The notes beneath the pieces were generated by a model that worked only from the letters and a program-made list of their open reading frames with translations, did not search any database and was not told where the DNA came from. This document shows, piece by piece, positions 1 to 64,000 of a stretch of 64,000 bases of DNA. The DNA is taken from NCBI RefSeq assembly GCF_008704935.1, contig NZ_CP023692.1:3886001-3950000 (forward strand). The letters run 5' to 3'. The DNA comes from Streptomyces vinaceus (lineage in GTDB: Bacteria > Actinomycetota > Actinomycetes > Streptomycetales > Streptomycetaceae). Each line of letters begins with the position of its first letter. The stretch's first letter is position 1. The position numbers and the translations under genes were made by a program.

Positions 1-1176
1 GGCTCCGGCGATCCGCTCGGCGTCCACCTCGGCCTCGATGGTCGGCGCGTGGACGGCGAACTGCACGCGGCCCGGGCCGATCAGCTCGACGGCGCCGTCG
101 ATGCCGGCCGCGACGACCCCGTCGATCAGGACCTTCTTCTTCTTGAGCTTCTCGGCGCCCGCGTCGAGCCGCTGGAAGCCGAGCACGTTGTCGACCAGCG
201 CGGTCATCCGGGAGTATCCGGCGGCCAGGTGGTGCAGCAGCTGGTTGGCCTCGGGCCACAGCTGTCCCGCGTCATCGGCTGCCAGCGTGGCCAGCTCCCC
301 GCGCAGCTCCTCCAGAGGCCCGCGCAGGGAGTCGCCCAGGACGGCCAGCAGCTGGGCGTGGCGAGCGGCCAGGGCGTCGTAGGGCCGCCGGTCGGTGAAG
401 GTCATGACGGCGCCGACGAGCAGTTCCCCGTCCCGTACGGGAGAGGTGGTCAGGTCGACGGAGACCGGCTGTCCGGCCTTGTTCCACAGCACCTGGCCGC
501 GGACCCGGTGCTTGCGGCCGCTGCGCAGGGTGTCGGCGAGCGGGGACTCCTCGAAGGGGAACGGCGAGCCGTCGGCGCGCGAGTGCTGGATCAGGCCGTG
601 CAGCTCGCGGTTGCCGAGGTCGGTGGCGCGGTACCCGAGGATCTGTGCCGCGGCCGGGTTGACGAGGACGACCCGTCCCTCGGTGTCCGTGCCGACGACG
701 CCCTCGGCGGCGGCGCGCAGGATCATCTCGGTCTGCCGCTGCGAGCGAGCCAGCTCGGCCTCGGTGTCCACGGTCTCGGAGAGGTCGCGTACGACCAGCA
801 TCAGCAGCTCGTCACCCGTGTACGCGGGCTGCGGCTCACGATAGGCGTCGCGGCCGTCGAGGTGGGCGGCGGTGACCTCGACGGGGAACTCGGTGCCGTC
901 GGTGCGGCGCGCGACCATCCGCTTGGGTTTGGCCCGTCCGCCCTCGTCCTCGCCGGGCCGGCGCATGGAGCCGGGGATCAGCTTGGAGTCGAACTCGGGG
1001 AGGAGGTCCAGCACCCCGCGACCGACGAGGCCGGTGCCGGGGCTCTCCATGACTTCGAGGGCGATCGAATTCGCGTTGACGACCGTGCCGTTGGCGTTGA
1101 CGAGCAACAGCGCGTCCGGAAGAGCGTCGAGTATTGCTGCGAGGCGAGCAGCGCCTCGGGATGGCCTGCTGCTCAC
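1..1176 (-). CDS. PAS-domain sensor protein with degenerate kinase core (3' end outside window)
   Basis: The gene reads leftwards off the window edge, so only the first 392 codons are visible. The GTG start has a good ribosome site, GGAGGAAG, six bases upstream. Two PAS-like modules lie at about residues 20-130 and 150-260; the second has the motif AAAEGVVGTDTEGRVVLVNP. A segment resembling a HisKA dimerisation helix follows, but its H-box reads GDSLRGPL (about residues 281-288), so the phospho-accepting His is replaced by Asp. A KKKK stretch and the start of what may be an ATPase or ligand domain come next. This looks like a cytosolic signalling protein of the PAS histidine kinase superfamily, but autophosphorylation at the usual position seems impossible. 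Family is fairly sure; the biochemical role is unknown. Confidence 0.7.
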   Translation of the reverse strand, partial: MSSRPSRGAARLAAILDALPDALLLVNANGTVVNANSIALEVMESPGTGLVGRGVLDLLPEFDSKLIPGSMRRPGEDEGGRAKPKRMVARRTDGTEFPVEVTAAHLDGRDAYREPQPAYTGDELLMLVVRDLSETVDTEAELARSQRQTEMILRAAAEGVVGTDTEGRVVLVNPAAAQILGYRATDLGNRELHGLIQHSRADGSPFPFEESPLADTLRSGRKHRVRGQVLWNKAGQPVSVDLTTSPVRDGELLVGAVMTFTDRRPYDALAARHAQLLAVLGDSLRGPLEELRGELATLAADDAGQLWPEANQLLHHLAAGYSRMTALVDNVLGFQRLDAGAEKLKKKKVLIDGVVAAGIDGAVELIGPGRVQFAVHAPTIEAEVDAERIAGA

Positions 1177-1295
1177 GACGAGCTTCCTCCCTGACCACAA
1201 CTACCGGCATGTCACGGGAGGAGTCTAAGGGCACTGCCCCGGCCTGAGGTGGCGGATGTTCTGCGGAAACCGTGCATCCTTCGCATCCTCCCAGG

Positions 1296-1733
1296 TCAGG
1301 AGCGCCCACCCGGAAGCACAGGTTCCAGGTTGTTCCAGCGGGCGATCTCGCATCCGTTGGTCCGCCGGAACGTCGCGTCCACCCTGTGGCCTTGCCACGT
1401 TCCGGTGATCTGAGCGGTGGCCGGACCGCCGTCCTGCATGGTGCAGATCTGCCGCTTGGAGGCCGGGGCGAAGGGGTCCTTGTCCTGCTTCGCGAGGACG
1501 TCGAGGCGGTCGCAGGCCCGCTCGGCCTCGGGGTGGTTCCCGCCGACGGGGTTGCACTCCAGCAGGTACTCGCCGTTCGCCCGCGGGTTGCCGGTGGAGG
1601 ACACGGTGATGGTGAGGCGGTCGGGCGCGGCGAGCAGCCGGCCCAGCGGCGGCAGCGGGGGCAGCGGTCCGGCGGCCGTGACCGCCGAGGCGGCCAGGGC
1701 GGAGGTGACGGCGAAGGCGGCGAGACGCAGCAT
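1296..1733 (-). CDS. Secreted subtilisin-inhibitor-like (SSI family) protein
   Basis: Small 145-residue protein with an N-terminal signal peptide (about residues 1-20, alanine-rich core ending near AAG). The rest matches the Streptomyces subtilisin inhibitor family in length and signature: a CNPVGG motif with paired Cys, an ERACDRL segment, then the reactive-site region CTMQDGG and the GTWQGHRV strand with the final Cys in NGCEIARW. In classical SSI the P1 residue is the Met of CPM; here CTM keeps Met, which would suit subtilisin- or chymotrypsin-like proteases. The QDGGP continuation differs from the usual VYDP, so specificity may differ. It stands alone, reading toward the PAS gene. Secreted protease inhibition is inferred from the family. 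Confidence 0.8.
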   Translation of the reverse strand: MLRLAAFAVTSALAASAVTAAGPLPPLPPLGRLLAAPDRLTITVSSTGNPRANGEYLLECNPVGGNHPEAERACDRLDVLAKQDKDPFAPASKRQICTMQDGGPATAQITGTWQGHRVDATFRRTNGCEIARWNNLEPVLPGGRS

Positions 1734-1963
1734 GAGGCACTCCAGGTCGTCCGTACGTCGTACGCCTGACCAACGACGTGCGCTCGCCGACGTTGCGTAC
1801 GGACGGGAGAGCGGACGTGCGGGAGGGGTGGGCGTGCCGGGCGTACCGGGCCCCTTAAGGCTTTGCTCTGGCGGCGGCTGTCCTTGTACCGTGGGAGCGG
1901 ATTGGTGAGCGGCCCGGTGGCTGTGTCATCATCTGCACGCACCCTCGTACGCGGGGGTGTGCT

Positions 1964-2054
1964 GGAGGCGTCGCCTAGTCCGGTCTATGGCGCCGCACTG
2001 CTAATGCGGTTTGGGTCTTAAAGCCCATCGAGGGTTCAAATCCCTCCGCCTCCG
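1964..2054 (+). tRNA. tRNA-Ser(GCT)
   Basis: A 91-nt class II tRNA. The acceptor GGAGGCG pairs with CGCCTCC, discriminator G. The anticodon loop CTGCTAA gives anticodon GCT on a CCGCA/TGCGG stem. A long variable arm follows, then T-loop TTCAAAT. The 3' CCA is not encoded. It reads AGC and AGU codons. Confidence 0.95.
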
Positions 2055-2060
2055 CACCTG

Positions 2061-2094
2061 CCGAAGCCCCGGTCCTGACGGACCGGGGCTTCGG
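2061..2094 (+). terminator. Intrinsic terminator after tRNA-Ser(GCT)
   Basis: A perfect 15-bp stem (CCGAAGCCCCGGTCC with its complement) and a 4-nt loop begin seven bases after the tRNA. There is no clear U-run, which is common in Streptomyces. Confidence 0.85.
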
Positions 2095-2306
2095 TGCGTT
2101 CCGGGGTCTTGCGTTGACGCGTTCCGGCCAGGCCGACCGCCGCCCCAACCCCGCCCCGACAGCGGCGCGAACCCGTTCGGATGATCTTCGTTCGAGACGT
2201 TTCCGCAGGTCAGAGTCGGTTTGGCTAATGGATTTCGCGTCCCGGCGAGGTCCATGTATTGTTGTTCTCGCAAGGCCAACGGGGCGCAAAACCCCGAAAA
2301 GCCCAA

Positions 2307-2379
2307 GCACTCGTAGCTTAACGGATAGAGCATCTGACTACGGATCAGAAGGTTGCAGGTTCGAATCCTGCCGAGTGCA
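2307..2379 (+). tRNA. tRNA-Arg(ACG)
   Basis: A 73-nt tRNA with acceptor GCACTCG/CGAGTGC and discriminator A. The anticodon loop CTACGGA on stem TCTGA/TCAGA gives ACG. The T-loop is TTCGAAT. A34 of this tRNA is the normal substrate of the TadA deaminase encoded at 19440-19931, which lets it read CGU, CGC and CGA. Confidence 0.96.
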
Positions 2380-2387
2380 CAGCCTGA

Positions 2388-2415
2388 GAGGCCTCCCGGT
2401 TCGCCGGGGGGCCTC
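2388..2415 (+). terminator. Terminator after tRNA-Arg(ACG)
   Basis: A 12-bp GC-rich stem (GAGGCCTCCCGG with one wobble position) closes on a TTCG tetraloop, nine bases beyond the tRNA. A short TTG follows. Confidence 0.8.
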
Positions 2416-2565
2416 TTGCGTTGTCCGGGTCCTTCTTGGTGGGGAGGGGGGTCTCGGGGTTGTCCGGGGTGGGGGTCGGTCCTGCGGGGGATGATCGGCG
2501 GCCCGGGGGTGGATACGGTCCTCGGAGACGGTCCGGAACGGTCGGGCCGCGGGAGGGGGACTGTC

Positions 2566-2931
2566 ATGGGGCTCTTCGGGAACGCGCACACCGTCGATCC
2601 GGTGTCGGCGCAGCGGGACTACGCGCGGCTGCTCGGGCAGGGGGAGCAGGTGCACGCCGCGTACCTGCTGATACGTGACACGATCCTGTTCACCGACCGG
2701 CGGCTCGTGCTCATCGACAAGCAGGGGCTCACGGGGAAGAAGGTGGAGTACCACTCCGTCCCGTACCGGAGCATCACGCACTTCTCCGTGGAGACCGCCG
2801 GGCATTTCGATCTCGACGCCGAGCTGAAGATCTGGCTCTCCGGCAGTGCGGCGCCGATCGAGAAGACGTTCACCAAGGGTGTGGACATTTATGAGGTGCA
2901 GGCCATCCTCACGCAGTTCGTCGCCCGGTAG
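2566..2931 (+). CDS. PH-domain protein (bPH/DUF1696-like)
   Basis: A 121-residue cytosolic protein with no signal or membrane segment. The ATG is preceded by a purine-rich GGGAGGGGG site. The sequence has the bacterial PH-domain pattern of the YvbH-like family: LLIRDTILFTDRRLVLID, then a beta-strand series YHSVPYRSITHFSVET and a C-terminal helix (VDIYEVQAILTQFV). Such domains often assemble into rings; no ligand is known for this one. It stands alone between tRNA-Arg and the AsnC-type regulator. Family assignment is good; function unknown. Confidence 0.8.
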   Translation: MGLFGNAHTVDPVSAQRDYARLLGQGEQVHAAYLLIRDTILFTDRRLVLIDKQGLTGKKVEYHSVPYRSITHFSVETAGHFDLDAELKIWLSGSAAPIEKTFTKGVDIYEVQAILTQFVAR

Positions 2932-3047
2932 TGGGTAGCTCTTCCGCCTGACCCGGGATTCCTTTGAATGTGGTTCGGCATTCTGGTGGGATCGCAAGAT
3001 CCTGTACTGTCGACGCCAGGATTTCAGGGGAAGTGGAGGGAGATCGC

Positions 3048-3482
3048 GTGGACGACATCGACCGGGCGCTCGTCCGGCGCCTGCAGCAGGACGCGGGCCA
3101 GTCGTACGCCGCCCTCGGCGCTGCCGTGGGGCTCTCCGCCGGAGCCACCCACGAGCGGGTGCGCAAGCTGCGCGAGCGCGGGGTCATCCGGCGCACGACG
3201 GTCGAGGTGGACCCCGCGGCCGTCGGGAGCGGGGTGCTCGCGTATGTGATGGTCGACTCCAACGCCTGGATGGGGGACTCGAAGGAGGCCTTCGAGGCGA
3301 TCGCCGAGATCCAGGAGGCGCACGTCATCGCGGGCAGCGCCTCGGTCCTGGTGAAGGTGCGCACGGCCACGACCGCACAGCTCCAGGACGTCCTGCGGCG
3401 CCTCTACGCCGTCGAGGGCGTCAGCGGTACGCACGCCACCGTCGTGCTGGACACCTTCTTCGAGCGCCCGCTCCCGCTGTGA
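3048..3482 (+). CDS. Lrp/AsnC family transcriptional regulator
   Basis: A 144-residue protein starting at GTG with GGAGGGAG upstream. Residues 1-50 form an AsnC-type helix-turn-helix (DIDRALVRRLQQDAG, then LGAAVGLSAGATHERVRKL). Residues 60-140 form the RAM/ACT-like ligand-binding and oligomerisation domain (VLVKVRTATTAQLQDVL, GVSGTHATVVLDTF). Lrp/AsnC proteins bind DNA as multimers and respond to amino acids or related metabolites; the effector cannot be read here. The stop codon overlaps the start of the DUF2797 gene (GTGA), so the two are probably cotranscribed. Confidence 0.88.
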   Translation: MDDIDRALVRRLQQDAGQSYAALGAAVGLSAGATHERVRKLRERGVIRRTTVEVDPAAVGSGVLAYVMVDSNAWMGDSKEAFEAIAEIQEAHVIAGSASVLVKVRTATTAQLQDVLRRLYAVEGVSGTHATVVLDTFFERPLPL

Positions 3483-4360
3483 CCTGGCGGTGCACCGGCA
3501 TCCGGTGGAACGACGGCCTCCCCGCCATCGGGTGGTGCGCCGAGGGTCGCGGTGAGCGCAGCAGCCCGCTCGTGTACGGGCAGCGGCTGGCCTTCGCGGC
3601 CCTCGGGGAGCGCCACTGCCTCGGTGTGCGGCGGGCCGGGAAGCGGACCCCGTGCCCCACGGCCGCCACCGTTCCCGGCCGGGCCGGGAACGCCCAGTGC
3701 CCCGAATGCGCCCGCCTGGACCGGTCGTTCTCGGTGGCCGCCGACACCAACGCCGCCGATCCGCGCACCTATCGCGTCTACCTGGCCTGGTTCGGGCCCG
3801 AGATGGTCAAGGTCGGCATCACCGCCGAGGAGCGCGGCCCGGCCCGGCTGCTGGAGCAGGGAGCGGTGACCTGGACCTGGCTCGGGCGGGGGCCGCTGAT
3901 GGCCACCCGCCGCACCGAGGAGCTGCTGCGGGCCGCGCTCGGTGTGCCGGACCGGATCGCGTACGCCCGCAAGCGCGCCGTACGGGGCCACCTGCCGGCG
4001 GCCGCCGACCGGGCCCGGGAGGTCGGGGAGCTGCACGCCCGGGCCGCGGCCCTGCCGGGGTGGCCGGAGTCGCTGGAGCGGCTGGAGTGCGAAATCGCCG
4101 ATCATGCCGGGCCGTTCGGGCTGGACGGGCTGCCCGCCCCCGCGCGGGTGCTCACCGCGATGGTCCCCGGCGGGGCCGTCGTGGGCCGGCTCGCCGGCGC
4201 GGCCGGTCCCGATCTGCATCTCGCCGACGGCCTCGTGGTGGACAGCCGGCTGCTCGCGGGCTGGGAGCTGGTCGCCCCCGACGCCGACGCCACGACCGCC
4301 GTGCCGGTCGCCGAACTGCCGCCGCTCGCCGCTCCCGGCGGGCAGGACGGGCTGTTCTGA
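3479..4360 (+). CDS. DUF2797 domain protein
   Basis: A 293-residue soluble protein whose GTG start overlaps the AsnC-type stop by four bases, implying translational coupling. It carries Cys pairs in the N-terminal half (HCLGV, TPCPT, then QCPECARL) that could bind a metal. A GIY-YIG-like strand pattern follows (TYRVYLAWFGPEMVKVGIT, about residues 98-116, then ERGPARLLEQGA). DUF2797 proteins are widespread in actinobacteria and have no established activity that I know of. The GIY-YIG resemblance suggests a nuclease-like fold, but this is inference. Confidence 0.75.
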   Translation: MTWRCTGIRWNDGLPAIGWCAEGRGERSSPLVYGQRLAFAALGERHCLGVRRAGKRTPCPTAATVPGRAGNAQCPECARLDRSFSVAADTNAADPRTYRVYLAWFGPEMVKVGITAEERGPARLLEQGAVTWTWLGRGPLMATRRTEELLRAALGVPDRIAYARKRAVRGHLPAAADRAREVGELHARAAALPGWPESLERLECEIADHAGPFGLDGLPAPARVLTAMVPGGAVVGRLAGAAGPDLHLADGLVVDSRLLAGWELVAPDADATTAVPVAELPPLAAPGGQDGLF

Positions 4361-4475
4361 GCAGCGGGTCCGGGCCGGCGCCGACGGGCGTCCAAGGTCA
4401 AAACTTGGATCCCTTTGGGCTCCCGGGCCCCGTTCCTGTGGACACGCCCGGGGGACGCTGCGGAAGGTGGTGGGC

Positions 4476-4814
4476 ATGAGCATCCAGCCCGTACCCGCCT
4501 TCGAACCGCCGTACGTGATGGCGGTCTTCAGCAACGTCCGCACCCCTGACGACGCCGGATATCCGGAAGTCCTCGACCGGATGAACGAGATCGTGCACGC
4601 GAATCCGGGCTTCCTCGGCTACGAGTCCGCCCGCACGCCCGGAGGCCTCGGCATCACCGTCGCCTATTTCCGCGATCACGAGTCCCTCGCCGAGTGGCGG
4701 CAGGACCTGGAGCACCAGGCGGCCATGAAGAAGGGCCGCGCCGACTGGTACGAGAGCTACACCCTGCACGTCGCGACCGTCGAACGGAGCCACGGCTTTG
4801 CCCGCAACGGCTGA
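4476..4814 (+). CDS. Antibiotic biosynthesis monooxygenase (ABM) domain protein
   Basis: A 112-residue protein of the dimeric alpha/beta-barrel ABM superfamily. The diagnostic pattern is visible: YVMAVFSNV, then NPGFLGYESAR, ITVAYFRDHESLAEWRQD and a C-terminal WYESYTLHVATVER strand. Members act as small cofactor-free monooxygenases or as heme- or ligand-binding proteins; the WYESY motif is typical of the YgiN/HmoB-like subset. The 3' end overlaps the TTG start of the amidohydrolase gene, so they form a two-gene unit. Confidence 0.82.
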   Translation: MSIQPVPAFEPPYVMAVFSNVRTPDDAGYPEVLDRMNEIVHANPGFLGYESARTPGGLGITVAYFRDHESLAEWRQDLEHQAAMKKGRADWYESYTLHVATVERSHGFARNG

Positions 4815-5676
4815 CGCCGTCCGCGCCTTCCGGGAGCGGCTCGGACTGCCCGGACTGGTCGACGTCCACACGCACTTCATGCCCGAGCGGGTCCTGGCCA
4901 AGGTGTGGGACTACTTCGACGCCTTCGGACCGCTGAACGGCGTCGAGTGGCCCATCACCTACCGGCACGAGGAGGAGCACCGGGTCGCTCTCCTGCGGGA
5001 GTTCGGGGTCCGGGCCTTCACCTCCATGCTCTACCCGCACAAGCCGGCGATGGCCGCCTGGCTCAACTCCTGGTCCGCCGGCTTCGCCGACCGGACCCCC
5101 GACTGCCTGCACACCGCGACCTTCTTCCCGGAGGACGGGGCCGGGGCGTACGTCCGGCAGGCCGTGGAGGCCGGGGCCCGGGTCTTCAAGGCGCACCTCC
5201 AGGTCGGCGGGTACGACCCGAACGACGGCCTCCTCGACCCCGTCTGGGGACTGCTCGCCGAGGCGGGCATCCCGACGGTGATCCACTGCGGGTCGGGGCC
5301 GGTCCCCGCCAAGCACACCGGACCCGAGCCGATCGCCCGGCTGCTGGCCCGCCACCCCCGGCTCCCCTTGATCGTCGCGCACATGGGGATGCCCGAGTAC
5401 GCCGACTTCCTGGACCTCGCCGACCGGTACGCCGCGGTGCGCCTGGACACCACCATGGCCTTCACCGACTTCTCCGAGCGGTTCCGCGGTTTCCCGGACA
5501 CCGAGCGCGGACGGCTCGCGGACCTCGGCGACCGGATCCTGCTCGGCACCGATTTCCCGAACATCCCGTACCCGTACGAACACCAGCTGGAGGCCCTGGA
5601 ACGGCTCGGCCTCGGCGACGACTGGCTGCGCGCGGTCTGCCACGACAACGGGGCCCGGCTGTTCCGCCTGGTCTGA
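4798..5676 (+). CDS. Amidohydrolase family metal-dependent hydrolase
   Basis: A 292-residue TIM-barrel hydrolase of the amidohydrolase_2 type. The chosen start is TTG (LPATADAVRAF), which overlaps the upstream ABM gene by 17 bases and has GGAG nearby. Metal-binding motif DVHTHFM lies at about residues 21-27. Further barrel features are HCGSGPVP, the IVAHMGMPEY strand and the late Asp in LLGTDFPN (about residues 243-250). These match metal-dependent decarboxylases and hydrolases of the ACMSD-like group. The substrate is not evident. Confidence 0.82.
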   Translation: MPATADAVRAFRERLGLPGLVDVHTHFMPERVLAKVWDYFDAFGPLNGVEWPITYRHEEEHRVALLREFGVRAFTSMLYPHKPAMAAWLNSWSAGFADRTPDCLHTATFFPEDGAGAYVRQAVEAGARVFKAHLQVGGYDPNDGLLDPVWGLLAEAGIPTVIHCGSGPVPAKHTGPEPIARLLARHPRLPLIVAHMGMPEYADFLDLADRYAAVRLDTTMAFTDFSERFRGFPDTERGRLADLGDRILLGTDFPNIPYPYEHQLEALERLGLGDDWLRAVCHDNGARLFRLV

Positions 5677-5764
5677 GGCGGTGCACCGGGGGCGCAGCGG
5701 GTTTCTCAGGGAATTCACAGGTAGGGACAAGAACGCTCTCAGAGGCCGCGGCCAGCGTGGTCGC

Positions 5765-6532
5765 ATGACTGCGACGACCACCGCCCACGCGTCCACGTCC
5801 ACCAGCAACCCGACGGCCCTCGTCCGGCCGGACGGCGGCCCCTGCCGGGTGCTCGTCGTCGACGACGAGGCCTCGCTCTCCGAGCTGCTCTCCATGGCCC
5901 TGCGCTACGAGGGCTGCGAAGTCCGCAGCGCGGGTGACGGGGCCGGCGCGGTGCGGGCCGCGCGGGAGTTCCGTCCCGACGTCGTGGTCCTCGACATCAT
6001 GCTGCCCGACATGGACGGACTCGCCGTCCTCGGACAGCTGCGCCGGGAGATCCCGCAGCTCCCCGTGCTGTTCCTGACCGCGAAGGACTCCGTCGAGGAC
6101 CGCATCGCGGGCCTGACGGCGGGCGGCGACGACTACGTCACCAAGCCCTTCAGTCTGGAGGAGGTCGTGGCCCGGCTGCGCGGCCTCGTCCGCCGCTCGG
6201 GCGCGGCGCAGGCCGCGCGCGGGGGCTCCGTCCTGGCCGTCGGTGATCTGCGCCTCGACGAGGACAGCCACGAGGTGTCCCGGGGCGGCCGGGAGATCCA
6301 CCTGACCGCCACGGAGTTCGAGCTGCTGCGCTACCTGATGCGCAACCCGCGGCGCGTGCTGAGCAAGGCGCAGATCCTGGACCGGGTGTGGTCGTACGAC
6401 TTCGGCGGTCAGGCGAACGTCGTCGAGCTGTACATCTCCTACCTGCGGCGCAAGCTGGAGAGCGGCCCCGGCTACCCGCCGATGATCCACACCCGGCGCG
6501 GCGCCGGCTACCTGATCAAGCCGGCCGAGTAG
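5765..6532 (+). CDS. OmpR-family response regulator
   Basis: A 255-residue regulator. The receiver domain spans about residues 30-145: acidic pocket VVDDE, phospho-acceptor Asp77 in VLDIMLPD, and the conserved Lys in TKPFSLEE. A linker and the OmpR/PhoB winged helix follow (LTATEFELLRYLM, then VELYISYLRRKLE and RRGAGYLIKP). A Thr/Ser-rich N-terminal extension of about 28 residues precedes the receiver. It overlaps the histidine kinase start by one base (TAGTG), so the pair is an operon. Its targets may include the downstream glycosyltransferase genes, judged only from position. Confidence 0.93.
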   Translation: MTATTTAHASTSTSNPTALVRPDGGPCRVLVVDDEASLSELLSMALRYEGCEVRSAGDGAGAVRAAREFRPDVVVLDIMLPDMDGLAVLGQLRREIPQLPVLFLTAKDSVEDRIAGLTAGGDDYVTKPFSLEEVVARLRGLVRRSGAAQAARGGSVLAVGDLRLDEDSHEVSRGGREIHLTATEFELLRYLMRNPRRVLSKAQILDRVWSYDFGGQANVVELYISYLRRKLESGPGYPPMIHTRRGAGYLIKPAE

Positions 6533-8157
6533 TGGCCCGCCGCCCCCCACGGCCGCTGCGCGCGTTCCGCCCGCCCCGCCTCTTCCGCCCGGTGCGCTCC
6601 TGGTCCCTGCGGGCCCGCCTCGTCGTATCGGCGGTGGCGCTGATCGCCGTGGTGGGCACGGCCATCGGCGCCGTCACCACCCTCGCGCTGCGCTCGTACC
6701 TGGTCGACAAGCTCGACGACCAGCTGAGGGTCTCCGTGGAGATGGGCACCCGCAAGCCCCTCGGGGAGAAGGCCGTGCGCGACAAGGACGACAAGTTCGT
6801 CTTGGCCCCCGGCTCCCCCCTGGGTGCCGCCGGGATCCGTCTCCTCGCCGACGGGACCGTCGCCAGCACGGCCCGCAGCGCCGCCCTCGGCGGCCCGGGG
6901 TACGACCACATCCAGCGCCTGACCGAGGCCCAGACCCAGGCCCTGGCGAAGGCCGCCCGCAAGGCAGCCGGTCAGGGCATGCCCGGCGCCGTGAACCTGG
7001 ACCTGCCCGACCTCGGGGCGTACCGGGTGCTCACCGCTCCTGACGGGAGCCTCGTCCTCGGCTTCCCGCTCGCCGAGGTCGACTCCACCGTCAGCACGCT
7101 GATCGCCGTGGAGGTCTTCGTCACCCTCGCCGGGCTGATCGCGGCCTCCCTCGCCGGACAGGCCCTGGTCGGAGTCGCCCTGCGCCCGCTGCGCCGGGTG
7201 GCGGCCACCGCCACCCGGGTCTCCGAACTCCCCCTGCACAGCGGCGAACCCGCCCTCCACGAGCGGGTCCCGGATGCCGAGGCCGACCCCCGTACCGAGG
7301 TCGGCCAGGTCGGCGCCGCCCTCAACCGGATGCTGGGGCACGTCTCCTCCGCCCTCACGGCCCGCCAGCAGAGCGAGACCCGGGTCCGCCAGTTCGTCGC
7401 GGACGCCAGCCACGAGCTGCGCACACCGCTCGCCTCCATCCGCGGATACGCCGAACTCACCCGCCGGGGACGGGAGGAACCGGGCCCGGACACCCGTCAT
7501 GCCCTGGGCCGCATCGAGTCCGAGGCGACCCGGATGACCGGCCTCGTCGAGGACCTGCTGCTCCTCGCCCGGCTCGACGCCGGCCGCCCCCTCAGCTCCG
7601 ACGACACCGACCTCGCCCCGCTCGTCGTCGACGCCGTCAGCGACGCCCGGGCCGCCGGACCCGAGCACCACTGGCGCCTTGAGCTCCCCGACGAGCCCGC
7701 GCCCATCCGTGCCGACCCGGCCCGGATCCAACAGGTCCTGGTCAACCTGCTCGCCAACGCCCGTACGCACACCCCGCCCGGCACCACGGTCACGGCCCAT
7801 GTTTCACGTGAAACATCCCCATCCGCCGTCCGGCTGAGGATCGAGGACGACGGGCCCGGTATCCCGCCCGCCCTGCTCCCCCACGTCTTCGAACGGTTCG
7901 CCCGCGGCGACGCCTCCCGTTCCCGGGCCGCGGGCTCCACCGGCCTGGGACTGGCCATCGTCGAGGCCGTCGTGACGGCGCACGGCGGACGGGTGGACGT
8001 ACAGAGCGAGCCGGGGCGCACCTGCTTCGAGGTCCTCCTCCCCCTGGCCCCCGACCAGCCCCCGAGGAACGGCTCCCGGCCGGGCTCCGGAACGGACTCC
8101 CGGATCGACGCCCGGGCGGACTCACAGACGGGGCACAGGCTCACCACACAGCGGTGA
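6532..8157 (+). CDS. Sensor histidine kinase, partner of the OmpR regulator
   Basis: A 541-residue membrane kinase starting at GTG. It has an Arg/Pro-rich cytoplasmic N-terminus, TM1 at about residues 30-55, an extracytoplasmic sensor of about 130 residues, TM2 at about 188-213, a HAMP linker, and a HisKA helix with the phosphorylated His294 in SHELRTPLASIRGYAE. The N-box (NLLANARTH), DDGPGIP and GSTGLGLAIV motifs make up a complete catalytic domain. It pairs with the upstream OmpR regulator. The region around 7800 contains a parS palindrome within codons of the ATPase domain, so that stretch is under a second, non-coding constraint. Confidence 0.93.
   Translation: MARRPPRPLRAFRPPRLFRPVRSWSLRARLVVSAVALIAVVGTAIGAVTTLALRSYLVDKLDDQLRVSVEMGTRKPLGEKAVRDKDDKFVLAPGSPLGAAGIRLLADGTVASTARSAALGGPGYDHIQRLTEAQTQALAKAARKAAGQGMPGAVNLDLPDLGAYRVLTAPDGSLVLGFPLAEVDSTVSTLIAVEVFVTLAGLIAASLAGQALVGVALRPLRRVAATATRVSELPLHSGEPALHERVPDAEADPRTEVGQVGAALNRMLGHVSSALTARQQSETRVRQFVADASHELRTPLASIRGYAELTRRGREEPGPDTRHALGRIESEATRMTGLVEDLLLLARLDAGRPLSSDDTDLAPLVVDAVSDARAAGPEHHWRLELPDEPAPIRADPARIQQVLVNLLANARTHTPPGTTVTAHVSRETSPSAVRLRIEDDGPGIPPALLPHVFERFARGDASRSRAAGSTGLGLAIVEAVVTAHGGRVDVQSEPGRTCFEVLLPLAPDQPPRNGSRPGSGTDSRIDARADSQTGHRLTTQR
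7800..7815. promoter_or_regulatory. parS: parS centromere site (ParB binding) inside the kinase gene
   Basis: The sequence is TGTTTCACGTGAAACA, a perfect 16-bp palindrome identical to the ParB-binding consensus used in Streptomyces and most bacteria. It lies in the coding sequence for the kinase's ATPase domain, where it encodes HVSRETS. Chance occurrence of the 16-mer in DNA this GC-rich is very unlikely. Sites of this type cluster near oriC in Streptomyces, which places this window in the origin region. Confidence 0.92.
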
Positions 8158-8182
8158 CAGCCCGCCCGGAGAAGGTCGGTAC

Positions 8183-9451
8183 ATGCGAACCGACACCTCC
8201 TCCGGCGCCCTTCCGGCCCGGGCGCACCTCGCGCCCGTGCCCGGCGAGCCCGTACTCGACGTGGTGATCCCGGTCTTCAACGAGGAGAAGGACCTCGGCC
8301 CCTGCGTGCGCCGGCTCCACGACCACCTCACCCGCACGTTTCCGTACCCGTTCCGCATCACGATCGCCGACAACGCGAGCACCGACCGCACCCCCGAGGT
8401 CGCGGCCGACCTCGCGGCAGCGGTCGACGGCGTACGCAGCACCCGGCTGGAGGAGAAGGGCCGCGGCCGCGCGCTGCGGACGGTCTGGTCCGACTCCGAG
8501 GCACCCGTCCTCGCGTACATGGACGTGGACCTGTCCACCGACCTCAACGCGCTGCTCCCGCTGGTCGCCCCGCTCATCTCCGGGCACTCCGACCTCGCGA
8601 TCGGCACCCGCCTCGCCCGCTCCTCGCGCGTGGTGCGCGGCGCCAAGCGGGAGTTCGTCTCCCGCGCCTACAACCTGCTCCTGCGCTCCTCCCTCGCCGC
8701 CCGCTTCAGCGACGCACAGTGCGGGTTCAAGGCCATCCGGCGGGAGGTCGCGGAGCGGCTGCTGCCACTGGTGGAGGACTCGGGCTGGTTCTTCGACACC
8801 GAACTGCTGGTCCTCGCCGAGCGGGCCGGGCTGCGGATCCACGAGGTGCCCGTGGACTGGGTCGACGACCCGGACTCCACCGTCCACATCGTCAGCACCG
8901 CCACCGAGGACCTCAAGGGCATGTGGCGGGTGGGCCGGGCCCTGGCCGTCGGCGCGCTGCCCCTCGACCGGCTCGCCCGCCCCTTCGGCGACGACCCGCG
9001 CGACCGCAGCGCCCTGCCCGGGGTGCCGCGCGGACTCGCCCGCCAGCTCCTGGGCTTCTGCGCCGTCGGGGTGCTCTCCACGCTGGCCTACCTCGCCCTG
9101 TACTCCCTCTTCCGGCTCGGCGCCGGACCACAGCTCGCCAACGCGGCCGCCCTGTTGGTCTCCGCCGTCGCCAACACCGCCGCCAACCGCCGGCTGACCT
9201 TCGGGGTCCGCGGCCGCGACCGGGCCGTACGCCACCAGGCCCAGGGCCTCGTCGTGTTCGGCGTCGGACTGGCCCTGACCAGCGGATCCCTGGCCGCCCT
9301 CGGCGCGGCCACCTCCACCCCCTCCCACAGCACCGAACTGGCCGTACTGATCACGGCCAACCTCGCCGCGACCGTGCTGAGGTTCCTGCTCTTCCGCGCC
9401 TGGGTCTTCCCCGAGCGGCGCGCCACTCCCGCGAAGGACGACAACCGATGA
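8183..9451 (+). CDS. Family 2 glycosyltransferase fused to GtrA-like membrane domain
   Basis: A 422-residue protein. The N-terminal 250 residues are a GT-A fold like dolichyl-/polyprenyl-phosphate sugar synthases: LDVVIPVFNEEKDLG, the donor/metal motif YMDVDLSTD and SDAQCGFKAIRRE. The C-terminal part (about residues 290-405) has four membrane helices of the GtrA family, ending in FLLFRAWVFPE. Such fusions load a sugar onto undecaprenyl phosphate and help flip it. The stop overlaps the next gene (ATGA); that gene encodes a GT39-type transferase that would use such a lipid-linked sugar on the outer face. The inference is a two-step surface glycosylation unit downstream of the two-component system. 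Confidence 0.87.
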   Translation: MRTDTSSGALPARAHLAPVPGEPVLDVVIPVFNEEKDLGPCVRRLHDHLTRTFPYPFRITIADNASTDRTPEVAADLAAAVDGVRSTRLEEKGRGRALRTVWSDSEAPVLAYMDVDLSTDLNALLPLVAPLISGHSDLAIGTRLARSSRVVRGAKREFVSRAYNLLLRSSLAARFSDAQCGFKAIRREVAERLLPLVEDSGWFFDTELLVLAERAGLRIHEVPVDWVDDPDSTVHIVSTATEDLKGMWRVGRALAVGALPLDRLARPFGDDPRDRSALPGVPRGLARQLLGFCAVGVLSTLAYLALYSLFRLGAGPQLANAAALLVSAVANTAANRRLTFGVRGRDRAVRHQAQGLVVFGVGLALTSGSLAALGAATSTPSHSTELAVLITANLAATVLRFLLFRAWVFPERRATPAKDDNR

Positions 9452-11679
9452 CCACGGCCGTACCACCCATGGACTCCCCGTTCCCCGAACGGGCCCCGAC
9501 CGCACCGGCAGAGCCGACAGCCCCGACCGCACCGGGCCACGCGGCCGGTACCGCGACCGCCGGCCGCCCCCGCTGGGAGCGGCCCGCCTACGTGGCGCTC
9601 TTGCTGGCCACCGCCGTCCTGCTGCTGTGGAACCTGGGCGCCTCCGGCTATGCGAACTCCTTCTACTCCGCGGCCGTCCAGGCGGGCAGCGAGAGCTGGA
9701 AGGCCTTCTTCTTCGGCTCCTCCGACGCCGGCAACTCCATCACCGTCGACAAGCCCCCGGCCGCCCTGTGGCCCATGGCCCTGTCCGTCCGGCTGTTCGG
9801 GCTCGGCGGCTGGCAGATCCTCGTCCCGCAGGCCCTGATGGGCGTCGGCACCACCGCCGTGCTCCACGCCGCCGTCCGCCGCCACTTCGGGCCGGCGGCC
9901 GCGCTGATCAGCGGCACGGTCTTCGCGCTCACCCCGGTCGCCGCGCTGATGTTCCGCTTCAACAACCCGGACGCGTTGCTCACCCTGCTGCTGACCGTCA
10001 CCGTCTACTGCGTCCTGCGCGCCCTCGACGGCGCCCACACCAAGTGGCTCGTCTGGGCCGGCGTCGCGGTCGGCTTCGCCTTCCTGACCAAGACCCTCCA
10101 GGCCTTCGTCATCCTGCCGCCACTCGCCCTCGTCTACGCGGTCTGCGCGCCGACCCGGCTGCGCCGCCGGCTCGGCCAGCTGTTGCTCGCCGGAGCCGCC
10201 ATGGTGGTGGCCGGCGGCTGGTGGGTGGTGATCGTGGAGCTCTGGCCCGCGTCCTCCCGCCCGTACATCGGAGGCTCGCAGAACAACTCCTTCCTGGAAC
10301 TCACCCTCGGCTACAACGGCCTCGGCCGGATTAACGGCAACGAGACCGGCAGCGTCGGCGGTGGAGCCCGCCCCGGCGGAGGCGGCGGGGGCGGTGGCTG
10401 GGGAGAGACCGGCATCGACCGGCTCTTCTCGGCCAACATCGGCGGGCAGATCTCCTGGCTGCTCCCGGCGGCCCTGGTCATGCTCGTGACCGGACTCGTG
10501 ATCACCTGGAGGGCCCGCCGGGCCGCCGACTCCCTGGAGGGAATGGCACGGGCGGCGTTCCTGGTGTGGGGCGGCGCCCTGCTGATCACGGCGCTCGTCT
10601 TCAGTTACATGCAGGGCATCTTCCACGAGTACTACACCGTGGCGCTGGCCCCGTTCGTGGCCGCGCTGGTCGGCATGGGCGTGGCCATGCTCTGGGAGGA
10701 GCGGGGCAGCAAGGCCGCCGCGCTCACCCTGTCCGCCACCCTGGCCCTGACCGCCTGGTGGTCGTACGTCCTGCTCGGCCGCTCGGCCGGGTACCTGCCG
10801 TGGCTGCGCTGGACCGTGCTCGTGGCCGGTCTCGTCTCCGCCGCCGGGCTGCTGGTCGGTGCCCGGTTCGGTCGGCGGTTCGCGCTGGGCGCGGCGGGGC
10901 TGGGGATGGCGGCGGCGCTGGCCGGTCCGCTCGCGTACTGCCTGACGACGGTGGACTCCACCCGCGGCGGATCGATCGTGACGGCCGGGCCGGCGGTCTC
11001 GGGCGGCCGGGGCGGCATGGGCATGGGCATGCGCTTCGGCGGCGGTGAACTCCCGCCCGGCGCCTTCCCGCAGGGGATGCCGCAGGGCGGCCCGCAGCAG
11101 GGCCAGCCGGGCGGCGGTGCGCAGGGCGGGCCCCGGCAGTTCCCCCGAGGCCAGGGCGCGGCGGCCGGCCAGGGCTTCCCGGGCGGCCGGGGGGCCCTCG
11201 GCGGGCGCGGCGCGGAGAACTTCGCGGGCGGCCCGGGCGGCGGCGGTATGGGCGGCCTGCTGGGCGGTACGAAGGTCGGTACGGAGGCCACGGCGGCCCT
11301 GCGCAAGGACGCGGGGAAGTACACCTGGGCGGCAGCCGCCGTCGGCGCGCAGAACGCGGCGAGCTACCAGCTGGCCTCGGGCGAGCCGGTCATGCCGATC
11401 GGCGGGTTCAACGGGAGCGATCCCTCCCCGACGCTGGCGCAGTTCCAGGAGTACGTACGCTCCGGCAAGATCCACTACTTCATCGGCGAGGGCGCCCGCG
11501 TCGGCGGCGAGGGGCAGGCCGGGCAGGCCGGGCGCGGCGGCCCGGGGGCCGGCCCGAGTGGCGGCACCAGCAGTGCCATCACGAGCTGGATCCAGGCCAA
11601 CTACCGGTCCACCACGGTCGGTGGAGCCACCTTCTACGACCTGACCGCCCCCCTGAACGGCACGTCCGCCCCGTCCTGA
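9448..11679 (+). CDS. GT39/ArnT-like membrane glycosyltransferase
   Basis: A 743-residue polytopic protein. After a Pro/Ala-rich cytoplasmic leader, TM1 begins near residue 50. The first outer loop holds the family signature NSITVDKPPAALW, followed by eight or more further membrane helices to about residue 505. Next is a long Gly/Gln/Pro-rich segment (about residues 515-610, rich in GGRG and PQG repeats). A folded C-terminal domain follows (YTWAAAAVGAQNAASYQLAS, VMPIGGFNGSDPSPT, YFIGEGARVGG). The family transfers sugars from polyprenyl phosphate to proteins or lipids at the outer face. The glycine-rich spacer is unusually long. It overlaps the polyprenyl-sugar synthase gene by four bases, so the two act together. 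Confidence 0.85.
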   Translation: MTTAVPPMDSPFPERAPTAPAEPTAPTAPGHAAGTATAGRPRWERPAYVALLLATAVLLLWNLGASGYANSFYSAAVQAGSESWKAFFFGSSDAGNSITVDKPPAALWPMALSVRLFGLGGWQILVPQALMGVGTTAVLHAAVRRHFGPAAALISGTVFALTPVAALMFRFNNPDALLTLLLTVTVYCVLRALDGAHTKWLVWAGVAVGFAFLTKTLQAFVILPPLALVYAVCAPTRLRRRLGQLLLAGAAMVVAGGWWVVIVELWPASSRPYIGGSQNNSFLELTLGYNGLGRINGNETGSVGGGARPGGGGGGGGWGETGIDRLFSANIGGQISWLLPAALVMLVTGLVITWRARRAADSLEGMARAAFLVWGGALLITALVFSYMQGIFHEYYTVALAPFVAALVGMGVAMLWEERGSKAAALTLSATLALTAWWSYVLLGRSAGYLPWLRWTVLVAGLVSAAGLLVGARFGRRFALGAAGLGMAAALAGPLAYCLTTVDSTRGGSIVTAGPAVSGGRGGMGMGMRFGGGELPPGAFPQGMPQGGPQQGQPGGGAQGGPRQFPRGQGAAAGQGFPGGRGALGGRGAENFAGGPGGGGMGGLLGGTKVGTEATAALRKDAGKYTWAAAAVGAQNAASYQLASGEPVMPIGGFNGSDPSPTLAQFQEYVRSGKIHYFIGEGARVGGEGQAGQAGRGGPGAGPSGGTSSAITSWIQANYRSTTVGGATFYDLTAPLNGTSAPS

Positions 11680-11694
11680 ACCTGCCGAAACGCG

Positions 11695-11769
11695 GGAGGC
11701 ACCCTCTAGCATCAAGTGGGCGGACCGGGCATTCCGGGCTGATCCAGCTGTCGTGAGGAGGGTGCCTCC
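11695..11769. repeat. 12-bp inverted repeat framing the TetR gene leader
   Basis: GGAGGCACCCTC (11695-11706) and its exact complement GAGGGTGCCTCC (11758-11769) flank 51 bases ending at the ATG of the TetR gene. The right arm contains the Shine-Dalgarno sequence. A TAGCAT element just inside the left arm may be a -10 box. Confidence 0.6.
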
Positions 11770-12426
11770 ATGGTGACCGCGGCCGATCCCGGCGAGACCC
11801 GGACCAGCGTGTGGTTGTCCCCCGGACACGGCGCACCCGCCAAGCGCCGCAGCGAGGCGCCCTCCGGCCTCGACCGTGACCGGATCACCGGCGCCACCGT
11901 CCGGCTGCTCGACACCGAGGGGCTGGCCCGGTTCTCGATGCGGAGGCTGGCGGCCGGGCTCGGGGTCACCGCGATGTCCCTGTACTGGTACGTCGACACC
12001 AAGCACGATCTGCTCGAACTCGCCCTGGACCGGGCCCTCGGCGAGCTTCCGCTGCCCCGCAGCGCCCCAGCCGCCGCCGATCCGCCCGTCCCCGCCGCCC
12101 CGCCCGCGGAAGGCTGGTCCGGCCGGCTTCGGTCGCTGGCCTGCGGGTACCGGCGGCTGCTGGCGGAGCACCCGTGGGTGGCCCCCCTGACCGCCGCGTA
12201 CCCCAACATCGGCCCGCACGCCCGCGCCTTCGACTCCGCCCTCCAGCGGCTGCTCGACGCCACCGGCCTCGCGGGAGCCTGCCGGACCGGCGCTCACCTG
12301 GCCGTGTCGCAGTTCCTGCACGGCTGCGGGGGCGCGGCCCGGCGGACCTCCGAGGGGGACTTCGCCCTCGCGCTCGACGTCCTGATCGCGGGCATCGAGG
12401 CGAAGGCCGCCCGCCCGGGGGCATAG
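11770..12426 (+). CDS. TetR family transcriptional regulator (TetR_C-type)
   Basis: A 218-residue regulator. After a 38-residue basic/Pro-rich extension comes the TetR helix-turn-helix, ITGATVRLLDTEGLARFSMR then LGVTAMSLYWYVDTKHDLL. The SLYWYVDTK form is typical of true TetR/efflux repressors with a TetR_C ligand domain, which follows to residue 212. The neighbouring DHA2 efflux gene is convergent, so control of that pump is possible but not shown by the layout. The start is fixed by GAGGAGG, which lies inside an inverted repeat. Confidence 0.86.
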   Translation: MVTAADPGETRTSVWLSPGHGAPAKRRSEAPSGLDRDRITGATVRLLDTEGLARFSMRRLAAGLGVTAMSLYWYVDTKHDLLELALDRALGELPLPRSAPAAADPPVPAAPPAEGWSGRLRSLACGYRRLLAEHPWVAPLTAAYPNIGPHARAFDSALQRLLDATGLAGACRTGAHLAVSQFLHGCGGAARRTSEGDFALALDVLIAGIEAKAARPGA

Positions 12427-12430
12427 GAAA

Positions 12431-12484
12431 CCCCCGCCGGGCGCCGCCCCGCCCTGTCACACAGGGGAGGGGGCCCGACGGGGG
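12431..12484. terminator. Bidirectional terminator between TetR and efflux genes
   Basis: CCCCCGCCGGGC and GCCCGACGGGGG form a 12-position stem with one mismatch. It sits between two convergent genes and probably serves both. Confidence 0.65.
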
Positions 12485-12505
12485 TGCGCGAACCGCTCGG
12501 TGCCG

Positions 12506-14182
12506 CTACTCCGCAGCAGCGGCGGAGGCGGCGGCCGGTGCCGTGGCCGGTGCCGGGGCCGCCGAAGCGGCCGGGGCGTGGGCGGCCGGCTTGGACTTCA
12601 GCGCGACCTCCTTGATGAACAGCACCAGGACGAGCCCGAGCAGCGCGAACGGGGCCGCGTAGAGGAAGACGTCGCCGACGCCGTGCCCGTAAGCGGACTC
12701 GATGACCGTGCGGAACGGCGCGGGCAGCTTGTCGAGATCGGGGATCCCGCCGCCGGCGGTGCCGCCGTGGCCCATCGCGGCGGCCTTCGGGCCGAGTTCG
12801 GCCAGCCCGTCCTTGACGTAGTGGGTGACCCGGTTGGCCATGACCGCGCCGAGCGCCGAGACGCCCATGGCGCCGCCGAGCGAGCGGAAGAAGGTGACGA
12901 CGGAGCTCGCGGAGCCCAGGTCCTCGGGGGCGACCTGGTTCTGCGTGGCCAGGACGAGGTTCTGCATCATCATGCCGAGACCGAGGCCGGTCAGCGCCAT
13001 GTAGATGGCGATGTGCCAGTACGGGGTGTCGTAGCGCAGGGTTCCCAGGAGCCCGAGGCCGGCCGTCAGGAGGACGCCGCCGGAGACGAGCCAGGCCTTC
13101 CACTTACCGGTCTTGGTGATCACCTGACCGGAAACGGTGGAGGAGACGAAGAGTCCGCCGATCATCGGAATCGTGAGGATTCCGGACATCGTGGGGGACT
13201 CGCCGCGGGCCAGCTGGAAGAACTGGCTGAAAAACACCGTGCCCGAGAACATCGCGATGCCGACGAACAGCGAGGCCGCCGAGGCGAGGGAGATGGTCTT
13301 GTTGCGGAACAGGCGCAGCGGGATGATCGGGTCGCTCGCCTTGGACTCGACGAGGAGGAAGAGCAGTCCGAGGACGACGGCGCCGCCGGTCATGGCCGCG
13401 GTGGTCCAGGAGATCCAGTCGTACGAGTCGCCGGCCTGCGTGACCCAGATCAGGAGCAGGGACACGGCCCCGCTGATCAGGAAGGCGCCGAGCCAGTCGA
13501 CCTTGACGTCGCGGCGGACGACCGGGAGGTGCAGGGTCCGCTGGAGGACGATCAGGGCGATGACCGCGAACGGCACGCCGACGTAGAAGCACCAGCGCCA
13601 GCCGAGCCACGAGGTGTCGGTGATGACACCGCCGAGCAGCGGGCCGCCGACGGTGGCGACGGCGAAGACCGCGCCGAGGTAGCCGCTGTACCGGCCGCGC
13701 TCGCGCGGGGAGATCATCGCGGCCATGACGATCTGGGCGAGGGCGGAGAGGCCGCCGACGCCGATGCCCTGGACGACGCGGCAGGCGATGAGCATGCCGG
13801 TGTTCTGGGACAGGCCCGCGACCACGGAGCCGAGGACGTAGATCACCAGGGATATCTGGACCAGCAGCTTCTTGCTGAAGAGGTCGGACAGCTTGCCCCA
13901 GAGCGGGGTCGCGGCCGTCATCGAGAGCAGGGCGGCGGTGACGACCCAGGTGTACGAGGACTGCGTGCCGCCGAGATCGCTGATGATCTGGGGCAGGGCG
14001 TTGGAGACGATCGTGGACGACAGGATCGCCACGAACATGCCCAGCATCAGGCCGGACAGCGCCTTCATGATCTGCGCGTGGGTCATGGGGGCGGGGGAAC
14101 CGGAGCCGGGGGTGGACGCGGGGTCGGACGTTGTCTCCGACCGGCTGCCTCCCTGCACACCGGTGGGTGCGGTGGTCGCCAT
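12506..14182 (-). CDS. DHA2-type MFS drug efflux transporter
   Basis: A 558-residue, 14-helix major facilitator of the EmrB/QacA (DHA2) group. Motif A appears as PLWGKLSDLFSKKLL, motif C as AVATVGGPLLGGVITD, and the periplasmic-side signature as WRWCFYVGVPFAV. The C-terminal 30 residues are almost entirely Ala/Pro. It exports lipophilic drugs or metabolites with proton exchange; the substrate is unknown. It lies 13 bases after a MarR gene in the same direction, so the two form an autoregulated resistance operon. The ATG is preceded by AAAGGAA. Confidence 0.92.
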   Translation of the reverse strand: MATTAPTGVQGGSRSETTSDPASTPGSGSPAPMTHAQIMKALSGLMLGMFVAILSSTIVSNALPQIISDLGGTQSSYTWVVTAALLSMTAATPLWGKLSDLFSKKLLVQISLVIYVLGSVVAGLSQNTGMLIACRVVQGIGVGGLSALAQIVMAAMISPRERGRYSGYLGAVFAVATVGGPLLGGVITDTSWLGWRWCFYVGVPFAVIALIVLQRTLHLPVVRRDVKVDWLGAFLISGAVSLLLIWVTQAGDSYDWISWTTAAMTGGAVVLGLLFLLVESKASDPIIPLRLFRNKTISLASAASLFVGIAMFSGTVFFSQFFQLARGESPTMSGILTIPMIGGLFVSSTVSGQVITKTGKWKAWLVSGGVLLTAGLGLLGTLRYDTPYWHIAIYMALTGLGLGMMMQNLVLATQNQVAPEDLGSASSVVTFFRSLGGAMGVSALGAVMANRVTHYVKDGLAELGPKAAAMGHGGTAGGGIPDLDKLPAPFRTVIESAYGHGVGDVFLYAAPFALLGLVLVLFIKEVALKSKPAAHAPAASAAPAPATAPAAASAAAAE

Positions 14183-14195
14183 GGGGTTCCTTTGT

Positions 14196-14720
14196 CTAGA
14201 AGCTCGATCGGAGCCGGGTCAGCAAGGTGTTGAGTACGTCGATGTCGTGCGGGGACCAGTCGGCCAAGGCCTTTTCCAGCGCGCCGGTGTAGCGGGCGCC
14301 CACCTCGGCGAGGAGGGCGTGGCCGGCCGGGGTGAGCCGCAGGATGCGGCAGCGGCCGTCGCCGGGGTCGATGTCGCGGGTGATCCACCCGCGGTCGGCG
14401 ACGTAGGCGACGTGGCGGCTGGTCACCGAGATGTCGATGGCCATGAGGTCGGCGAGGCGGCTGAGCCGGACCTCGCCGTGGCGGTCGAGCAGGGTGAGGA
14501 CGGCGGCGGAGCCGGGCGGGCAGTCCGGGGGGAGCAGGCGGGCCAGGTCGCGCTTGACCGCGCCGATGCCGGTGAGCTGGCGGGCCAGCTCTTCGTAGCG
14601 GGTGGTGGGGGCGTGCGGCGCGGGTGGCGTCTGTGGTGCCGGTGCCGGTGCATGTGATGCAGGTGCCGGTGCCGCTCCTCGTGCCTGTGGCGCTTGCAGC
14701 GTCTGGGCTTCCGTGGCCAT
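14196..14720 (-). CDS. MarR family regulator of the efflux operon
   Basis: A 174-residue protein with a Pro/Ala-rich N-terminal arm (about 40 residues). A MarR winged helix follows: VLTLLDRHGEVRLSRLADLM, ISVTSRHVAYVADRGWI, and the wing basic turn DPGDGRCRILRLT. The ATG at 14718-14720 is chosen because AGAGGGGGGAG lies just upstream; a longer frame exists but lacks a ribosome site. It is the first gene of the operon with the DHA2 pump. Two GTTGC-N5-GCAA boxes in the upstream region are probable operators. Confidence 0.87.
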   Translation of the reverse strand: MATEAQTLQAPQARGAAPAPASHAPAPAPQTPPAPHAPTTRYEELARQLTGIGAVKRDLARLLPPDCPPGSAAVLTLLDRHGEVRLSRLADLMAIDISVTSRHVAYVADRGWITRDIDPGDGRCRILRLTPAGHALLAEVGARYTGALEKALADWSPHDIDVLNTLLTRLRSSF

Positions 14721-14755
14721 GGGGCTCCCCCCTCTCTTTCCTCGTCCTGGATGTT

Positions 14756-14799
14756 GTTGCTTAGGGCAACCATAGAAGCGATTGGTTGCTACAGGCAAA
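14756..14799. promoter_or_regulatory. Paired inverted-repeat operators upstream of marR
   Basis: GTTGCTTAGGGCAAC (14756-14770) and GTTGCTACAGGCAAA (14785-14799) share the pattern GTTGC-N5-GCAA and are 29 bp apart centre to centre, close to three helical turns. They lie in a locally AT-rich stretch between divergent genes. Operators for the MarR protein are the natural reading. Confidence 0.6.
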
Positions 14800-14855
14800 T
14801 GAATAGGGGGGTGGGGGCGGTAAAGGAATCGGAAAACCCGCTAGGGTCCTGAGGC

Positions 14856-15089
14856 ATGGCTGCGAACCACAACTCACAGGGACCCGAGGGCAACTACGAC
14901 CCCGCGGGCAGCACTCAGATGTTCCGGGCGTTCGTCGAGGAGGCCGCGCCGGCCGGGCCGGGGCCGGTGGCTCCGGGGTCCCGCCGGCGCCAGGCGGCAC
15001 AGGGCTCGGGGTCGAAGACCGGGCTGTGGCTGGGGGTGGGGGTCGCCGCCCTGGTGCTGATCGGGCTGGTGGCCTGGCTGGCCCTGTAG
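14856..15089 (+). CDS. Small single-pass membrane protein, unknown function
   Basis: A 77-residue protein. A hydrophilic N-terminal domain of about 50 residues (GNYDPAGSTQMFRAFVEEAA, then an Arg-rich stretch GSRRRQAA) is followed by one C-terminal membrane helix (about residues 57-77) that ends the protein. This is the layout of a tail-anchored protein. It is divergent from the marR-efflux operon and shares its promoter region with the paired operators. I do not recognise a family. Confidence 0.65.
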   Translation: MAANHNSQGPEGNYDPAGSTQMFRAFVEEAAPAGPGPVAPGSRRRQAAQGSGSKTGLWLGVGVAALVLIGLVAWLAL

Positions 15090-15231
15090 CCGCGGCGAGG
15101 GCCGACGGGGCCGGGAGGGCTGGCAAGGCCGGCAAGCCGGGAAAGCCCGACGAAGCCGGGACGGCCGGGGAAGCCGGTGCGGCCGTGAGCGGCGGGGAGG
15201 CCTGGACGGCCGCGAGGGGGCGGCGCCGTCC

Positions 15232-15930
15232 TCAGGTCCAGGTCGCCGTGGCCTTCCGGGTCTCCACGTGCATCCCCAGGGGGACCCGCCAGGATTCGAC
15301 GCAGACCGTGTAGGTCTGCGCCTTCGTCGTGCCGCCGGGGATGGGGGCCGGGAGGGGCTGGGCCGTCGTGATCGTGGCCCAGTCGACGCCCAGCGCGCCG
15401 ATGATGTGCGTCGAGAACGTGACCGTGCCCGAAGCGGCCGCCTTCGTCCCCGTGTTGGTGAACGCCACCGTGACCTTCTCGCACCACCGGTCCGCCGCCG
15501 GGGCGCGGGTCGGCGGGCCCAGGGTCAGGTTCGCCGGCGTGCTCGGGGGAGCGGTCCCCGGGGTCGGGACCGGGGCGGGCGGCTTCGAGGTGGTCGGGGG
15601 CTGCGCCGGCGGGGGCTGGGGCGACTGGGCGGTCCCGGGCTGGGTGGCCGGGGATCCGCCCTGGGCGGAGGGCGCGGCACTCCTCGGGGCCGGGGTACCG
15701 GACGACGTACTGCCTGTCGAGGCCGCGGGGGCGGGGCCGTCGCCCAGTGGCCGCAGCTCCACCGGGGACTGCGGCGGTACGTTGTCGCCCGCCCGGCGTT
15801 CCGGGCCCGGGGCCACGGCGCCCGCGGCGGCGTAGCCGTCACGTGCCGGGCCGCCGCACCCCGTCAGGCATGCGGCGGCCAGAGAGCAGCACAGGGTCGT
15901 CAGGGTGAGCGTTCGGCGGTCCACTCGCAT
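15232..15930 (-). CDS. Secreted lipoprotein with Pro-rich spacer, unknown function
   Basis: A 232-residue protein. The signal peptide ends in a lipobox, LTGC, with the lipid-anchored Cys at about residue 25. A long Ser/Pro/Ala/Thr-rich spacer (about residues 30-140) follows. The C-terminal domain of about 85 residues contains two Cys (DRWCEKVTVAF and TVCVESWRVP) and a beta-rich pattern reminiscent of immunoglobulin-like or cellulose-binding-type domains. It would sit on the outer face of the membrane with the domain held off by the spacer. No specific family recognised. Confidence 0.68.
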   Translation of the reverse strand: MRVDRRTLTLTTLCCSLAAACLTGCGGPARDGYAAAGAVAPGPERRAGDNVPPQSPVELRPLGDGPAPAASTGSTSSGTPAPRSAAPSAQGGSPATQPGTAQSPQPPPAQPPTTSKPPAPVPTPGTAPPSTPANLTLGPPTRAPAADRWCEKVTVAFTNTGTKAAASGTVTFSTHIIGALGVDWATITTAQPLPAPIPGGTTKAQTYTVCVESWRVPLGMHVETRKATATWT

Positions 15931-15999
15931 CGCCGTAGTTTCGCTGACCCTGCGTCAGGTGGGAACCCTCGCGGCCGCGAGGGTTCGCCGCTGCCGCGG

Positions 16000-16857
16000 C
16001 TACTCGCCGATCAGGCCCACGCGCAGCTGCGCCAGCGTGCGCGTCAGCAGCCGGGAGACGTGCATCTGGGAGATGCCGACCTCCTCGCCGATCTGCGACT
16101 GCGTCATGTTCGCGAAGAACCGCAGCATGATGATCTGCCGTTCCCGGGGCGGGAGTTTGGCGAGCAGCGGCTTGAGCGACTCGCGGTACTCGACGCCCTC
16201 CAGCGCGGTGTCCTCGTACCCGAGGCGGTCCGCGAGCGAGCCCTCGCCGCCCTCGTCCTCGGGGGAGGGCGAGTCGAGCGAGGAGGCGGTGTACGCGTTG
16301 CCCACGGCGAGGCCGTCGACGACGTCCTCCTCCGACACCCCGAGTACGGCGGCCAGTTCCGGCACCGTCGGCGAGCGGTCGAGCTTCTGGGCGAGCTCGT
16401 CGCTGGCCTTGGTGAGGGCGAGGCGCAGCTCCTGGAGGCGGCGCGGGACGCGCACGGACCAGGAAGTGTCCCTAAAGAATCGTTTGATCTCTCCCACGAC
16501 GGTCGGCATCGCGAACGTCGGGAACTCCACGCCGCGTTCGCAGTCGAACCGGTCGATCGCCTTGATCAGGCCGATCGTGCCGACCTGGACGATGTCCTCC
16601 ATCGGCTCGTTGCGGCTGCGGAAGCGCGCGGCCGCGTACCGCACCAGCGGCAGGTTCAGCTCGATCAGGGTGTCGCGTACGTACGCCCGTTCGGGGCTGT
16701 CCGCGTCCAGGGCGGCGAGTCGCTGGAAGAGGGAGCGGGAGAGGGTGCGGGTGTCGATGGCTTCCGAGCGGACAGGCGCTGCAGGCAGTGCAGGCGCTGC
16801 CGGTGCCTCGCTCTTGACGAGCGTGAGCACCTTGGAGCTGCCCTGGTCTACGGACAT
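16000..16857 (-). CDS. sigN: SigB/SigF-type RNA polymerase sigma factor
   Basis: A 285-residue group 3 sigma factor. Region 2 includes [19 protein letters not shown] and GTIGLIKAIDRFD. Region 3 includes SWSVRVPRRLQELR, and region 4 ends with ITQSQIGEEVGISQMHV-like sequence (MTQSQIGEEVGISQMHVSR). It is the nearest neighbour of the sigF-type gene at 17077-18060 and in the same direction, an arrangement I know from S. coelicolor as sigN next to sigF; the symbol rests on that order. The upstream 219 bases hold AT-rich stretches (CATATATCTCC), a GCGCTGTAGCGC palindrome at about 16984 and a GGAATG/CATTCC repeat at about 17026, which probably form its promoter. No anti-sigma gene is adjacent. Confidence 0.85.
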   Translation of the reverse strand: MSVDQGSSKVLTLVKSEAPAAPALPAAPVRSEAIDTRTLSRSLFQRLAALDADSPERAYVRDTLIELNLPLVRYAAARFRSRNEPMEDIVQVGTIGLIKAIDRFDCERGVEFPTFAMPTVVGEIKRFFRDTSWSVRVPRRLQELRLALTKASDELAQKLDRSPTVPELAAVLGVSEEDVVDGLAVGNAYTASSLDSPSPEDEGGEGSLADRLGYEDTALEGVEYRESLKPLLAKLPPRERQIIMLRFFANMTQSQIGEEVGISQMHVSRLLTRTLAQLRVGLIGE

Positions 16858-17076
16858 GCCACCCCCTTGAGGTCGCGGACGGTCGCGTACGGCGCGCCCG
16901 TCGGAGGAACGCAGCCTCCACCTGAATACCGGAGGCGGGGCTGCGGCAAACGCGGTTCCAGCAGAATGTCACATGTCGGCAACGCGCTGTAGCGCCAAGT
17001 CGACATATATCTCCAGCGACAGAGCGGAATGAGCCCATTCCGTGGGAAACGGCGGAGCGACCTCCACCCGTTCCAG

Positions 17077-18060
17077 CTACGCCTCGATCCTGTTTGCGGA
17101 CCGGAGCCGGGCGAAGCTGCGCGCGAGCAGTCGCGAAACGTGCATCTGGGACACCCCGAGCTCCGCGCTGATCTGGGACTGCGTCAGATTGTTGTAGTAC
17201 CGCAGCAGCAGGATCCTTTGTTCACGTTCGGGCAGCTGTACGAGGAGGTGCCGTACGAGGTCGCGGTGCTCGACCCCGGCCAGCTCCGGATCCTCGTAGC
17301 CGAGGCGGTCCAGCAGCCCCGGGAGCCCGTCGCCCTCCTGGGCGGCCTCCAGCGAGGTGGCGTGGTACGAGCGCCCCGCCTCGATGCAGGACAGCACCTC
17401 GTCCTCAGTGATCCGCAGCCGCTCGGCGATCTCGGGGGTGGTGGGCGTGCGCCCGTGCAGGGTGGTGAGGTCCTCGGTGGCCGCGTTCACCTGGACCCAC
17501 AGCTCGTGGAGCCGGCGCGGCACGTGGACGGTGCGGACGTTGTCGCGGAAGTACCGCTTGATCTCGCCCACGACGGTCGGCATGGCGAACGTCGGGAACT
17601 GCACGCCGCGGTCGGGGTCGAACCGGTCGATCGCGTTGATGAGGCCGATGGTGCCGACCTGGACCACGTCCTCCATCGGCTCGTTGCGGCTGCGGAAGCG
17701 GGCGGCCGCGTACCGCACCAGCGGCAGGTTCGCCTCGATGAGGGCCCCGCGCACCCGGTGGTGCTCGCTCGTACCCGGCTGAAGGCCCTTCAGCTGCCCG
17801 AACAGGACCTGGGTGAGCGCCCGGGTGTCCGCGCCCCGGCTCTGCGGTCTCGGGGGCGCCGGTGGCTCCGCAGGGGGGTCCTGCTGGGGCGGGACCTGGG
17901 AGTCGTGGGGCGAGGGCGAGGGTGAGGGCGACGACGAGTCCGGGGAGGGGCCCTGGGTGGCGCTCTGGGGGGCGGGGCCTTGCGGGGAATGCGGGGAGGA
18001 GTCCTGCGGGGGCTCCTGCTGGGGTGGCACCTGAGGCGCAGTACTGGCCGGCACGGTCAC
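17077..18060 (-). CDS. sigF: Sporulation-type sigma factor SigF
   Basis: A 327-residue SigB/SigF-family sigma factor with an unusually long, disordered Pro/Gln/Ser leader (about residues 1-75). Its core closely resembles the adjacent sigma factor: [20 protein letters not shown] in region 2, VPRRLHELW in region 3 and [17 protein letters not shown] in region 4. The GTG start follows AAGGGGTGG. In Streptomyces SigF acts late in spore maturation. The upstream region is AT-rich for this genome and contains TGCAC-N3-GTGCA (18117-18129), a possible operator. No dedicated anti-sigma partner is encoded next to it. Confidence 0.85.
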
Positions 18061-18116
18061 GCCACCCCTTCATGTCAACTCATCCGTCAAAAGCGGTCAT
18101 AGCATCACAAGACATG

Positions 18117-18129
18117 TGCACTGTGTGCA
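18117..18129. promoter_or_regulatory. Inverted repeat upstream of sigF
   Basis: TGCACTGTGTGCA, a 5-bp-arm palindrome with a 3-nt spacer, lies 57 bases upstream of the sigF start in an AT-rich stretch. A regulator site is plausible; which protein binds is unknown. Confidence 0.35.
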
Positions 18130-18215
18130 AGCACCGTATATCGCCGTGTTGAGGGCAAGTTGGGCATAATGGGGTGTTTTGGGCAAGGTAATGACGAGGG
18201 TGCGGGAACGTAAAA

Positions 18216-18241
18216 GCCCCCCACCCGTCGGAGTGGGGGGC
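18216..18241 (-). terminator. Terminator of the 53-residue membrane protein gene
   Basis: A 9-bp stem (GCCCCCCAC/GTGGGGGGC) with an 8-nt loop is followed on the minus strand by TTTTA. It lies about 30 bases after the small gene's stop. Confidence 0.8.
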
Positions 18242-18273
18242 CGGTCGGTCGAAAGGCCGCGTCAGCGTACGGG

Positions 18274-18435
18274 TCAGCGCACCAATTCGGTCATGAACGC
18301 GCCGATGCCGTGAGCGGCGTCCGATATGCCCTGGAAGCCGATTTTGACGATGTCGGCAGCCTTGACCGGCTGGGTGATGATCACGAAGAGCACGAATACG
18401 ACGAGCCCACTCATGATCATCTTCTTGGTGTCCAT
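18274..18435 (-). CDS. Small membrane or exported protein, 53 residues
   Basis: The protein starts MDTKKMIMSGLVVFVLFVII, a hydrophobic segment (about residues 6-24) ending at QPVKAAD, where signal peptidase could cut. The short amphipathic remainder contains VKIGFQGISDAAHGIGAFM. An upstream in-frame ATG seven codons earlier is possible. It has its own terminator. Codon use and AT content are less extreme than in its neighbours. I do not recognise a characterised family. Confidence 0.6.
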   Translation of the reverse strand: MDTKKMIMSGLVVFVLFVIITQPVKAADIVKIGFQGISDAAHGIGAFMTELVR

Positions 18436-18644
18436 CAGCGGTGTCGGCCTCCCCAACCGGTACTGCCAAGTCGGGTGAGTCTAACCGTTCGTCTTCGGAC
18501 ACTCACCAGGCCTTTATGGACCAATGACCCGGCGGTCCGGGCCCTTTGCCGCGGCGGGGGAAGGTGGGGGTGGCGCAGTATTGAAGACGAGCCCACCGGT
18601 TCTGGCAGGAAATCGGTGGGTGAGGGACAGGACCTCACTGCGGG

Positions 18645-18780
18645 GTCCGAGCCGCAAGCTTCCCCCTGACTGCGGCCCGGACTGGCAGGTTCCGTCCTCG
18701 TCGGGGGAAGTGGCTTGTCCCCCCGATGCCACTTCCCCCGCCCGTACGTCGAAGGCCCCGACCCCGGTCGGGGCCTTCTT
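18645..18780 (+). ncRNA. Candidate 6C-like small RNA (two C-loop hairpins plus terminator)
   Basis: Three consecutive hairpins are visible. Hairpin 1 (18645-18682) pairs GTCCG-A-GCCGCA with TGCGGC-C-CGGAC around a loop containing five C. Hairpin 2 (18703-18739) is a perfect 12-bp stem, GGGGGAAGTGGC with its complement, around a 13-nt loop holding exactly six C. A 13-bp terminator hairpin (18751-18778) follows. Two stems with C-run loops define the actinobacterial 6C RNA motif. The C-runs are on the plus strand, so transcription is rightwards. The 18436-18813 gap contains no convincing gene otherwise. The known Streptomyces 6C locus, as I recall, is elsewhere, so this may be a second copy or a look-alike. 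Confidence 0.5.
18751..18778. terminator. Terminator, probably shared by both strands
   Basis: GAAGGCCCCGACC and its complement form a 13-position stem with a minimal loop. It follows the candidate small RNA on the plus strand and the stop of the 95-residue secreted protein gene on the minus strand. Confidence 0.75.
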
Positions 18781-18813
18781 CGGGTTCCGCGGCCCGCAGC
18801 TACCGCCTGTTGG

Positions 18814-19101
18814 TTACTGGATGGCGCCGAGCAGACCCAGGACGGGCTCCACGGGGGCGACGACGGGCATCAGGTCGTTCGGCAGCTCCGTCAGCCGGCC
18901 GAGCTTGTCCAGCTCGTTGAGCTTCCCGCCGATCTCCTGGACGGAGCCGGGCGTGGCCCCCTGCGGCATGCCCGGGGCGGCCTGCGGCAGGTCCGGGAGG
19001 GTGATCGGGGCCGGGGCGGCGGCGGAGGCGGCGGGAGCGGCGAGGCCCGCGGCGGCCCCCGCGAGGGCGAAGGCGGCGAGCATGCGCTGGGTCTTGGTCA
19101 T
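18814..19101 (-). CDS. Small secreted protein, unknown function
   Basis: A 95-residue protein with a clear Sec signal peptide: MTKTQRML, a hydrophobic Ala-rich core, and cleavage near ASAAA at about residue 28. The mature part is a short hydrophilic chain rich in Pro with leucine spacing (GGKLNELDKLGRLTELPNDL) that could form an amphipathic helix, ending LLGAIQ. No Cys and no known domain. Such small secreted proteins are common in Streptomyces envelopes. Confidence 0.68.
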   Translation of the reverse strand: MTKTQRMLAAFALAGAAAGLAAPAASAAAPAPITLPDLPQAAPGMPQGATPGSVQEIGGKLNELDKLGRLTELPNDLMPVVAPVEPVLGLLGAIQ

Positions 19102-19155
19102 GCCGTGACAACGGCCGAGCGGGGCGCGCGGTCACGCGGACGTCATCCGTAAAGA

Positions 19156-19228
19156 CGCGAAGGGCGCGCCGGTACGCGTAGGGCGCGCCGGTACGCGGCG
19201 GTGGGCCCGTGTGCGGCGGTGGGCCCGG
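19156..19228. repeat. Short tandem repeats upstream of tRNA-Ser(CGA) terminator
   Basis: A GGGCGCGCCGGTACGC-type unit occurs twice, then GGCGGTGGGCCCG occurs twice separated by TGTGC. The segment is noncoding. No function apparent. Confidence 0.5.
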
Positions 19229-19235
19229 AAAACGC

Positions 19236-19269
19236 CGAGAGCCCCGTCCCTTGCGGGGCGGGGCTCTCG
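19236..19269 (-). terminator. Terminator of tRNA-Ser(CGA)
   Basis: An 11-bp stem (CGAGAGCCCCG and its complement) with further pairing inside the loop lies eight bases beyond the 3' end of the tRNA on the minus strand. Confidence 0.8.
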
Positions 19270-19276
19270 AACGAAG

Positions 19277-19361
19277 CGGTAGTGGAGGGATTTGAACCCC
19301 CGATGGGTTGCCCCATACTCGCTTTCGAGGCGAGCTCCTTCGGCCACTCGGACACACTACC
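19277..19361 (-). tRNA. tRNA-Ser(CGA)
   Basis: An 85-nt class II tRNA: acceptor GGTAGTG/CACTACC, discriminator G, anticodon loop CTCGAAA on a GCTCGC/GCGAGT stem, long variable arm and TTCAAAT T-loop. It reads UCG. A TAGGAT element (-10-like) lies just upstream on the minus strand. Confidence 0.95.
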
Positions 19362-19439
19362 GAGATGGATCCTAGCCTAAGGATCGGCATCAAATGAAAT
19401 CGGTGCCGCCGAGCCCCCTCAGCGCCCCTCAGCGCCCCC

Positions 19440-19931
19440 TCAGCGGTCGCGGAAGAAGTCCGTCAGCTGCCGCGCGCACTCCTGCGCGAGCACGCCGCGG
19501 ATCACCTCCGGACGGTGGTTGAGCCTGCGGTCCCGTACGAGGTCCCAGAGCGACCCCGCGGCACCCGCCTTCTCGTCGTCGGCGCCGTAGACCACCCGGG
19601 CCACCCGCGACTGCACGAGCGCGCCCGCGCACATCACGCACGGCTCCAGGGTCACCACGAGGGTGCACCCCGGAAGCCGCCATTCCCCGAGCCGGGCGGC
19701 CGCCCGGCGCAGCGCCAGCACCTCGGCGTGCGCCGTGGGGTCGCCGGTGGCCTCGCGCTCGTTGTACCCGGAGGCGAGGAGCTCCCCGTCCGGGCCCAGC
19801 ACGAGGGCGCCGACCGGCACGTCGCCGGCCGGCACCGCCCGGGCGGCCTCCGCGAGCGCGAGGCGCATGGAGTCCCGCCACGGGTCCCGTACGGGATCGG
19901 GGCCGTGCGCGGGGTGGTGCGTGGTGATCAC
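19440..19931 (-). CDS. tadA: tRNA adenosine(34) deaminase
   Basis: A 163-residue zinc deaminase starting at GTG. The catalytic motif TAHAE places zinc ligand His68 and proton-shuttle Glu70; PCVMC supplies Cys98 and Cys101. This is the TadA pattern (CDA fold), and the enzyme converts A34 of tRNA-Arg(ACG) to inosine; that tRNA is encoded at 2307-2379. The start overlaps the stop of the preceding gene (TAGTG), so the two are translationally coupled. A C-terminal FFRDR resembles the FFR tail used for tRNA recognition in TadA. Guanine or cytosine deaminase is a less likely alternative. Confidence 0.9.
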   Translation of the reverse strand: MITTHHPAHGPDPVRDPWRDSMRLALAEAARAVPAGDVPVGALVLGPDGELLASGYNEREATGDPTAHAEVLALRRAAARLGEWRLPGCTLVVTLEPCVMCAGALVQSRVARVVYGADDEKAGAAGSLWDLVRDRRLNHRPEVIRGVLAQECARQLTDFFRDR

Positions 19932-20482
19932 TAGCGGACGGCCTCCAGCACCTCGGTGGCGCCGAGGGACTCGGCGATCTCCGAGAGGGCGTCCCCGTCG
20001 AGGGTCATCAGTTGTTTGTTGCTGACGCCGAGGTCGTCCAGCAGCCGGGGGTCGCCGAGCGGACCGGTGGGTACCGGTTCCGCGCTGGGCGAGTCCTCCT
20101 CGTCCTCGTCCTCGTCGTCGGCATCGGTGAACGCGGCGATCGTGTCCTCCTCGCCGTCCTCGGTGCCGTCCAGGTCCAGTTCGTCGAGTTCGTCGTCCTC
20201 CTCGTCGCTGCCCAGCAGCTCGTCGGTCAGCATCGAGCCGTAGGAGCTGCGGGAGGCGGCCGAGGCGTTCGACACGAAGTACCGCGGGTCCTCCTCGCCG
20301 TCCACGCGGACGACGCCGAACCAGGCGTCCTCCTGCTCGATGAGGGCGACCACCGTGTCGTCGTCGACAGCGGCGGCACGGGCGAGATCGATCAGATCAC
20401 TGAGGGACTCGACGTCGTCGAGTTCCATGTCGCTCGCTTCCCACCCGTCTTCGGTGCGCGCGAGCAGTGCGGCGAAATACAC
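19931..20482 (-). CDS. tRNA adenosine deaminase-associated protein
   Basis: A 183-residue protein of a family found next to tadA in actinobacteria. I chose GTG at 20480-20482 (VYFAALLARTEDGWE) because GGGAGAG lies just upstream; an ATG seven codons earlier is possible. The N-terminal third is conserved (LIDLARAAAVDDDTVVALIE, EDPRYFVSNA). The middle (about residues 85-135) is a very acidic, disordered run of Asp and Glu. The C-terminal GVSNKQLMTLDGDALSEI segment resembles a short helical docking unit. It overlaps tadA by one base. Role unknown; the acidic tract may mimic nucleic acid or modulate TadA, which is inference. Confidence 0.8.
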   Translation of the reverse strand: MYFAALLARTEDGWEASDMELDDVESLSDLIDLARAAAVDDDTVVALIEQEDAWFGVVRVDGEEDPRYFVSNASAASRSSYGSMLTDELLGSDEEDDELDELDLDGTEDGEEDTIAAFTDADDEDEDEEDSPSAEPVPTGPLGDPRLLDDLGVSNKQLMTLDGDALSEIAESLGATEVLEAVR

Positions 20483-20759
20483 CGTGACTCTCCCACTGGT
20501 CATAGGCGTGCCGGTTGGAGGTCCCCCCGGCCGGAGGTGGGGAGGGTTGGAACGGCTGTCCTGCTCGCCGTTTCGTGCCCCGCCCAATCGGCATCGTGGC
20601 AGAAAGCGCGGCTTTGCGAGAGGTCTTCGGCGCTTGCGTCGTCCCGTGCCGTGCGCTCAGCGGGCTGTACGGGGGCTGTACGGGGGCCGCCGGGGCGCCC
20701 TGCGGCGGCCTCGCGGGGGTCCCGCGATCCCGCCCCGGCCCTCGGCGCGGCGCCCCGGG

Positions 20760-20954
20760 TCACCAGCGGAACGTACGCATGCGCATCTGCTGGCGCATAC
20801 GGGCGGCGCGGGCGCGGCGGGGCTGGACGCGGTCGCGCAGGGCCCGCGCCTCCATCAGGTCGCGCAGGAACTGCGCGCGGCGCGCTCTGCGCTGCGCCGG
20901 CGTCTCCGGCTGCTCAGGCGCGTCGTCGCTCCGGCTCGGCTGCGTCTCGGGCAT
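20760..20954 (-). CDS. Small Arg-rich protein, 64 residues
   Basis: This starts MPETQPSRSDDAPEQ and continues into a highly basic helix, with RRARRAQFLRDLMEARALRD and a C-terminal RARMRQQMRMRTFRW. The charge pattern suggests RNA or DNA binding. It reads in the same direction as the universal stress protein gene and lies about 150 bases after it. The flanks hold no other gene: 20483-20759 has a direct repeat GGGCTGTACGGGGGCTGTACG, and 20955-21106 has three GTGTCGGG-type tandem units. The family is unnamed to my knowledge. Confidence 0.55.
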   Translation of the reverse strand: MPETQPSRSDDAPEQPETPAQRRARRAQFLRDLMEARALRDRVQPRRARAARMRQQMRMRTFRW

Positions 20955-21106
20955 CGGCCACCACCCCGGCTGGTCCGGTCGTCCTCCTCCGCCGACGCGA
21001 AGCAGACCCCCCGCACCCCACCTTCCCCCGGACCGGCGGATTGATGCCACCCTTTCTCGGCGCCTTCGCAGCTCAGGAGGGTGTCGGGAGCGTGTCGGGG
21101 GGCGTG

Positions 21107-22054
21107 TCAGGGGGCGTCTTCCCCGTCCGGCAGGGTCGGGACGACCGCCACGGGCCCGTGCGCGTGGTGCAGGACCGCGTGGGCCACCGAGCCGATCATC
21201 AGGGATCCCACGCTGCGCCGCGGGTGGTGGCGGCCCACCACCACCAGGTCCGCCGACCGGGAGGCCGTCACCAGCCGCTCCGCCGCGTCGCCCGGGACCG
21301 CCGCCTGTTCCACGGGCACCTGCGGCCAGCGGGCCCGGAACGGCGCCAGCCGCTCCGTCTGGGAGCGCAGCATCTCCCGCTCCGCCGGCACCGCGTTCCC
21401 GTCGTCGGCCAGCCCCTCCGGCGGGATCACCTGGAAGGGGGCGTCCACCACCATCACCGGAGCCGGCGGGATCGCGTACGCCGAGACCACCTGGACGGTG
21501 GTCCCCCGTGCGGCCGCTTCCGCGAAGGCGAAGGCCACCACGTCGTCCGCCGTCTCCGCGGCGTGCAGGCCGAGCACCACCCGCCCGCCGGACGGCCCGG
21601 ACCCGGCCGCGGCGCTGCGCTCCGCGTGCGGGACCACCACCACCGGGCACACCGCCGAAGACGCCACGGCGCGGCTGTTCGACCCGAGCAGCAGGGCCGC
21701 GAAGCCGCCGCGCCCCCGGGAGCCCATCACCACCATCAGGGCCTGCTCCGCGGTGACCCGCAGGGCCTCCGGTACGGAGCCCTCCAGCGACTCGTACCGC
21801 ACCTCGGCCGGCAGCTCGGCGGCTCCGGCGAGGACGTCCCGCACGTGCTCCCCGACGGGGTCGGGGTGCTCCTTCGGCTGCGAGGGGTCGGCGAGGGAGG
21901 AGCGGCGCGCCGCGTACAGCTGGACGCTGTCGGACAGTACGTGCGCGACCACGAGCGCGGTGCCGCGCCGCAGCGCCTCGGTCCGCGCCCATTCCAGCGC
22001 TCTGAGGCTGTGCTCGGACCCGTCGACCGCCGCGACCACCGGTGCGTTGCTCAT
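21107..22054 (-). CDS. Universal stress protein, two tandem Usp domains
   Basis: A 315-residue protein made of two UspA-type domains. Domain 1 (about residues 1-145) begins VVAAVDGSEHSLRALEWA and has the ATP-binding signature VVMGSRGRGGFAALLLGS. Domain 2 (about 155-305) begins RVVLGLHAAETADDVVAFA and has VVVGRHHPRRSVGSLMIGS. Both G-x2-G-x(8-9)-G motifs are recognisable, so ATP binding is likely. Such proteins are induced by stress or hypoxia in actinobacteria. It is divergent from upp. Confidence 0.9.
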   Translation of the reverse strand: MSNAPVVAAVDGSEHSLRALEWARTEALRRGTALVVAHVLSDSVQLYAARRSSLADPSQPKEHPDPVGEHVRDVLAGAAELPAEVRYESLEGSVPEALRVTAEQALMVVMGSRGRGGFAALLLGSNSRAVASSAVCPVVVVPHAERSAAAGSGPSGGRVVLGLHAAETADDVVAFAFAEAAARGTTVQVVSAYAIPPAPVMVVDAPFQVIPPEGLADDGNAVPAEREMLRSQTERLAPFRARWPQVPVEQAAVPGDAAERLVTASRSADLVVVGRHHPRRSVGSLMIGSVAHAVLHHAHGPVAVVPTLPDGEDAP

Positions 22055-22109
22055 CCGTCCAGCGTGCTGGGCGTCCGGGCGGGTCGCATCCGCACGGGAT
22101 GCGCGGCGG

Positions 22110-22158
22110 ATCCGGCACGCATCCGGCACGTATCCGGTACGCATCGGGCGCGCATCCG
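22110..22158. repeat. 4.5 copies of an 11-bp tandem repeat
   Basis: The unit ATCCGGCACGC begins at 22110, 22121, 22132, 22143 and (partly) 22154, with one to three changes per copy. It lies in the region between the divergent usp and upp genes, one unit per helical turn. Confidence 0.75.
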
Positions 22159-22290
22159 CGGGCGGCGGCGCGGGTTCGTACGCGCGGGGGTGCGCGCACC
22201 GCGTAGCCTTTTGACCGTGGGTCGCGAAAAGGTGCGGCCGTTTTTGCAGGTCGCAGGTCGAAACCCGGCAGCTGAGCCTTGGAGGATGTT

Positions 22291-22926
22291 GTGCGTTTGC
22301 AGGTCGTCGATCACCCCTTGGTGGCGCACAAACTGACCACCCTGCGCGACAAGCGCACCGACTCCCCCACCTTCCGTCGGCTCGCCGACGAGCTGGTGAC
22401 CCTCCTCGCGTACGAGGCCACCCGCGACGTGCGCACCGAGCAGGCCGACATCGTCACCCCGGTCGGCCCGACCACCGGCGTGAAGCTCTCGCACCCGCGG
22501 CCGCTGGTCGTGCCGATCCTGCGCGCCGGTCTCGGCATGCTGGACGGCATGATGCGGCTGCTGCCGACCGCCGAGGTGGGCTTCATGGGCATGGTCCGCA
22601 ACGAGGAGACCCTGGAGGCCTCCACGTACGCGACGCGCATGCCCGAGGACCTCTCCGGCCGTCAGGTGTACGTCGTCGACCCGATGCTGGCCACCGGCGG
22701 CACGCTCGTCGCGGCGATCCAGGAACTGATCAAGCGCGGCGCCGACGACGTCACCGCCGTGGTGCTGCTGGCCGCCCCCGAGGGCGTCGAGGTCATGGAG
22801 CGCGACCTCGCGGGCACCCCGGTGACGGTCGTGACCGCCGCGGTGGACGAGCGCCTCAACGAGCACGGCTACATCGTCCCGGGCCTGGGCGACGCGGGGG
22901 ACCGCATGTACGGCTCGGCCGAGTAG
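22291..22926 (+). CDS. upp: Uracil phosphoribosyltransferase
   Basis: A 211-residue enzyme; GTG start with GGAGGA seven bases upstream. It makes UMP from uracil and PRPP in pyrimidine salvage. The characteristic features are present: [19 protein letters not shown] at the N-terminus, [16 protein letters not shown], the PRPP-binding motif [11 protein letters not shown], and the uracil-binding C-terminus [20 protein letters not shown]. Length and order match the family. A long transcription leader may include the tandem repeat upstream. Confidence 0.95.
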
Positions 22927-22960
22927 GACCCGGCACCGGTACCAGCACCGGCACCGGCAC

Positions 22961-23004
22961 GCGAGACGGCCGGCCACCGCTTCGGGGGTGGCCGGCCGTC
23001 TCGC
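22961..23004 (+). terminator. Terminator of upp
   Basis: An 18-bp perfect stem (arms starting GCGAGACGGCCGG and ending GGTGGCCGGCC side) with an 8-nt loop begins 35 bases after the stop, followed by TTCGT. Several CACCGG(T/C)A direct repeats precede it. Confidence 0.88.
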
Positions 23005-23071
23005 GTTCGTCGGGTCGTCGGGGCGGGTCGTCGGGTCGGGAGGGCCGCCGGAGGGCCTGGTACCCGGCGGC

Positions 23072-23734
23072 TCAGCAGGTCTTGGCGGGCGCGGGCTGCG
23101 GATTGGCCAGCAGGTACAGCTCCTTGTCCGCCGCCTCCTTCGGACTGAGCTCCTTGAAGGCGTCGCCGAGGATCAGGTCGACGTCCGTGCCCTCGCGGGC
23201 GTCGGTCTGCTGCGTATCGCCTTCGAGCTGGGTGCCCAGGACGGCGAAGACCGCCTTGTCGGTCGTGGGCGAGCCGAGCAGTATCCCCGTGCCGGGGACC
23301 TTCTTGTCGAAGTCGGCGGGCGCGTTGCCGACCTTGCCGATGGTGAAGCCGCGTTTCTTCAGCTCGTCGCCGACCGCCTTGGCGAGCCCGGCGCGCGGGG
23401 TCGCGTTGTAGACGTTGACCGTGATCTCGCCGGGCTGGGGCAGGGCCGCGGCCGGTTTGGCCGCGGCGGGGCTGGCGGCCGCCGCGGCGCCCGCCCTGGG
23501 CTTCGGGGTCGCGCAGTCCTTGCCCGCGGCGCTCTGGTGTTTGCCGCTGCCGCCCTCACCTCGGAACACGTTCATGAGCTGCACGGATCCGTAGCCGAGC
23601 AGGGCCAGACCGAGGACTGCTCCGAGCACGGTGAGGACGATCCGGCGGCGCCGCCGCGGTCGGCTCATGCGGGGGTAGGCCGCTCCCGTGACGCGGTACT
23701 TTCCGCCCATGCCGGGGGGAGTGAGCATGCTCAT
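23072..23734 (-). CDS. LytR_C-domain membrane-anchored protein
   Basis: A 220-residue type II membrane protein. A short basic cytoplasmic head ending PRMSRPRRRRR precedes one membrane helix (about residues 31-50). An Ala/Pro-rich linker with a Cys and then a LytR_C domain follow (about residues 100-190: ITVNVYNATPRAGLAKAVGD and KKRGFTIGKVGNAP). This domain is normally fused to LCP-family wall-polymer ligases; here it stands alone, so it may assist attachment of wall polymers. The start is uncertain: ATGs at 23734, 23728 and 23710 are possible and none has a strong ribosome site. Confidence 0.75.
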   Translation of the reverse strand: MSMLTPPGMGGKYRVTGAAYPRMSRPRRRRRIVLTVLGAVLGLALLGYGSVQLMNVFRGEGGSGKHQSAAGKDCATPKPRAGAAAAASPAAAKPAAALPQPGEITVNVYNATPRAGLAKAVGDELKKRGFTIGKVGNAPADFDKKVPGTGILLGSPTTDKAVFAVLGTQLEGDTQQTDAREGTDVDLILGDAFKELSPKEAADKELYLLANPQPAPAKTC

Positions 23735-23886
23735 GGGCGCAGCGTAGTACCGCCTGCCTGCGATGCCCACCAAATGATCTGTTGATAGGGCAAGACCGAC
23801 CCGAAAGGCGCAATTCTCCCGAACCGGAAACCCAAGGGGCGCCCGGGCAGGAGCGTTTCCGGGACTCGCCTACGGCGTGTTCCGGC

Positions 23887-24186
23887 TCAGTAGTCCATTT
23901 CGAGTACGCGGGCGTGCAGAACCTGGCGCTGCTGCAGGGCCGCGCGCACGGCGCGGTGCAGTCCGTCCTCCAGGTACAGGTCGCCCTGCCACTTCACGAC
24001 GTGGGCGAAGAGGTCCCCGTAGAACGTCGAGTCCTCCGCGAGCAGCGTCTCCAGGTCCAGCTGCCCCTTGGTCGTCACCAACTGGTCGAGCCGGACCGGG
24101 CGCGGGGCGACATCCGCCCACTGCCGGGTGGTTTCCCTGCCGTGGTCGGGGTACGGCCGCCCGTTTCCGATGCGCTTGAAGATCAC
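23887..24186 (-). CDS. Conserved actinobacterial 99-residue protein (VapB-like annotation)
   Basis: A compact protein, MIFKRIGNGRPYPDHGRETT at the start, then DQLVTTKGQLDLETLLAEDS, HVVKWQGDLYLEDGLHRA and a C-terminal ALQQRQVLHARVLEMDY. I recall close relatives being labelled VapB-type antitoxins. No toxin gene is adjacent, and the sequence has no clear ribbon-helix or AbrB signature. The GDLYLEDGLHRA segment resembles the ParB/Srx-like nuclease-fold motif that places an Asp-Gly-x-His. Function should be treated as unknown. It is divergent from the HerA-like gene. Confidence 0.65.
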   Translation of the reverse strand: MIFKRIGNGRPYPDHGRETTRQWADVAPRPVRLDQLVTTKGQLDLETLLAEDSTFYGDLFAHVVKWQGDLYLEDGLHRAVRAALQQRQVLHARVLEMDY

Positions 24187-24274
24187 ACGGAAAGCCTACC
24201 GGGCCGGTGCCTGCGGGCGCAGCCTTGCCAAGCCGGTGCAAAAGTGGCACGCAGGGCTATTTCGGGAGTGATGT

Positions 24275-25855
24275 ATGAGCGAGAGCACCGACCCCGCGTC
24301 CCCGGCCGACCAGATCGCCGCCGGGTACGCCTTCACCGGACCCGCGCTCGAACTGGGTGCCCTGCTCTGGGACGGAGCCTGCCTGCCGGACTGCCAGATC
24401 CGCATCCCGCTGTCGATGCTCAACCGCCACGGCCTGGTTGCGGGCGCCACCGGCACCGGCAAGACGAAGACGCTCCAGCTCATCGCCGAGCAGCTCTCGG
24501 CGGGCGGGGTTCCGGTGTTCCTCGCCGACATCAAGGGGGACGTCTCCGGGATTTCGGCGCCGGGCACGCCCAACGAGAAGACCGCGCAGCGGGCGGCGGA
24601 AGTCGGCCAGCAGTGGGAGGCCACCGGATTCCCGAGCGAGTTCTATTCGCTGGGCGGGATCGGAGCGGGCATTCCCGTACGGGCCACCGTGACGAGCTTC
24701 GGTCCGGTGCTGATGTCCAAGGTGCTCCAGCTCAACCAGACCCAGGAGCAGTCGCTCGGCCTGATCTTCCATTACGCCGACGCCAAGGGACTGGAGCTGA
24801 TCGACCTCAAGGACCTGCGGGCGGTCGTCGCCTTCCTCGTCTCCGACCAGGGGAAGGCCGAGCTCAAGGGCATCGGCGGGCTGTCCACGGTGACGGCCGG
24901 GGTGATCCTGCGGGCCCTGACCGCGTTCGAACAGCAGGGCGCCTCGGAGTTCTTCGGCGAGCCGGAGTTCGATACCGGCGAATTCCTGCGGACCGCCGCC
25001 GACGGGCGCGGGCTGGTCTCCGTACTGGAACTCCCGGCGGTCCAGGACAAACCGCAGCTCTTCTCCACCTTCCTGATGTGGCTGCTGGCCGACCTCTACG
25101 GTGACCTGCCGGAAGTCGGAGACCTGGAGCGGCCGAAGCTCGTCTTCTTCTTCGACGAGGCCCACCTGCTGTTCAACGGCGCGTCGAAGGCCTTCCTGGA
25201 GTCCATCACCCAGACCGTGCGGCTGATCCGCTCCAAGGGCATCGGCGTCTTCTTCGTGACGCAGACCCCCAAGGACGTGCCGGCGGACGTGCTGGCGCAG
25301 CTCGGCAACCGCGTGCAGCACGCGCTGCGCGCCTTCACCCCGGACGACGCGAAGGCGCTGAAGGCCACGGTGAGGACCTTCCCCAACTCCGCGTACGACC
25401 TGGAGGAGCTGCTGACCGGGCTCGGCACGGGCGAGGCGGTGATCACCGTACTCAGCGAGAAGGGCGCCCCGACCCCGGTCGCGGCGACCCGGCTGCGCGC
25501 CCCGCAGTCGCTGATGGGCCCGGTCGGGGCGGAGGCCATGGACGCGGCGGTGAAGTCCTCGCTCCTCCACTCGCGCTACGCGGAGCCGGTCGACCGCGAA
25601 TCGGCGTACGAGAAGATCAGCGCCGAGCAGGCCGCGGCCGAGGCGGCGGCGGAGGCGGCCGCGGCGCAGGTGGAGGCGGAGAAGCAGGCCAAGGAGGCGG
25701 CGAAGGCGGCGCGCGGCGCGCCGAAGCCCGAGCCCTCGCTCGCCCAGCAGGTGGTGGGGAGCGGGCTGTTCCGCTCGCTGGCCAGGTCGGTCGGCACCCA
25801 GCTGGGGCGGGAGATCTCGCGGTCGCTCTTCGGGACGGCGAAGCGGCGCAGATGA
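24275..25855 (+). CDS. HerA-like ATPase (DUF853)
   Basis: A 526-residue hexameric-type ATPase. Walker A GATGTGKT is at residues 57-64 and Walker B KLVFFFDEAHLLF at about 288-300. A sensor region GIGVFFVTQTPKDVPADVL and an arginine-finger zone follow. Residues 440-500 are an Ala/Glu-rich coiled segment, and the C-terminus is SLFGTAKRRR. DUF853 proteins are relatives of HerA and TraG/VirB4 DNA translocases. No NurA-like nuclease is next to it, so an end-resection pair is not supported here. A DNA repair or translocation role is inferred. Confidence 0.85.
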   Translation: MSESTDPASPADQIAAGYAFTGPALELGALLWDGACLPDCQIRIPLSMLNRHGLVAGATGTGKTKTLQLIAEQLSAGGVPVFLADIKGDVSGISAPGTPNEKTAQRAAEVGQQWEATGFPSEFYSLGGIGAGIPVRATVTSFGPVLMSKVLQLNQTQEQSLGLIFHYADAKGLELIDLKDLRAVVAFLVSDQGKAELKGIGGLSTVTAGVILRALTAFEQQGASEFFGEPEFDTGEFLRTAADGRGLVSVLELPAVQDKPQLFSTFLMWLLADLYGDLPEVGDLERPKLVFFFDEAHLLFNGASKAFLESITQTVRLIRSKGIGVFFVTQTPKDVPADVLAQLGNRVQHALRAFTPDDAKALKATVRTFPNSAYDLEELLTGLGTGEAVITVLSEKGAPTPVAATRLRAPQSLMGPVGAEAMDAAVKSSLLHSRYAEPVDRESAYEKISAEQAAAEAAAEAAAAQVEAEKQAKEAAKAARGAPKPEPSLAQQVVGSGLFRSLARSVGTQLGREISRSLFGTAKRRR

Positions 25856-25957
25856 GACGGGGCCGCGCGGCGGTGCGCGGCGTACGTGACGGATTCCGGC
25901 GGCCGGTTCCCTCGCCGGGGTGCCGCCGGGGGCTTCGGCGCTGACAGACTTCGGCCC

Positions 25958-26893
25958 ATGCGGACCGAACTCACCGACACCACGTCCAGCAAGATCGACC
26001 GGGCCCTGCTCGACGCCCGCCGCGCCGTGGGCAGCCCCACGATGGGCCTGGTGCTGACGCTCGTCATAGCCACGGACGAGGAGAACGCGTACGACGCCGT
26101 CCGCGCGGCCTCGGAGGCCTCGCGCGAACACCCCTGCCGCATCATCGTCGTGATCAAGCGCACCTTCCGCGGCCCGCACAAGCTCCGCCAGACCCGGCTC
26201 GACGCGGAGCTGCGGGTCGGCTCCGACGCCGGGACCGGGGAGATCGTGCTGCTGCGCCTGCACGGGGCGCTGACCGAGCAGGCGGGCTCGGTGGTCCTCC
26301 CGCTGCTGGTGCCGGACGCGCCGGTGGTGGTGTGGTGGCCGGCCGACGCCCCCGCCGACCCCGCGCGGGATCCGCTGGGCGCGCTCGCCCAGCGCCGGAT
26401 CACGGACGCGGAGGCCGTCGCCGACCCGGTGGCGGTACTGGACCGGCGGGCCGCCGCGTACGCCCCCGGGGACACCGACCTCGCCTGGACCCGGCTGACG
26501 CCGTGGCGGGCGCTGCTGGCCGCGGCGATGGACCAGAAGCCACTGCCGGTGACGGGCGGTGCGGTGGAGAGCGAGGCCGACAACCCGAGCGCCGAACTGC
26601 TGGCCCGCTGGCTGGAGGACCGGCTCGGGGTGCCGGTGGAGCGGGTCGCCACGGACGGGCCCGTGATCACCCGGGTCCGGCTGGCGACCCGGGAGGGCGA
26701 GATCACGGTGGACCGCCCCGACGGAGCGCTGGCCACGCTGATCCTGCCGGGCGGTCCCGACCGCAAGGTGGCCCTGAAGATCCGCAGCACGGCGGAGCTG
26801 ATCGCGGAGGAGCTGCGCCGCCTCGACGCGGACGAGGTGTACGCGTCGGCGCTGCGCGGGCGCCCGGCCGGGACGGCCGGAACCGCTCGCTAG
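25958..26893 (+). CDS. OpcA-like glucose-6-phosphate dehydrogenase assembly protein, orphan copy
   Basis: A 311-residue soluble protein matching OpcA throughout: LTDTTSSKIDRALLDARRAV, MGLVLTLVIATDEENAYDAV, PLLVPDAPVVVWWPADAP, TDLAWTRLTPWRALLAAAMD and the C-terminal TAELIAEELRRLDADEVYAS. OpcA activates or assembles glucose-6-phosphate dehydrogenase and normally sits beside zwf. No zwf, tal or pgl gene is in this window, so this is a stand-alone paralogue, probably acting on a dehydrogenase encoded elsewhere. It follows the HerA-like gene in the same direction with about 100 bases between. Confidence 0.85.
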   Translation: MRTELTDTTSSKIDRALLDARRAVGSPTMGLVLTLVIATDEENAYDAVRAASEASREHPCRIIVVIKRTFRGPHKLRQTRLDAELRVGSDAGTGEIVLLRLHGALTEQAGSVVLPLLVPDAPVVVWWPADAPADPARDPLGALAQRRITDAEAVADPVAVLDRRAAAYAPGDTDLAWTRLTPWRALLAAAMDQKPLPVTGGAVESEADNPSAELLARWLEDRLGVPVERVATDGPVITRVRLATREGEITVDRPDGALATLILPGGPDRKVALKIRSTAELIAEELRRLDADEVYASALRGRPAGTAGTAR

Positions 26894-26910
26894 GCCTTCC
26901 CCGACTCCCC

Positions 26911-27519
26911 CTACTCCTTCGTCTTCTCCGTCTTCTCCGCTTTGGCGGCCTTGGCGGCCGCCTTCATCTCCTGTTTGTGCGCCCGCACCTTCGCCAGGGA
27001 CTCCGGCCCGGTGATGTCCGCCGCCGAGCGGTAGACGTTCGCCGGGCCGTAGCCGCCGGCCGCCTCGCGCCAGCCCTTGGGGCGTACGCCGAGCTGCTTG
27101 CCCAGCAGCGCCAGGAAGATCTGGGCCTTCTGCTCGCCGAACCCGGGCAGTTCCCTGAGCCGCTTCAGCAGCTCGTCCCCGGTCCGTACATCGCGCCAGA
27201 GGGCCTCGGCGTCGCCGTCGTAGTGCTCCACCAGGTACGCGCACAGCTGCTGCACCCGCTTCGCCATCGACCCCGGGTAGCGGTGCACGGCCGGCTTCTC
27301 GGAGAGCAGTGCGGCGAACGCCTCGGGGTCGCTGGCGGCGATGGCGTGGGCGTCCAGATCGTCGGCCCCCATCCGGCGGGCGATCGTGTACGGGCCCGAG
27401 AACGCCCACTCCATCGGCACCTGCTGGTCGAGCAGCATGCCGACGAGTGCGGCGAGCGGGCTGCGGCCGAGGAGTTCGTCGGCCTCCGGCTGCTGGGCCA
27501 GCCGCATCGTGATGTCCAT
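26911..27519 (-). CDS. HhH-GPD base-excision repair protein
   Basis: A 202-residue protein of the HhH-GPD DNA glycosylase superfamily: LAALVGMLLDQQVPMEWAF matches the conserved helix, and the hairpin region RELPGFGEQKAQIFLALLG holds the helix-hairpin-helix. The catalytic Lys/Asp of classical Nth/MutY enzymes is not obvious, and no Cys cluster for an iron-sulfur centre is present. The C-terminal 25 residues are a Lys/Ala/Glu-rich tail. The ATG follows GGAGG. It converges on the OpcA-like gene with 17 bases between stops. Confidence 0.8.
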   Translation of the reverse strand: MDITMRLAQQPEADELLGRSPLAALVGMLLDQQVPMEWAFSGPYTIARRMGADDLDAHAIAASDPEAFAALLSEKPAVHRYPGSMAKRVQQLCAYLVEHYDGDAEALWRDVRTGDELLKRLRELPGFGEQKAQIFLALLGKQLGVRPKGWREAAGGYGPANVYRSAADITGPESLAKVRAHKQEMKAAAKAAKAEKTEKTKE

Positions 27520-27624
27520 GGACCCAGCCTCCCGCGCGGCCGCCTTCCCCGCGCGGTCGGCGCACCGCGGGCCTAGCGTGAGAACCGCGCAAAAGCGACG
27601 AAATGACACAGGAGTCGATCGATC

Positions 27625-28443
27625 ATGGCTGAGTTCCCGGAAGGCGCTCCGTGCTGGGTGGACGCGATGTTCAAGGACGTGGAGGGCGCCAAGACCTTCT
27701 ACTCCGACGTGCTGGGCTGGACGTTCGGCGAGTCGTCCAGCGAGTACGGCAACTACACGCAGGCGTACTCCGACGGCAAGGCGGTGGCGGCGGTCGTCCC
27801 GCCGATGCCGGGCGCCGATGCCCCGTCGCAGTGGTGCCTGTACTTCGCCTCGCCCGACGCGGCGGCCACGGCCGAGAAGATCAAGGCGGCCGGCGGGCAG
27901 CTGATGATGGAGCCGATGCAGGTCGGCGCCTTCGGCACGATGGCCATCGCCAAGGAACCGAGCGGCGCGGTCTTCGGCGTCTGGCAGCCGGGCGAGCACA
28001 GGGGCTTCGAGAAGCTCGGCGAGCCGGGCGCGTACGCCTGGGCGGAGGTCTTCACCCGTGACCCGGACAAGGCGGACGGGTTCCTCGCGCAGGTCTTCCC
28101 GTACGGGGTCCAGAGGATCGAGCCCGGCGACGACCCCGAGATGGCCGGGATGGACTTCAAGATCTTCAGCGTGGGGGGCAAGGAGAACCCGGTCCTCGGA
28201 CGGATGAAGATGGGCGACGAGTTCCCGCCGGAGATCCCCCCGTACGTCCAGGTGTACTTCGCGGTCCCGGACTGCGACGAGGCCGTGGCCAAGGCCAAGA
28301 AGCACGGCGGCGCCCTCCACTTCGGCCCGATGGACAGCCCCTTCGGCCGCTTCGCGGCGGTGACGGACCAGCAGGGCGCGGCCTTCGCCGTGATCGACAT
28401 GTCGAAGACGACGGGCGAGATGCCGAAGATGTCGGACGCGTAA
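27625..28443 (+). CDS. VOC (glyoxalase/dioxygenase fold) protein, two domains
   Basis: A 272-residue protein with two vicinal-oxygen-chelate modules, about residues 5-125 and 135-260. Each has the typical start (PCWVDAMFKDVEGAKTFYSD; AYAWAEVFTRDPDKADGFLA) and end (SGAVFGVWQPGEH; QGAAFAVIDMSKT). Single-chain two-module forms of this type are frequent in Streptomyces and usually lack a known substrate. ATG start with AGGAG upstream. Stands alone. Confidence 0.85.
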   Translation: MAEFPEGAPCWVDAMFKDVEGAKTFYSDVLGWTFGESSSEYGNYTQAYSDGKAVAAVVPPMPGADAPSQWCLYFASPDAAATAEKIKAAGGQLMMEPMQVGAFGTMAIAKEPSGAVFGVWQPGEHRGFEKLGEPGAYAWAEVFTRDPDKADGFLAQVFPYGVQRIEPGDDPEMAGMDFKIFSVGGKENPVLGRMKMGDEFPPEIPPYVQVYFAVPDCDEAVAKAKKHGGALHFGPMDSPFGRFAAVTDQQGAAFAVIDMSKTTGEMPKMSDA

Positions 28444-28465
28444 CCGCCGCCTCCGGGCCGGATGT

Positions 28466-28492
28466 GCGGGGCCGCCGACCGGGTGGCCCCGC
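28466..28492 (+). terminator. Terminator of the VOC gene
   Basis: GCGGGGCC and GGCCCCGC form an 8-bp stem with an 11-nt loop, 23 bases after the stop. Confidence 0.65.
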
Positions 28493-28621
28493 CCTCACGC
28501 GTAGGCGGGCCGGCCGCGTGGAGGTGCAGCCTCGGCAGGTGCCGGGGGTGGGGCTGCGGAACTGTTGAACGCCGTACGTGGCGCGCGAGCTCGCGTTAGA
28601 GTGCTGGAAAGCCATCGGGAA

Positions 28622-28799
28622 GTTGGATCCTTCTCGTGGTCAGGCCCTCGTCGGGATTGCGAGTCCCGGCGGGGGCTGCCTTGTGTCTGGAGTTGTCGCG
28701 GCGAGCATATGCCAGGCAACCACCACTAAATCCAACCGAGTTGGGACCTTTCGCCCGTGTGAGTGAGTGCCGCGCCGGGTCGCGCCCGGGCGCGACCCG
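28622..28799 (+). ncRNA. Unassigned structured RNA / riboswitch-like leader
   Basis: In a lower-GC island of the 598-base gap between the VOC and DUF1059 genes I see an ordered fold. An outer stem GTTGGAT (28622-28628) pairs with ATCCAAC (28730-28736) and encloses two hairpins. One is a 13-bp hairpin, GCCCTCGTCGGGA with TCCCGGCGGGGGC, using two G-U pairs. The other is a 7-bp hairpin, TGTCTGG with CCAGGCA. The 3' outer strand can instead pair CCAAC (28732-28736) with GTTGG (28740-28744), so the two states exclude each other. A perfect 10-bp GC hairpin (28776-28799) follows. The G-U pairs would be A-C mismatches on the other strand, so the plus strand is the RNA. No known class recognised. Confidence 0.45.
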
Positions 28800-29041
28800 C
28801 CTGCGGGAGCGGCCCGCAAGAATGTCCGCGACTTCGTCTCGTTCCCGGCCCGGATCTCGTCGGGGCCGTCCTTGCTGGTCTTCCCGCCGTTTTTCGCGAT
28901 CAGGCGCATCCGGCCGTCCCCTGGTGGTCCCCCGGCCCTGACCGTGCCCGGCGGCTCGGGCGCATCCTCCCCTTTCCCCCGGGCCCGGCTTTCGCCGCGT
29001 GGGCGAGCGGAGGATCGTGGGGAGTGGAAGGGAGGCGCGTC

Positions 29042-29233
29042 ATGCGCAAGGTCATGGACTGCAGGGAGTACCCCAGCGAGATCGGGTGCACCCTGACCAT
29101 CACGGGTGAGGAAGACGAGGTCATGGGGGCGGCCGTCCAGCACGCCGTCGCCGTGCACGGAGAAGAGGACACCGAGGAATTCCGCGACGCGCTGCGCGGC
29201 ATGCTGAAGCCGGAGGTGCCCCAGGACGCCTGA
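29042..29233 (+). CDS. DUF1059 small protein
   Basis: A 63-residue protein, MRKVMDCREYPSEIGCTLTI at the start, then GEEDEVMGAAVQHAVAVHGE and a short acidic C-terminus. This matches the DUF1059 family: a Cys-containing small soluble protein with the DCR...C...H-x3-HG pattern, which could bind a metal. Function unknown. ATG with GGGAGG upstream. It is the first gene after the structured RNA, with about 240 bases between the last hairpin and the start. Confidence 0.78.
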   Translation: MRKVMDCREYPSEIGCTLTITGEEDEVMGAAVQHAVAVHGEEDTEEFRDALRGMLKPEVPQDA

Positions 29234-29377
29234 AAACCGCAGAGGCGAGCCGCGCGGGTGGATCCGGCTGGCGGATGCGATGGGTCGAACGCGCGCCGGG
29301 GCCGGGGTGTTTACGGTCGATCTTGTGTGGTTCCCCCGGACCGCGCGAGGTCCCTACCGAAGAGGTCGAACAAGCCC

Positions 29378-29797
29378 ATGAGCCTGAGCATCCGCAACCA
29401 GATCGCCGGTACCGTCACCGCCGTCACCACCGGCGAGGCCATGGCCACGGTCAAGGTCCGTCTGGAGGGCGGCCAGGACATCACCGCCGCCATCACCACC
29501 GACGCCGTCAAGGACCTCGGCATCGCCGAGGGCTCCGCGGTCAAGGCGCTCGTCAAGGCCACGGAGGTGGCGCTGGCCACAGGCGCCGTCGAGGGCATCA
29601 GCATCCGCAACCAGCTGGCCGGCACGGTCTCCGACGTGGCCACCGGTGGCGCCATGGCCTCGGTCAAGGTGGACGTGAACGGCGGCGGGCTGACCGCCGC
29701 CATCACCAAGGACGCGGTCGAGGCGCTCGGCCTGGCGGCCGGGTCCTCCGTCGTCGCGCTGATCAAGTCGACCGAGATCTCGCTCGCGACCGCCTGA
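29378..29797 (+). CDS. Two-domain molybdate-binding (Mop/molbindin) protein
   Basis: A 139-residue protein consisting of two copies of the Mop domain. Repeat 1 starts LSIRNQIAGTVTAVTTGEA and ends SAVKALVKATEVALAT; repeat 2 starts ISIRNQLAGTVSDVATGGA and ends SSVVALIKSTEISLAT. These domains assemble into oligomers that bind molybdate (or tungstate) in the cytoplasm for storage or delivery. It lies next to a molybdopterin protein and the xanthine-dehydrogenase-type operon, which need the metal. Confidence 0.9.
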   Translation: MSLSIRNQIAGTVTAVTTGEAMATVKVRLEGGQDITAAITTDAVKDLGIAEGSAVKALVKATEVALATGAVEGISIRNQLAGTVSDVATGGAMASVKVDVNGGGLTAAITKDAVEALGLAAGSSVVALIKSTEISLATA

Positions 29798-29821
29798 CCG
29801 CCTGATCGTCTGATCGCCTGG

Positions 29822-30268
29822 TCACAGGCCCAGGTTCGGTGGCGAGAGCGAGCCGAACCACACGTGCGTGACGGCGCTGACGTAGCGCGCCCCGCACCGG
29901 TCCGACGGGACCACCAGCTGCGCGCCCGCCTCGTCGAGGTCCTCCCCGTCGAGGCGGGTCGCCAGCAGTACCGGGCTGTTGCCGAAGTCCGCGTCGAGCT
30001 CGGCCCAGGACAGGACGGTGTGGTGCCCGTCCCCGCCGCTGACCGCCAGCAGGAAGCGGCTGCGGTCCTTGCGCCGGCGCGCGTCGAAGGACGGCCCGGC
30101 GTCGGAGACCACGTCGCGCAGCAGCGCGCCTTCGAAAACATGGTGCTGCGGGCCGTTCGTCGCGCAGTCGAAGGTGACCTCGGCCCGGTGCTGTATCCAG
30201 TCCCGCAGGTCCGCGACGCTCAGGGTCGCGGGGTGGTCCAGATCTCCGTGCAGCATGAGTTTGGCCAT
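29822..30268 (-). CDS. Sulfite-oxidase-type molybdopterin-binding domain protein
   Basis: A 148-residue protein corresponding to the oxidoreductase molybdopterin-binding domain only: LSVADLRDWIQHRAEVTFDC, EGALLRDVVSDAG, DGHHTVLSWAELDADFGNS, then the substrate-side YVSAVTHVWFGSL. Cys in TFDCATNGP is at the position of the molybdenum-ligating Cys of sulfite oxidase relatives, and a second Cys lies in SDRCGARYV. It is much shorter than sulfite oxidase and lacks a heme or dimerisation domain. ATG at 30266-30268 was chosen; a start nine codons earlier is possible. Confidence 0.78.
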   Translation of the reverse strand: MAKLMLHGDLDHPATLSVADLRDWIQHRAEVTFDCATNGPQHHVFEGALLRDVVSDAGPSFDARRRKDRSRFLLAVSGGDGHHTVLSWAELDADFGNSPVLLATRLDGEDLDEAGAQLVVPSDRCGARYVSAVTHVWFGSLSPPNLGL

Positions 30269-30348
30269 GGGGCGATTGTGCCCGGGGGCCGTCATTCCGG
30301 AACCTCATCTGCGAGGTTGATGGCCTGATGCAACCAGCAGATGTGGCG

Positions 30349-33150
30349 TCATCGTGTGTTCTGCCCTTGCAGGTCCTGCTCGCCGTGCAGCCTCTGGTTC
30401 ACCTTCCGCCAGACGAGGTCGCGCGTCACCGGCGTCTCGGTGAACCGGACCCCGGTCGCGTCCCGCAGCGCGTTGGCGAACGCCGGGGCCACCGGGTTGA
30501 AGGGGCTCTCGCTCATCGACTTCGCGCCCAGCGGGCCGATCGCGTCCGAGGTCTCCATGAAGTGCACCTCCGTGCGCGGGACGTCCGCGTACTGCGGGAG
30601 CCGGTAGCGGCGGAACGCCGCCGTGGTCACCTCCCCGCGCTCGTCCACCCGTACGGTCTCGAACAGCGTCGCGCCCAGCGCCTGGGCCACGCCGCCCTCG
30701 ACCTGGCCGCGGCACTGCATCGGGTTCATGACCTTGCCCGCGTCCGCCGCGTGGACGGACCGCAGGATCTTCATCTCCCCCGTGTCCGGGTCGACGGCGA
30801 GGCGGAACCACTGCGCGTTGAAGGCCACCGAGCGCGGTGAGCCGGTCCAGTGGCCGTCCGCGGCCATCTCCTCCAGCTTGCCCTTGTCGTACGCGGCCTC
30901 GTACAGCTCCTTGAGCGTGACGGTCCTGCCCGCGCAGTCGAAGGACTCGGCCGACAGCGTGCACAGGTGCCGGGCCACGCCCGTGTGCCGGGCCGCGAAG
31001 GTCAGCAGGCGCTCCGCGAGCGAGTTGGCCGCCAGCATCACCGCCTTGCCCGCCACCACCGTGCCCGCCGAGCCGAAGGCGCCGGTGTCGTGGCGGACCA
31101 CGTCCGTATCGGACTGCCTGATGGTGATCCGGTCGACCGTGGTGTTGAGGGCGCCCGCGGTGATCTGCTTGTGGACGGTGGTCGTGCCGTTGCCGAACTC
31201 GGCAGTGCCCACCGCGATGTCGTACGTGCCGTCGCGCAGCAGCGAGACCCGGGCGTCGGCGAAGTGTCCGCCCGGCGGGCCGGTCGCGATCATCGCGACG
31301 GCCGATCCCGTACCGGTGAGCCAGCCCTCCGGGACGTCCTCGTGGCTGCGGTCCTCGGCGATGGCCCTGCGCACCACGTCCATGCACTGCTTCATCCCGT
31401 ACGAGGCGATGAACAGGTCCTCCTCGTGGCCGATCGGGGTCACCATGGGGTCGCCGGCGCCGATGACGTTCTTCTCGCGCAGGACGAGCGGGTCCATGTC
31501 CAGCTTGCGCGCGAGTTCGTCCATCACCGATTCGAGGGCGAAGAGGACCTGGCCGAGGCCGTAGCCGCGGAAGGCGCCGGCCGGCACGCCGTTGGTGTAG
31601 ACGGAGTACGCCTCCACCTCCTTGTTCGGCGCCTTGTAGACGGCGAAGGACTCGCCGACGCTGTGGAACATCACCGCCGGGCCGTGGTTGCCGTACGCGC
31701 CGGTGTTGGCGAGCACGCGGATGCGCAGCGCGGTGAGGGTGCCGTCGGCCTTGGCGCCGATCTTGATGGTGATCTTGAAGGGGTGGCGGGTGGTGGCACC
31801 GTAGAACTGCTCGGCCCGGGTGAATTCGAGTTTCACCGGCCGCCGCAGCTTCAGGGCGGCGAGGACCACGATGTCCTCGGTGAGCATCTCCTGCTTGCCG
31901 CCGAACCCGCCGCCCACGCGGCCCGCGACGACGCGGACCTCGTCCTCGTTCAGGTCGTAGAGCGCGCACAGCGCCCGCCGGGTCAGGAACGGGGCCTGGG
32001 TGGAGGAGCGGACGGTGATGCGCTCGCCGTCGCCCTCCTCCTTGGGTTCGAAGTACGCCACGCTGCCGTGGGTCTCCAGGCTGGCGTGCTGCACGCGCTG
32101 CGTCCGGAAGGTCTCCTCGTAGACGACGTCCGCCTCCGCGTACCCCTGCTCCATGTCGCCGATCGTGTGGTGGACCTCGCCGCACACGTTGTTCTCGGCG
32201 CGCAAGATCCCCGACTCGGGGCCCTTGGGGTGGAGGACGGGGGCGCCCGGGAGCATGGCCTCCTCCGGGTCGAGGACGTACGGGAGCTCCTCGTACGTGA
32301 CCACCACGCGGCGGCAGCCCTCCTCGGCGGCCTGCTCGCTGTCGGCCACGACGGCCGCGACGCGCTGCCCGACGAAGCGGACCACGTCGTCCAGGACGCG
32401 GGTGTCCATCGGGTCCTCGGTCGGGTGCTCGTGCCGGGCGGACGAGTACAGGCGGTCGGGGGCGTCGTGGTGGGTGAGGACGGCGTGCACGCCCGGGACC
32501 TGGAGGGCCTCGCGGACGTCGATGTCGACGATGCGGGCGTGCGGGTGCGGGGAGCGCAGCAGCTTCATGTGGAGCAGCCCGGGCACCTCCACGTCGAAGG
32601 TGTAGCGGGCGGTGCCGGTGACGACGAGGGGACCGGCGGGGGCGCCGAGGGACCTGCCGACGGCCGCGCCCTGTTCCGGGGTTTCGGTGTGCTTCACCCC
32701 GCGTACGGCGTCCTCGATGGCGCGGTAGCCCGTACAGCGGCAGATGTTGTCCTTGAAGGCGCGCGGGAGGTCCTGGAGCTTGCCGTCGTCGTGGGCGGTG
32801 CCCTCCTCGGCCTGGAGGGCTGCGGTGGTCATCAGGAAGCCGGCCGTGCAGAAGCCGCACTGGAAGCCCTGGGCGTCGAGGAACTGCTGCTGGACCGGGT
32901 GGAGCTCGCCGCCGGGCTCGGCGAGGCCCTCGACCGTGGTCACGCGGCGGCCCTCGGCGCGGACGGCCGGGTAGAGGCAGCTGTGCACCGGCTGCCCGTC
33001 GACGTGCACGGTGCAGGCCCCGCAGTCGCCCTGGTCGCAGCCCTTCTTCACGCCGAACCAGCCGCGTTCGCGCAGGTAGGTGCGCAGGCACTGGCCGGCG
33101 CGGGGCTCGGTGTCGAAGCGCTCCTTGTTGATCTCGATCTCGTAGCTCAT
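30349..33150 (-). CDS. Xanthine dehydrogenase-type fused [2Fe-2S] and molybdopterin subunit
   Basis: A 933-residue fusion. Residues 1-150 are the iron-sulfur subunit: plant-type cluster Cys38, 43, 46 and 58, and second cluster Cys98, 101, 137 and 139. After a short linker, residues 165-920 are the molybdopterin subunit: [20 protein letters not shown], the [13 protein letters not shown] loop, [11 protein letters not shown] and a C-terminal [12 protein letters not shown] region with the active-site Glu position. Family enzymes hydroxylate purines or aldehydes. The start overlaps the stop of the FAD-subunit gene (ATGA), giving a two-gene operon. Divergent from a PucR regulator, so hypoxanthine/xanthine oxidation is likely. 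Confidence 0.88.
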
Positions 33151-33983
33151 CGGGAAACCTCCTCCGGCGACGCCGGCGTCAGTTCGCGGCGGATCTCCTC
33201 GGCCAAGCGCAGGGCCATGTGGCGCCGCCAGTCGGGCAGTCCGTGGATGTCGTCGAACCACTCGTCCGGCCGGACGGCGGTGTCGATCGCCTCGCGCAGC
33301 TCGGCGGCGGTGGGCGGCAGCGCGAACCAGAAGCGGAAGGGGCGGGTGGTGGCGGCGCTGACCGTGAGGGCGAACGAGCCGTCCTGGGGGTCGCTCGTGC
33401 CGATGACGAGGGCGCCGGAGCGGCCCAGCCCGTAGAGGGAGGCCTGCTGGAAGGCCGTACGGCAGGTCAGCGAGCGGGCCGGGACGCGGACGGAGCGCAG
33501 CAGTTCGCCCTCGCGCAGGTCCTTGACCCCGGCTCCGCGGATGAAGTCGGTGACGGGCAGGCGGCGGGTGGCGCCGTCCTGGCCCTGGAGGAGGACGGTG
33601 GCGTCGAGGCCCGCGGCCAGGGAGATGACCGGGCCGGCCGGCAGGCCGTTGCAGAGGTTCCCGCCGACGGTGGCCATGTTCCAGATCTTGAAGCTGGCGA
33701 GGAAGGCCCGGCAGCACTGCTCGATCAGCGGCGCCGCGGTCGCCGGCAGGGACCGGCCGAACCGGGACAGCTCGGTGATGGTGCAGGTGGCGGCGATGTC
33801 GAGGTCGCCGTCGGGCTGCCAGGACAGGGGCGGCCAGCCCATGCGCGAGAGGTCGACCAGGCGGCGGATGTGCGGCTGGGGCTCGGAGAAGAGGTACGTG
33901 CCGCCGCCCAGCCACGCGTCGCCGGGACGCCAGGGTTCGCGGCGGCGTGCGTCGCGCACGTCGATCACGGTGTTGAGATCCAA
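33147..33983 (-). CDS. Xanthine dehydrogenase-type FAD-binding subunit
   Basis: A 278-residue flavoprotein subunit. The TTG start ([15 protein letters not shown]) is chosen because the family begins at this point. FAD-binding motifs are visible: [11 protein letters not shown], then the diphosphate loop [20 protein letters not shown] at about residues 97-116. The C-terminal CO_deh_flav_C domain ends EEVSR. It transfers electrons from the iron-sulfur clusters of the partner subunit to NAD or another acceptor. First gene of the operon. Confidence 0.86.
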
Positions 33984-34180
33984 CGGGAGCCACCCACCTC
34001 TCCGGTCCGAGGACCGCGCGTTTCCGGACCGTGCGTTTCCAGTCAGTGAACCAACGGTGGCGGGGCCGGGACGACTGTGGCCGGGCACGGAAAGAGACGG
34101 TCCTCCGGGACTCCTCCCTGGATGATCAACCAAGAGGCAGATGGCACACTAGACCTTGCATTTACGATGGTGTTTCTCAT

Positions 34181-34195
34181 ATTCGCCTGGCGAAT
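34181..34195. promoter_or_regulatory. Inverted repeat in the xdh-pucR divergent region
   Basis: ATTCGCCTGGCGAAT is a perfect 7-bp-arm palindrome with one central base; with flanking CAT/GTG the symmetry extends to ten positions. It lies 42 bases upstream of the pucR-type start in an AT-rich stretch. An operator for the PucR protein or a purine-responsive regulator is likely. Confidence 0.6.
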
Positions 34196-34237
34196 GTGGC
34201 CACCGTGGGCTGCCACCCACCCCAAGGAGTCCCCGCC

Positions 34238-35698
34238 ATGCACGTCCTCGACCTGCTTCAGTCCGACAACCTCGGCCTCACCCTGCTCTGGGGCGAGGAC
34301 GCCCTTCTCGGCCAAGAGGTCAGCGGGGTCACCGCCACCGACCTGGAGGACCCGCGCCGCTTCCTGGGCCCCGGCGAGCTCGTGCTCAGCGGCCTCGTGT
34401 GGTGGGCCGACGGCGACCTGGCGAAGGCGGACCGGTTCGTCTCCGCGCTCGCCGAGGCCGGGGCCACCGCCCTCCTGGCGGGCGAGGAGACCCACGGCCG
34501 GGTCCCCGACGAGCTGGTGGCCGCCTGCCGTGCCCACCGCGTGCCGCTCGTGGCCGTGCCCGCGCAGACCAGCTTCCGCGCGGTCACCGAGGCGGTCTAC
34601 CTGCGCCAGTGGGGCGATCTGAGCCGCCGCCCGAACCGCCTCTTCGCGCTCCCCGAGAACGTACGCGCCGAACTCAGCCGCCTCCTCGAAGGCGGCGCGG
34701 GCCCCGCCGAGCTGCTGGACCGGGCCTGCGCCCACCTCGGCAAGGTCGCCTGCTACCTGCTCACCGCGAGCGGGCGCACCGTCGCACGTACCCCCTCGGC
34801 GCCCGCGATCCCGGCCCAGCGGGCGGGCGCGGGCGCGCTGCGCGAGGGGCTGTCGCTGCGCATCGAGGCCGAGAGCACCCCGTACGACGCCTGGCTGCTG
34901 CACGTGCCGGACGCGGACGCGGCGCCCCCGCGCGTGCTCCACGAGATCGCCGAGGTCTTCGCCCAGTACCGCGACGGCCGGGGCCGGCGGGCCGACGCGG
35001 TCCGCGCCGCCGGCCGGGAGCTGGCCGCACTGCTCGAAGCGGAGGAGACGGCCACGGATCCGGGGGCGCTGGAGGAGGCGCTGGCCGCGGCCGGCCTCCC
35101 GGCGGGCGGCCCGTACCGGGTGCTCGCGGCGACGGACGGCGACGCCCTGGCCGAGGCGCTGGCCCACCTGGAAGAAGTGCCGTACGCGGTGGGCCGCTCG
35201 GTCGCGGTGCTGTACGAGGGCCAGGACGCGGAAGTCGACGTCCCCGGCCTGCTCCGCCCGGTCTGGCCGCTGATCCGGGCCTGCGGGGCCCCGGAGGCCG
35301 ACCTCCGGCTCGGCGCCGGTGCGCGGGCCGCGGGCGCCGAGGCGCTACGCGCGTCGATGCGTCAGGCCCGCTTCGCCCTGACGGCGACGGACGAGACGGC
35401 TCCGGTGCGCGGGGTGGAGCAACTGGACACCCTGTCGGCCCTGTTGTCGGGGGTTCCGCAGGAGGTCCGGTCGGTCTACGCGACGCGGACGCTGGGGGCG
35501 CTCGGGGACGGGATGCTGCGCGAGACGCTGGAGGTGTTCCTGGCCAACAACTGCTCCTGGACGCGCACGGCGGAGGCCCTGCACCTGCACGTCAACACGG
35601 TGCACTACCGGATCGAGCGGGTGGAGTCCCTGACGGGCCGTGACCTTTCGCGCCTGGACCACAAACTGGACCTCTACGCGGCGCTGCACTGCGGGTGA
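34238..35698 (+). CDS. PucR family transcriptional regulator
   Basis: A 486-residue regulator. The N-terminal PucR domain is at about residues 5-125 (LLQSDNLGLTLLWGEDALLG, DLEDPRRFLGPGELVLSGL). A middle GGDEF-like/CdaR region follows. The C-terminal PucR-type helix-turn-helix is at about residues 428-480 (ANNCSWTRTAEALHLHVNTV, YRIERVESLTGRDLSR). Family members control purine catabolism and related nitrogen pathways. Divergent transcription from the xanthine-dehydrogenase-type operon strongly suggests that operon is its target. AAGGAG precedes the ATG. Confidence 0.9.
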   Translation: MHVLDLLQSDNLGLTLLWGEDALLGQEVSGVTATDLEDPRRFLGPGELVLSGLVWWADGDLAKADRFVSALAEAGATALLAGEETHGRVPDELVAACRAHRVPLVAVPAQTSFRAVTEAVYLRQWGDLSRRPNRLFALPENVRAELSRLLEGGAGPAELLDRACAHLGKVACYLLTASGRTVARTPSAPAIPAQRAGAGALREGLSLRIEAESTPYDAWLLHVPDADAAPPRVLHEIAEVFAQYRDGRGRRADAVRAAGRELAALLEAEETATDPGALEEALAAAGLPAGGPYRVLAATDGDALAEALAHLEEVPYAVGRSVAVLYEGQDAEVDVPGLLRPVWPLIRACGAPEADLRLGAGARAAGAEALRASMRQARFALTATDETAPVRGVEQLDTLSALLSGVPQEVRSVYATRTLGALGDGMLRETLEVFLANNCSWTRTAEALHLHVNTVHYRIERVESLTGRDLSRLDHKLDLYAALHCG

Positions 35699-35705
35699 CG
35701 CCCGC

Positions 35706-36110
35706 TCAGGGGAGGTCCACGTAGACCTCGGTGGACTTCACCCGGGCGATGACGCTCACCCCGACCTCGATCCCGAGCTCCTCGACCGACTCCCGGGTCA
35801 CCACCGACACCACCCGGTGCGGGCCCGACTGGATCTCCACCTGGGCCGCCACGTCGTCGAGCCGTACCGCGGTGACGATCCCGACGAAGGAGTTCCGTAC
35901 GGAGGTGGCCGTCCCGTTCCCCGCCGGAGGCTGCGGTCGCGGGTCGCCGGCCCGCGCCTTGGCGAAGGCGGCCAGCGTCGCCCCGTCGAAGGAGCGGGCC
36001 CCGTCGGCCGTGCGGCGCACGGGCAGCCGCCCGGCGTCGGCCCAGCGGCGGACGGTTTCGGCGCTCACGCCCAGCAGCCCCGCGGCCTGCCCGATGGAGT
36101 ACGACGACAC
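35706..36110 (-). CDS. HTH-Mop fusion: predicted molybdate-responsive regulator
   Basis: A 134-residue protein. The first 50 residues are a BldC/MerR-like winged helix (SIGQAAGLLGVSAETVRRWA, DAGRLPVRRTADG). After a Pro-rich linker, residues 68-134 are a Mop domain (SFVGIVTAVRLDDVAAQVEI, RESVEELGIEVGVSVIARVK). DNA-binding plus molybdate-binding domains are the logic of ModE, but with a different HTH family. It converges on the pucR-type gene and is two genes from xdh, so it probably ties molybdenum supply to this island. Starts at GTG. Confidence 0.85.
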   Translation of the reverse strand: MSSYSIGQAAGLLGVSAETVRRWADAGRLPVRRTADGARSFDGATLAAFAKARAGDPRPQPPAGNGTATSVRNSFVGIVTAVRLDDVAAQVEIQSGPHRVVSVVTRESVEELGIEVGVSVIARVKSTEVYVDLP

Positions 36111-36194
36111 GCCCGCACCCTACCCCCGCCGGGGCGGGCGGCTCCCGACGGGCGGCGGCCCGGGGGCGGCGGTGGCCGCGGTGGCCGCGGTGGC

Positions 36195-36761
36195 TCAGCG
36201 CGCGACGGCGCCGGCCCCGGCCTTGGCCCGCGCGGCGGCGGCGTAGCGGACGGTGAAGAGCATCGGCACGACGAACCCGGCGGCCTGCACGAGCGTGGCG
36301 GACGCCGAGTGGCCGTGACCGGCGTGGGCGAGGGCCGCGAGCGCGCCGGCGGTGAGGGCGAAGGCGGCGGTCCACGCGCCGGTGATGACCGCGTTGACGC
36401 GGATGAAGGGCCGCAGGCCCCAGACCTCGCGGGGGGTGCTGCGCTTGGCGATGCCCAGGGTGAACGGCTTGCCCACGAGCAGCGAGACCCCGGCGACGAG
36501 GGCCAGCGTGGCCGAGGAGAGGGCCGCCGAGTAGTCGTGCACGCCCGAGTGCGGGTCGGCGAAGGCGATGGCCGTCAGGGCGGCGAAGAAGACCGCGGAG
36601 CCGATCTCGATGATCAGCGCGTCGAACCCGGCCCCGGCGAGGCGCTGCCGGACGGTCACCGCCACCGCCGCGACGAGCCCGGCGAGCGCGGCCCACTGCC
36701 ACTGGCCGGAGGGGAGCACCGCGAAGACGATCCACGGAAGGAAGGTGCGTACGTACGACAT
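36195..36761 (-). CDS. Integral membrane protein, probable PadR target
   Basis: A 188-residue protein with five or six hydrophobic helices (about residues 5-35, 45-65, 75-97, 118-140, 148-170) and the motif GKPFTLGIAKRSTPREVWG in a loop. I do not know a characterised homologue. It is divergent from a PadR regulator, with two TGACATGTC boxes in between, so it is likely repressed by PadR and relieved by some signal. Confidence 0.72.
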   Translation of the reverse strand: MSYVRTFLPWIVFAVLPSGQWQWAALAGLVAAVAVTVRQRLAGAGFDALIIEIGSAVFFAALTAIAFADPHSGVHDYSAALSSATLALVAGVSLLVGKPFTLGIAKRSTPREVWGLRPFIRVNAVITGAWTAAFALTAGALAALAHAGHGHSASATLVQAAGFVVPMLFTVRYAAAARAKAGAGAVAR

Positions 36762-36795
36762 CGGAGACCCCCGGCTGATGCTGACGTTCCTGTTC

Positions 36796-36834
36796 TGACA
36801 TGTCGAAAGTAGATGTTCCACAAGTGACATGTCA
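36796..36834. promoter_or_regulatory. Two TGACATGTC boxes between padR and its divergent neighbour
   Basis: TGACATGTC occurs at 36796-36804 and as the full palindrome TGACATGTCA at 36825-36834, 29 bp apart. ATGT/ACAT half-sites are typical for PadR repressors. Confidence 0.62.
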
Positions 36835-36858
36835 AGGATGGAATGTAAGGTGAGGGCC

Positions 36859-37371
36859 ATGAGCCTTCGACATGCCCTCCTCGGACTCCTGTCAGAGCGC
36901 CCGGCCAGCGGATACGACCTGCTCAAGCGCTTCGAAACCTCGCTGGCCACCGTCTGGCCCGCCACCCAGAGCCAGATGTACACAGAGCTCTCCAAGCTGG
37001 CCGACGCCGGGATGATCAGCGTTTCGGCGGAGGGCCCGCGCGGGCGCAAGGAGTACACCCTCACCGACGAGGGACTGGCCGAACTGCGCCACTGGCTGAC
37101 CGCGACCAAGCCGCAGCGCAACACCCGCAGCGACGTCCTGCTGAGGGTCTTCTTCCTCGGCGTGCTGACGCCCGAGCAGGCGCGGGGCTACCTCACCGAG
37201 CTGACGGAGATGTCCGAGCAGGAGTACGAGGGCCTGCGGCAGCTGGAAGCGTCGATCGACTGGGGCGACGACCCCCTCTCGGTCCACGGCAGGATCGCCC
37301 TGGAGTACGGCCTCCGCTTCCACGCGATGCGCCGCGAGTGGGCCGAGTGGGCCGCCGCCCAGATCCGCTAG
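36859..37371 (+). CDS. PadR family transcriptional regulator
   Basis: A 170-residue regulator with the PadR winged helix at the N-terminus (LRHALLGLLSERPASGYDLL, SQMYTELSKLADAGMISVSA, GRKEYTLTDEGLAELRHWL) and a C-terminal dimerisation helix domain (about residues 90-170, the PadR_C or Vir_act_alpha_C type). It probably controls its own gene and the divergent membrane protein gene through the TGACATGTC boxes. Its 3' end overlaps the convergent sigma factor gene by four bases. Confidence 0.9.
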   Translation: MSLRHALLGLLSERPASGYDLLKRFETSLATVWPATQSQMYTELSKLADAGMISVSAEGPRGRKEYTLTDEGLAELRHWLTATKPQRNTRSDVLLRVFFLGVLTPEQARGYLTELTEMSEQEYEGLRQLEASIDWGDDPLSVHGRIALEYGLRFHAMRREWAEWAAAQIR

Positions 37372-38357
37372 GACGCACCCTCACGGTTCCACGCACGGAG
37401 TTTCTGCGGATTGCGGACGGCCCAGATGTGCGTGACGCGGTCGGCGGCGAGGCCGAAGGCGGCTACGGTCACGGTGGTGCCGCAGTGCCGGGCCACCAGG
37501 CCCGGCGCTCCGTTCACCGTCTGCTCCAGGAGCGTCAGCCCGGGGGCCTTGGCGGCCATGTGGATCAGGTACTGGGCGATGCGCTCACCGCCCTCGACCG
37601 GGCGGAGCGCGGCGCCGACCAGTCCGCCGCCGTCGGCGACCATCGTGGCGTCGGGATCGAGGAGGCCGACGAGGGCCTTGATGTCCCTGGCCTCCCACGC
37701 CTCCTTGAAGTGCCGCACGAGGGCGGCCTGCCCGGCGGTCGTGGTTGCGGTCGTGGCCGTGCTCCTGCCCGTGCCCGTGCCCGTGCCCGTGCCCGTGCTC
37801 GGGCTCGGGCTCGGGCTCGCGGGAGGCTGTGCGGAGCGGACGCGGCGGCGGCCCGAGGCCGCCAGCTGCCGGCAGGCGGCCGGCGACCTGGCGATGATCC
37901 CGGCTATCTCGGCGAAGGGGTAACGGAAGACGTCGTGCAGGACGAACGCCACGCGTTCGGCCGGGGTCATCGACTCCAGCACGACGAGGAAGGCCATGTT
38001 CACCGACTCGTGCAGGGCGACCCGGTCGGCGGGGTCGGCCGGCCCGCCGGCCCAGTCCGTACGGTCGGGCAGCGGCTCGGGGATCCACGCGCCGACGTAG
38101 CGCTCGCGCCGGGCCCGCGCGGAGCCGAGCAGGTCCAGGCAGATGCGGGCGGCCACCGTGGTCAGCCAGGCGCCCGGCGTCTCGACGGCCTCGCGCTGCC
38201 GCGCGGACATCGCGTACCAGCGGGCGTAGGCCTCCTGTACGGCGTCCTCGGCGTCGGCCAGTGAACCGAGCAGCCGGTAGGCGACGGCGATCAGCCGGCG
38301 CCGCTCACCGAAGACCGGGTCCGGGTCCGGGCCGGGGTCTGGCTCGGAGGTGCTCAC
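37368..38357 (-). CDS. ECF41-type sigma factor with SnoaL-like C-terminal domain
   Basis: A 329-residue protein. Region 2 is FGERRRLIAVAYRLLGSLAD then EDAVQEAYARWY; region 4 is SMTPAERVAFVLHDVFRYPF and IAGIIARSPAACRQLAASGR. A linker encoded by six-base tandem repeats (SPSPSPSTGTGTGTGTG) precedes a SnoaL-like domain of about 100 residues (LVRHFKEAWEARDIKALVGL). In ECF41 factors this C-terminal domain replaces a separate anti-sigma factor. I chose GTG at 38355-38357 because GGGGAGGGG lies upstream. The usual ECF41 partner (carboxymuconolactone decarboxylase-like) is not adjacent. Confidence 0.83.
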   Translation of the reverse strand: MSTSEPDPGPDPDPVFGERRRLIAVAYRLLGSLADAEDAVQEAYARWYAMSARQREAVETPGAWLTTVAARICLDLLGSARARRERYVGAWIPEPLPDRTDWAGGPADPADRVALHESVNMAFLVVLESMTPAERVAFVLHDVFRYPFAEIAGIIARSPAACRQLAASGRRRVRSAQPPASPSPSPSTGTGTGTGTGRSTATTATTTAGQAALVRHFKEAWEARDIKALVGLLDPDATMVADGGGLVGAALRPVEGGERIAQYLIHMAAKAPGLTLLEQTVNGAPGLVARHCGTTVTVAAFGLAADRVTHIWAVRNPQKLRAWNREGAS

Positions 38358-38474
38358 GGCAGCGACCGCCCCTCCCCTTTTTCTCGCGCGCGCCTCACAT
38401 TTCGCGGGCCCACGTCGTCGGACTGCCGAGACAGTACCGAGCCACCGCCGCGAGGCGGGAAAGGGGACCCCACC

Positions 38475-38891
38475 ATGACAGCCCGCACGACAGCGGACCG
38501 GCGCACCCGCACCTTCCTCCGGGTCTCGATCGCCCTGCAGACCCTGGCCGTCTTCTTCCAGGCGGCCACCGCCGGACTGCTGCTCTCCACGTCCTACGGC
38601 GAGACGCTGCACGGCGTCGGAGCGCGTGTGATGTACGGCGCATCGATGCTGTACCTGCTCGCCGCGATCCTGGCGTGGCGTCCGGGAGGCGGCAGCCCAC
38701 GCCCGATCCTGTACGCGTCCGGCTTCCTGGCCCTCGCCTCGGTGCAGGTGGTGCTGGGCGTGGCGCACATACCGTCGTTCCATGTGCCCCTGGGCGTCCT
38801 GATGTTCGGCCTGAGCCTGCTCGCACTGGTCCGGGCAACGTCGAAGGGCCCCACCGCAAGCGGTGGGGCCCTTCGACAACGTGCCCGGTGA
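38475..38891 (+). CDS. Four-helix membrane protein, unknown function
   Basis: A 138-residue protein with four membrane helices (about residues 15-36, 50-67, 76-97, 101-121) and no recognised motif beyond HGVGARVMYGASMLYLLA. The divergent sigma factor gene shares its promoter region, so it may be a target. The last 17 codons (SKGPTASGGALRQRAR) coincide with a strong terminator hairpin that seems to serve the tRNA gene on the other strand. Confidence 0.7.
   Translation: MTARTTADRRTRTFLRVSIALQTLAVFFQAATAGLLLSTSYGETLHGVGARVMYGASMLYLLAAILAWRPGGGSPRPILYASGFLALASVQVVLGVAHIPSFHVPLGVLMFGLSLLALVRATSKGPTASGGALRQRAR
38840..38877 (-). terminator. Terminator of tRNA-Ser(GGA), overlapping a coding end
   Basis: An 18-bp perfect stem (GTCGAAGGGCCCCACCGC and complement) with almost no loop lies 22 bases beyond the tRNA 3' end on the minus strand and within the last codons of the opposing membrane protein gene. 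Confidence 0.82.
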
Positions 38892-38899
38892 GGCACTGG

Positions 38900-38984
38900 C
38901 GGAGGATACGAGATTCGAACTCGTGAGGGGTTGCCCCCAACACGCTTTCCAAGCGTGCGCCCTAGGCCACTAGGCGAATCCTCC
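38900..38984 (-). tRNA. tRNA-Ser(GGA)
   Basis: An 85-nt class II tRNA: acceptor GGAGGAT/ATCCTCC, discriminator G, anticodon loop TTGGAAA on an ACGC/GCGT stem, long variable arm, T-loop TTCGAAT. It reads UCC and UCU. Upstream on the minus strand TATTGT looks like a -10 element. Confidence 0.95.
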
Positions 38985-39014
38985 GCCGCAAACAATACAA
39001 GACGTTGAGGGGTG

Positions 39015-39038
39015 CTCGCGAACGTGATCGTTCGCGAG
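39015..39038. repeat. 10-bp perfect palindrome between tRNA-Ser and ffs
   Basis: CTCGCGAACG and CGTTCGCGAG are separated by TGAT. The element lies between two divergent stable-RNA genes and has no U-run on either side, so an operator is more likely than a terminator. Confidence 0.55.
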
Positions 39039-39123
39039 GCATCCCGGCGGCGACCTGGTCGGGTGCCGGCGAGGTCCGGGCCGGGGGCAGGGTCGATTCC
39101 GGGGCCTTTCATCCGCTAGGGTG

Positions 39124-39218
39124 GGGCCCAGCCCCTCACGTGGCGCTATCTCACCCAACTCCCCCAGGGCCGGAAGGCAGCAAGGGTAAGTGGGCTCTGG
39201 CGGGTGCGTGGGGGGCGC
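39124..39218 (+). ncRNA. ffs: Signal recognition particle RNA (4.5S type)
   Basis: The conserved SRP helix-8 sequence is present: CAGGGCCGGAAGGCAGCA with the GGAA tetraloop, then AAGGGTAAGTGGGCTCTGG. The arms close with GCCCCTCACG (39131-39140) against CGTGGGGGGC (39207-39216), 10 bp with one wobble. The RNA forms the core of the particle with Ffh and targets membrane and secreted proteins. Location just upstream of dnaX is the usual actinobacterial position. TAGGGT at about 39119 is a plausible -10 box. The exact ends are estimated. Confidence 0.88.
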
Positions 39219-39313
39219 TTTGCGTTCCGGGGCGGCCTGCGGGGCCTGCGGCAACGGCCTGCGCGGCCGTCGGCGGGACGTCTTTGTCGGTGGGCCCGGA
39301 TAACCTCGTAGAC

Positions 39314-41572
39314 GTGTCGTCCCTTGCGCTGTACCGCCGCTATCGCCCCGAGTCGTTCGCCGAGGTCATCGGGCAGGAGCATGTCACTGTCCCCCTGATG
39401 CAGGCCCTGCGGAACAACCGGGTCAATCACGCGTACCTGTTCAGTGGGCCGCGAGGCTGTGGCAAGACCACCAGCGCGCGCATCCTGGCGCGGTGCCTGA
39501 ACTGTGAGCAGGGTCCCACCCCCGAGCCCTGCGGCGAGTGCCAGTCCTGCCGGGACCTGGCGCGCAACGGGCCGGGCTCGATCGACGTCATCGAGATCGA
39601 CGCCGCCTCGCACGGTGGTGTGGACGACGCCCGTGACCTGCGGGAGAAGGCCTTCTTCGGGCCCGCCTCCAGCCGCTACAAGATCTACATCATCGACGAG
39701 GCCCACATGGTCACCTCGGCGGGCTTCAACGCCCTGCTGAAGGTGGTCGAGGAGCCGCCGGAGCACCTCAAGTTCATCTTCGCGACGACCGAGCCCGAGA
39801 AGGTCATCGGGACCATCCGGTCGCGTACGCACCACTACCCGTTCCGGCTCGTGCCGCCGGGGACGCTGCGGGACTACCTGGGCGAGGTCTGCGGGCGCGA
39901 GGGGGCCAAGGTCGAGGACGGCGTGCTGCCGCTCGTGGTGCGGGCCGGCGCCGGATCCGTGCGTGACTCCATGTCCGTCATGGACCAGCTCCTCGCCGGC
40001 GCCGCCGAGGACGGTGTGACGTATGCCATGGCCACCTCTCTGCTCGGGTACACCGACGGCTCGCTGCTCGACTCCGTCGTCGACGCCTTCGCCGCCGGGG
40101 ACGGGGCGGCCGCCTTCGAGGTCGTCGACCGGGTGGTCGAGGGCGGCAACGACCCGCGCCGGTTCGTGGCCGACCTGCTAGAGCGGCTGCGAGACCTGGT
40201 GATCCTGGCGGCCGTGCCCGATGCCGGGGAGAAGGGGCTCATCGACGCCCCCGCCGATGTCGTCGAGCGGATGCAGGCCCAGGCGTCGGTGTTCGGCGCC
40301 GCCGAGCTGAGCCGCGCCGCCGACCTGGTCAACACCGGGCTCACCGAGATGCGCGGAGCGACCTCGCCCCGGCTCCAGCTGGAGCTGATCTGCGCTCGGG
40401 TGCTGCTGCCCGCGGCCTTCGACGACGAGCGTTCCTTCCAGGCCCGGCTCGACCGGCTGGAGCGGGGCGGGTTCGCGGCCGCCGCTGCCGCTGCCGGCGC
40501 CGGTATGGCGGCCGCCCCGGCCGGGGCGCCCGCCATGGGGTACGTGCCCGGGCCCGAGGCCCACGGCATGGCTCCGGCCGGGCCCGGCGGGGCCGTCGCC
40601 GCGGCGCGGGCCGCCGCTGCCGCCGTACGGGCTCCCGAGCCGGCTCCCGCGGCCGCGCCGGCGCCCGCTCCGGCCCAGGCAGCCGCTCCGGCCCAGGCTC
40701 CGGCGCCGGCTCCCGCACCTGCTCCGGCTCCCGCGCAGGCTCCCGCCGCCGCGCCCGGGGCCTGGCCCGGCGCCGCGCAGCCCGGTGGCGGAGCCGCCCC
40801 CGGCGCCTGGCCCGGCGCCGCCGCCCCCGCGCCGACCGCACAGACCCCCGCAGCCGCCCCCGCCCCCACCGCCGGGGCCTGGCCGAGCGCCGCCGCGCCC
40901 GGATCGGGCCAGCCCGCCGCGGCCGCACCCACCCCGGCTCCGGCCGCCCCGGCCCCCGCTGCCGCTCCCGCCGCCGCGCCTTCGCCCGGCATGGCCGCCG
41001 GCGCCGGGCAGGTCCAGGCGATGTGGCCCGGCATCCTGGAGGCCGTCAAGAACCGCCGCCGGTTCACCTGGATCCTGCTCAGCCAGAACGCCCAGGTCAC
41101 CGGCTTCGACGGGACCACCCTCCAGCTGGGATTCCCCAACCCCGGGGCCCGCGACAACTTCGCGAGCAGCGGCAGCGAGGACGTGCTCAAGGCGGTCTTG
41201 GCCGAGCAGTTCCAGGTCAACTGGAAGATCGACGCCGTGGTGGGCGCGGGCGGCGGCCAGCCTGCGGCCGGGTCGGCCCCGTCCTCGTACTCCGCCCCGG
41301 CCGCCCCCCCGCCGCCCGCCGCCCCCGCCCCGGACCGGCAGACGCCCCCCGCCCCGCAGCAGCAGCCGTACCAGCCGCCGCAGCCCCCGTCGTCCGGGCA
41401 GGGCGGTTCCGGCCAGCAGCCCCCCGTACGGCAGGCGCCCCCGCCGGTCGCACCCGAGGACGACGTACCGGAAGAGGACGATCCGGACCTCGTCGACAGC
41501 GCCCTGACCGGACACGACCTCATCGTGCGCGAGCTCGGAGCCACCGTCATAGAGGAATACACAAACGAGTAG
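39314..41572 (+). CDS. dnaX: DNA polymerase III subunit gamma/tau
   Basis: A 752-residue clamp-loader ATPase. The N-terminal AAA+ module has Walker A GPRGCGKTT at residues 45-53, zinc-binding Cys64, 73, 76 and 79, and the DEAH-type box YIIDEAHMV. Residues about 395-570 are a very long Ala/Pro low-complexity linker encoded by repetitive GC-rich DNA. A folded C-terminal tau-like domain follows (about 570-640, MWPGILEAVKNRRRFTWILL), then an acidic tail. It loads the sliding clamp and couples helicase to polymerase. The GTG start has no obvious ribosome site, and TAACCT lies seven bases upstream, so a leaderless message is possible. Confidence 0.93.
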   Translation: MSSLALYRRYRPESFAEVIGQEHVTVPLMQALRNNRVNHAYLFSGPRGCGKTTSARILARCLNCEQGPTPEPCGECQSCRDLARNGPGSIDVIEIDAASHGGVDDARDLREKAFFGPASSRYKIYIIDEAHMVTSAGFNALLKVVEEPPEHLKFIFATTEPEKVIGTIRSRTHHYPFRLVPPGTLRDYLGEVCGREGAKVEDGVLPLVVRAGAGSVRDSMSVMDQLLAGAAEDGVTYAMATSLLGYTDGSLLDSVVDAFAAGDGAAAFEVVDRVVEGGNDPRRFVADLLERLRDLVILAAVPDAGEKGLIDAPADVVERMQAQASVFGAAELSRAADLVNTGLTEMRGATSPRLQLELICARVLLPAAFDDERSFQARLDRLERGGFAAAAAAAGAGMAAAPAGAPAMGYVPGPEAHGMAPAGPGGAVAAARAAAAAVRAPEPAPAAAPAPAPAQAAAPAQAPAPAPAPAPAPAQAPAAAPGAWPGAAQPGGGAAPGAWPGAAAPAPTAQTPAAAPAPTAGAWPSAAAPGSGQPAAAAPTPAPAAPAPAAAPAAAPSPGMAAGAGQVQAMWPGILEAVKNRRRFTWILLSQNAQVTGFDGTTLQLGFPNPGARDNFASSGSEDVLKAVLAEQFQVNWKIDAVVGAGGGQPAAGSAPSSYSAPAAPPPPAAPAPDRQTPPAPQQQPYQPPQPPSSGQGGSGQQPPVRQAPPPVAPEDDVPEEDDPDLVDSALTGHDLIVRELGATVIEEYTNE

Positions 41573-41619
41573 GGCCGTCTCATTGGGTGGCCGCACGAAG
41601 GGCATCGCGCCAAGCGGGC

Positions 41620-41625
41620 TAGGCT
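41620..41625 (+). promoter_or_regulatory. -10 box of a probable leaderless purD promoter
   Basis: TAGGCT ends seven bases before the GTG of purD, and no Shine-Dalgarno sequence is present. This spacing places the transcription start on or next to the G of the start codon. Confidence 0.6.
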
Positions 41626-41632
41626 GCATGGC

Positions 41633-42886
41633 GTGAAGGTCCTCGTCATCGGCGGCGGCGCCCGCGAACACGCCCTGTGCCGCTCTCTGTCCCTCGACCC
41701 CGACGTCAACGCGCTGTACTGCGCTCCCGGCAACGCCGGCATCGCCGAGGTGGCGGAGCTGCGCCCGGTCGACGCCCTCGACGGCGCGGCCGTGGCCCGC
41801 CTCGCCACCGAACTCGGCGCCGACCTGGTCGTCGTCGGTCCGGAGGCGCCCCTGGTCGCCGGCGTCTCCGACGCCGTCCGTGCCGCCGGCATCCCCGTCT
41901 TCGGCCCGTCCGCCCAGGCGGCGCAGCTGGAGGGCTCCAAGGCGTTCGCCAAGGACGTGATGGCCGCGGCCGACGTCCCGACCGCCCGCAGCTACGTGTG
42001 CACCACCCCGGAAGAGGTGGACACGGCCCTCGACGCCTTCGGCGCCCCGTACGTCGTCAAGGACGACGGCCTCGCCGCCGGCAAGGGCGTCGTGGTCACG
42101 GAGGACCGGGCCGCCGCCCGCGCGCACGCGCTCGGCTGCGACCGCGTCGTCATCGAGGAGTACCTCGACGGCCCCGAGGTCTCCCTCTTCGCCATCACCG
42201 ACGGCGTCACCGTGATCCCCCTCCAGCCCGCGCAGGACTTCAAGCGCGCGCTCGACGGGGACGAGGGCCCCAACACCGGAGGCATGGGCGCGTACTCGCC
42301 CCTGCCCTGGGCCGACCCGAAGCTCGTCGACGAGGTCATGGAGAGCGTCCTCCAGCCGACCGTGGACGAACTGCGCCACCGCGGCACCCCGTTCTCCGGG
42401 CTGCTGTACGCCGGCCTCGCGATCACCTCGCGCGGAGTGCGCGTCATCGAGTTCAACGCCCGCTTCGGCGACCCCGAGACCCAGGTGGTCCTGGCCCGGC
42501 TGCGGACCCCGCTCGCGGGCGTGCTGCTGAACGCCGCCAACGGCACCCTGGACACCCAGCCGCCGCTGCGCTGGAGCGCGGACGCGGCCGTCACCGTGGT
42601 CATCGCCTCCCACAACTACCCGGAGACCCCGCGCACCGGGGACCCGATCGAGGGCCTGGCCGAGGTGGCCGCCGAGGACGGGCCGGACGCGTACGTCCTG
42701 CACGCCGGGACCCGGCGCGAGGGCGCGGCGGTCGTCAGCGCCGGCGGCCGCGTGCTCTCGGTGACGGCGACCGGTTCCGATCTGGCACAGGCCCGTGAGA
42801 AGGCGTATAAGGCCGTCGCCCGGATCCGGCTGGACGGCTCGCAGCACCGTACGGACATCGCCGCCAAGGCGGCCGAAGGCCGCTGA
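41633..42886 (+). CDS. purD: Phosphoribosylamine-glycine ligase (GAR synthetase)
   Basis: A 417-residue ATP-grasp enzyme of purine synthesis step 2: phosphoribosylamine, glycine and ATP give GAR. Features: [19 protein letters not shown] at the start, [14 protein letters not shown], the ATP-grasp strands [20 protein letters not shown] and [20 protein letters not shown], the [10 protein letters not shown] loop, and [15 protein letters not shown] with metal ligands. Length is normal. It is separated from the other pur genes here but in the same direction. Confidence 0.95.
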
Positions 42887-42913
42887 GCAGGCCGAGCGGC
42901 ACGGCGAGCGGCC

Positions 42914-42953
42914 CGCGGGCCCGGTACGCATCCAGGTGCGCACCGGGCCCGCG
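42914..42953 (+). terminator. Terminator of purD
   Basis: CGCGGGCCCGGT and ACCGGGCCCGCG give a 12-bp perfect stem, with a further GCA/TGC pairing in the 16-nt loop, 28 bases after the stop. Confidence 0.78.
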
Positions 42954-43021
42954 CGCGTGTCCGCGTGCGAGTGCATCCGGCCGCGTTCGAACGCAGCCAC
43001 CTTTACCCAAAGCCATTCCAT

Positions 43022-43038
43022 CGGGTGATGGTCACCCG
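43022..43038. promoter_or_regulatory. Palindrome upstream of the M48-like gene
   Basis: CGGGTGATGGTCACCCG has 7-bp arms and a 3-nt spacer, 148 bases before the start at 43186. The rest of the 42954-43185 gap shows AT-rich segments (ACCTTTACCC) but no gene. Confidence 0.45.
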
Positions 43039-43185
43039 GTCCGGCTGACTGCCGCTCGCTCCCCAACTAGGGTGCGATGCCAAGCATTCCGGCACTTGGC
43101 CCACCGGCATTGCGATGTCAGTGGCGGGTGTCACAGTGGGGGAGTGAGCAAAACCGCCGCAGGGCAGAGGGGGTGAGGTCCGGCC

Positions 43186-44799
43186 GTGTCCGGAACGGGT
43201 TCGATCGTGGAAGGGGGCGCGCCGTCCGCGCGCTCCCGGGCCCTGGCCGTGCTGCGGGTGCGCAGCCGGGCGCTGGCCCTCGGGGTGCTGCCCGCCGCCC
43301 TCGCGGTGGTGCTGGTGAGCGCCCGGATGACGGGCCGACTGGCCGGTGACCCCTGGCCCACGGTGACGCTCGTCGTGTGCGTCGTCGCCGTCCTGGTGCT
43401 GCTCGTCGGCGGGGTGTTCGCCGCGGTGGTGCTGCGGGCGAGCCCGGCCGTGACGCCGACGGTGCCGCTGCCGGAGTCCGCCGCGCCCGACCTGTACCGG
43501 CTGGTGCGGGACCTGGCCGAGCGGATGGACGTGCCGGCGCCCTCGGCGATAGCCCTGACGCCGGACTGCGACAGCTGGCTGGAGGACCGTACGCATGCGG
43601 CCCACCGGCGCGCCGGCATATCGGGCGGGCGCGGGGCGGAGCCGGGCGCGGCCCCGGTGCTGGTGATCGGCTCGCCGTTCCTGTGGTGGATGCGGGTCGC
43701 CGAGCTGCGGGCGGTCCTGGCGCCGGTCGTCGCCGGTACGGGCCCCTCCGCGCATCCGGACATAGCCGACGCGCGGGGCTTCGTACGCGGGCTCGACGCC
43801 GCGGTGGACGTGGGCAGCCGGCCCGGCCTCGGCTGGATCGGGCGCCCGGCCAGGCTGCTGCTGAGGCTGTGCCAGGCGGACGCCGCCGAGATGGAGCGCG
43901 GGGTCGCGGCCGCCGCCTCGGACCGTGCCCAGGGGGTGGACTACGGGCTGCGCATCGTCGCCCAGGAGCAGGTCGGCCTCGCCTACGCGGGCTGGGACCG
44001 GCTGCTGACCCGGGTCGCGCTGCCCGCGTGGCGGATGGGCCGCTGGCCGGCGCATCTCGACGCCGGGGTGGTCTCCGCCCTGACCGAGCTGTCCCGGCGG
44101 GACCGGCTCGCCGAGAACTTCACCTCCCGGCTCGGGGAGCGGCCCGCGTGCGACCTCCTGGAGCGGCCCGGGGTGATCGACGAGGCGGCTTCGCTGCTCG
44201 CCGCCCGGCTCTTCCACGGCGGCCCCGCCGAGGCCGGACCGGACTGGTCGCCGGTGGACTGGGCGGCGTATCCGGAGGAGGTCGTGGACCGCAAATGGCG
44301 TGCGGAGGCGACCCGGCTCCACGAGGCGCTGGACGCCCTCGCCGTCCCGGCCGGCCCGGGTCCCACGCTGGACCGGGTGCTGGGCTATCTCACGGACGCC
44401 GCCGGGGAGTGCGCGGCCGGCGAGGCGCTGGCCGGCCGGCTCAGCGGAGACCTGGCCCGGGAGGAGCGTTCCGCGGGCGCGGGCGGGACCGGCGCGGGCG
44501 CCGCCGTGGCGCGCGGGGCGGACGCGGTGCCGCTGTTCCCGCTCCAGCCGCCCCGCAGCGGGCGGGACCTGCTCGCCGACCACGTGACGGCGATGGTCTG
44601 CGCGGCCGCCGTCGACTCGGCCGATGCCGCGCCGGGGCTGGACTGGCTCGACGGCCCGGTCCTCCTGGTCGCCGGCGAACGGCGCGCGGACCTCGCCCCC
44701 CGGGTGCTGAGCCTGGTGGAGGACGGGGATCCCGAGCCCCTGCGCGACTGGCTCGCCGAGCTCGGCGTACGCCCGGAGAAGCCGGTCCGCCTGGTCTGA
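43186..44799 (+). CDS. Membrane protein resembling an inactive M48 peptidase
   Basis: A 537-residue protein. Two N-terminal membrane helices (about residues 30-48 and 58-82) precede a cytoplasmic domain. The spacing then follows M48/HtpX peptidases: APDLYRLVRDLAERMDVPAP, a strand PVLVIGSPFLWWM, then ELRAVLAPVVAGTG where active enzymes have ELxAVLAHExxH. The zinc-binding HExxH is absent, so this looks like a pseudoprotease. The downstream part (about 250-530) is unfamiliar. GTG with GAGGGGGTGAGG upstream. It is a single gene after purD. Confidence 0.65.
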   Translation: MSGTGSIVEGGAPSARSRALAVLRVRSRALALGVLPAALAVVLVSARMTGRLAGDPWPTVTLVVCVVAVLVLLVGGVFAAVVLRASPAVTPTVPLPESAAPDLYRLVRDLAERMDVPAPSAIALTPDCDSWLEDRTHAAHRRAGISGGRGAEPGAAPVLVIGSPFLWWMRVAELRAVLAPVVAGTGPSAHPDIADARGFVRGLDAAVDVGSRPGLGWIGRPARLLLRLCQADAAEMERGVAAAASDRAQGVDYGLRIVAQEQVGLAYAGWDRLLTRVALPAWRMGRWPAHLDAGVVSALTELSRRDRLAENFTSRLGERPACDLLERPGVIDEAASLLAARLFHGGPAEAGPDWSPVDWAAYPEEVVDRKWRAEATRLHEALDALAVPAGPGPTLDRVLGYLTDAAGECAAGEALAGRLSGDLAREERSAGAGGTGAGAAVARGADAVPLFPLQPPRSGRDLLADHVTAMVCAAAVDSADAAPGLDWLDGPVLLVAGERRADLAPRVLSLVEDGDPEPLRDWLAELGVRPEKPVRLV

Positions 44800-45013
44800 G
44801 CGCCCCCGCGGCGGTGGCGCCCCGCCCCGCGCTGCCGGACCCGGCCCGGCGTACGCGGCACTCCAAGCCTCCGGATGTGGCGAACGGTGACGGAATGAGT
44901 GCGTTATGTGATGTGCTGGGACCGGTAGCGGTTCGATGTCCGGAAACCGTGCCGTGTCCATGTGTGTCGACGTGCACAAGAGTCCGTTCGGGGGAGCGAG
45001 GGAGGGGAGCGGT

Positions 45014-46510
45014 ATGGGTGGTGCGGACCAGATCCGGCGTTGGGAGTCAGGTGCGCTCGCGCACGCGGTGACCGATCCCTTCGGCCAGGGGCCGCTGCCG
45101 TGGTTCCGGGGCAGCGAGCTGTACTTCGACGACACCGGGCACGTCGTGCCCTGGTACGTGGACCCCGCCCTCGCCGATCCCGCGCTCGCCCCCGGCCAGA
45201 TCCCCCGTGCCCGCGGCAACGGCGGCCCGCGCACCGCCGACGACGTGCACCGGCAGATCAAGGGCTTCGCCTCCACCGGAGCCGTCGCCCCCGGCGAGGC
45301 CATCGACTTCCACATCACCGTGGACCCGCCCCAGCAGTTCTCGGTCGACGTCTACCGCATCGGCCACTACGGCGGCGACGGCGCCTCCAAGATCACCACC
45401 AGCCCCCGGCTCTCGGGCATCGTCCAGCCGGCCCCGCTCACCGCGGACCGCACCGTCTCCTGCCACCACTGGTGGCTCTCCTGGCGGCTCCAGGTCCCCT
45501 CGTACTGGAGCGTCGGCGCGTACGTCGCCGTCCTCACCACCGCCGACGGGTACCGGTCCCACATCCCCTTCACCGTCCGCGACGACCACCCCGCCGATCT
45601 CCTCCTCCTGCTGCCCGACATCACCTGGCAGGCCTACAACCTCTACCCCGAGGACGGGCGGACGGGCGCGAGCCTCTACCACGCCTGGGACGAGGAGGGC
45701 CGGCTGCTCGGCGAGCAGGACGCGGCCGTCACGGTCTCCTTCGACCGGCCCTACGCCGGCGCCGGGCTGCCCCTGCACGTGGGCCACGCCTACGACTTCA
45801 TCCGCTGGGCCGAGCGCTACGGCTACGACCTCGCCTACGCCGACACCCGCGATCTGCACGCCGGCCGCGTCGACCCCACCCGCTACCGGGGCCTGGTCTT
45901 CCCTGGCCACGACGAGTACTGGTCGGCGCCCATGCGCCGCACCGTCGAGCGCGCCCGCGACCACGGCACCTCGCTCGTCTTCCTCTCGGCCAACACCATG
46001 TACTGGCAGGTCGAACTGGGCCCCTCCCCCTCCGGGGTCGACGACCGGCTCCTCACCTGCCGAAAACGCCGCGGCCCCGGCCGCCCCAGCCTCTGGCGCG
46101 AGGTCGACCGCCCGGAGCAGCAGCTGCTCGGCATCCAGTACGCGGGGCGGGTCCCCGAGCCCGCGCCCCTGATCGTGCGCAATGCCACGCACTGGCTCTG
46201 GGACTCCACCGGCGCCGCCGAGAACGACGAGCTCCCCGGCCTGGTCGCCGGCGAGGCCGACCGGTACTTCCCGCGCACCCAGCTCCCCGAGCACCAGGAC
46301 CGGATCCTGCTCGCGCACTCCCCCTACCGGGACGGCGAGGGCGCCAAGCGCCACCAGGAGACCTCCCTGTACCGCTCCCCGAGCGGCGCCCTGGTCTTCG
46401 CGTCGGGCACCTTCGCCTGGTCACCGGCCCTGGACCGGCCCGGCCACGTCGACGAACGGGTCCAGCGGGCCACCGCCAACCTCCTCGACCGGATCTGCAA
46501 GCGGGACTGA
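45014..46510 (+). CDS. N,N-dimethylformamidase beta-subunit-like protein
   Basis: A 498-residue soluble protein. The start is set by GGAGGGGAG, four bases before ATG (MGGADQIRRWES). Segments match the large-subunit C-terminal domain of dimethylformamidase: VDVYRIGHYGGDGASKI, the ethanolamine-ammonia-like PDITWQAYNLYPEDGRT, YAGAGLPLHVGHAYDFIRWA, and the glutamine-amidotransferase-like FPGHDEYWSAPMRRTVE followed by VFLSANTMYWQVEL. No small alpha subunit is beside it. Substrate unknown in Streptomyces; formamide hydrolysis is only a family-based guess. Confidence 0.72.
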   Translation: MGGADQIRRWESGALAHAVTDPFGQGPLPWFRGSELYFDDTGHVVPWYVDPALADPALAPGQIPRARGNGGPRTADDVHRQIKGFASTGAVAPGEAIDFHITVDPPQQFSVDVYRIGHYGGDGASKITTSPRLSGIVQPAPLTADRTVSCHHWWLSWRLQVPSYWSVGAYVAVLTTADGYRSHIPFTVRDDHPADLLLLLPDITWQAYNLYPEDGRTGASLYHAWDEEGRLLGEQDAAVTVSFDRPYAGAGLPLHVGHAYDFIRWAERYGYDLAYADTRDLHAGRVDPTRYRGLVFPGHDEYWSAPMRRTVERARDHGTSLVFLSANTMYWQVELGPSPSGVDDRLLTCRKRRGPGRPSLWREVDRPEQQLLGIQYAGRVPEPAPLIVRNATHWLWDSTGAAENDELPGLVAGEADRYFPRTQLPEHQDRILLAHSPYRDGEGAKRHQETSLYRSPSGALVFASGTFAWSPALDRPGHVDERVQRATANLLDRICKRD

Positions 46511-46627
46511 GCCACCGCCCGAGCCGCGGACCGGGCCGGAACCGCACCGGCCGGGCCCCCGGACCCGGGCACGGGCCCGCGTACGCGAGAATGGGGCTGC
46601 GCTCGTACAGAACCACAGGGAGACCCC

Positions 46628-47530
46628 GTGTCCGGATTCGTCGAAAAGCCCGAGCCGGTTCAGGTGCCCGGCCTCGTCCACCTCCACACCGGCAAGGTGC
46701 GCGACCTCTACCGCGACGGCGACGGCAACCTCGTCATGGTCGCCAGCGACCGCATGTCCGCGTACGACTGGGTGCTCCCCACCGAGATCCCGGACAAGGG
46801 CCGCGTCCTGACCCAGCTCTCCCTCTGGTGGTTCGACCAGCTGCGGGACCTCGTCCCGAACCACGTGATCGGGACGGACCTGCCCGCGGGAGCCCCCGCC
46901 GACTGGGCCGGCCGCACGCTGATCTGCAAGAGCCTCGACATGGTCCCGGTCGAGTGCGTGGCCCGCGGCTACCTCACCGGATCCGGCCTCGCCGAGTACG
47001 AGAAGACCCGTACGGTCTGCGGACTCGCGCTGCCCGAGGGGCTCGTGGACGGCTCCGAGCTGCCCGCCCCGATCTTCACCCCGGCCGCCAAGGCCGCGGT
47101 CGGCGAGCACGACGAGAACGTCTCGTACGAGGAGGTGGCGCGCACCACCGGCGCCGAGACGGCGGCGCTGCTGCGCCAGACCACCCTGGCCGTGTACGGC
47201 CGGGCCCGGGACATCGCCCGCGAGCGCGGGATCATCCTGGCGGACACCAAGTTCGAGTTCGGCTTCGACGGGGACGGCACGCTCGTCGCCGGCGACGAGG
47301 TGCTGACCCCGGACTCCTCCCGCTTCTGGCCGGCCGACCAGTGGGAGCCGGGCCGCGCCCAGCCCTCCTACGACAAGCAGTTCGTCCGCGACTGGCTCAC
47401 CTCCCCCGCCTCCGGCTGGGACCGCACGGGCGAACTCCCGCCGCCGGCCCTCCCGCAGGAGGTCGCCGAGCAGACCAGCGCCAAGTACATCGAGGCGTAC
47501 GAGCGGCTCACCGGCCTCAGCTGGGCCTGA
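46628..47530 (+). CDS. purC: SAICAR synthetase
   Basis: A 300-residue enzyme that joins aspartate to CAIR with ATP (purine synthesis). Key motifs: GKVRDLYRDGDGNLVMVASD, SAYDWVLPTEIPDKGRVLTQ, the substrate loop LDMVPVECVARGYLTGSG, ILADTKFEFG and DEVLTPDSSRFWP with DKQFVRDWL. GTG with GGGAGA upstream. The stop is immediately followed by a five-copy 16-bp repeat and a terminator. Confidence 0.95.
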   Translation: MSGFVEKPEPVQVPGLVHLHTGKVRDLYRDGDGNLVMVASDRMSAYDWVLPTEIPDKGRVLTQLSLWWFDQLRDLVPNHVIGTDLPAGAPADWAGRTLICKSLDMVPVECVARGYLTGSGLAEYEKTRTVCGLALPEGLVDGSELPAPIFTPAAKAAVGEHDENVSYEEVARTTGAETAALLRQTTLAVYGRARDIARERGIILADTKFEFGFDGDGTLVAGDEVLTPDSSRFWPADQWEPGRAQPSYDKQFVRDWLTSPASGWDRTGELPPPALPQEVAEQTSAKYIEAYERLTGLSWA

Positions 47531-47608
47531 ACACCCGGGCCCGAGAACACCCGGGCCCGGGAACACCCGGGCCTGGGAACACCCGGGTCCGGGAACACCT
47601 CGGCCCGC
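47529..47608. repeat. Five 16-bp tandem repeats after purC
   Basis: The unit GAACACCCGGGCCCGG starts at 47529, 47545, 47561, 47577 and 47593, with zero to four changes per copy. The first copy overlaps the last bases of the purC stop. Each unit contains the palindrome CCCGGG or a variant. No coding function. Confidence 0.85.
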
Positions 47609-47612
47609 AACA

Positions 47613-47650
47613 CGAAGAAGCCCCCGGTCAGGAGACCGGGGGCTTCTTCG
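47613..47650. terminator. Bidirectional terminator between purC and tRNA-Gly
   Basis: A 17-bp perfect stem (CGAAGAAGCCCCCGGTC and complement) around AGGA. TTCTTCG on the plus strand gives a partial U-run. It serves purC (+) and tRNA-Gly(GCC) (-), whose 3' end is five bases away. Confidence 0.9.
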
Positions 47651-47654
47651 ATGG

Positions 47655-47727
<73 letters not shown>

Positions 47728-47751
47728 AGGTGCGCCGTAACGCGAGAACTA

Positions 47752-48363
47752 CTATACCCAACCTCGCTCGCGTGCGAGACGCACTGCCGTGTGACGGTTC
47801 TCGGCGCCCAGCTTCGTCGCCGCCGACGACAGGTAGTTCCGTACCGTCCCCGGCGAGAGCGAGGCCCGCTCGGCGATCTCCGCGATCGGCGCCCCGTCCC
47901 CCGCGAGTTCCAGTACCTCGGCCTCGCGCGCGGTCAGCGGAGAGTCCCCCGCGCTGATCGCGTCGGCCGCCAACTCCGGGTCCACATAACGCCCTCCGGC
48001 GTGCACGGTGCGGATCAGCTCGGCCAGCCGCTGCGCCGAGACCGTCTTCGGCGCGAAGGCCCGCACCCCCGCCGCCAGGGCCCGTTTCAGGTGCCCGGGC
48101 CGCCCGTGACTCGTCACGATCATGGTGCGGCAGCCGGGGAGTTCGCCCCGCAGGGCTGTGGCGACACTCACACCGTCCGCCCCCGGCATCTGCAGGTCCA
48201 GCACCGCCACGTCCGGCCGGTGGGCCCGCGCCATCGCGATGGCCTCGGGGCCCGAGGCCGCCTCCGCGACGACGAGCAGATCGTCCTCCAGGGCCAGGAG
48301 GGCGGCGAGCGCGCCGCGGATCAGGTGCTCGTCGTCGGCCAGCAGTACGCGTACGGGGCTCAT
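47752..48363 (-). CDS. NarL/LuxR-family response regulator
   Basis: A 203-residue regulator: receiver domain with DDEH pocket, Asp56 in VLDLQMPG and Lys in FAPKTVSAQ; a C-terminal LuxR helix-turn-helix (LTAREAEVLELAGDGAPIAE, SPGTVRNYLSSAATKLGAEN). The start overlaps the kinase stop (ATGA). It is the second gene of a two-component operon framed by two tRNA-Gly(GCC) genes. DesR-like by architecture; target unknown. Confidence 0.92.
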   Translation of the reverse strand: MSPVRVLLADDEHLIRGALAALLALEDDLLVVAEAASGPEAIAMARAHRPDVAVLDLQMPGADGVSVATALRGELPGCRTMIVTSHGRPGHLKRALAAGVRAFAPKTVSAQRLAELIRTVHAGGRYVDPELAADAISAGDSPLTAREAEVLELAGDGAPIAEIAERASLSPGTVRNYLSSAATKLGAENRHTAVRLARERGWV

Positions 48364-49586
48364 GCCCGTGCCTCCAGTCCTCGCGCTCGTCCGTCCGGGA
48401 TCCGGGCCAGCAGGCGGAAGCGGCCGCCGTCGACCGGTCCGGCCTCCAAGGTGCCGTCCAGGGCCGCGAGCCGCTCCCGCAGGCCCGCGAGACCGGAACC
48501 TGGCGGTCCGGCCAGGACCTCGGGAGCCCCGTCGTTCTCCACCACCAGCGTCAGCGCGCCCGCATCGGGCGCCGTGAGCCTGATCACACAGCTGCGCGCG
48601 TCCCCGTGCCGCAGGACGTTGGTGGTCGCCTCCCGGACCACCCAGCCGAGCGCCGACTGCACTTCGGGCCGCAGCTCCCGGCCGGCCTGCACCTCTACGC
48701 GGCAGTCCATCCCGGCCGCGCTGAGCACCCCGCGGGCCCCCTCCAGCTCCACGGTGAGGTCCGCCTCGCGGTAGCCGCGTACGACGTCCCGTACCTCGCG
48801 CTGCGACTCACGGGCGATCCGCTGGACCTCGATCATCTGGTCCACGGCCTCCGGGCGTTCGCGACGGGCCAGCTGGACGGCCAGCTCGCTCTTGAGCGCG
48901 ATCACCGCCAGGTTGCGCCCCATCACGTCGTGCAGGTCCCGCCCGAAGCGCAGCCGCTCCTCGGCGACGGCGAGCTGGGCCTGGAGCTCCCGGGCCCGGT
49001 CGAGTTCGTACACCGTCTTCAGCAGCCAGGAGGAGAAGCCGCAGGCGAGGACGAGCAGGCCGCAGGTGAGGAAGACGCCGACCCCGTAGCCGGCCGCCTC
49101 TGCGGCGGGGTGCCCCACCGCCAGGGCCACGCCCGCCGCCGAGGTGCCCGCGGCCGGGGCCACGCAGAGCATGTGCCGGACCCGTGTCAGGGCCAGCGTC
49201 AGCGAACCCGATGCGAACGCGACCGTGTTGACCACGAGGGCGGGGGCGACGCCCGCGTGGGAGAGGGCGCCGGCCGAGCGCAGGACCAGTACGGCGACCG
49301 CCAGCGAGGCGGTGAGCACGGCGACGGCAGCCGCCAGCCGTACGGGCCGCTCGCGGTGGCCGAGCACCCAGTCCAAGGCCCTGGAGGAGAGCACTCCGCA
49401 CAGCGCGATCTGCGCGCACAGGGGCAGGAGCAGGGCGGCGCTGACGGATCCGAGGCCCTCGGGGGCGAGGCCGAAGAGCACCGAGAGGGATTCGAGGAGG
49501 ACGAACAGGTGGAACGACCAGCGGGTGTAGAGCTCGATCTTGGCCGCACTGCTGCGGTTCCTCCACCACCCCGTCAGCTTCGACAC
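48360..49586 (-). CDS. NarL-type sensor histidine kinase (HisKA_3)
   Basis: A 408-residue kinase. GTG at 49584-49586 (VSKLTGWWRNRSS) is chosen because of the GGGGGG stretch upstream. Six membrane helices span about residues 28-185. Then comes the HisKA_3 dimerisation helix with the phospho-His in FGRDLHDVMGRNLAVIALKS, and an HATPase domain (VVREATTNVLRHG, VVENDG, GSGLAGLRERLAALDG). The many-helix sensor with short loops suggests detection of membrane state, as in DesK; this is inference. Coupled to the response regulator by ATGA overlap. Confidence 0.9.
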   Translation of the reverse strand: MSKLTGWWRNRSSAAKIELYTRWSFHLFVLLESLSVLFGLAPEGLGSVSAALLLPLCAQIALCGVLSSRALDWVLGHRERPVRLAAAVAVLTASLAVAVLVLRSAGALSHAGVAPALVVNTVAFASGSLTLALTRVRHMLCVAPAAGTSAAGVALAVGHPAAEAAGYGVGVFLTCGLLVLACGFSSWLLKTVYELDRARELQAQLAVAEERLRFGRDLHDVMGRNLAVIALKSELAVQLARRERPEAVDQMIEVQRIARESQREVRDVVRGYREADLTVELEGARGVLSAAGMDCRVEVQAGRELRPEVQSALGWVVREATTNVLRHGDARSCVIRLTAPDAGALTLVVENDGAPEVLAGPPGSGLAGLRERLAALDGTLEAGPVDGGRFRLLARIPDGRARGLEARA

Positions 49587-49620
49587 GGTCCCAGCCCCCC
49601 GGTGAGTAAACGCATACGAC

Positions 49621-49649
49621 AAAGGCCCTGATCAATGATCAGGGCCTTT
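49621..49649 (-). terminator. Terminator of tRNA-Gly(GCC) copy 2
   Basis: A 13-bp stem (AAAGGCCCTGATC and complement) with an AAT loop lies eight bases beyond the tRNA 3' end on the minus strand, and ends in TTT. It may insulate the downstream kinase gene. Confidence 0.88.
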
Positions 49650-49657
49650 GCACGCTG

Positions 49658-49730
<73 letters not shown>

Positions 49731-49810
49731 ATGCTGCCTCGGCATGAATGCCGCTGCGATGCGTGCATCACTCTACCCGATCCACCGGAGTGGTCGGTAA
49801 AGCGTTGCAG

Positions 49811-49882
49811 AGCGGGTGACAGGGATCGCACACTGCGCCTTCCCCCTGGAAGGGGGATGTTCTGCTACTGAACTACACCCGC
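49811..49882 (-). tRNA. Atypical tRNA-Gly(TCC)
   Basis: A 72-nt tRNA: acceptor GCGGGTG/CACCCGC, discriminator T, anticodon loop CTTCCAG on a TCCCC/GGGGA stem (anticodon TCC). Two conserved signatures are broken. The D-loop AGTAGCA has A instead of G18, and the T-loop reads TGCGATC, so position 55 is G instead of U (Psi). The T-stem GCAG-(T)-G/CCTGT carries a bulged U. The G18-Psi55 contact that locks the elbow is therefore missing. A normal Gly identity (U73, C35, C36) is kept. Staphylococcal tRNA-Gly used for peptidoglycan bridges shows the same TGC T-loop and loss of D-loop GG. Confidence 0.8.
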
Positions 49883-50032
49883 ACGACCTTCGGGGCTTTG
49901 ACCTGCGGCCTCGCCCCTCGGCGTGATCCACACACTAGCGGACCGGAGGGGGTGGATGGCAAATCGGCCCCCGGCGGGCCCCGTTAGCGGCCCTCGGCGG
50001 GGCCCCGGCGCGTGCCGGGGGCCCCGGTGGAC

Positions 50033-50350
50033 TCAGTGGGCCTCGTTGTACGCCGCGTACACCCGCTTCGGGATGCGGCCGCGCGGCGGCACGTCGAGGT
50101 CGTTGGACCGGGCCCAGGCGCGGACGACCGCCGGGTCGGGGGCCAGGGAGGTGTGCTTGTACGTCTTCCCGGAACGGGCCTGCCGGCGTCCGGCTGCCAC
50201 GAAGGGCGCGAGGCTCTTCCGCAGTTTCTTTGCGTTGGCCAGATTGAGGTCGATCTCGTACGACTTACCGTCCAGGCCGAACGTGACCGTTTCCGCCGCT
50301 TCCCCGCCGTCGATGTCGTCGGAGATCGTGACTACTACGCGCTGCGCCAC
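50033..50350 (-). CDS. lsrL: Lsr2-family nucleoid-associated protein (LsrL type)
   Basis: A 105-residue protein. The GTG start gives VAQRVVVTISDDIDGGEAAE, matching the Lsr2 N-terminal oligomerisation strand, followed by TVTFGLDGKSYEIDLNLANA. The C-terminal DNA-binding part has WARSNDLDVPPRGRIPKRV with the RGR AT-hook-like loop that inserts into the minor groove of AT-rich DNA. Lsr2 proteins silence AT-rich genes. Streptomyces carry two; position next to purSQL is that of the second paralogue, LsrL. It is divergent from purS. Confidence 0.9.
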   Translation of the reverse strand: MAQRVVVTISDDIDGGEAAETVTFGLDGKSYEIDLNLANAKKLRKSLAPFVAAGRRQARSGKTYKHTSLAPDPAVVRAWARSNDLDVPPRGRIPKRVYAAYNEAH

Positions 50351-50704
50351 GGATATCGGTCCCTTCGCGCGACGCCGCCCACCCGTCGGGACGTGCGGTG
50401 ATGTCGCCTGTGTGGATGTTTCGGAGCAATGCATGATTCCGCCCCGGATCGTGCGGTGAAAAATGCCGCTGTTCCGGTGGAATCCTTTGTACCGCGATTC
50501 CCATTGCATTGCGAAGCCCAGTTAATTGTCTCCGCGTGTCCCGCCGCAATCCCGGGTACGTGGTTTTCCGGTGGATTTTGCGAAGCGTTGGTGAAGCCGA
50601 AACGGGGTGCCGGGAGCGCCCGAAGGAAATCTACCCGCGTAGAAATTTCGGCCGGGTACGCTGAGGGAACCGCCTTCGCACCAACCACCTCATCGGGAGT
50701 GCCA
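50351..50704. other. lsrL-purS divergent intergenic region, AT-rich
   Basis: This 354-base gap is markedly less GC-rich than its surroundings (runs such as CCCAGTTAATTGTCTCC and CGTAGAAATTTCGG). TACGCT at 50657-50662 is a likely -10 box for purS. The AT content would suit binding by LsrL itself. No convincing gene; the frame upstream of purS merely extends it. Confidence 0.5.
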
Positions 50705-50950
50705 GTGGCACGCGTCGTAGTCGACGTCATGCTCAAGCCGGAGATCCTCGACCCCCAGGGCCAGGCGGTGCAGCGTGCACTGCCGCGCCTGGGCTTCGAG
50801 GGCATCGCCGACGTCCGCCAAGGGAAGCGCTTCGAACTGGAAGTGGAGGGACCGGTCGACCAGGCCGCCCTCGACCGCATCCACAAGATGGCCGAAACGT
50901 TCCTCGCCAACACCGTCATCGAAGACTTCACCGTGAAGGTCGAGGCCTGA
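50705..50950 (+). CDS. purS: FGAM synthase subunit PurS
   Basis: An 81-residue protein with the PurS pattern: [40 protein letters not shown] and a C-terminal [13 protein letters not shown]. It forms a dimer that docks PurQ onto PurL and channels ammonia. GTG start with GGGAG eight bases upstream. Two bases separate it from purQ. Confidence 0.95.
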
Positions 50951-50952
50951 CG

Positions 50953-51629
50953 GTGACCACTCGCATCGGAGTCGTCACGTTCCCCGGAACGCTCGACGAC
51001 CGTGACTCGCTGCGCGCCGTCCGCCTCGCGGGGGCCGAGCCCGTCTCGCTGTGGCACCGCGACAAGGACCTGCACCAGGTCGACGCGGTCGTCCTCGCGG
51101 GCGGCTTCTCCTACGGGGACTACCTGCGCGCCGGAGCCATCTCCCGGTTCTCGCCGGTGATGGAGACCATCATCGAGCAGGCCAAGGCCGGCATGCCGGT
51201 CCTCGGCATCTGCAACGGCTTCCAGATCCTCACCGAGGCCCACCTGCTGCCGGGGGCGATGCTCCGGAACAACCACCTGCACTTCATCTGCCGCGACCAG
51301 AAGCTGCGGGTGGAGAACGCGGAGACCGCGTGGACCGGCGACTACACCGCCGGCCAGGAGATCTCCGTACCCCTCAAGAACGTGGACGGCCGGTACGTCG
51401 CCGACGAGCGCGTCCTCGACGAGCTCGAAGCCGAGGGCCGTGTGGCCTTCCGCTACGTCGACGTGAACCCGAACGGGTCGCTGCGCGACATCGCCGGCAT
51501 CACCAACGCCGCGGGCAACGTGGTCGGCCTCATGCCGCACCCCGAGCACGCGGTCGAGCCGCTGATCGGGACGGGCCGCACCGACGGCCTCCCGTTCTTC
51601 ACCTCGGTCCTGAAGAAGCTGGTCTCCGC

Positions 51630-51633
<4 letters not shown>
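50953..51633 (+). CDS. purQ: FGAM synthase glutaminase subunit PurQ
   Basis: A 226-residue class I glutamine amidotransferase. GTG start. The nucleophile Cys87 is in [10 protein letters not shown]; the His/Glu dyad is in [11 protein letters not shown]. It releases ammonia from glutamine for PurL. The stop overlaps the purL start (ATGA). The operon purS-purQ-purL is compact. Confidence 0.96.
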
Positions 51634-53879
<2,246 letters not shown>

Positions 53880-53892
53880 TCACGTGCTCCTT

Positions 53893-53940
53893 CCCGAGCC
53901 CCCGTCCGCAGACTCCTGGTCTTCCGGGCGGGGGCTCGGG
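53893..53940 (+). terminator. Terminator of purSQL
   Basis: CCCGAGCCCCCG and CGGGGGCTCGGG form a 12-bp stem around a 24-nt loop, 13 bases after the purL stop. Confidence 0.75.
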
Positions 53941-54007
53941 CGTTGCCGGACGCCGTCCGGTGTTGCGCGCCCGGCCGGTTGTCGGCCCCGGCGGATAGGG
54001 TCGGGCC

Positions 54008-54799
54008 ATGCCACCCGCCAAGAAGAGGGCGCGTACCTACGACGCCGCGAAGATCCGGGCCGCCGTCATCACGCAGTTCGGGCATGTCGCCGACGCGGTA
54101 GGGGAGTTGGGCGAGGAGCAGCTGGCGCGGCCCAGCGGGGTCGGCGGGTGGAGCGTCGCCGAGCTCGCCGCGCACATCGCGTGGATCGCGGATTCGCTGG
54201 CCGCCGGGCTGGCCCGGCCCCCGGCCGCCGTGCCGGAGCTGACGGCCGTCGAATGGCCCTTCGCCACGGCCTCGCTCGCCGGGAAGATCTCCGAGGCGGC
54301 CAAGGAGACCCTGGAGGGCGCTCCGCTGCCCGAGCTGTACGAGCGCGCCGGCGCCCGCATGGGCGAGGAACTGGCCGAGAACCCGGGCAGCCGCGTGCTG
54401 GACCTGTGGGTCGGGGACATGACCCTGGCGGACTTCCTGGTCACCCGCGCCGTGGAACTCGTGGTGCACACGGACGACCTCAACCGGGCGGCGGGCCTGG
54501 ACATCCCGATCGAGCGGCAGGCCCTGGCCGCCTGCACGCGGCTGCTCGCGGACGCCCTCGCGCTGAAGGCCCCGGGCGGCTCGGTGGAGGTACGGATCCC
54601 GCCGTTCGCGGTGGTCCAGTGCATCGAGGGGCCCCGGCACACCCGCGGCACCCCGCCGAACGTGGTGGAGACGGACCCGCTGACCTGGATCCGGCTGGCC
54701 ACCGGGCGTACGGACTGGGCCTCGGCGCTGGAGGAGGCGCAGGTCAGGGCCAGTGGCGAGCGGGCCGACCTGTCCGGGCTGCTCCCGGTCATGAGCTGA
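54008..54799 (+). CDS. DinB/maleylpyruvate isomerase-fold protein (TIGR03083-like)
   Basis: A 263-residue protein. The N-terminal domain has the mycothiol-dependent DinB-like helix bundle pattern: QLARPSGVGGWSVAELAAHI, then AWIADSLAAGLA. The middle helix FLVTRAVELVVHTDDLNRAA carries the conserved His-x-x-Asp. The C-terminal region (VEVRIPPFAVVQCIEG) resembles the associated sterol-carrier-like domain. In this family GW-x3-E-x2-AH and H-x-D-DL provide metal ligands. Mycothiol-linked detoxification is possible; substrate unknown. Confidence 0.75.
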   Translation: MPPAKKRARTYDAAKIRAAVITQFGHVADAVGELGEEQLARPSGVGGWSVAELAAHIAWIADSLAAGLARPPAAVPELTAVEWPFATASLAGKISEAAKETLEGAPLPELYERAGARMGEELAENPGSRVLDLWVGDMTLADFLVTRAVELVVHTDDLNRAAGLDIPIERQALAACTRLLADALALKAPGGSVEVRIPPFAVVQCIEGPRHTRGTPPNVVETDPLTWIRLATGRTDWASALEEAQVRASGERADLSGLLPVMS

Positions 54800-54835
54800 G
54801 GGGAACCGCCCGCGGGCCGGATCCGTCCCAGGGGC

Positions 54836-55648
54836 ATGCGTACGCCACGGCACCTCCCCGCCGCCCTCGTCGCCGTCCTTGTCCTGGCCGCGGCCACCGC
54901 CTGCAGTGACGGCGGTCCGCGCGGCACGCTTCCCGGCCACGGCTCGTCCGGGACCTGGTTCGTCCAGAGCGTGTCCACGGGCGGGAAGACCCTCACGGCG
55001 CCGCCCGTCGCGCAGGTCCACTTCCCCGCGTCCGAGTCCGAGCAGGCCACCGGCAACTACGGCTGCAACGGGTTCACCGCGGAGGTCACGTACGACGGCC
55101 CGGGCGCCATCACGCTGAAACCGGGCTCCACCACCGCCATGGCCTGCGAGAACACGGAGTTCGAGGCGGCCTTCGCCAAGCTCCTCACCGGCCGCCTCAC
55201 GCTGGAGCGCCGGTCGGACCGGCTCACCCTGAAGACCGCCGACGGGAGCACCATCGCGATGAGCTCGCAGCCCCCGGCCCCGGACGCCCCGCTCACCGCC
55301 ACCGCGTGGACGGTGACCTCCCTGGTCAGCGGCGGTACGGCCGCCTCCGTACCGGCCGAGGCGGCCGGCCGGGCCGTCTTCACGATCGCCCCCGACGGCG
55401 CCGCGAGCGGCAGCCTCGGCTGCAACCGCTTCAGTGCCAAGGCCGCCGTCGAGGGCCCCACGCTCTCCTTCGGTCCGCTGACCAGCACCCGGATGGCCTG
55501 CCAGGGTCCGCAGGGCGAGCTGGAGGCGAAGCTGACCGCCCTGTTCGGCAGCGGTCCGCTCACCTGGAAGGTCCAGGGCGCCACCCTGAACCTGACCGCG
55601 ACCGACGGCAACGGCCTGACCGCGACGGCGGCGTCGGCGGCGGAATGA
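54836..55648 (+). CDS. Lipoprotein with two META domains
   Basis: A 270-residue exported lipoprotein. The signal peptide ends with lipobox ATAC, Cys at about residue 23. Two META (HslJ-like) domains follow: domain 1 about residues 38-145 (GTWFVQSVSTGGKT, GNYGCNGFTAEVTY, TTAMACENTEFEAAF) and domain 2 about 155-262 (TAWTVTSLVSGG, GSLGCNRFSAKAAV, STRMACQGPQGELEAKL). Each has the usual Cys pair. META proteins are envelope-stress-related; precise role unknown. It follows the DinB-like gene in the same direction. Confidence 0.86.
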   Translation: MRTPRHLPAALVAVLVLAAATACSDGGPRGTLPGHGSSGTWFVQSVSTGGKTLTAPPVAQVHFPASESEQATGNYGCNGFTAEVTYDGPGAITLKPGSTTAMACENTEFEAAFAKLLTGRLTLERRSDRLTLKTADGSTIAMSSQPPAPDAPLTATAWTVTSLVSGGTAASVPAEAAGRAVFTIAPDGAASGSLGCNRFSAKAAVEGPTLSFGPLTSTRMACQGPQGELEAKLTALFGSGPLTWKVQGATLNLTATDGNGLTATAASAAE

Positions 55649-55687
55649 CCCGCCGCGAGGCCCGGCCGCGGAACCGGTGTCCGGGCG

Positions 55688-57136
55688 TCAGCCGGGGTAC
55701 GGCAGCAGTCCCGCGTCCACCTTCTCCCAGGCGGCGCGCAGTTCCGCCAGCCGGGCCGGCTCCAGCGCCGCCTTGTCGGCCTGTTCGCGGATGTCCCCGG
55801 CCAGGTTGAACAGCTGGTCCCTGCCCGTCTTGCCGCGGTAGTACTTCCAGTCCCCGCGGCGCAGGGCCCGCTCCCCGCGCACCCGCCAGAACAGGTTGCG
55901 CTCCGCGGTCCGCTCGCCGCGCAGCAGGTAGCCGGCCAGGCTCACCCCGTCCAGCGGGTGGGCCGGGTCGGGCCGGGTCCCCGCCAGCTCCAGCAGGGTC
56001 GCGGTCCAGTCCGGGGTGAAGACCGGCAGGTGGCTGACCTGGCCGCCGTCGATCCGGGCGGGCCAGCGCACGATGTTCGGCACCCGGATCCCGCCCTCCT
56101 GGAGGGAGGCCTTGTTGCCGGAGAGCGGCCAGTTGTACGAGAAGCGCTCGCCGCCGTTGTCGCTGGAGAAGAAGACCAGGGTGTCCTCCTCCTGGCCGGA
56201 GCGCTTCAGCGCCGCCAGCACCTTGCCGACCGAGCGGTCGAGGTCCTCGACCATCTCCTTGTACTTCTCGACCGAGCCGCCGTCCTGGTGCCACAGGGCC
56301 CGCGCGTCGCCCGCCTTGATCCGCCGCTCGACCTCGGCGCTCGCCTCGGTGTCCCCGTCGGCGATCCACGGCCAGTGCGGGGTGGTGAAGTTGAGGTTCA
56401 GCAGCCAGGGCTTGCCGTGGTGGTCGCGGGAGACGTACTCGCTCGCGCGCTCGGTGATGATCCGCGTGTAGTAGCGCAGGTCCTTGTACTCGGCGTCGCC
56501 CTCGTAGAGGTCGTACTCGCCGCCCAGGCCCAGCTTGGAGTAGTACTCCAGGGCCCCGCCGAAGTTGCCGAAGAACTCGTCCCAGCCCGACTTGGTGGGG
56601 CTGTAGTCGGGCAGGTAGCCGCAGTGCCACTTTCCGATCAGCGCGGTCGCGTAGCCGGAGGAGCGCAGCAGGGAGGCCAGCGTCGGGTGGGTGGGCTCCA
56701 GGCCCGCGCTCTTGTCGGCGATGGGCTCGGCGAGCCCGCCCGCGGTCCGGCCGGGGTAGCGGCCCGTGTACAGGCTGAACCGGGTGGGCGAGCAGGTGGC
56801 GGAGCCGGCGTAGGCGTCGGTGAAGCGGACGCCCTGGCGGGCCAGCCGGTCCAGGTTCGGGGTCTTGATGTGCGGGGAGCCGTACGAGGACAGGTCGGCC
56901 CAGCCCAGGTCGTCGCCGAGGATGAACAGGATGTTCGGGCGCCGGGACCGGCGGCCGCGGGCGGCCTGGAACGGGCGCTCCTGCGGGGTGCTCCCGGCGG
57001 CGTCGGAAGCGGCGTCGGAAGCGGCGTCGGAAGCGGCGGCCGGGCCGGCCCCGAGCCCCACCGCGGCGGCTGCGGCGGTCACTCCGACGGCACCTCCGAA
57101 CGCCCGGCGGGACAGATGGCTGTTGTACGAAGACAC
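55688..57136 (-). CDS. Tat-exported sulfatase
   Basis: A 482-residue arylsulfatase-family enzyme. GTG at 57134-57136 follows GGAG. A twin-arginine leader (LSRRAFGGAVGVTAAAAAVG) ends near ASDAA, followed by three direct SDAA repeats. Catalytic features: metal-binding Asp75-Asp76 (LFILGDDLGWAD), formylglycine site Cys115 in CSPTRFSLYTGR, GKWHCGY, and VFFSSDNGGERF. Cys must be converted to formylglycine by an FGE encoded elsewhere. The enzyme is probably exported after folding and maturation, hydrolysing sulfate esters outside the cell. Stands alone. Confidence 0.88.
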   Translation of the reverse strand: MSSYNSHLSRRAFGGAVGVTAAAAAVGLGAGPAAASDAASDAASDAAGSTPQERPFQAARGRRSRRPNILFILGDDLGWADLSSYGSPHIKTPNLDRLARQGVRFTDAYAGSATCSPTRFSLYTGRYPGRTAGGLAEPIADKSAGLEPTHPTLASLLRSSGYATALIGKWHCGYLPDYSPTKSGWDEFFGNFGGALEYYSKLGLGGEYDLYEGDAEYKDLRYYTRIITERASEYVSRDHHGKPWLLNLNFTTPHWPWIADGDTEASAEVERRIKAGDARALWHQDGGSVEKYKEMVEDLDRSVGKVLAALKRSGQEEDTLVFFSSDNGGERFSYNWPLSGNKASLQEGGIRVPNIVRWPARIDGGQVSHLPVFTPDWTATLLELAGTRPDPAHPLDGVSLAGYLLRGERTAERNLFWRVRGERALRRGDWKYYRGKTGRDQLFNLAGDIREQADKAALEPARLAELRAAWEKVDAGLLPYPG

Positions 57137-57494
57137 GGGAACTCCAAGACACGGCTCGGCGGCCCCGCCCCGGGCGCGCGCGGGACGGCGCGCGGCACGG
57201 CGGAGCGGGGCTCGGCGGAGCGAAAGGGAAAAAGGAAGCGGAGAGTTGTGGCTACGCGGAACAGCGACAGATGGCGCTCGCGACACGGACCAGGTCTACG
57301 TGGCGGCGCTCGACGAGGGTGACGGAACGGTCACCGAGAGGCTGCATGGGGCGAGAGCCTGTACGAATACCTTCGTAGATGTCAACAAAGGCTCCGAATA
57401 GCGAGACAGAGTCGTCCCGTCACCCTCTGTGCTGTGACATTTCCCGGCCGTCCCCAATTCGGACCAGTGGTCGATCTCGCCTACACTCGGGAGC
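57137..57494 (+). promoter_or_regulatory. purF upstream region with GTGAC/GTCAC repeats and leaderless promoter
   Basis: In this 358-base divergent gap, GGTGAC and GTCACC (57318-57335) form an inverted repeat with a 6-nt spacer, and GTCAC with GTGAC recur farther on (about 57418-57438). TACACT (57482-57487) ends seven bases before the purF GTG, fitting a leaderless start. No gene seen. Confidence 0.5.
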
Positions 57495-59012
57495 GTGCCT
57501 CGTGGTGATGGACGACTCAACCACGACCTGCTCCCCGGCGAAAAGGGCCCCCAGGACGCTTGCGGCGTCTTCGGTGTCTGGGCTCCGGGTGAAGAGGTCG
57601 CCAAGCTCACCTACTTCGGACTGTATGCGTTGCAGCACCGTGGACAAGAGTCCGCGGGTATCGCTGTGAGCAACGGTTCCCAGATCCTCGTCTTCAAGGA
57701 CATGGGCCTCGTTTCCCAGGTCTTCGACGAAACCTCTCTCGGCTCGCTCCAGGGTCATATCGCGGTCGGTCACGCCCGCTACTCGACCACCGGAGCCTCC
57801 GTCTGGGAGAACGCGCAGCCCACTTTCCGCGCGACCGCCCACGGCTCCATTGCCCTGGGTCACAACGGCAACCTGGTGAACACCGCCGAGCTCGCCGAGA
57901 TGGTCGCCGACCTCCCCCGTCAGGACGGCCGCGCCACCCAGGTGGCGGCCACCAACGACACCGACCTGGTCACCGCCCTGCTGGCCGGCCAGACGGACGA
58001 CGACGGCAAGCCCCTGACGATCGAGGAGTCGGCCACCAAGGTCCTCCCGAAGGTCAAGGGCGCCTTCTCGCTCGTGTTCATGGACGAGGGAACCCTCTAC
58101 ACCGCCCGTGACCCGCAGGGCATCCGCCCGCTGGTCCTCGGCCGCCTGGAGCGCGGCTGGGTGGTCGCGAGTGAGACCGCCGCCCTCGACATCTGCGGCG
58201 CCAGCTTCGTCCGCGAGGTCGAGCCGGGCGAGCTCATCGCGATCGACGAGAACGGTCTGCGGACCTCTCGATTCGCGGAAGCGAAGCCCAAGGGCTGTGT
58301 CTTCGAGTACGTCTACCTGGCGCGCCCGGACACCGACATCGCCGGCCGGAACGTCTACCTCTCGCGTGTCGAGATGGGCCGGCGCCTGGCCAAGGAAGCC
58401 CCCGTCGAGGCCGACCTGGTGATAGCGACGCCGGAATCCGGCACGCCCGCCGCCGTCGGCTACGCCGAGGCCAGCGGGATCCCGTACGGCTCCGGCCTGG
58501 TCAAGAACGCCTACGTGGGCCGGACCTTCATCCAGCCCTCGCAGACGATCCGCCAGCTGGGCATCCGCCTCAAGCTCAACCCCCTCAAGGAAGTCATCCG
58601 GGGCAAGCGCCTGGTGGTCGTCGACGACTCGATCGTCCGCGGCAACACCCAGCGCGCCCTGGTCAAGATGCTCCGCGAGGCCGGCGCGGCCGAGGTCCAC
58701 ATCCGGATCTCCTCGCCGCCGGTGAAGTGGCCGTGCTTCTTCGGCATCGACTTCGCCACCCGGGCCGAGCTGATCGCCAACGGCATGACGGTCGACGAGA
58801 TCGCCACGTCGCTCGGCGCGGACTCGCTCTCGTACATCTCGCTCGACTCGATGATCGAGGCGACGACCATCCAGAAGCCCAACCTCTGCCGTGCCTGCTT
58901 CGACGGCGAGTACCCCATGGAGCTGCCCGACCCGCAGCTCCTGGGCAAGCAGCTCCTGGAGAGCGAGCTGGCCGGCGGCACCGACGCCGCCGACGCGCTC
59001 CGGCGCCCGTAG
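57495..59012 (+). CDS. purF: Amidophosphoribosyltransferase
   Basis: A 505-residue enzyme for the first committed step of purine synthesis (PRPP plus glutamine to phosphoribosylamine). The N-terminal nucleophile is Cys23 in DACGVFGVW, so a 22-residue propeptide must be removed. The glutaminase part has LQHRGQESAGIAVSNG and GHARYSTTG. The PRPP-binding motif is VVVDDSIVRGNT. Cys in WPCFFGIDF and in NLCRACFDGEYP complete the [4Fe-4S] cluster of this class. No Shine-Dalgarno sequence at proper spacing; the message is probably leaderless. Confidence 0.96.
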   Translation: MPRGDGRLNHDLLPGEKGPQDACGVFGVWAPGEEVAKLTYFGLYALQHRGQESAGIAVSNGSQILVFKDMGLVSQVFDETSLGSLQGHIAVGHARYSTTGASVWENAQPTFRATAHGSIALGHNGNLVNTAELAEMVADLPRQDGRATQVAATNDTDLVTALLAGQTDDDGKPLTIEESATKVLPKVKGAFSLVFMDEGTLYTARDPQGIRPLVLGRLERGWVVASETAALDICGASFVREVEPGELIAIDENGLRTSRFAEAKPKGCVFEYVYLARPDTDIAGRNVYLSRVEMGRRLAKEAPVEADLVIATPESGTPAAVGYAEASGIPYGSGLVKNAYVGRTFIQPSQTIRQLGIRLKLNPLKEVIRGKRLVVVDDSIVRGNTQRALVKMLREAGAAEVHIRISSPPVKWPCFFGIDFATRAELIANGMTVDEIATSLGADSLSYISLDSMIEATTIQKPNLCRACFDGEYPMELPDPQLLGKQLLESELAGGTDAADALRRP

Positions 59013-59120
59013 CGCCGCGACCCGCGACCCCGGCTCCACCTGCGCCGGGCCCTGTCTTTACGAGTGCTTCTCCCAGGGCCCGGCACCACCCGCAGTAACG
59101 ACACGAAAGCTCTCCCTGTC

Positions 59121-60191
59121 ATGACAGAGAAGACCACCGGTGCCAGCTACGCAGCCGCGGGCGTGGACATCGAAGCCGGAGACCGCGCGGTCGAACTGAT
59201 GAAGGAGTGGGTGAAGAAGACGCAGCGCCCCGAGGTCCTCGGCGGCCTCGGCGGGTTCGCCGGCCTCTTCGACGCCTCCGCCCTCAAGCGCTACGAGCGC
59301 CCGCTGCTGGCCTCCGCGACCGACGGCGTCGGCACGAAGGTGGACATCGCCCGCCAGCTGGGCGTGTACGACACCATCGGCCACGACCTCGTCGCGATGG
59401 TCATGGACGACATCGTCGTCTGCGGAGCAGAGCCGCTCTTCATGACGGACTACATCTGCGTCGGCAAGGTGCACCCCGAGCGTGTCGCGGCGATCGTGAA
59501 GGGCATCGCCGAGGGCTGCGTCCTCGCCGGCTGCGCCCTGGTGGGCGGCGAGACCGCCGAACACCCGGGTCTGCTGGGCCCGGACGAGTTCGACGTGGCG
59601 GGCGCCGGCACCGGTGTCGTCGAGTACGACCGCCTGCTCGGCGCGGATCGCATCCGTACGGGTGACGCCGTCATCGCGATGGCATCGTCCGGCCTTCACT
59701 CGAACGGGTACTCGCTCGTCCGGCACGTCCTTTTCGACCGCGCCGGCATGTCGCTCGACCAGCACGTGGAGGAGCTCGGCCGGACCCTCGGCGAGGAGCT
59801 CCTGGAACCCACCAAGATCTACTCGCTGGACTGCATGGCTCTCACCCGTACGGCCGAGGTGCACGCGTACTCGCACATCACCGGCGGCGGGCTCGCGGCG
59901 AACCTGGCCCGGGTCATCCCCGACCACCTGCACGCGACGGTCGACCGTTCGACCTGGGCCCCGGGCGCGGTATTCGACCTGGTCGGCAAGGCCGGCCGGG
60001 TGGAGCAGCTGGAGCTGGAGAAGACCCTGAACATGGGCGTCGGCATGATGGCCGTGGTCCCGCAGGAGTCGGTGGACGTGGCTCTGACCGCGCTGGCCGA
60101 CCGGGGCGTGGACGCCTGGGTCGCGGGAGAGATCCTGGACCGGGGCGACCGCGGCGAGAGTGCGACCCTGACCGGTTCCTACGCGAGCTGA
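59121..60191 (+). CDS. purM: Phosphoribosylformylglycinamidine cyclo-ligase (AIR synthetase)
   Basis: A 356-residue ATP-dependent enzyme closing the imidazole ring (FGAM to AIR). Motifs: SYAAAGVDIEAGDRAVELMK, GGFAGLFDASALKRY, DGVGTKVDIARQLGVYDTIG, MVMDDIVVCGAEPLFMTDYI, VGGETAEHPG, GLHSNGYSLVRHV and HITGGGLAANLARVIP. ATG start. It lies about 108 bases after purF, same direction, and probably shares its message, although the spacing allows its own promoter. Confidence 0.96.
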   Translation: MTEKTTGASYAAAGVDIEAGDRAVELMKEWVKKTQRPEVLGGLGGFAGLFDASALKRYERPLLASATDGVGTKVDIARQLGVYDTIGHDLVAMVMDDIVVCGAEPLFMTDYICVGKVHPERVAAIVKGIAEGCVLAGCALVGGETAEHPGLLGPDEFDVAGAGTGVVEYDRLLGADRIRTGDAVIAMASSGLHSNGYSLVRHVLFDRAGMSLDQHVEELGRTLGEELLEPTKIYSLDCMALTRTAEVHAYSHITGGGLAANLARVIPDHLHATVDRSTWAPGAVFDLVGKAGRVEQLELEKTLNMGVGMMAVVPQESVDVALTALADRGVDAWVAGEILDRGDRGESATLTGSYAS

Positions 60192-60193
60192 GC

Positions 60194-60240
60194 AGCACTG
60201 AACCCGGTCCGGGGCGATGCCCTGGACCGGGTTCAGTGCT
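60194..60240 (+). terminator. Strong intrinsic terminator of purF-purM
   Basis: A 17-bp perfect stem (AGCACTGAACCCGGTCC and complement) with a 13-nt loop starts two bases after the purM stop and is followed by TTTTT, one of the few clear U-runs in the window. Confidence 0.95.
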
Positions 60241-60295
60241 TTTTGCGGTTTTTGCGTTGTGACTCGTGCAGACGCGAAAGAGACGCCGAAGGGCG

Positions 60296-60562
60296 TCAAG
60301 CGCCGCGACGCTGTGCCGACGGACCGGACTCTTCGTCCTCGTCGTCGTCATCATCGCTGTTGTACAGATCCGCGTACTTGGCGTACGGGTCGTCGTCGTC
60401 CAGATCGTCATCGACTTCGACCGGCTCGCTGACAGGCAGCAGCGGTTCCGTCGGCGATGCGCCCAGCTCATTGGCCAGACGCGAGAGGTCAGTCCCGCCG
60501 CTGTTGTACTTCAGCTGGCGGGCGACCTTTGTCTGCTTGGCCTTGGCCCGGCCGCGCCCCAT
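60296..60562 (-). CDS. DUF3073 protein
   Basis: An 88-residue protein. The conserved part is the basic N-terminus MGRGRAKAKQTKVARQLKYN followed by SGGTDLSRLANELGAS. The C-terminal half is an acidic, disordered run of Asp (about residues 50-80), with DPYAKYADLYN embedded. It is conserved across actinobacteria with no known function. The +/- charge split is typical of nucleic-acid-associated small proteins. The 60563-60843 gap after it shows no gene. Confidence 0.85.
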   Translation of the reverse strand: MGRGRAKAKQTKVARQLKYNSGGTDLSRLANELGASPTEPLLPVSEPVEVDDDLDDDDPYAKYADLYNSDDDDDEDEESGPSAQRRGA

Positions 60563-60843
60563 GGCTCGACCCCCTCGGTGACGGGGCTCGACGGCCCCAG
60601 AGTCTGACACGCGTTCATGGTTCGGAGCGGGCTCTCCGTGGAGAGACCGTCCGTAGGGGTTTAACGGTACCTGCTTCCGCGGCCATACGGTACGCCGCCC
60701 GCATGACGTGCCCCGGTGCAGGACCAATGAGGCGCCCCGTCCTCGCTGGTCAGCTGCGATTTTAACCCTTTCCTGGCGGGCGACCCGCCGAAGTGCAGTG
60801 AGTTCCGTCTCGCCGCAACCCCGGCGGGCGCACGCAGGGGGTC

Positions 60844-61956
60844 CTACAGGGCCGGGGCCGAGCCCTTCGCGGCCTTCGCGGCGCGGGCGTCAGCCATGCG
60901 CTGCTCGGCGATCCGGTCGGCCGCGGCGGCCGGCGGAATACCGTCAGCCTTCGCACGAGCGAAGATTTCGAGGGTGGTGTCGAAGATCTTCGTGGCCTTC
61001 GCCTTGCACCGGTCGAAGTCGAAGCCCCGGAGCTCGTCGGCGACCTGGATGACTCCGCCCGCGTTCACCACGTAGTCGGGCGCGTAGAGGATCCCGCGGT
61101 CCGCGAGGTCCTTCTCGACGCCCGGGTGGGCGAGCTGGTTGTTCGCGGCGCCGCACACGACCTTGGCGGTCAGGGCGGGGACCGACTCGTCGTTCAGCGC
61201 ACCGCCGAGCGCGCAGGGGGCGTAGATGTCCAGGCCCTCGGTGCGGATCAGCGCGTCGGTGTCCGCCACCGCGGTGACCTGGGGGTGCTTGTCGAGGACG
61301 CGGCGCAGCGACTCCTCGCGCACGTCCGTGATGACGACCTCGGCGCCGTCCTCCAGGAGGTGCTCGACGAGGTAGTGCCCGACCTTGCCCACGCCGGCCA
61401 CGGCGACCTTGCGGCCGCGCAGCGTCGGGTCGCCCCACAGGTGCTGGGCGCTGGCCCGCATGCCCTGGAAGACGCCGAAGGCGGTGAGGACCGAGGAGTC
61501 GCCCGCGCCGCCGTTCTCGGGGGAACGGCCGGTCGCCCAGCGGGTCTCGCGCGCCACGACGTCCATGTCCGCCACGTAGGTGCCGACGTCGCAGGCCGTG
61601 ACGTAGCGGCCGCCGAGGGACTCCACGAACCGGCCGTAGGCCAGCAGCAGTTCCTCGGACTTCAGTACGTCGGGGTCGCCGATGATGACGGCCTTGCCGC
61701 CGCCGAGGTCGAGACCGGCGAGGGCGTTCTTGTACGACATGCCGCGCGACAGGTTCAGCGCGTCGAGGACGGCCTCCTCGTCCGAGGCGTACGCGTGGAA
61801 GCGCGTACCGCCGAGGGCGGGGCCCAGGGCGGTGGAGTGGATCGCGATGACGGCCTTCAGGCCGGAGGCTCGGTCCTGGCACAGCACGACTTGCTCGTGG
61901 CCGCCCTGTTCGCTGCGGAACAGGGTGTGCAGGACGCCGTCGGTCATTTCGGTCAC
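60844..61956 (-). CDS. vdh: Valine (branched-chain amino acid) dehydrogenase
   Basis: A 370-residue Glu/Leu/Phe/Val dehydrogenase. I chose GTG at 61954-61956 because GGGAG lies eight bases upstream; ATGs at 61971 and 61947 are alternatives. Features: [44 protein letters not shown] with the catalytic Lys, and the Rossmann loop [20 protein letters not shown]. It deaminates valine, leucine and isoleucine to 2-oxo acids with NAD, feeding precursors for branched fatty acids and polyketides in Streptomyces. The Ala-rich C-terminal tail is long. Confidence 0.92.
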
Positions 61957-62139
61957 GGTGGTGACTCCCATGGAAGAGATGCGGCGGAATGACGCCCGCC
62001 CTGCGGGTGGGGGAGGGCGTGCTGGGAGCAGAGTAAGACCTCCGGGCCGTGCGTAGGCGACCTGTCCGGAGATCGGAACGCTCCGGGGGTGCGGGGCGCC
62101 CGGAGAGTAGCTCCCGGCGGGGCGGGGGAGTACGAGAGC

Positions 62140-62994
62140 GTGAGCGAATCCTCCGACCCCAAGCTGCCCGCGGCGCGCTCGGCGCCGACCGTCCCGTACG
62201 CCTCCTACCTGCGCGTCTACGAGCCCCTGGCGGCCTTCTCGGAGCCGGAGCGCACGCACTGGGCCTCGTACGCGCGGCGCGGCGTGGTGGCGACGGCCCA
62301 GGACGAACTGCGTCGCTCCCTCTCCGACTTGGTCCGGGTCCCGGTGGTCGGGGTGCCGGCGCACGAGAGCGCGGACGCCTTCACGGCGGAGGTGGACGGG
62401 GTGCTGCTGGTCTGCCCCTGGCGGACCAGACTGCGCGGCTGGCTGGCGCTCCAGGAGCTCGTCGACCAGTTCCCGCTCCCGGTGCTGGACGCGGCCCTCC
62501 CGCCGGGTGTGCGGCGCCGGGCGGCCGAGGAGTACGAGCGCTGGCGCGAGCGGAACCCCGACGCGCGCCCGTGGATCCGTACCGGGGTGTGGCAGGTGCC
62601 GCTGCGCTGGTTCGTGCTGGTGGCCGACGAGGAGCGGGAGTACCTGCCGGGCGAGCGGCTGCGCTACCGGACGCCGATGGTGCAGGCCCGGCGGCGGCTC
62701 GCGCGGGCCCTGCGGATCCTGCGGGCGGCCGAGGGGTACGGGGGGCTCGCGGAGGGGCTGGTGGACGTCGGCAGCTGGCTGGAGGAGTTCCACCCGCGTT
62801 CGATGGTCGAGCTGGACTACGCGGGCCTGGTGCACGCGCTGCCGGCGGAGCGGCTGCGCACCGACCGGTCGGCCCGGGAGGTGGCGGTGGGGATCGCGGC
62901 GCTGGGGGCCGGGGACGCGGACGCGGCGGCGGAGGCGTACGCGGAGCTGGCCGAACGCTGGCGGGAGGTCCGGGAGAGACTGTTCGCGAACTGA
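62140..62994 (+). CDS. Conserved Streptomyces protein upstream of bldC, unknown function
   Basis: A 284-residue soluble protein, GTG start after GGGGGAG. It has no signal or membrane helix. Notable segments: [20 protein letters not shown] at the N-terminus, [40 protein letters not shown] and a C-terminal helical stretch [20 protein letters not shown]. High content of Arg, Glu and Leu suggests a helical protein. It lies between vdh (divergent) and bldC and has no known motif I can name. Confidence 0.72.
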
Positions 62995-63219
62995 CCCCCG
63001 GAGTGACCCCCGAGGTACTCCGTCACGACACTTTCGGGCCTTAGTTCCAGGACCTACGTCCCGATACGGGCCATTGACTCAAGCGTGACGGACCGCACTA
63101 TCTACACCCTTGCGCCCTTCCCCTACCCTCGTGCCAAAATAGGACAAGGAGTCCGGGGAGGGTTCCTTCCACCCAACTTTGGGCGGAATGCTCGGCATTG
63201 CACTCTACGGGGGGTCCTG

Positions 63220-63360
63220 ATGACTCCTGATCGCTCTGTGACTGATCGTCACAGTGGGGTGACTGTCCGTTATGGGGCGGTCCATCGGCTTCCGCCGCTG
63301 ATGAACACCTCGGAGGGCAATTCCATCGGTTTGGCCGTCGAGGCTGGACGGATGGTGTAG
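63220..63360 (+). CDS. Possible 46-codon ORF in the bldC upstream region
   Basis: ATG at 63220 has GGGGGGT close upstream and gives MTPDRSVTDRHSGVTVRYGA, ending at TAG 63360. Codon use is weakly biased and a GTGAC/GTCAC palindrome lies inside it, so it may not be translated. Listed because it has a ribosome-site-like sequence. Confidence 0.2.
   Translation: MTPDRSVTDRHSGVTVRYGAVHRLPPLMNTSEGNSIGLAVEAGRMV
63236..63263. promoter_or_regulatory. GTGAC/GTCAC inverted repeat upstream of bldC (BldD-box-like)
   Basis: CTGTGACTGATCGTCACAG (63236-63254) has 7-bp arms and a 5-nt spacer. Another GTGAC (63259-63263) follows in direct orientation. TGAC...GTCA symmetry resembles BldD binding sites, and bldC belongs to the BldD regulon as I recall it for S. 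coelicolor. It lies about 240 bases before the bldC start. Confidence 0.5.
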
Positions 63361-63494
63361 TTGTAGTGCCGAGGACAAGCCGTTCGTCCTATAACCGACT
63401 CGGCCCGCGTATGTCCATTTCGGGCAACGCGGGCCAAGGTGCAGAATTTAGAGGAAAGAACCGAGATGGTTCGGTTCTCCCGAGGAGGCCGCTC

Positions 63495-63701
63495 ATGACC
63501 GCTCGCACCCCTGATGCCGAGCCGCTGCTGACCCCGGCTGAGGTTGCCACGATGTTCCGCGTGGACCCGAAGACGGTCACCCGCTGGGCCAAGGCTGGCA
63601 AGCTCACGTCCATCCGCACCCTGGGTGGACACCGCCGTTACCGCGAGGCCGAGGTTCGCGCTCTGCTCGCGGGAATTCCGCAGCAGCGCAGCGAGGCCTG
63701 A
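63495..63701 (+). CDS. bldC: Developmental regulator BldC
   Basis: A 68-residue MerR-like winged-helix protein without an effector domain: LLTPAEVATMFRVDPKTVTR, WAKAGKLTSIRTLGGHRRYR and a short C-terminus ending QRSEA. This is essentially the full-length BldC sequence as I know it. BldC binds head-to-tail on direct repeats and holds back entry into sporulation in Streptomyces. ATG with GAGGAGG upstream. A long upstream region (62995-63494) separates it from the previous gene. Confidence 0.97.
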   Translation: MTARTPDAEPLLTPAEVATMFRVDPKTVTRWAKAGKLTSIRTLGGHRRYREAEVRALLAGIPQQRSEA

Positions 63702-63806
63702 GGTCGCGCAAGCACCCCGCTTTACCGGGCTTGAATCGGGTCCCCCAATCCGATGAAACCCAAAGGCTTCACACGCCTGGACCTGCCCCAACAGGTTCTT
63801 GTCGTC

Positions 63807-63847
63807 AGATCGCGCTGGACTCCGCCGGGTCCAGCGCGATCTTTTTT
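63807..63847 (+). terminator. Strong intrinsic terminator downstream of bldC
   Basis: A 14-bp perfect stem (AGATCGCGCTGGAC and complement) around an 8-nt loop, followed by a run of six or seven T. It lies 105 bases after the stop; nothing else recognisable lies between. Confidence 0.93.
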
Positions 63848-63968
63848 ATGCCCGGGGAGGGGTGGGATCGGGCGCGCAAGGGGAGGTCGGCGGGTGGGTG
63901 CCATTGCACATATTAAATCGAGCACGCGTATGGGTGCGATAAATGTGCGAGTCTCAAAAACTCATGTG

Positions 63969-63992
63969 GTGACTCCCGTCACAGGCAGTGAC
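63969..63992. promoter_or_regulatory. GTGAC/GTCAC inverted repeat downstream of bldC
   Basis: GTGACTCCCGTCAC (63969-63982, 4-nt spacer) is followed by a direct GTGAC (63988-63992). This is the same arrangement as upstream of bldC. It lies in an AT-rich stretch (TTGCACATATTAAATCG) that probably holds the promoter of the next gene, which is outside the window. Confidence 0.5.
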
Positions 63993-64000
63993 CCTTGTGC

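Follow-up and report, generated by a model that had tools for sequence, protein, structure and literature searches.

How glycyl-tRNA is drawn away from translation for use in the cell wall has, to our knowledge, been worked out, in part, for staphylococci only. A non-proteinogenic tRNA-Gly(UCC) of the Staphylococcus aureus cell wall was reportedly presented by Giannouli et al. in 2009. As described in the accessible part of a review (PMC4052509), the S. aureus cell-wall tRNA-Gly has UU or CU in place of G18G19, and its T-stem pairs G49-U65 and G51-C63 are changed to A-U pairs, a change in keeping with weak binding by EF-Tu. For the non-proteinogenic tRNA-Gly, another article (PMC8007984) reports charging, weak recognition by EF-Tu and use in the cell wall. 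The pseudo-tRNA tRNAOther of Bacillus cereus offers a further likeness: PMC3399842 describes it as aberrant, as standing outside translation and as having a phenotype in the cell wall. Likened here by that description, it sits at a genomic island, unlike the Streptomyces RNA reported below. A specialised cell-wall tRNA-Gly is already known from staphylococci, and the version of Streptomycetaceae would be new, provided that its use is confirmed: in the literature searched, with subscription papers outside its scope, the passages at hand contained no description of this Streptomyces RNA.

The window, that is, the whole stretch of 64,000 nucleotides analysed (G000:C1:3886001-3950000), belongs to the single-contig genome of Streptomyces vinaceus (7,673,509 bases). 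ARAGORN called a tRNA-Gly(tcc) at 49810-49882 (-), and the Rfam tRNA model RF00005 matches 49811-49882 (-) end to end as a cloverleaf of 49.0 bits, above the gathering score of 29, compared to 69.6-69.7 bits for two nearby tRNA-Gly(GCC) genes. Pairing is complete in the acceptor, D and anticodon stems, which a sequence-only reading of this locus had called intact, and the letters given by that reading (A18, G55 in the loop UGCGAUC and an extra U in the T-stem) are borne out by the sequence, ARAGORN and Rfam. The D-loop reads AGUAGCA, with A18 followed by a retained G19, and the T-stem is made up of G49-U65, C50-G64, A51-U63, G52-C62, the bulged U and G53-C61. Compared to a canonical elongator, which has G18G19, T54-U55-C56 and an unbulged T-stem of 5 bp, the gene departs by A18, G55 and the bulge; G19, U54, C56 and A58 are normal. 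The sequence-only reading went further and had the D-loop/T-loop lock removed. Since G19, U54, C56 and A58 are identical in all 109 copies read, the lock is altered instead, with only the 18-55 contact changed. The features of the locus are collected in Table 1.

Table 1. Features of the aberrant tRNA-Gly(UCC) locus, in positions of the window
Feature	Position	Strand	Remarks
Aberrant tRNA-Gly(UCC)	49811..49882	-	A18, G55, bulged U in T-stem, A51-U63, U73; CCA not encoded
Canonical tRNA-Gly(GCC)	49658..49730	-	Same strand, 80 nt downstream of the aberrant gene
Inverted repeat after tRNA-Gly(GCC), probable terminator	49621..49649	-	From the sequence; simple scan negative
Probable -10 element of the tRNA pair	49932..49937	-	TAGTGT; often TAGAGT in relatives
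Probable -35 element of the tRNA pair	49957..49962	-	TTGCCA; TTGC conserved by eye; spacer 19
lsr2	50033..50350	-	Directly upstream of the aberrant tRNA gene; Pfam PF11774, PF23359

The likeness to the S. aureus cell-wall tRNA-Gly covers several points. Both are an extra tRNA-Gly(UCC) beside the normal set with altered D- and T-loops, as far as the available review descriptions go, and each comes from an organism whose Gly-containing bridge is built by a Fem transferase. Of the two A-U pairs that PMC4052509 gives for S. aureus, the T-stem here carries A51-U63, joined by A49-U65 in 6 of the 7 distinct sequences of genus g15 and in g150. The two RNAs also differ. S. aureus replaces both G18 and G19 (same part of PMC4052509), whereas the Streptomyces type changes G18 and keeps G19 in 109/109 copies; the bulged U, judged by the review descriptions, belongs to the Streptomyces type and sets it apart. 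Finally, charging, weak EF-Tu recognition and cell-wall use are reported for S. aureus (PMC8007984) and would be predictions from sequence for the Streptomyces RNA.

We then examined how far the gene extends. Searching 61 genomes at the nucleotide level turned it up in 37/37 Streptomyces. A covariance model built from 23 copies of the aberrant tRNA gave best E-values of 3.1e-23 or lower in 181/181 Streptomyces genomes. Among 15 genomes from the order's other families, E went no lower than 8.7e-17; these 15 have no such gene, and the Gly tRNAs read from five of them are canonical. In a class-wide search, 40/40 Streptomyces were positive (all 40 are also among the 181), and none of the 354 non-Streptomyces genomes gave more than 74.3 bits, in a search whose filters may lose weak matches. 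We read seven of the non-Streptomyces matches, and all proved to be canonical tRNAs, either Gly(UCC) or Gly(CCC). A pattern scan of named genomes, in which the T-arm was fixed, returned at least 118 stretches, and the 80 listed come from Streptomyces, two Actinacidiphila and one record named 'Actinobacteria bacterium'. Pattern matches outside Streptomyces (8 of the 354 genomes) were taken from their letters as chance and set aside. Genus g15 has the gene in 14/14 genomes, always with the compensatory acceptor change G3-C70 to A3-U70. ARAGORN reports 29 of the 197 aberrant copies tested, a count that, like the neighbour, tandem-copy and 32-38 covariation counts given below and the A49-U65 count in g15 above, comes wholly or mostly from copies chosen by their T-arm. 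A selected tRNA of a bacterial family mostly goes unreported by this program.

The surroundings of the gene are also constant. Of the 163 loci that extend far enough, 162 have lsr2 upstream; likewise, 194 of the 202 copies with enough downstream sequence are followed by a tRNA-Gly(GCC) at most 700 nt away. For the remaining 8 of the 202 (L150, L154, L159, L192, L195, L200, L213 and L244), a looser expression recognised no downstream tRNA-Gly(GCC) up to 1.4 kb. The TTGC...TAGAGT block upstream of the tRNA pair looks conserved in relatives by eye; a generic promoter scan of the locus called no -10/-35, and a simple terminator scan did not call the inverted repeat. We observed no linkage of the aberrant tRNA gene to femX. 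A further tRNA-Gly(GCC), with encoded CCA, is present at 47652-47727 (-) of the window, 2 kb from the aberrant gene, and its acceptor stem differs from that of the tRNA-Gly(GCC) in Table 1, with A7-U66 replacing G7-C66.

To follow the gene within the family, we used a set of 61 genomes found as relatives of G206, 50 of which match at E of 1e-18 or lower and 11 of which do not. Genera g143 (3 genomes) and g145 (4 genomes) have the bulged T-stem and A51-U63 together with G18G19 and a TTC T-loop; in one of these genomes (G618) we confirmed that the gene has tRNA-Gly(GCC) and lsr2 as neighbours. The single g150 genome has A18/G55 with the bulge shifted by one position. Besides Streptomyces and g15, A18/G55 occurs in thirteen genomes of ten further genera, which with g150 makes thirteen genera in all. 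In one draft of genus g156 (G617) the gene is missing, though present in its congener G607; a 20-kb stretch of G617 is without the lsr2 locus. The gene is missing from all 10 genomes of g151 and g154, for G630 and G632 (g154) at the one limit used, E of 1e-18, and for the other 8 at looser limits. In the latter 8, the looser search found two tandem GCC tRNAs, which in the three loci read adjoin lsr2 at the usual place of the aberrant pair; in these loci (L385, L386 and L388; g151 and g154) the aberrant tRNA has apparently been replaced by a second tRNA-Gly(GCC).

A FemX protein tree of 26 rows, which is a gene tree and includes 5 of the 10 g151/g154 genomes, unites g151 with g154 (support 91/84) in a clade surrounded by genera that carry the aberrant tRNA. 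Genera g143 and g145 come out as early branches beside the outgroup G037, whose long row is placed with little certainty. In the simplest reading, the history looks stepwise, with a bulged paralogue near the family base, a joint switch at 18/55, and one loss with GCC replacement. On the tree the switch is a single event, kept by all descendants read, and any coupling of 18 with 55 is judged from this one event. Judged from the letters, this stepwise origin within Streptomycetaceae points to an invention independent of the staphylococcal tRNA. The wider proposal, that Streptomycetaceae independently evolved a dedicated non-translational Gly tRNA through the bulge and A51-U63, the coupled 18-55 change from G-U to A-G, and loss in one clade, is put forward tentatively, and we would sooner doubt it than rely on it. 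When viral contigs were searched for a tRNA of the staphylococcal type, the two matches lacked tRNA structure and were put down to chance.

The gene-less clade may be Kitasatospora and a sister genus, as its tree position and species number fit. According to the accessible text of PMC8236941, Kitasatospora differs from Streptomyces and Streptacidiphilus in a wall with LL- and meso-diaminopimelate, glycine and galactose; Streptacidiphilus is also considered to have both diaminopimelate isomers in the available part of PMC6113628. If the clade is so named, loss of the tRNA may accompany a changed cell wall; should the gene-bearing g15 turn out to be Streptacidiphilus, the diaminopimelate link would be weaker.

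What could such a tRNA be for? The sequence-only reading proposed that it supplies glycine for cell-wall cross-bridges, of which Streptomyces peptidoglycan would have a single Gly. The accessible passage on S. coelicolor agrees, describing a single glycine branch added by FemX (PMC4790382), and VanK adds this branch on D-Ala-D-Lac precursors (PMC4790382, PMC6001138, both in part). The genome encodes a FemX homologue (L307:539-1654) whose best solved match is 6snr, the S. aureus lipid II:glycine glycyltransferase (E = 2.3e-31). The setting for the proposed supply is in place; its necessity is not supported, as FemX is kept without the gene. FemX was found in 48/49 genomes tested, including all 10 g151/g154 genomes, and FemAB proteins occur in 58/61 genomes of a wider set, which includes 15/15 from the order's other families. 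Coupling of the aberrant tRNA to FemX by presence and absence failed on these 10 g151/g154 and 15 other-family genomes without the gene, and we conclude that FemX does not require the tRNA. One 410-contig draft (G612) has the aberrant tRNA and no FemX match, and three g151 genomes (G602, G614 and G621) have two FemX homologues each, 74-79% and 71-72% identical to the query.

We favour, with about even confidence, a functional, family-specific tRNA-Gly(UCC) paralogue specialised in donating glycine, most probably to the peptidoglycan bridges that FemX makes. On this view, a tRNA-Gly already bearing the T-stem bulge would have appeared next to lsr2 near the base of Streptomycetaceae, and A18/G55 would later have taken the place of the G18-U55 tertiary contact. 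Glycyl-tRNA synthetase, encoded here by one gene of the dimeric type, reads positions 1-72, 2-71, 73, 35 and 36. The corresponding elements (G1-C72, C2-G71, U73 and the CC of the anticodon) are kept, so charging with glycine is likely. The altered T-stem geometry, A51-U63 and the changed 18-55 contact would weaken or abolish features used by EF-Tu and the ribosome. We infer weak EF-Tu binding, to which the bulge would add beyond the effect of A51-U63, and from its letters the tRNA looks built to avoid EF-Tu. The charged tRNA would then escape translation and pass its glycine to a transferase that works apart from the ribosome, most probably FemX, or VanK where present. As the gene-less clade still has FemX, the tRNA would be a helper that raises the glycine supply without an obligatory part. 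The cell-wall step is our inference. We know of no other non-ribosomal pathway consuming glycine that is common to the family, and it is for this reason that the cell-wall reading is graded as high as an even chance. If it holds, it would be a second, independent case of diversion, in the main antibiotic-producing genus, and tractable in the laboratory, with natural intermediates and losses.

That FemX does not need the tRNA leaves room for another use. The tRNA may be charged and serve some other non-ribosomal or regulatory purpose, as a sensor of uncharged tRNA, a source of tRNA fragments, a regulator binding glycyl-tRNA synthetase, or a donor for other Gly-tRNA-dependent transferases. This is rather unlikely in our view, though it has arguments of its own: the gene is family-specific and FemX wider, and the gene is missing from the FemX-bearing clade of g151 and g154. 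Antibiotic pathways are strain-specific, and the presence of the gene in all 181 Streptomyces searched speaks against a role in them, even if transferases using Gly-tRNA are known from such pathways (accessible part of PMC12945691). Developmental tRNA cleavage has been reported in S. coelicolor (PMC6315542, in part) and would suit a source of fragments. A regulatory use finds no echo in the stretches searched around glyS (L344) and femX (L307), in which no T-box or other Rfam element reached the gathering threshold.

The tRNA could also still be translational, an unusual GGA/GGG reader that perhaps binds poorly or works under certain conditions. We regard this as unlikely, a little more so than the preceding alternative, in view of the glycine tRNAs of the genome. 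Rfam finds 69 tRNA genes (all 69 were run through ARAGORN), and the Gly set comprises 3 GCC, 1 CCC and 2 UCC genes, one of these last canonical and one aberrant. The second, canonical tRNA-Gly(UCC), which the sequence-only reading had said to look for, is present at 4895007-4895078 of the genome, which makes the aberrant gene an extra tRNA-Gly besides a complete canonical set. With canonical UCC and CCC tRNAs at hand, no glycine codon should depend on it. These two share its acceptor end, discriminator and anticodon class and are identical to it at 45 (UCC) and 50 (CCC) of 72 aligned positions, but they have G18G19, a TTC T-loop, no bulge and G51-C63, and the aberrant tRNA differs in each. Each of the genome's five canonical Gly tRNAs has G51-C63, compared to A51-U63 in the aberrant one, which by a simple expression is also alone among the 69 in missing a TTCRA-type T-loop. 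Each of three features (the bulge, A51-U63 and A18/G55) would be expected to impair decoding or the binding of EF-Tu, yet all three are conserved; in one clade, moreover, a GCC tRNA replaces the gene. On the other hand, the anticodon UCC, U33, A37, the anticodon stem, G19, C56, U54 and A58 are all kept; the retained U54, C56, A58 and G19, and in Streptomyces also G49-U65, are features of working tRNAs and count against a non-translational reading. As for the covarying 32-38 pair, ordinary Gly and Pro tRNAs of this genome have it too. A Watson-Crick 32-38 pair was considered as a sign of non-decoding and dropped, as normal Gly, Pro, Ala and Ser tRNAs have it. A crude test for the D-loop GG also flagged one tRNA-Leu(TAA).

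We recounted 109 copies that similarity to the gene had located, reading each where it matched and applying no T-arm filter. A18 goes with G55 in 102 and G18 with U55 in 7, with no mixed copy, and G19, U54, C56 and A58 are invariant. The comparison across Streptomyces that the sequence-only reading had called for shows intact stems and a constant A18/G55 in 42/42 copies from 37 genomes. Pairing was counted on 38 distinct A18/G55 sequences, with g150 left out for its shifted bulge. The T-stem is paired in 190/190 cells, the acceptor stem in 266/266 (including the G3-C70 to A3-U70 change), the D-stem in 152/152 and the anticodon stem in 188/190, and 32-38 pairs in 38/38. The bulged base is U in 37 of the 38 and C in one; A51-U63 is present in the distinct sequences counted, and 49-65 is G-U in Streptomyces. 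The 32-38 pair covaries in the aberrant tRNA (CG 33, TA 14). In a first alignment of 16 distinct rows, 0/500 shuffles reached the covariation score, the shuffling ignoring relatedness, and 8/500 reached the observed number of doubly changed pairs; the count of pair types was not above the shuffles (499/500 as high), as expected where little varies. An alternative T-arm hairpin from folding was discarded, as it pairs in 185/188 cells compared to 235/235 for the T-arm and is broken by columns 45 and 46; the 235/235 figure comes mostly from copies picked by a T-arm expression and becomes 190/190 without that filter. Across 69 distinct Streptomyces contexts, mean identity (ungapped, per position) is 94% for the gene and 43-44% for the 45-nt flanks on either side. 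On these comparisons, the aberrant tRNA is under strong selection and the product of neither chance nor decay. A decaying gene, which the sequence-only reading kept as its alternative, or a by-product left at this site by conversion between tRNA genes, could draw on the low tRNA score (49 bits) and on the clade whose locus lacks the gene, but is extremely improbable given aberrations that stay constant, stems that covary intact over 13 genera, and the contrast in identity between gene and flanks.

The lowest-scoring tRNA match of the genome is a weak tRNA-like gene at G000:C1:934643-934715 (-) (L088; 38.4 bits, anticodon ATC, called Asp), probably a pseudo-tRNA. Some strains have two to four tandem copies of the aberrant tRNA, and amplification up to four might fit a dose-dependent supplier. 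Three or four tandem copies were seen in L149 (Streptomyces sp. I05A-00742), L257, L094, L095 and L118, and the anticodon stems differ among the tandem copies of L094, L095, L149 and L257.
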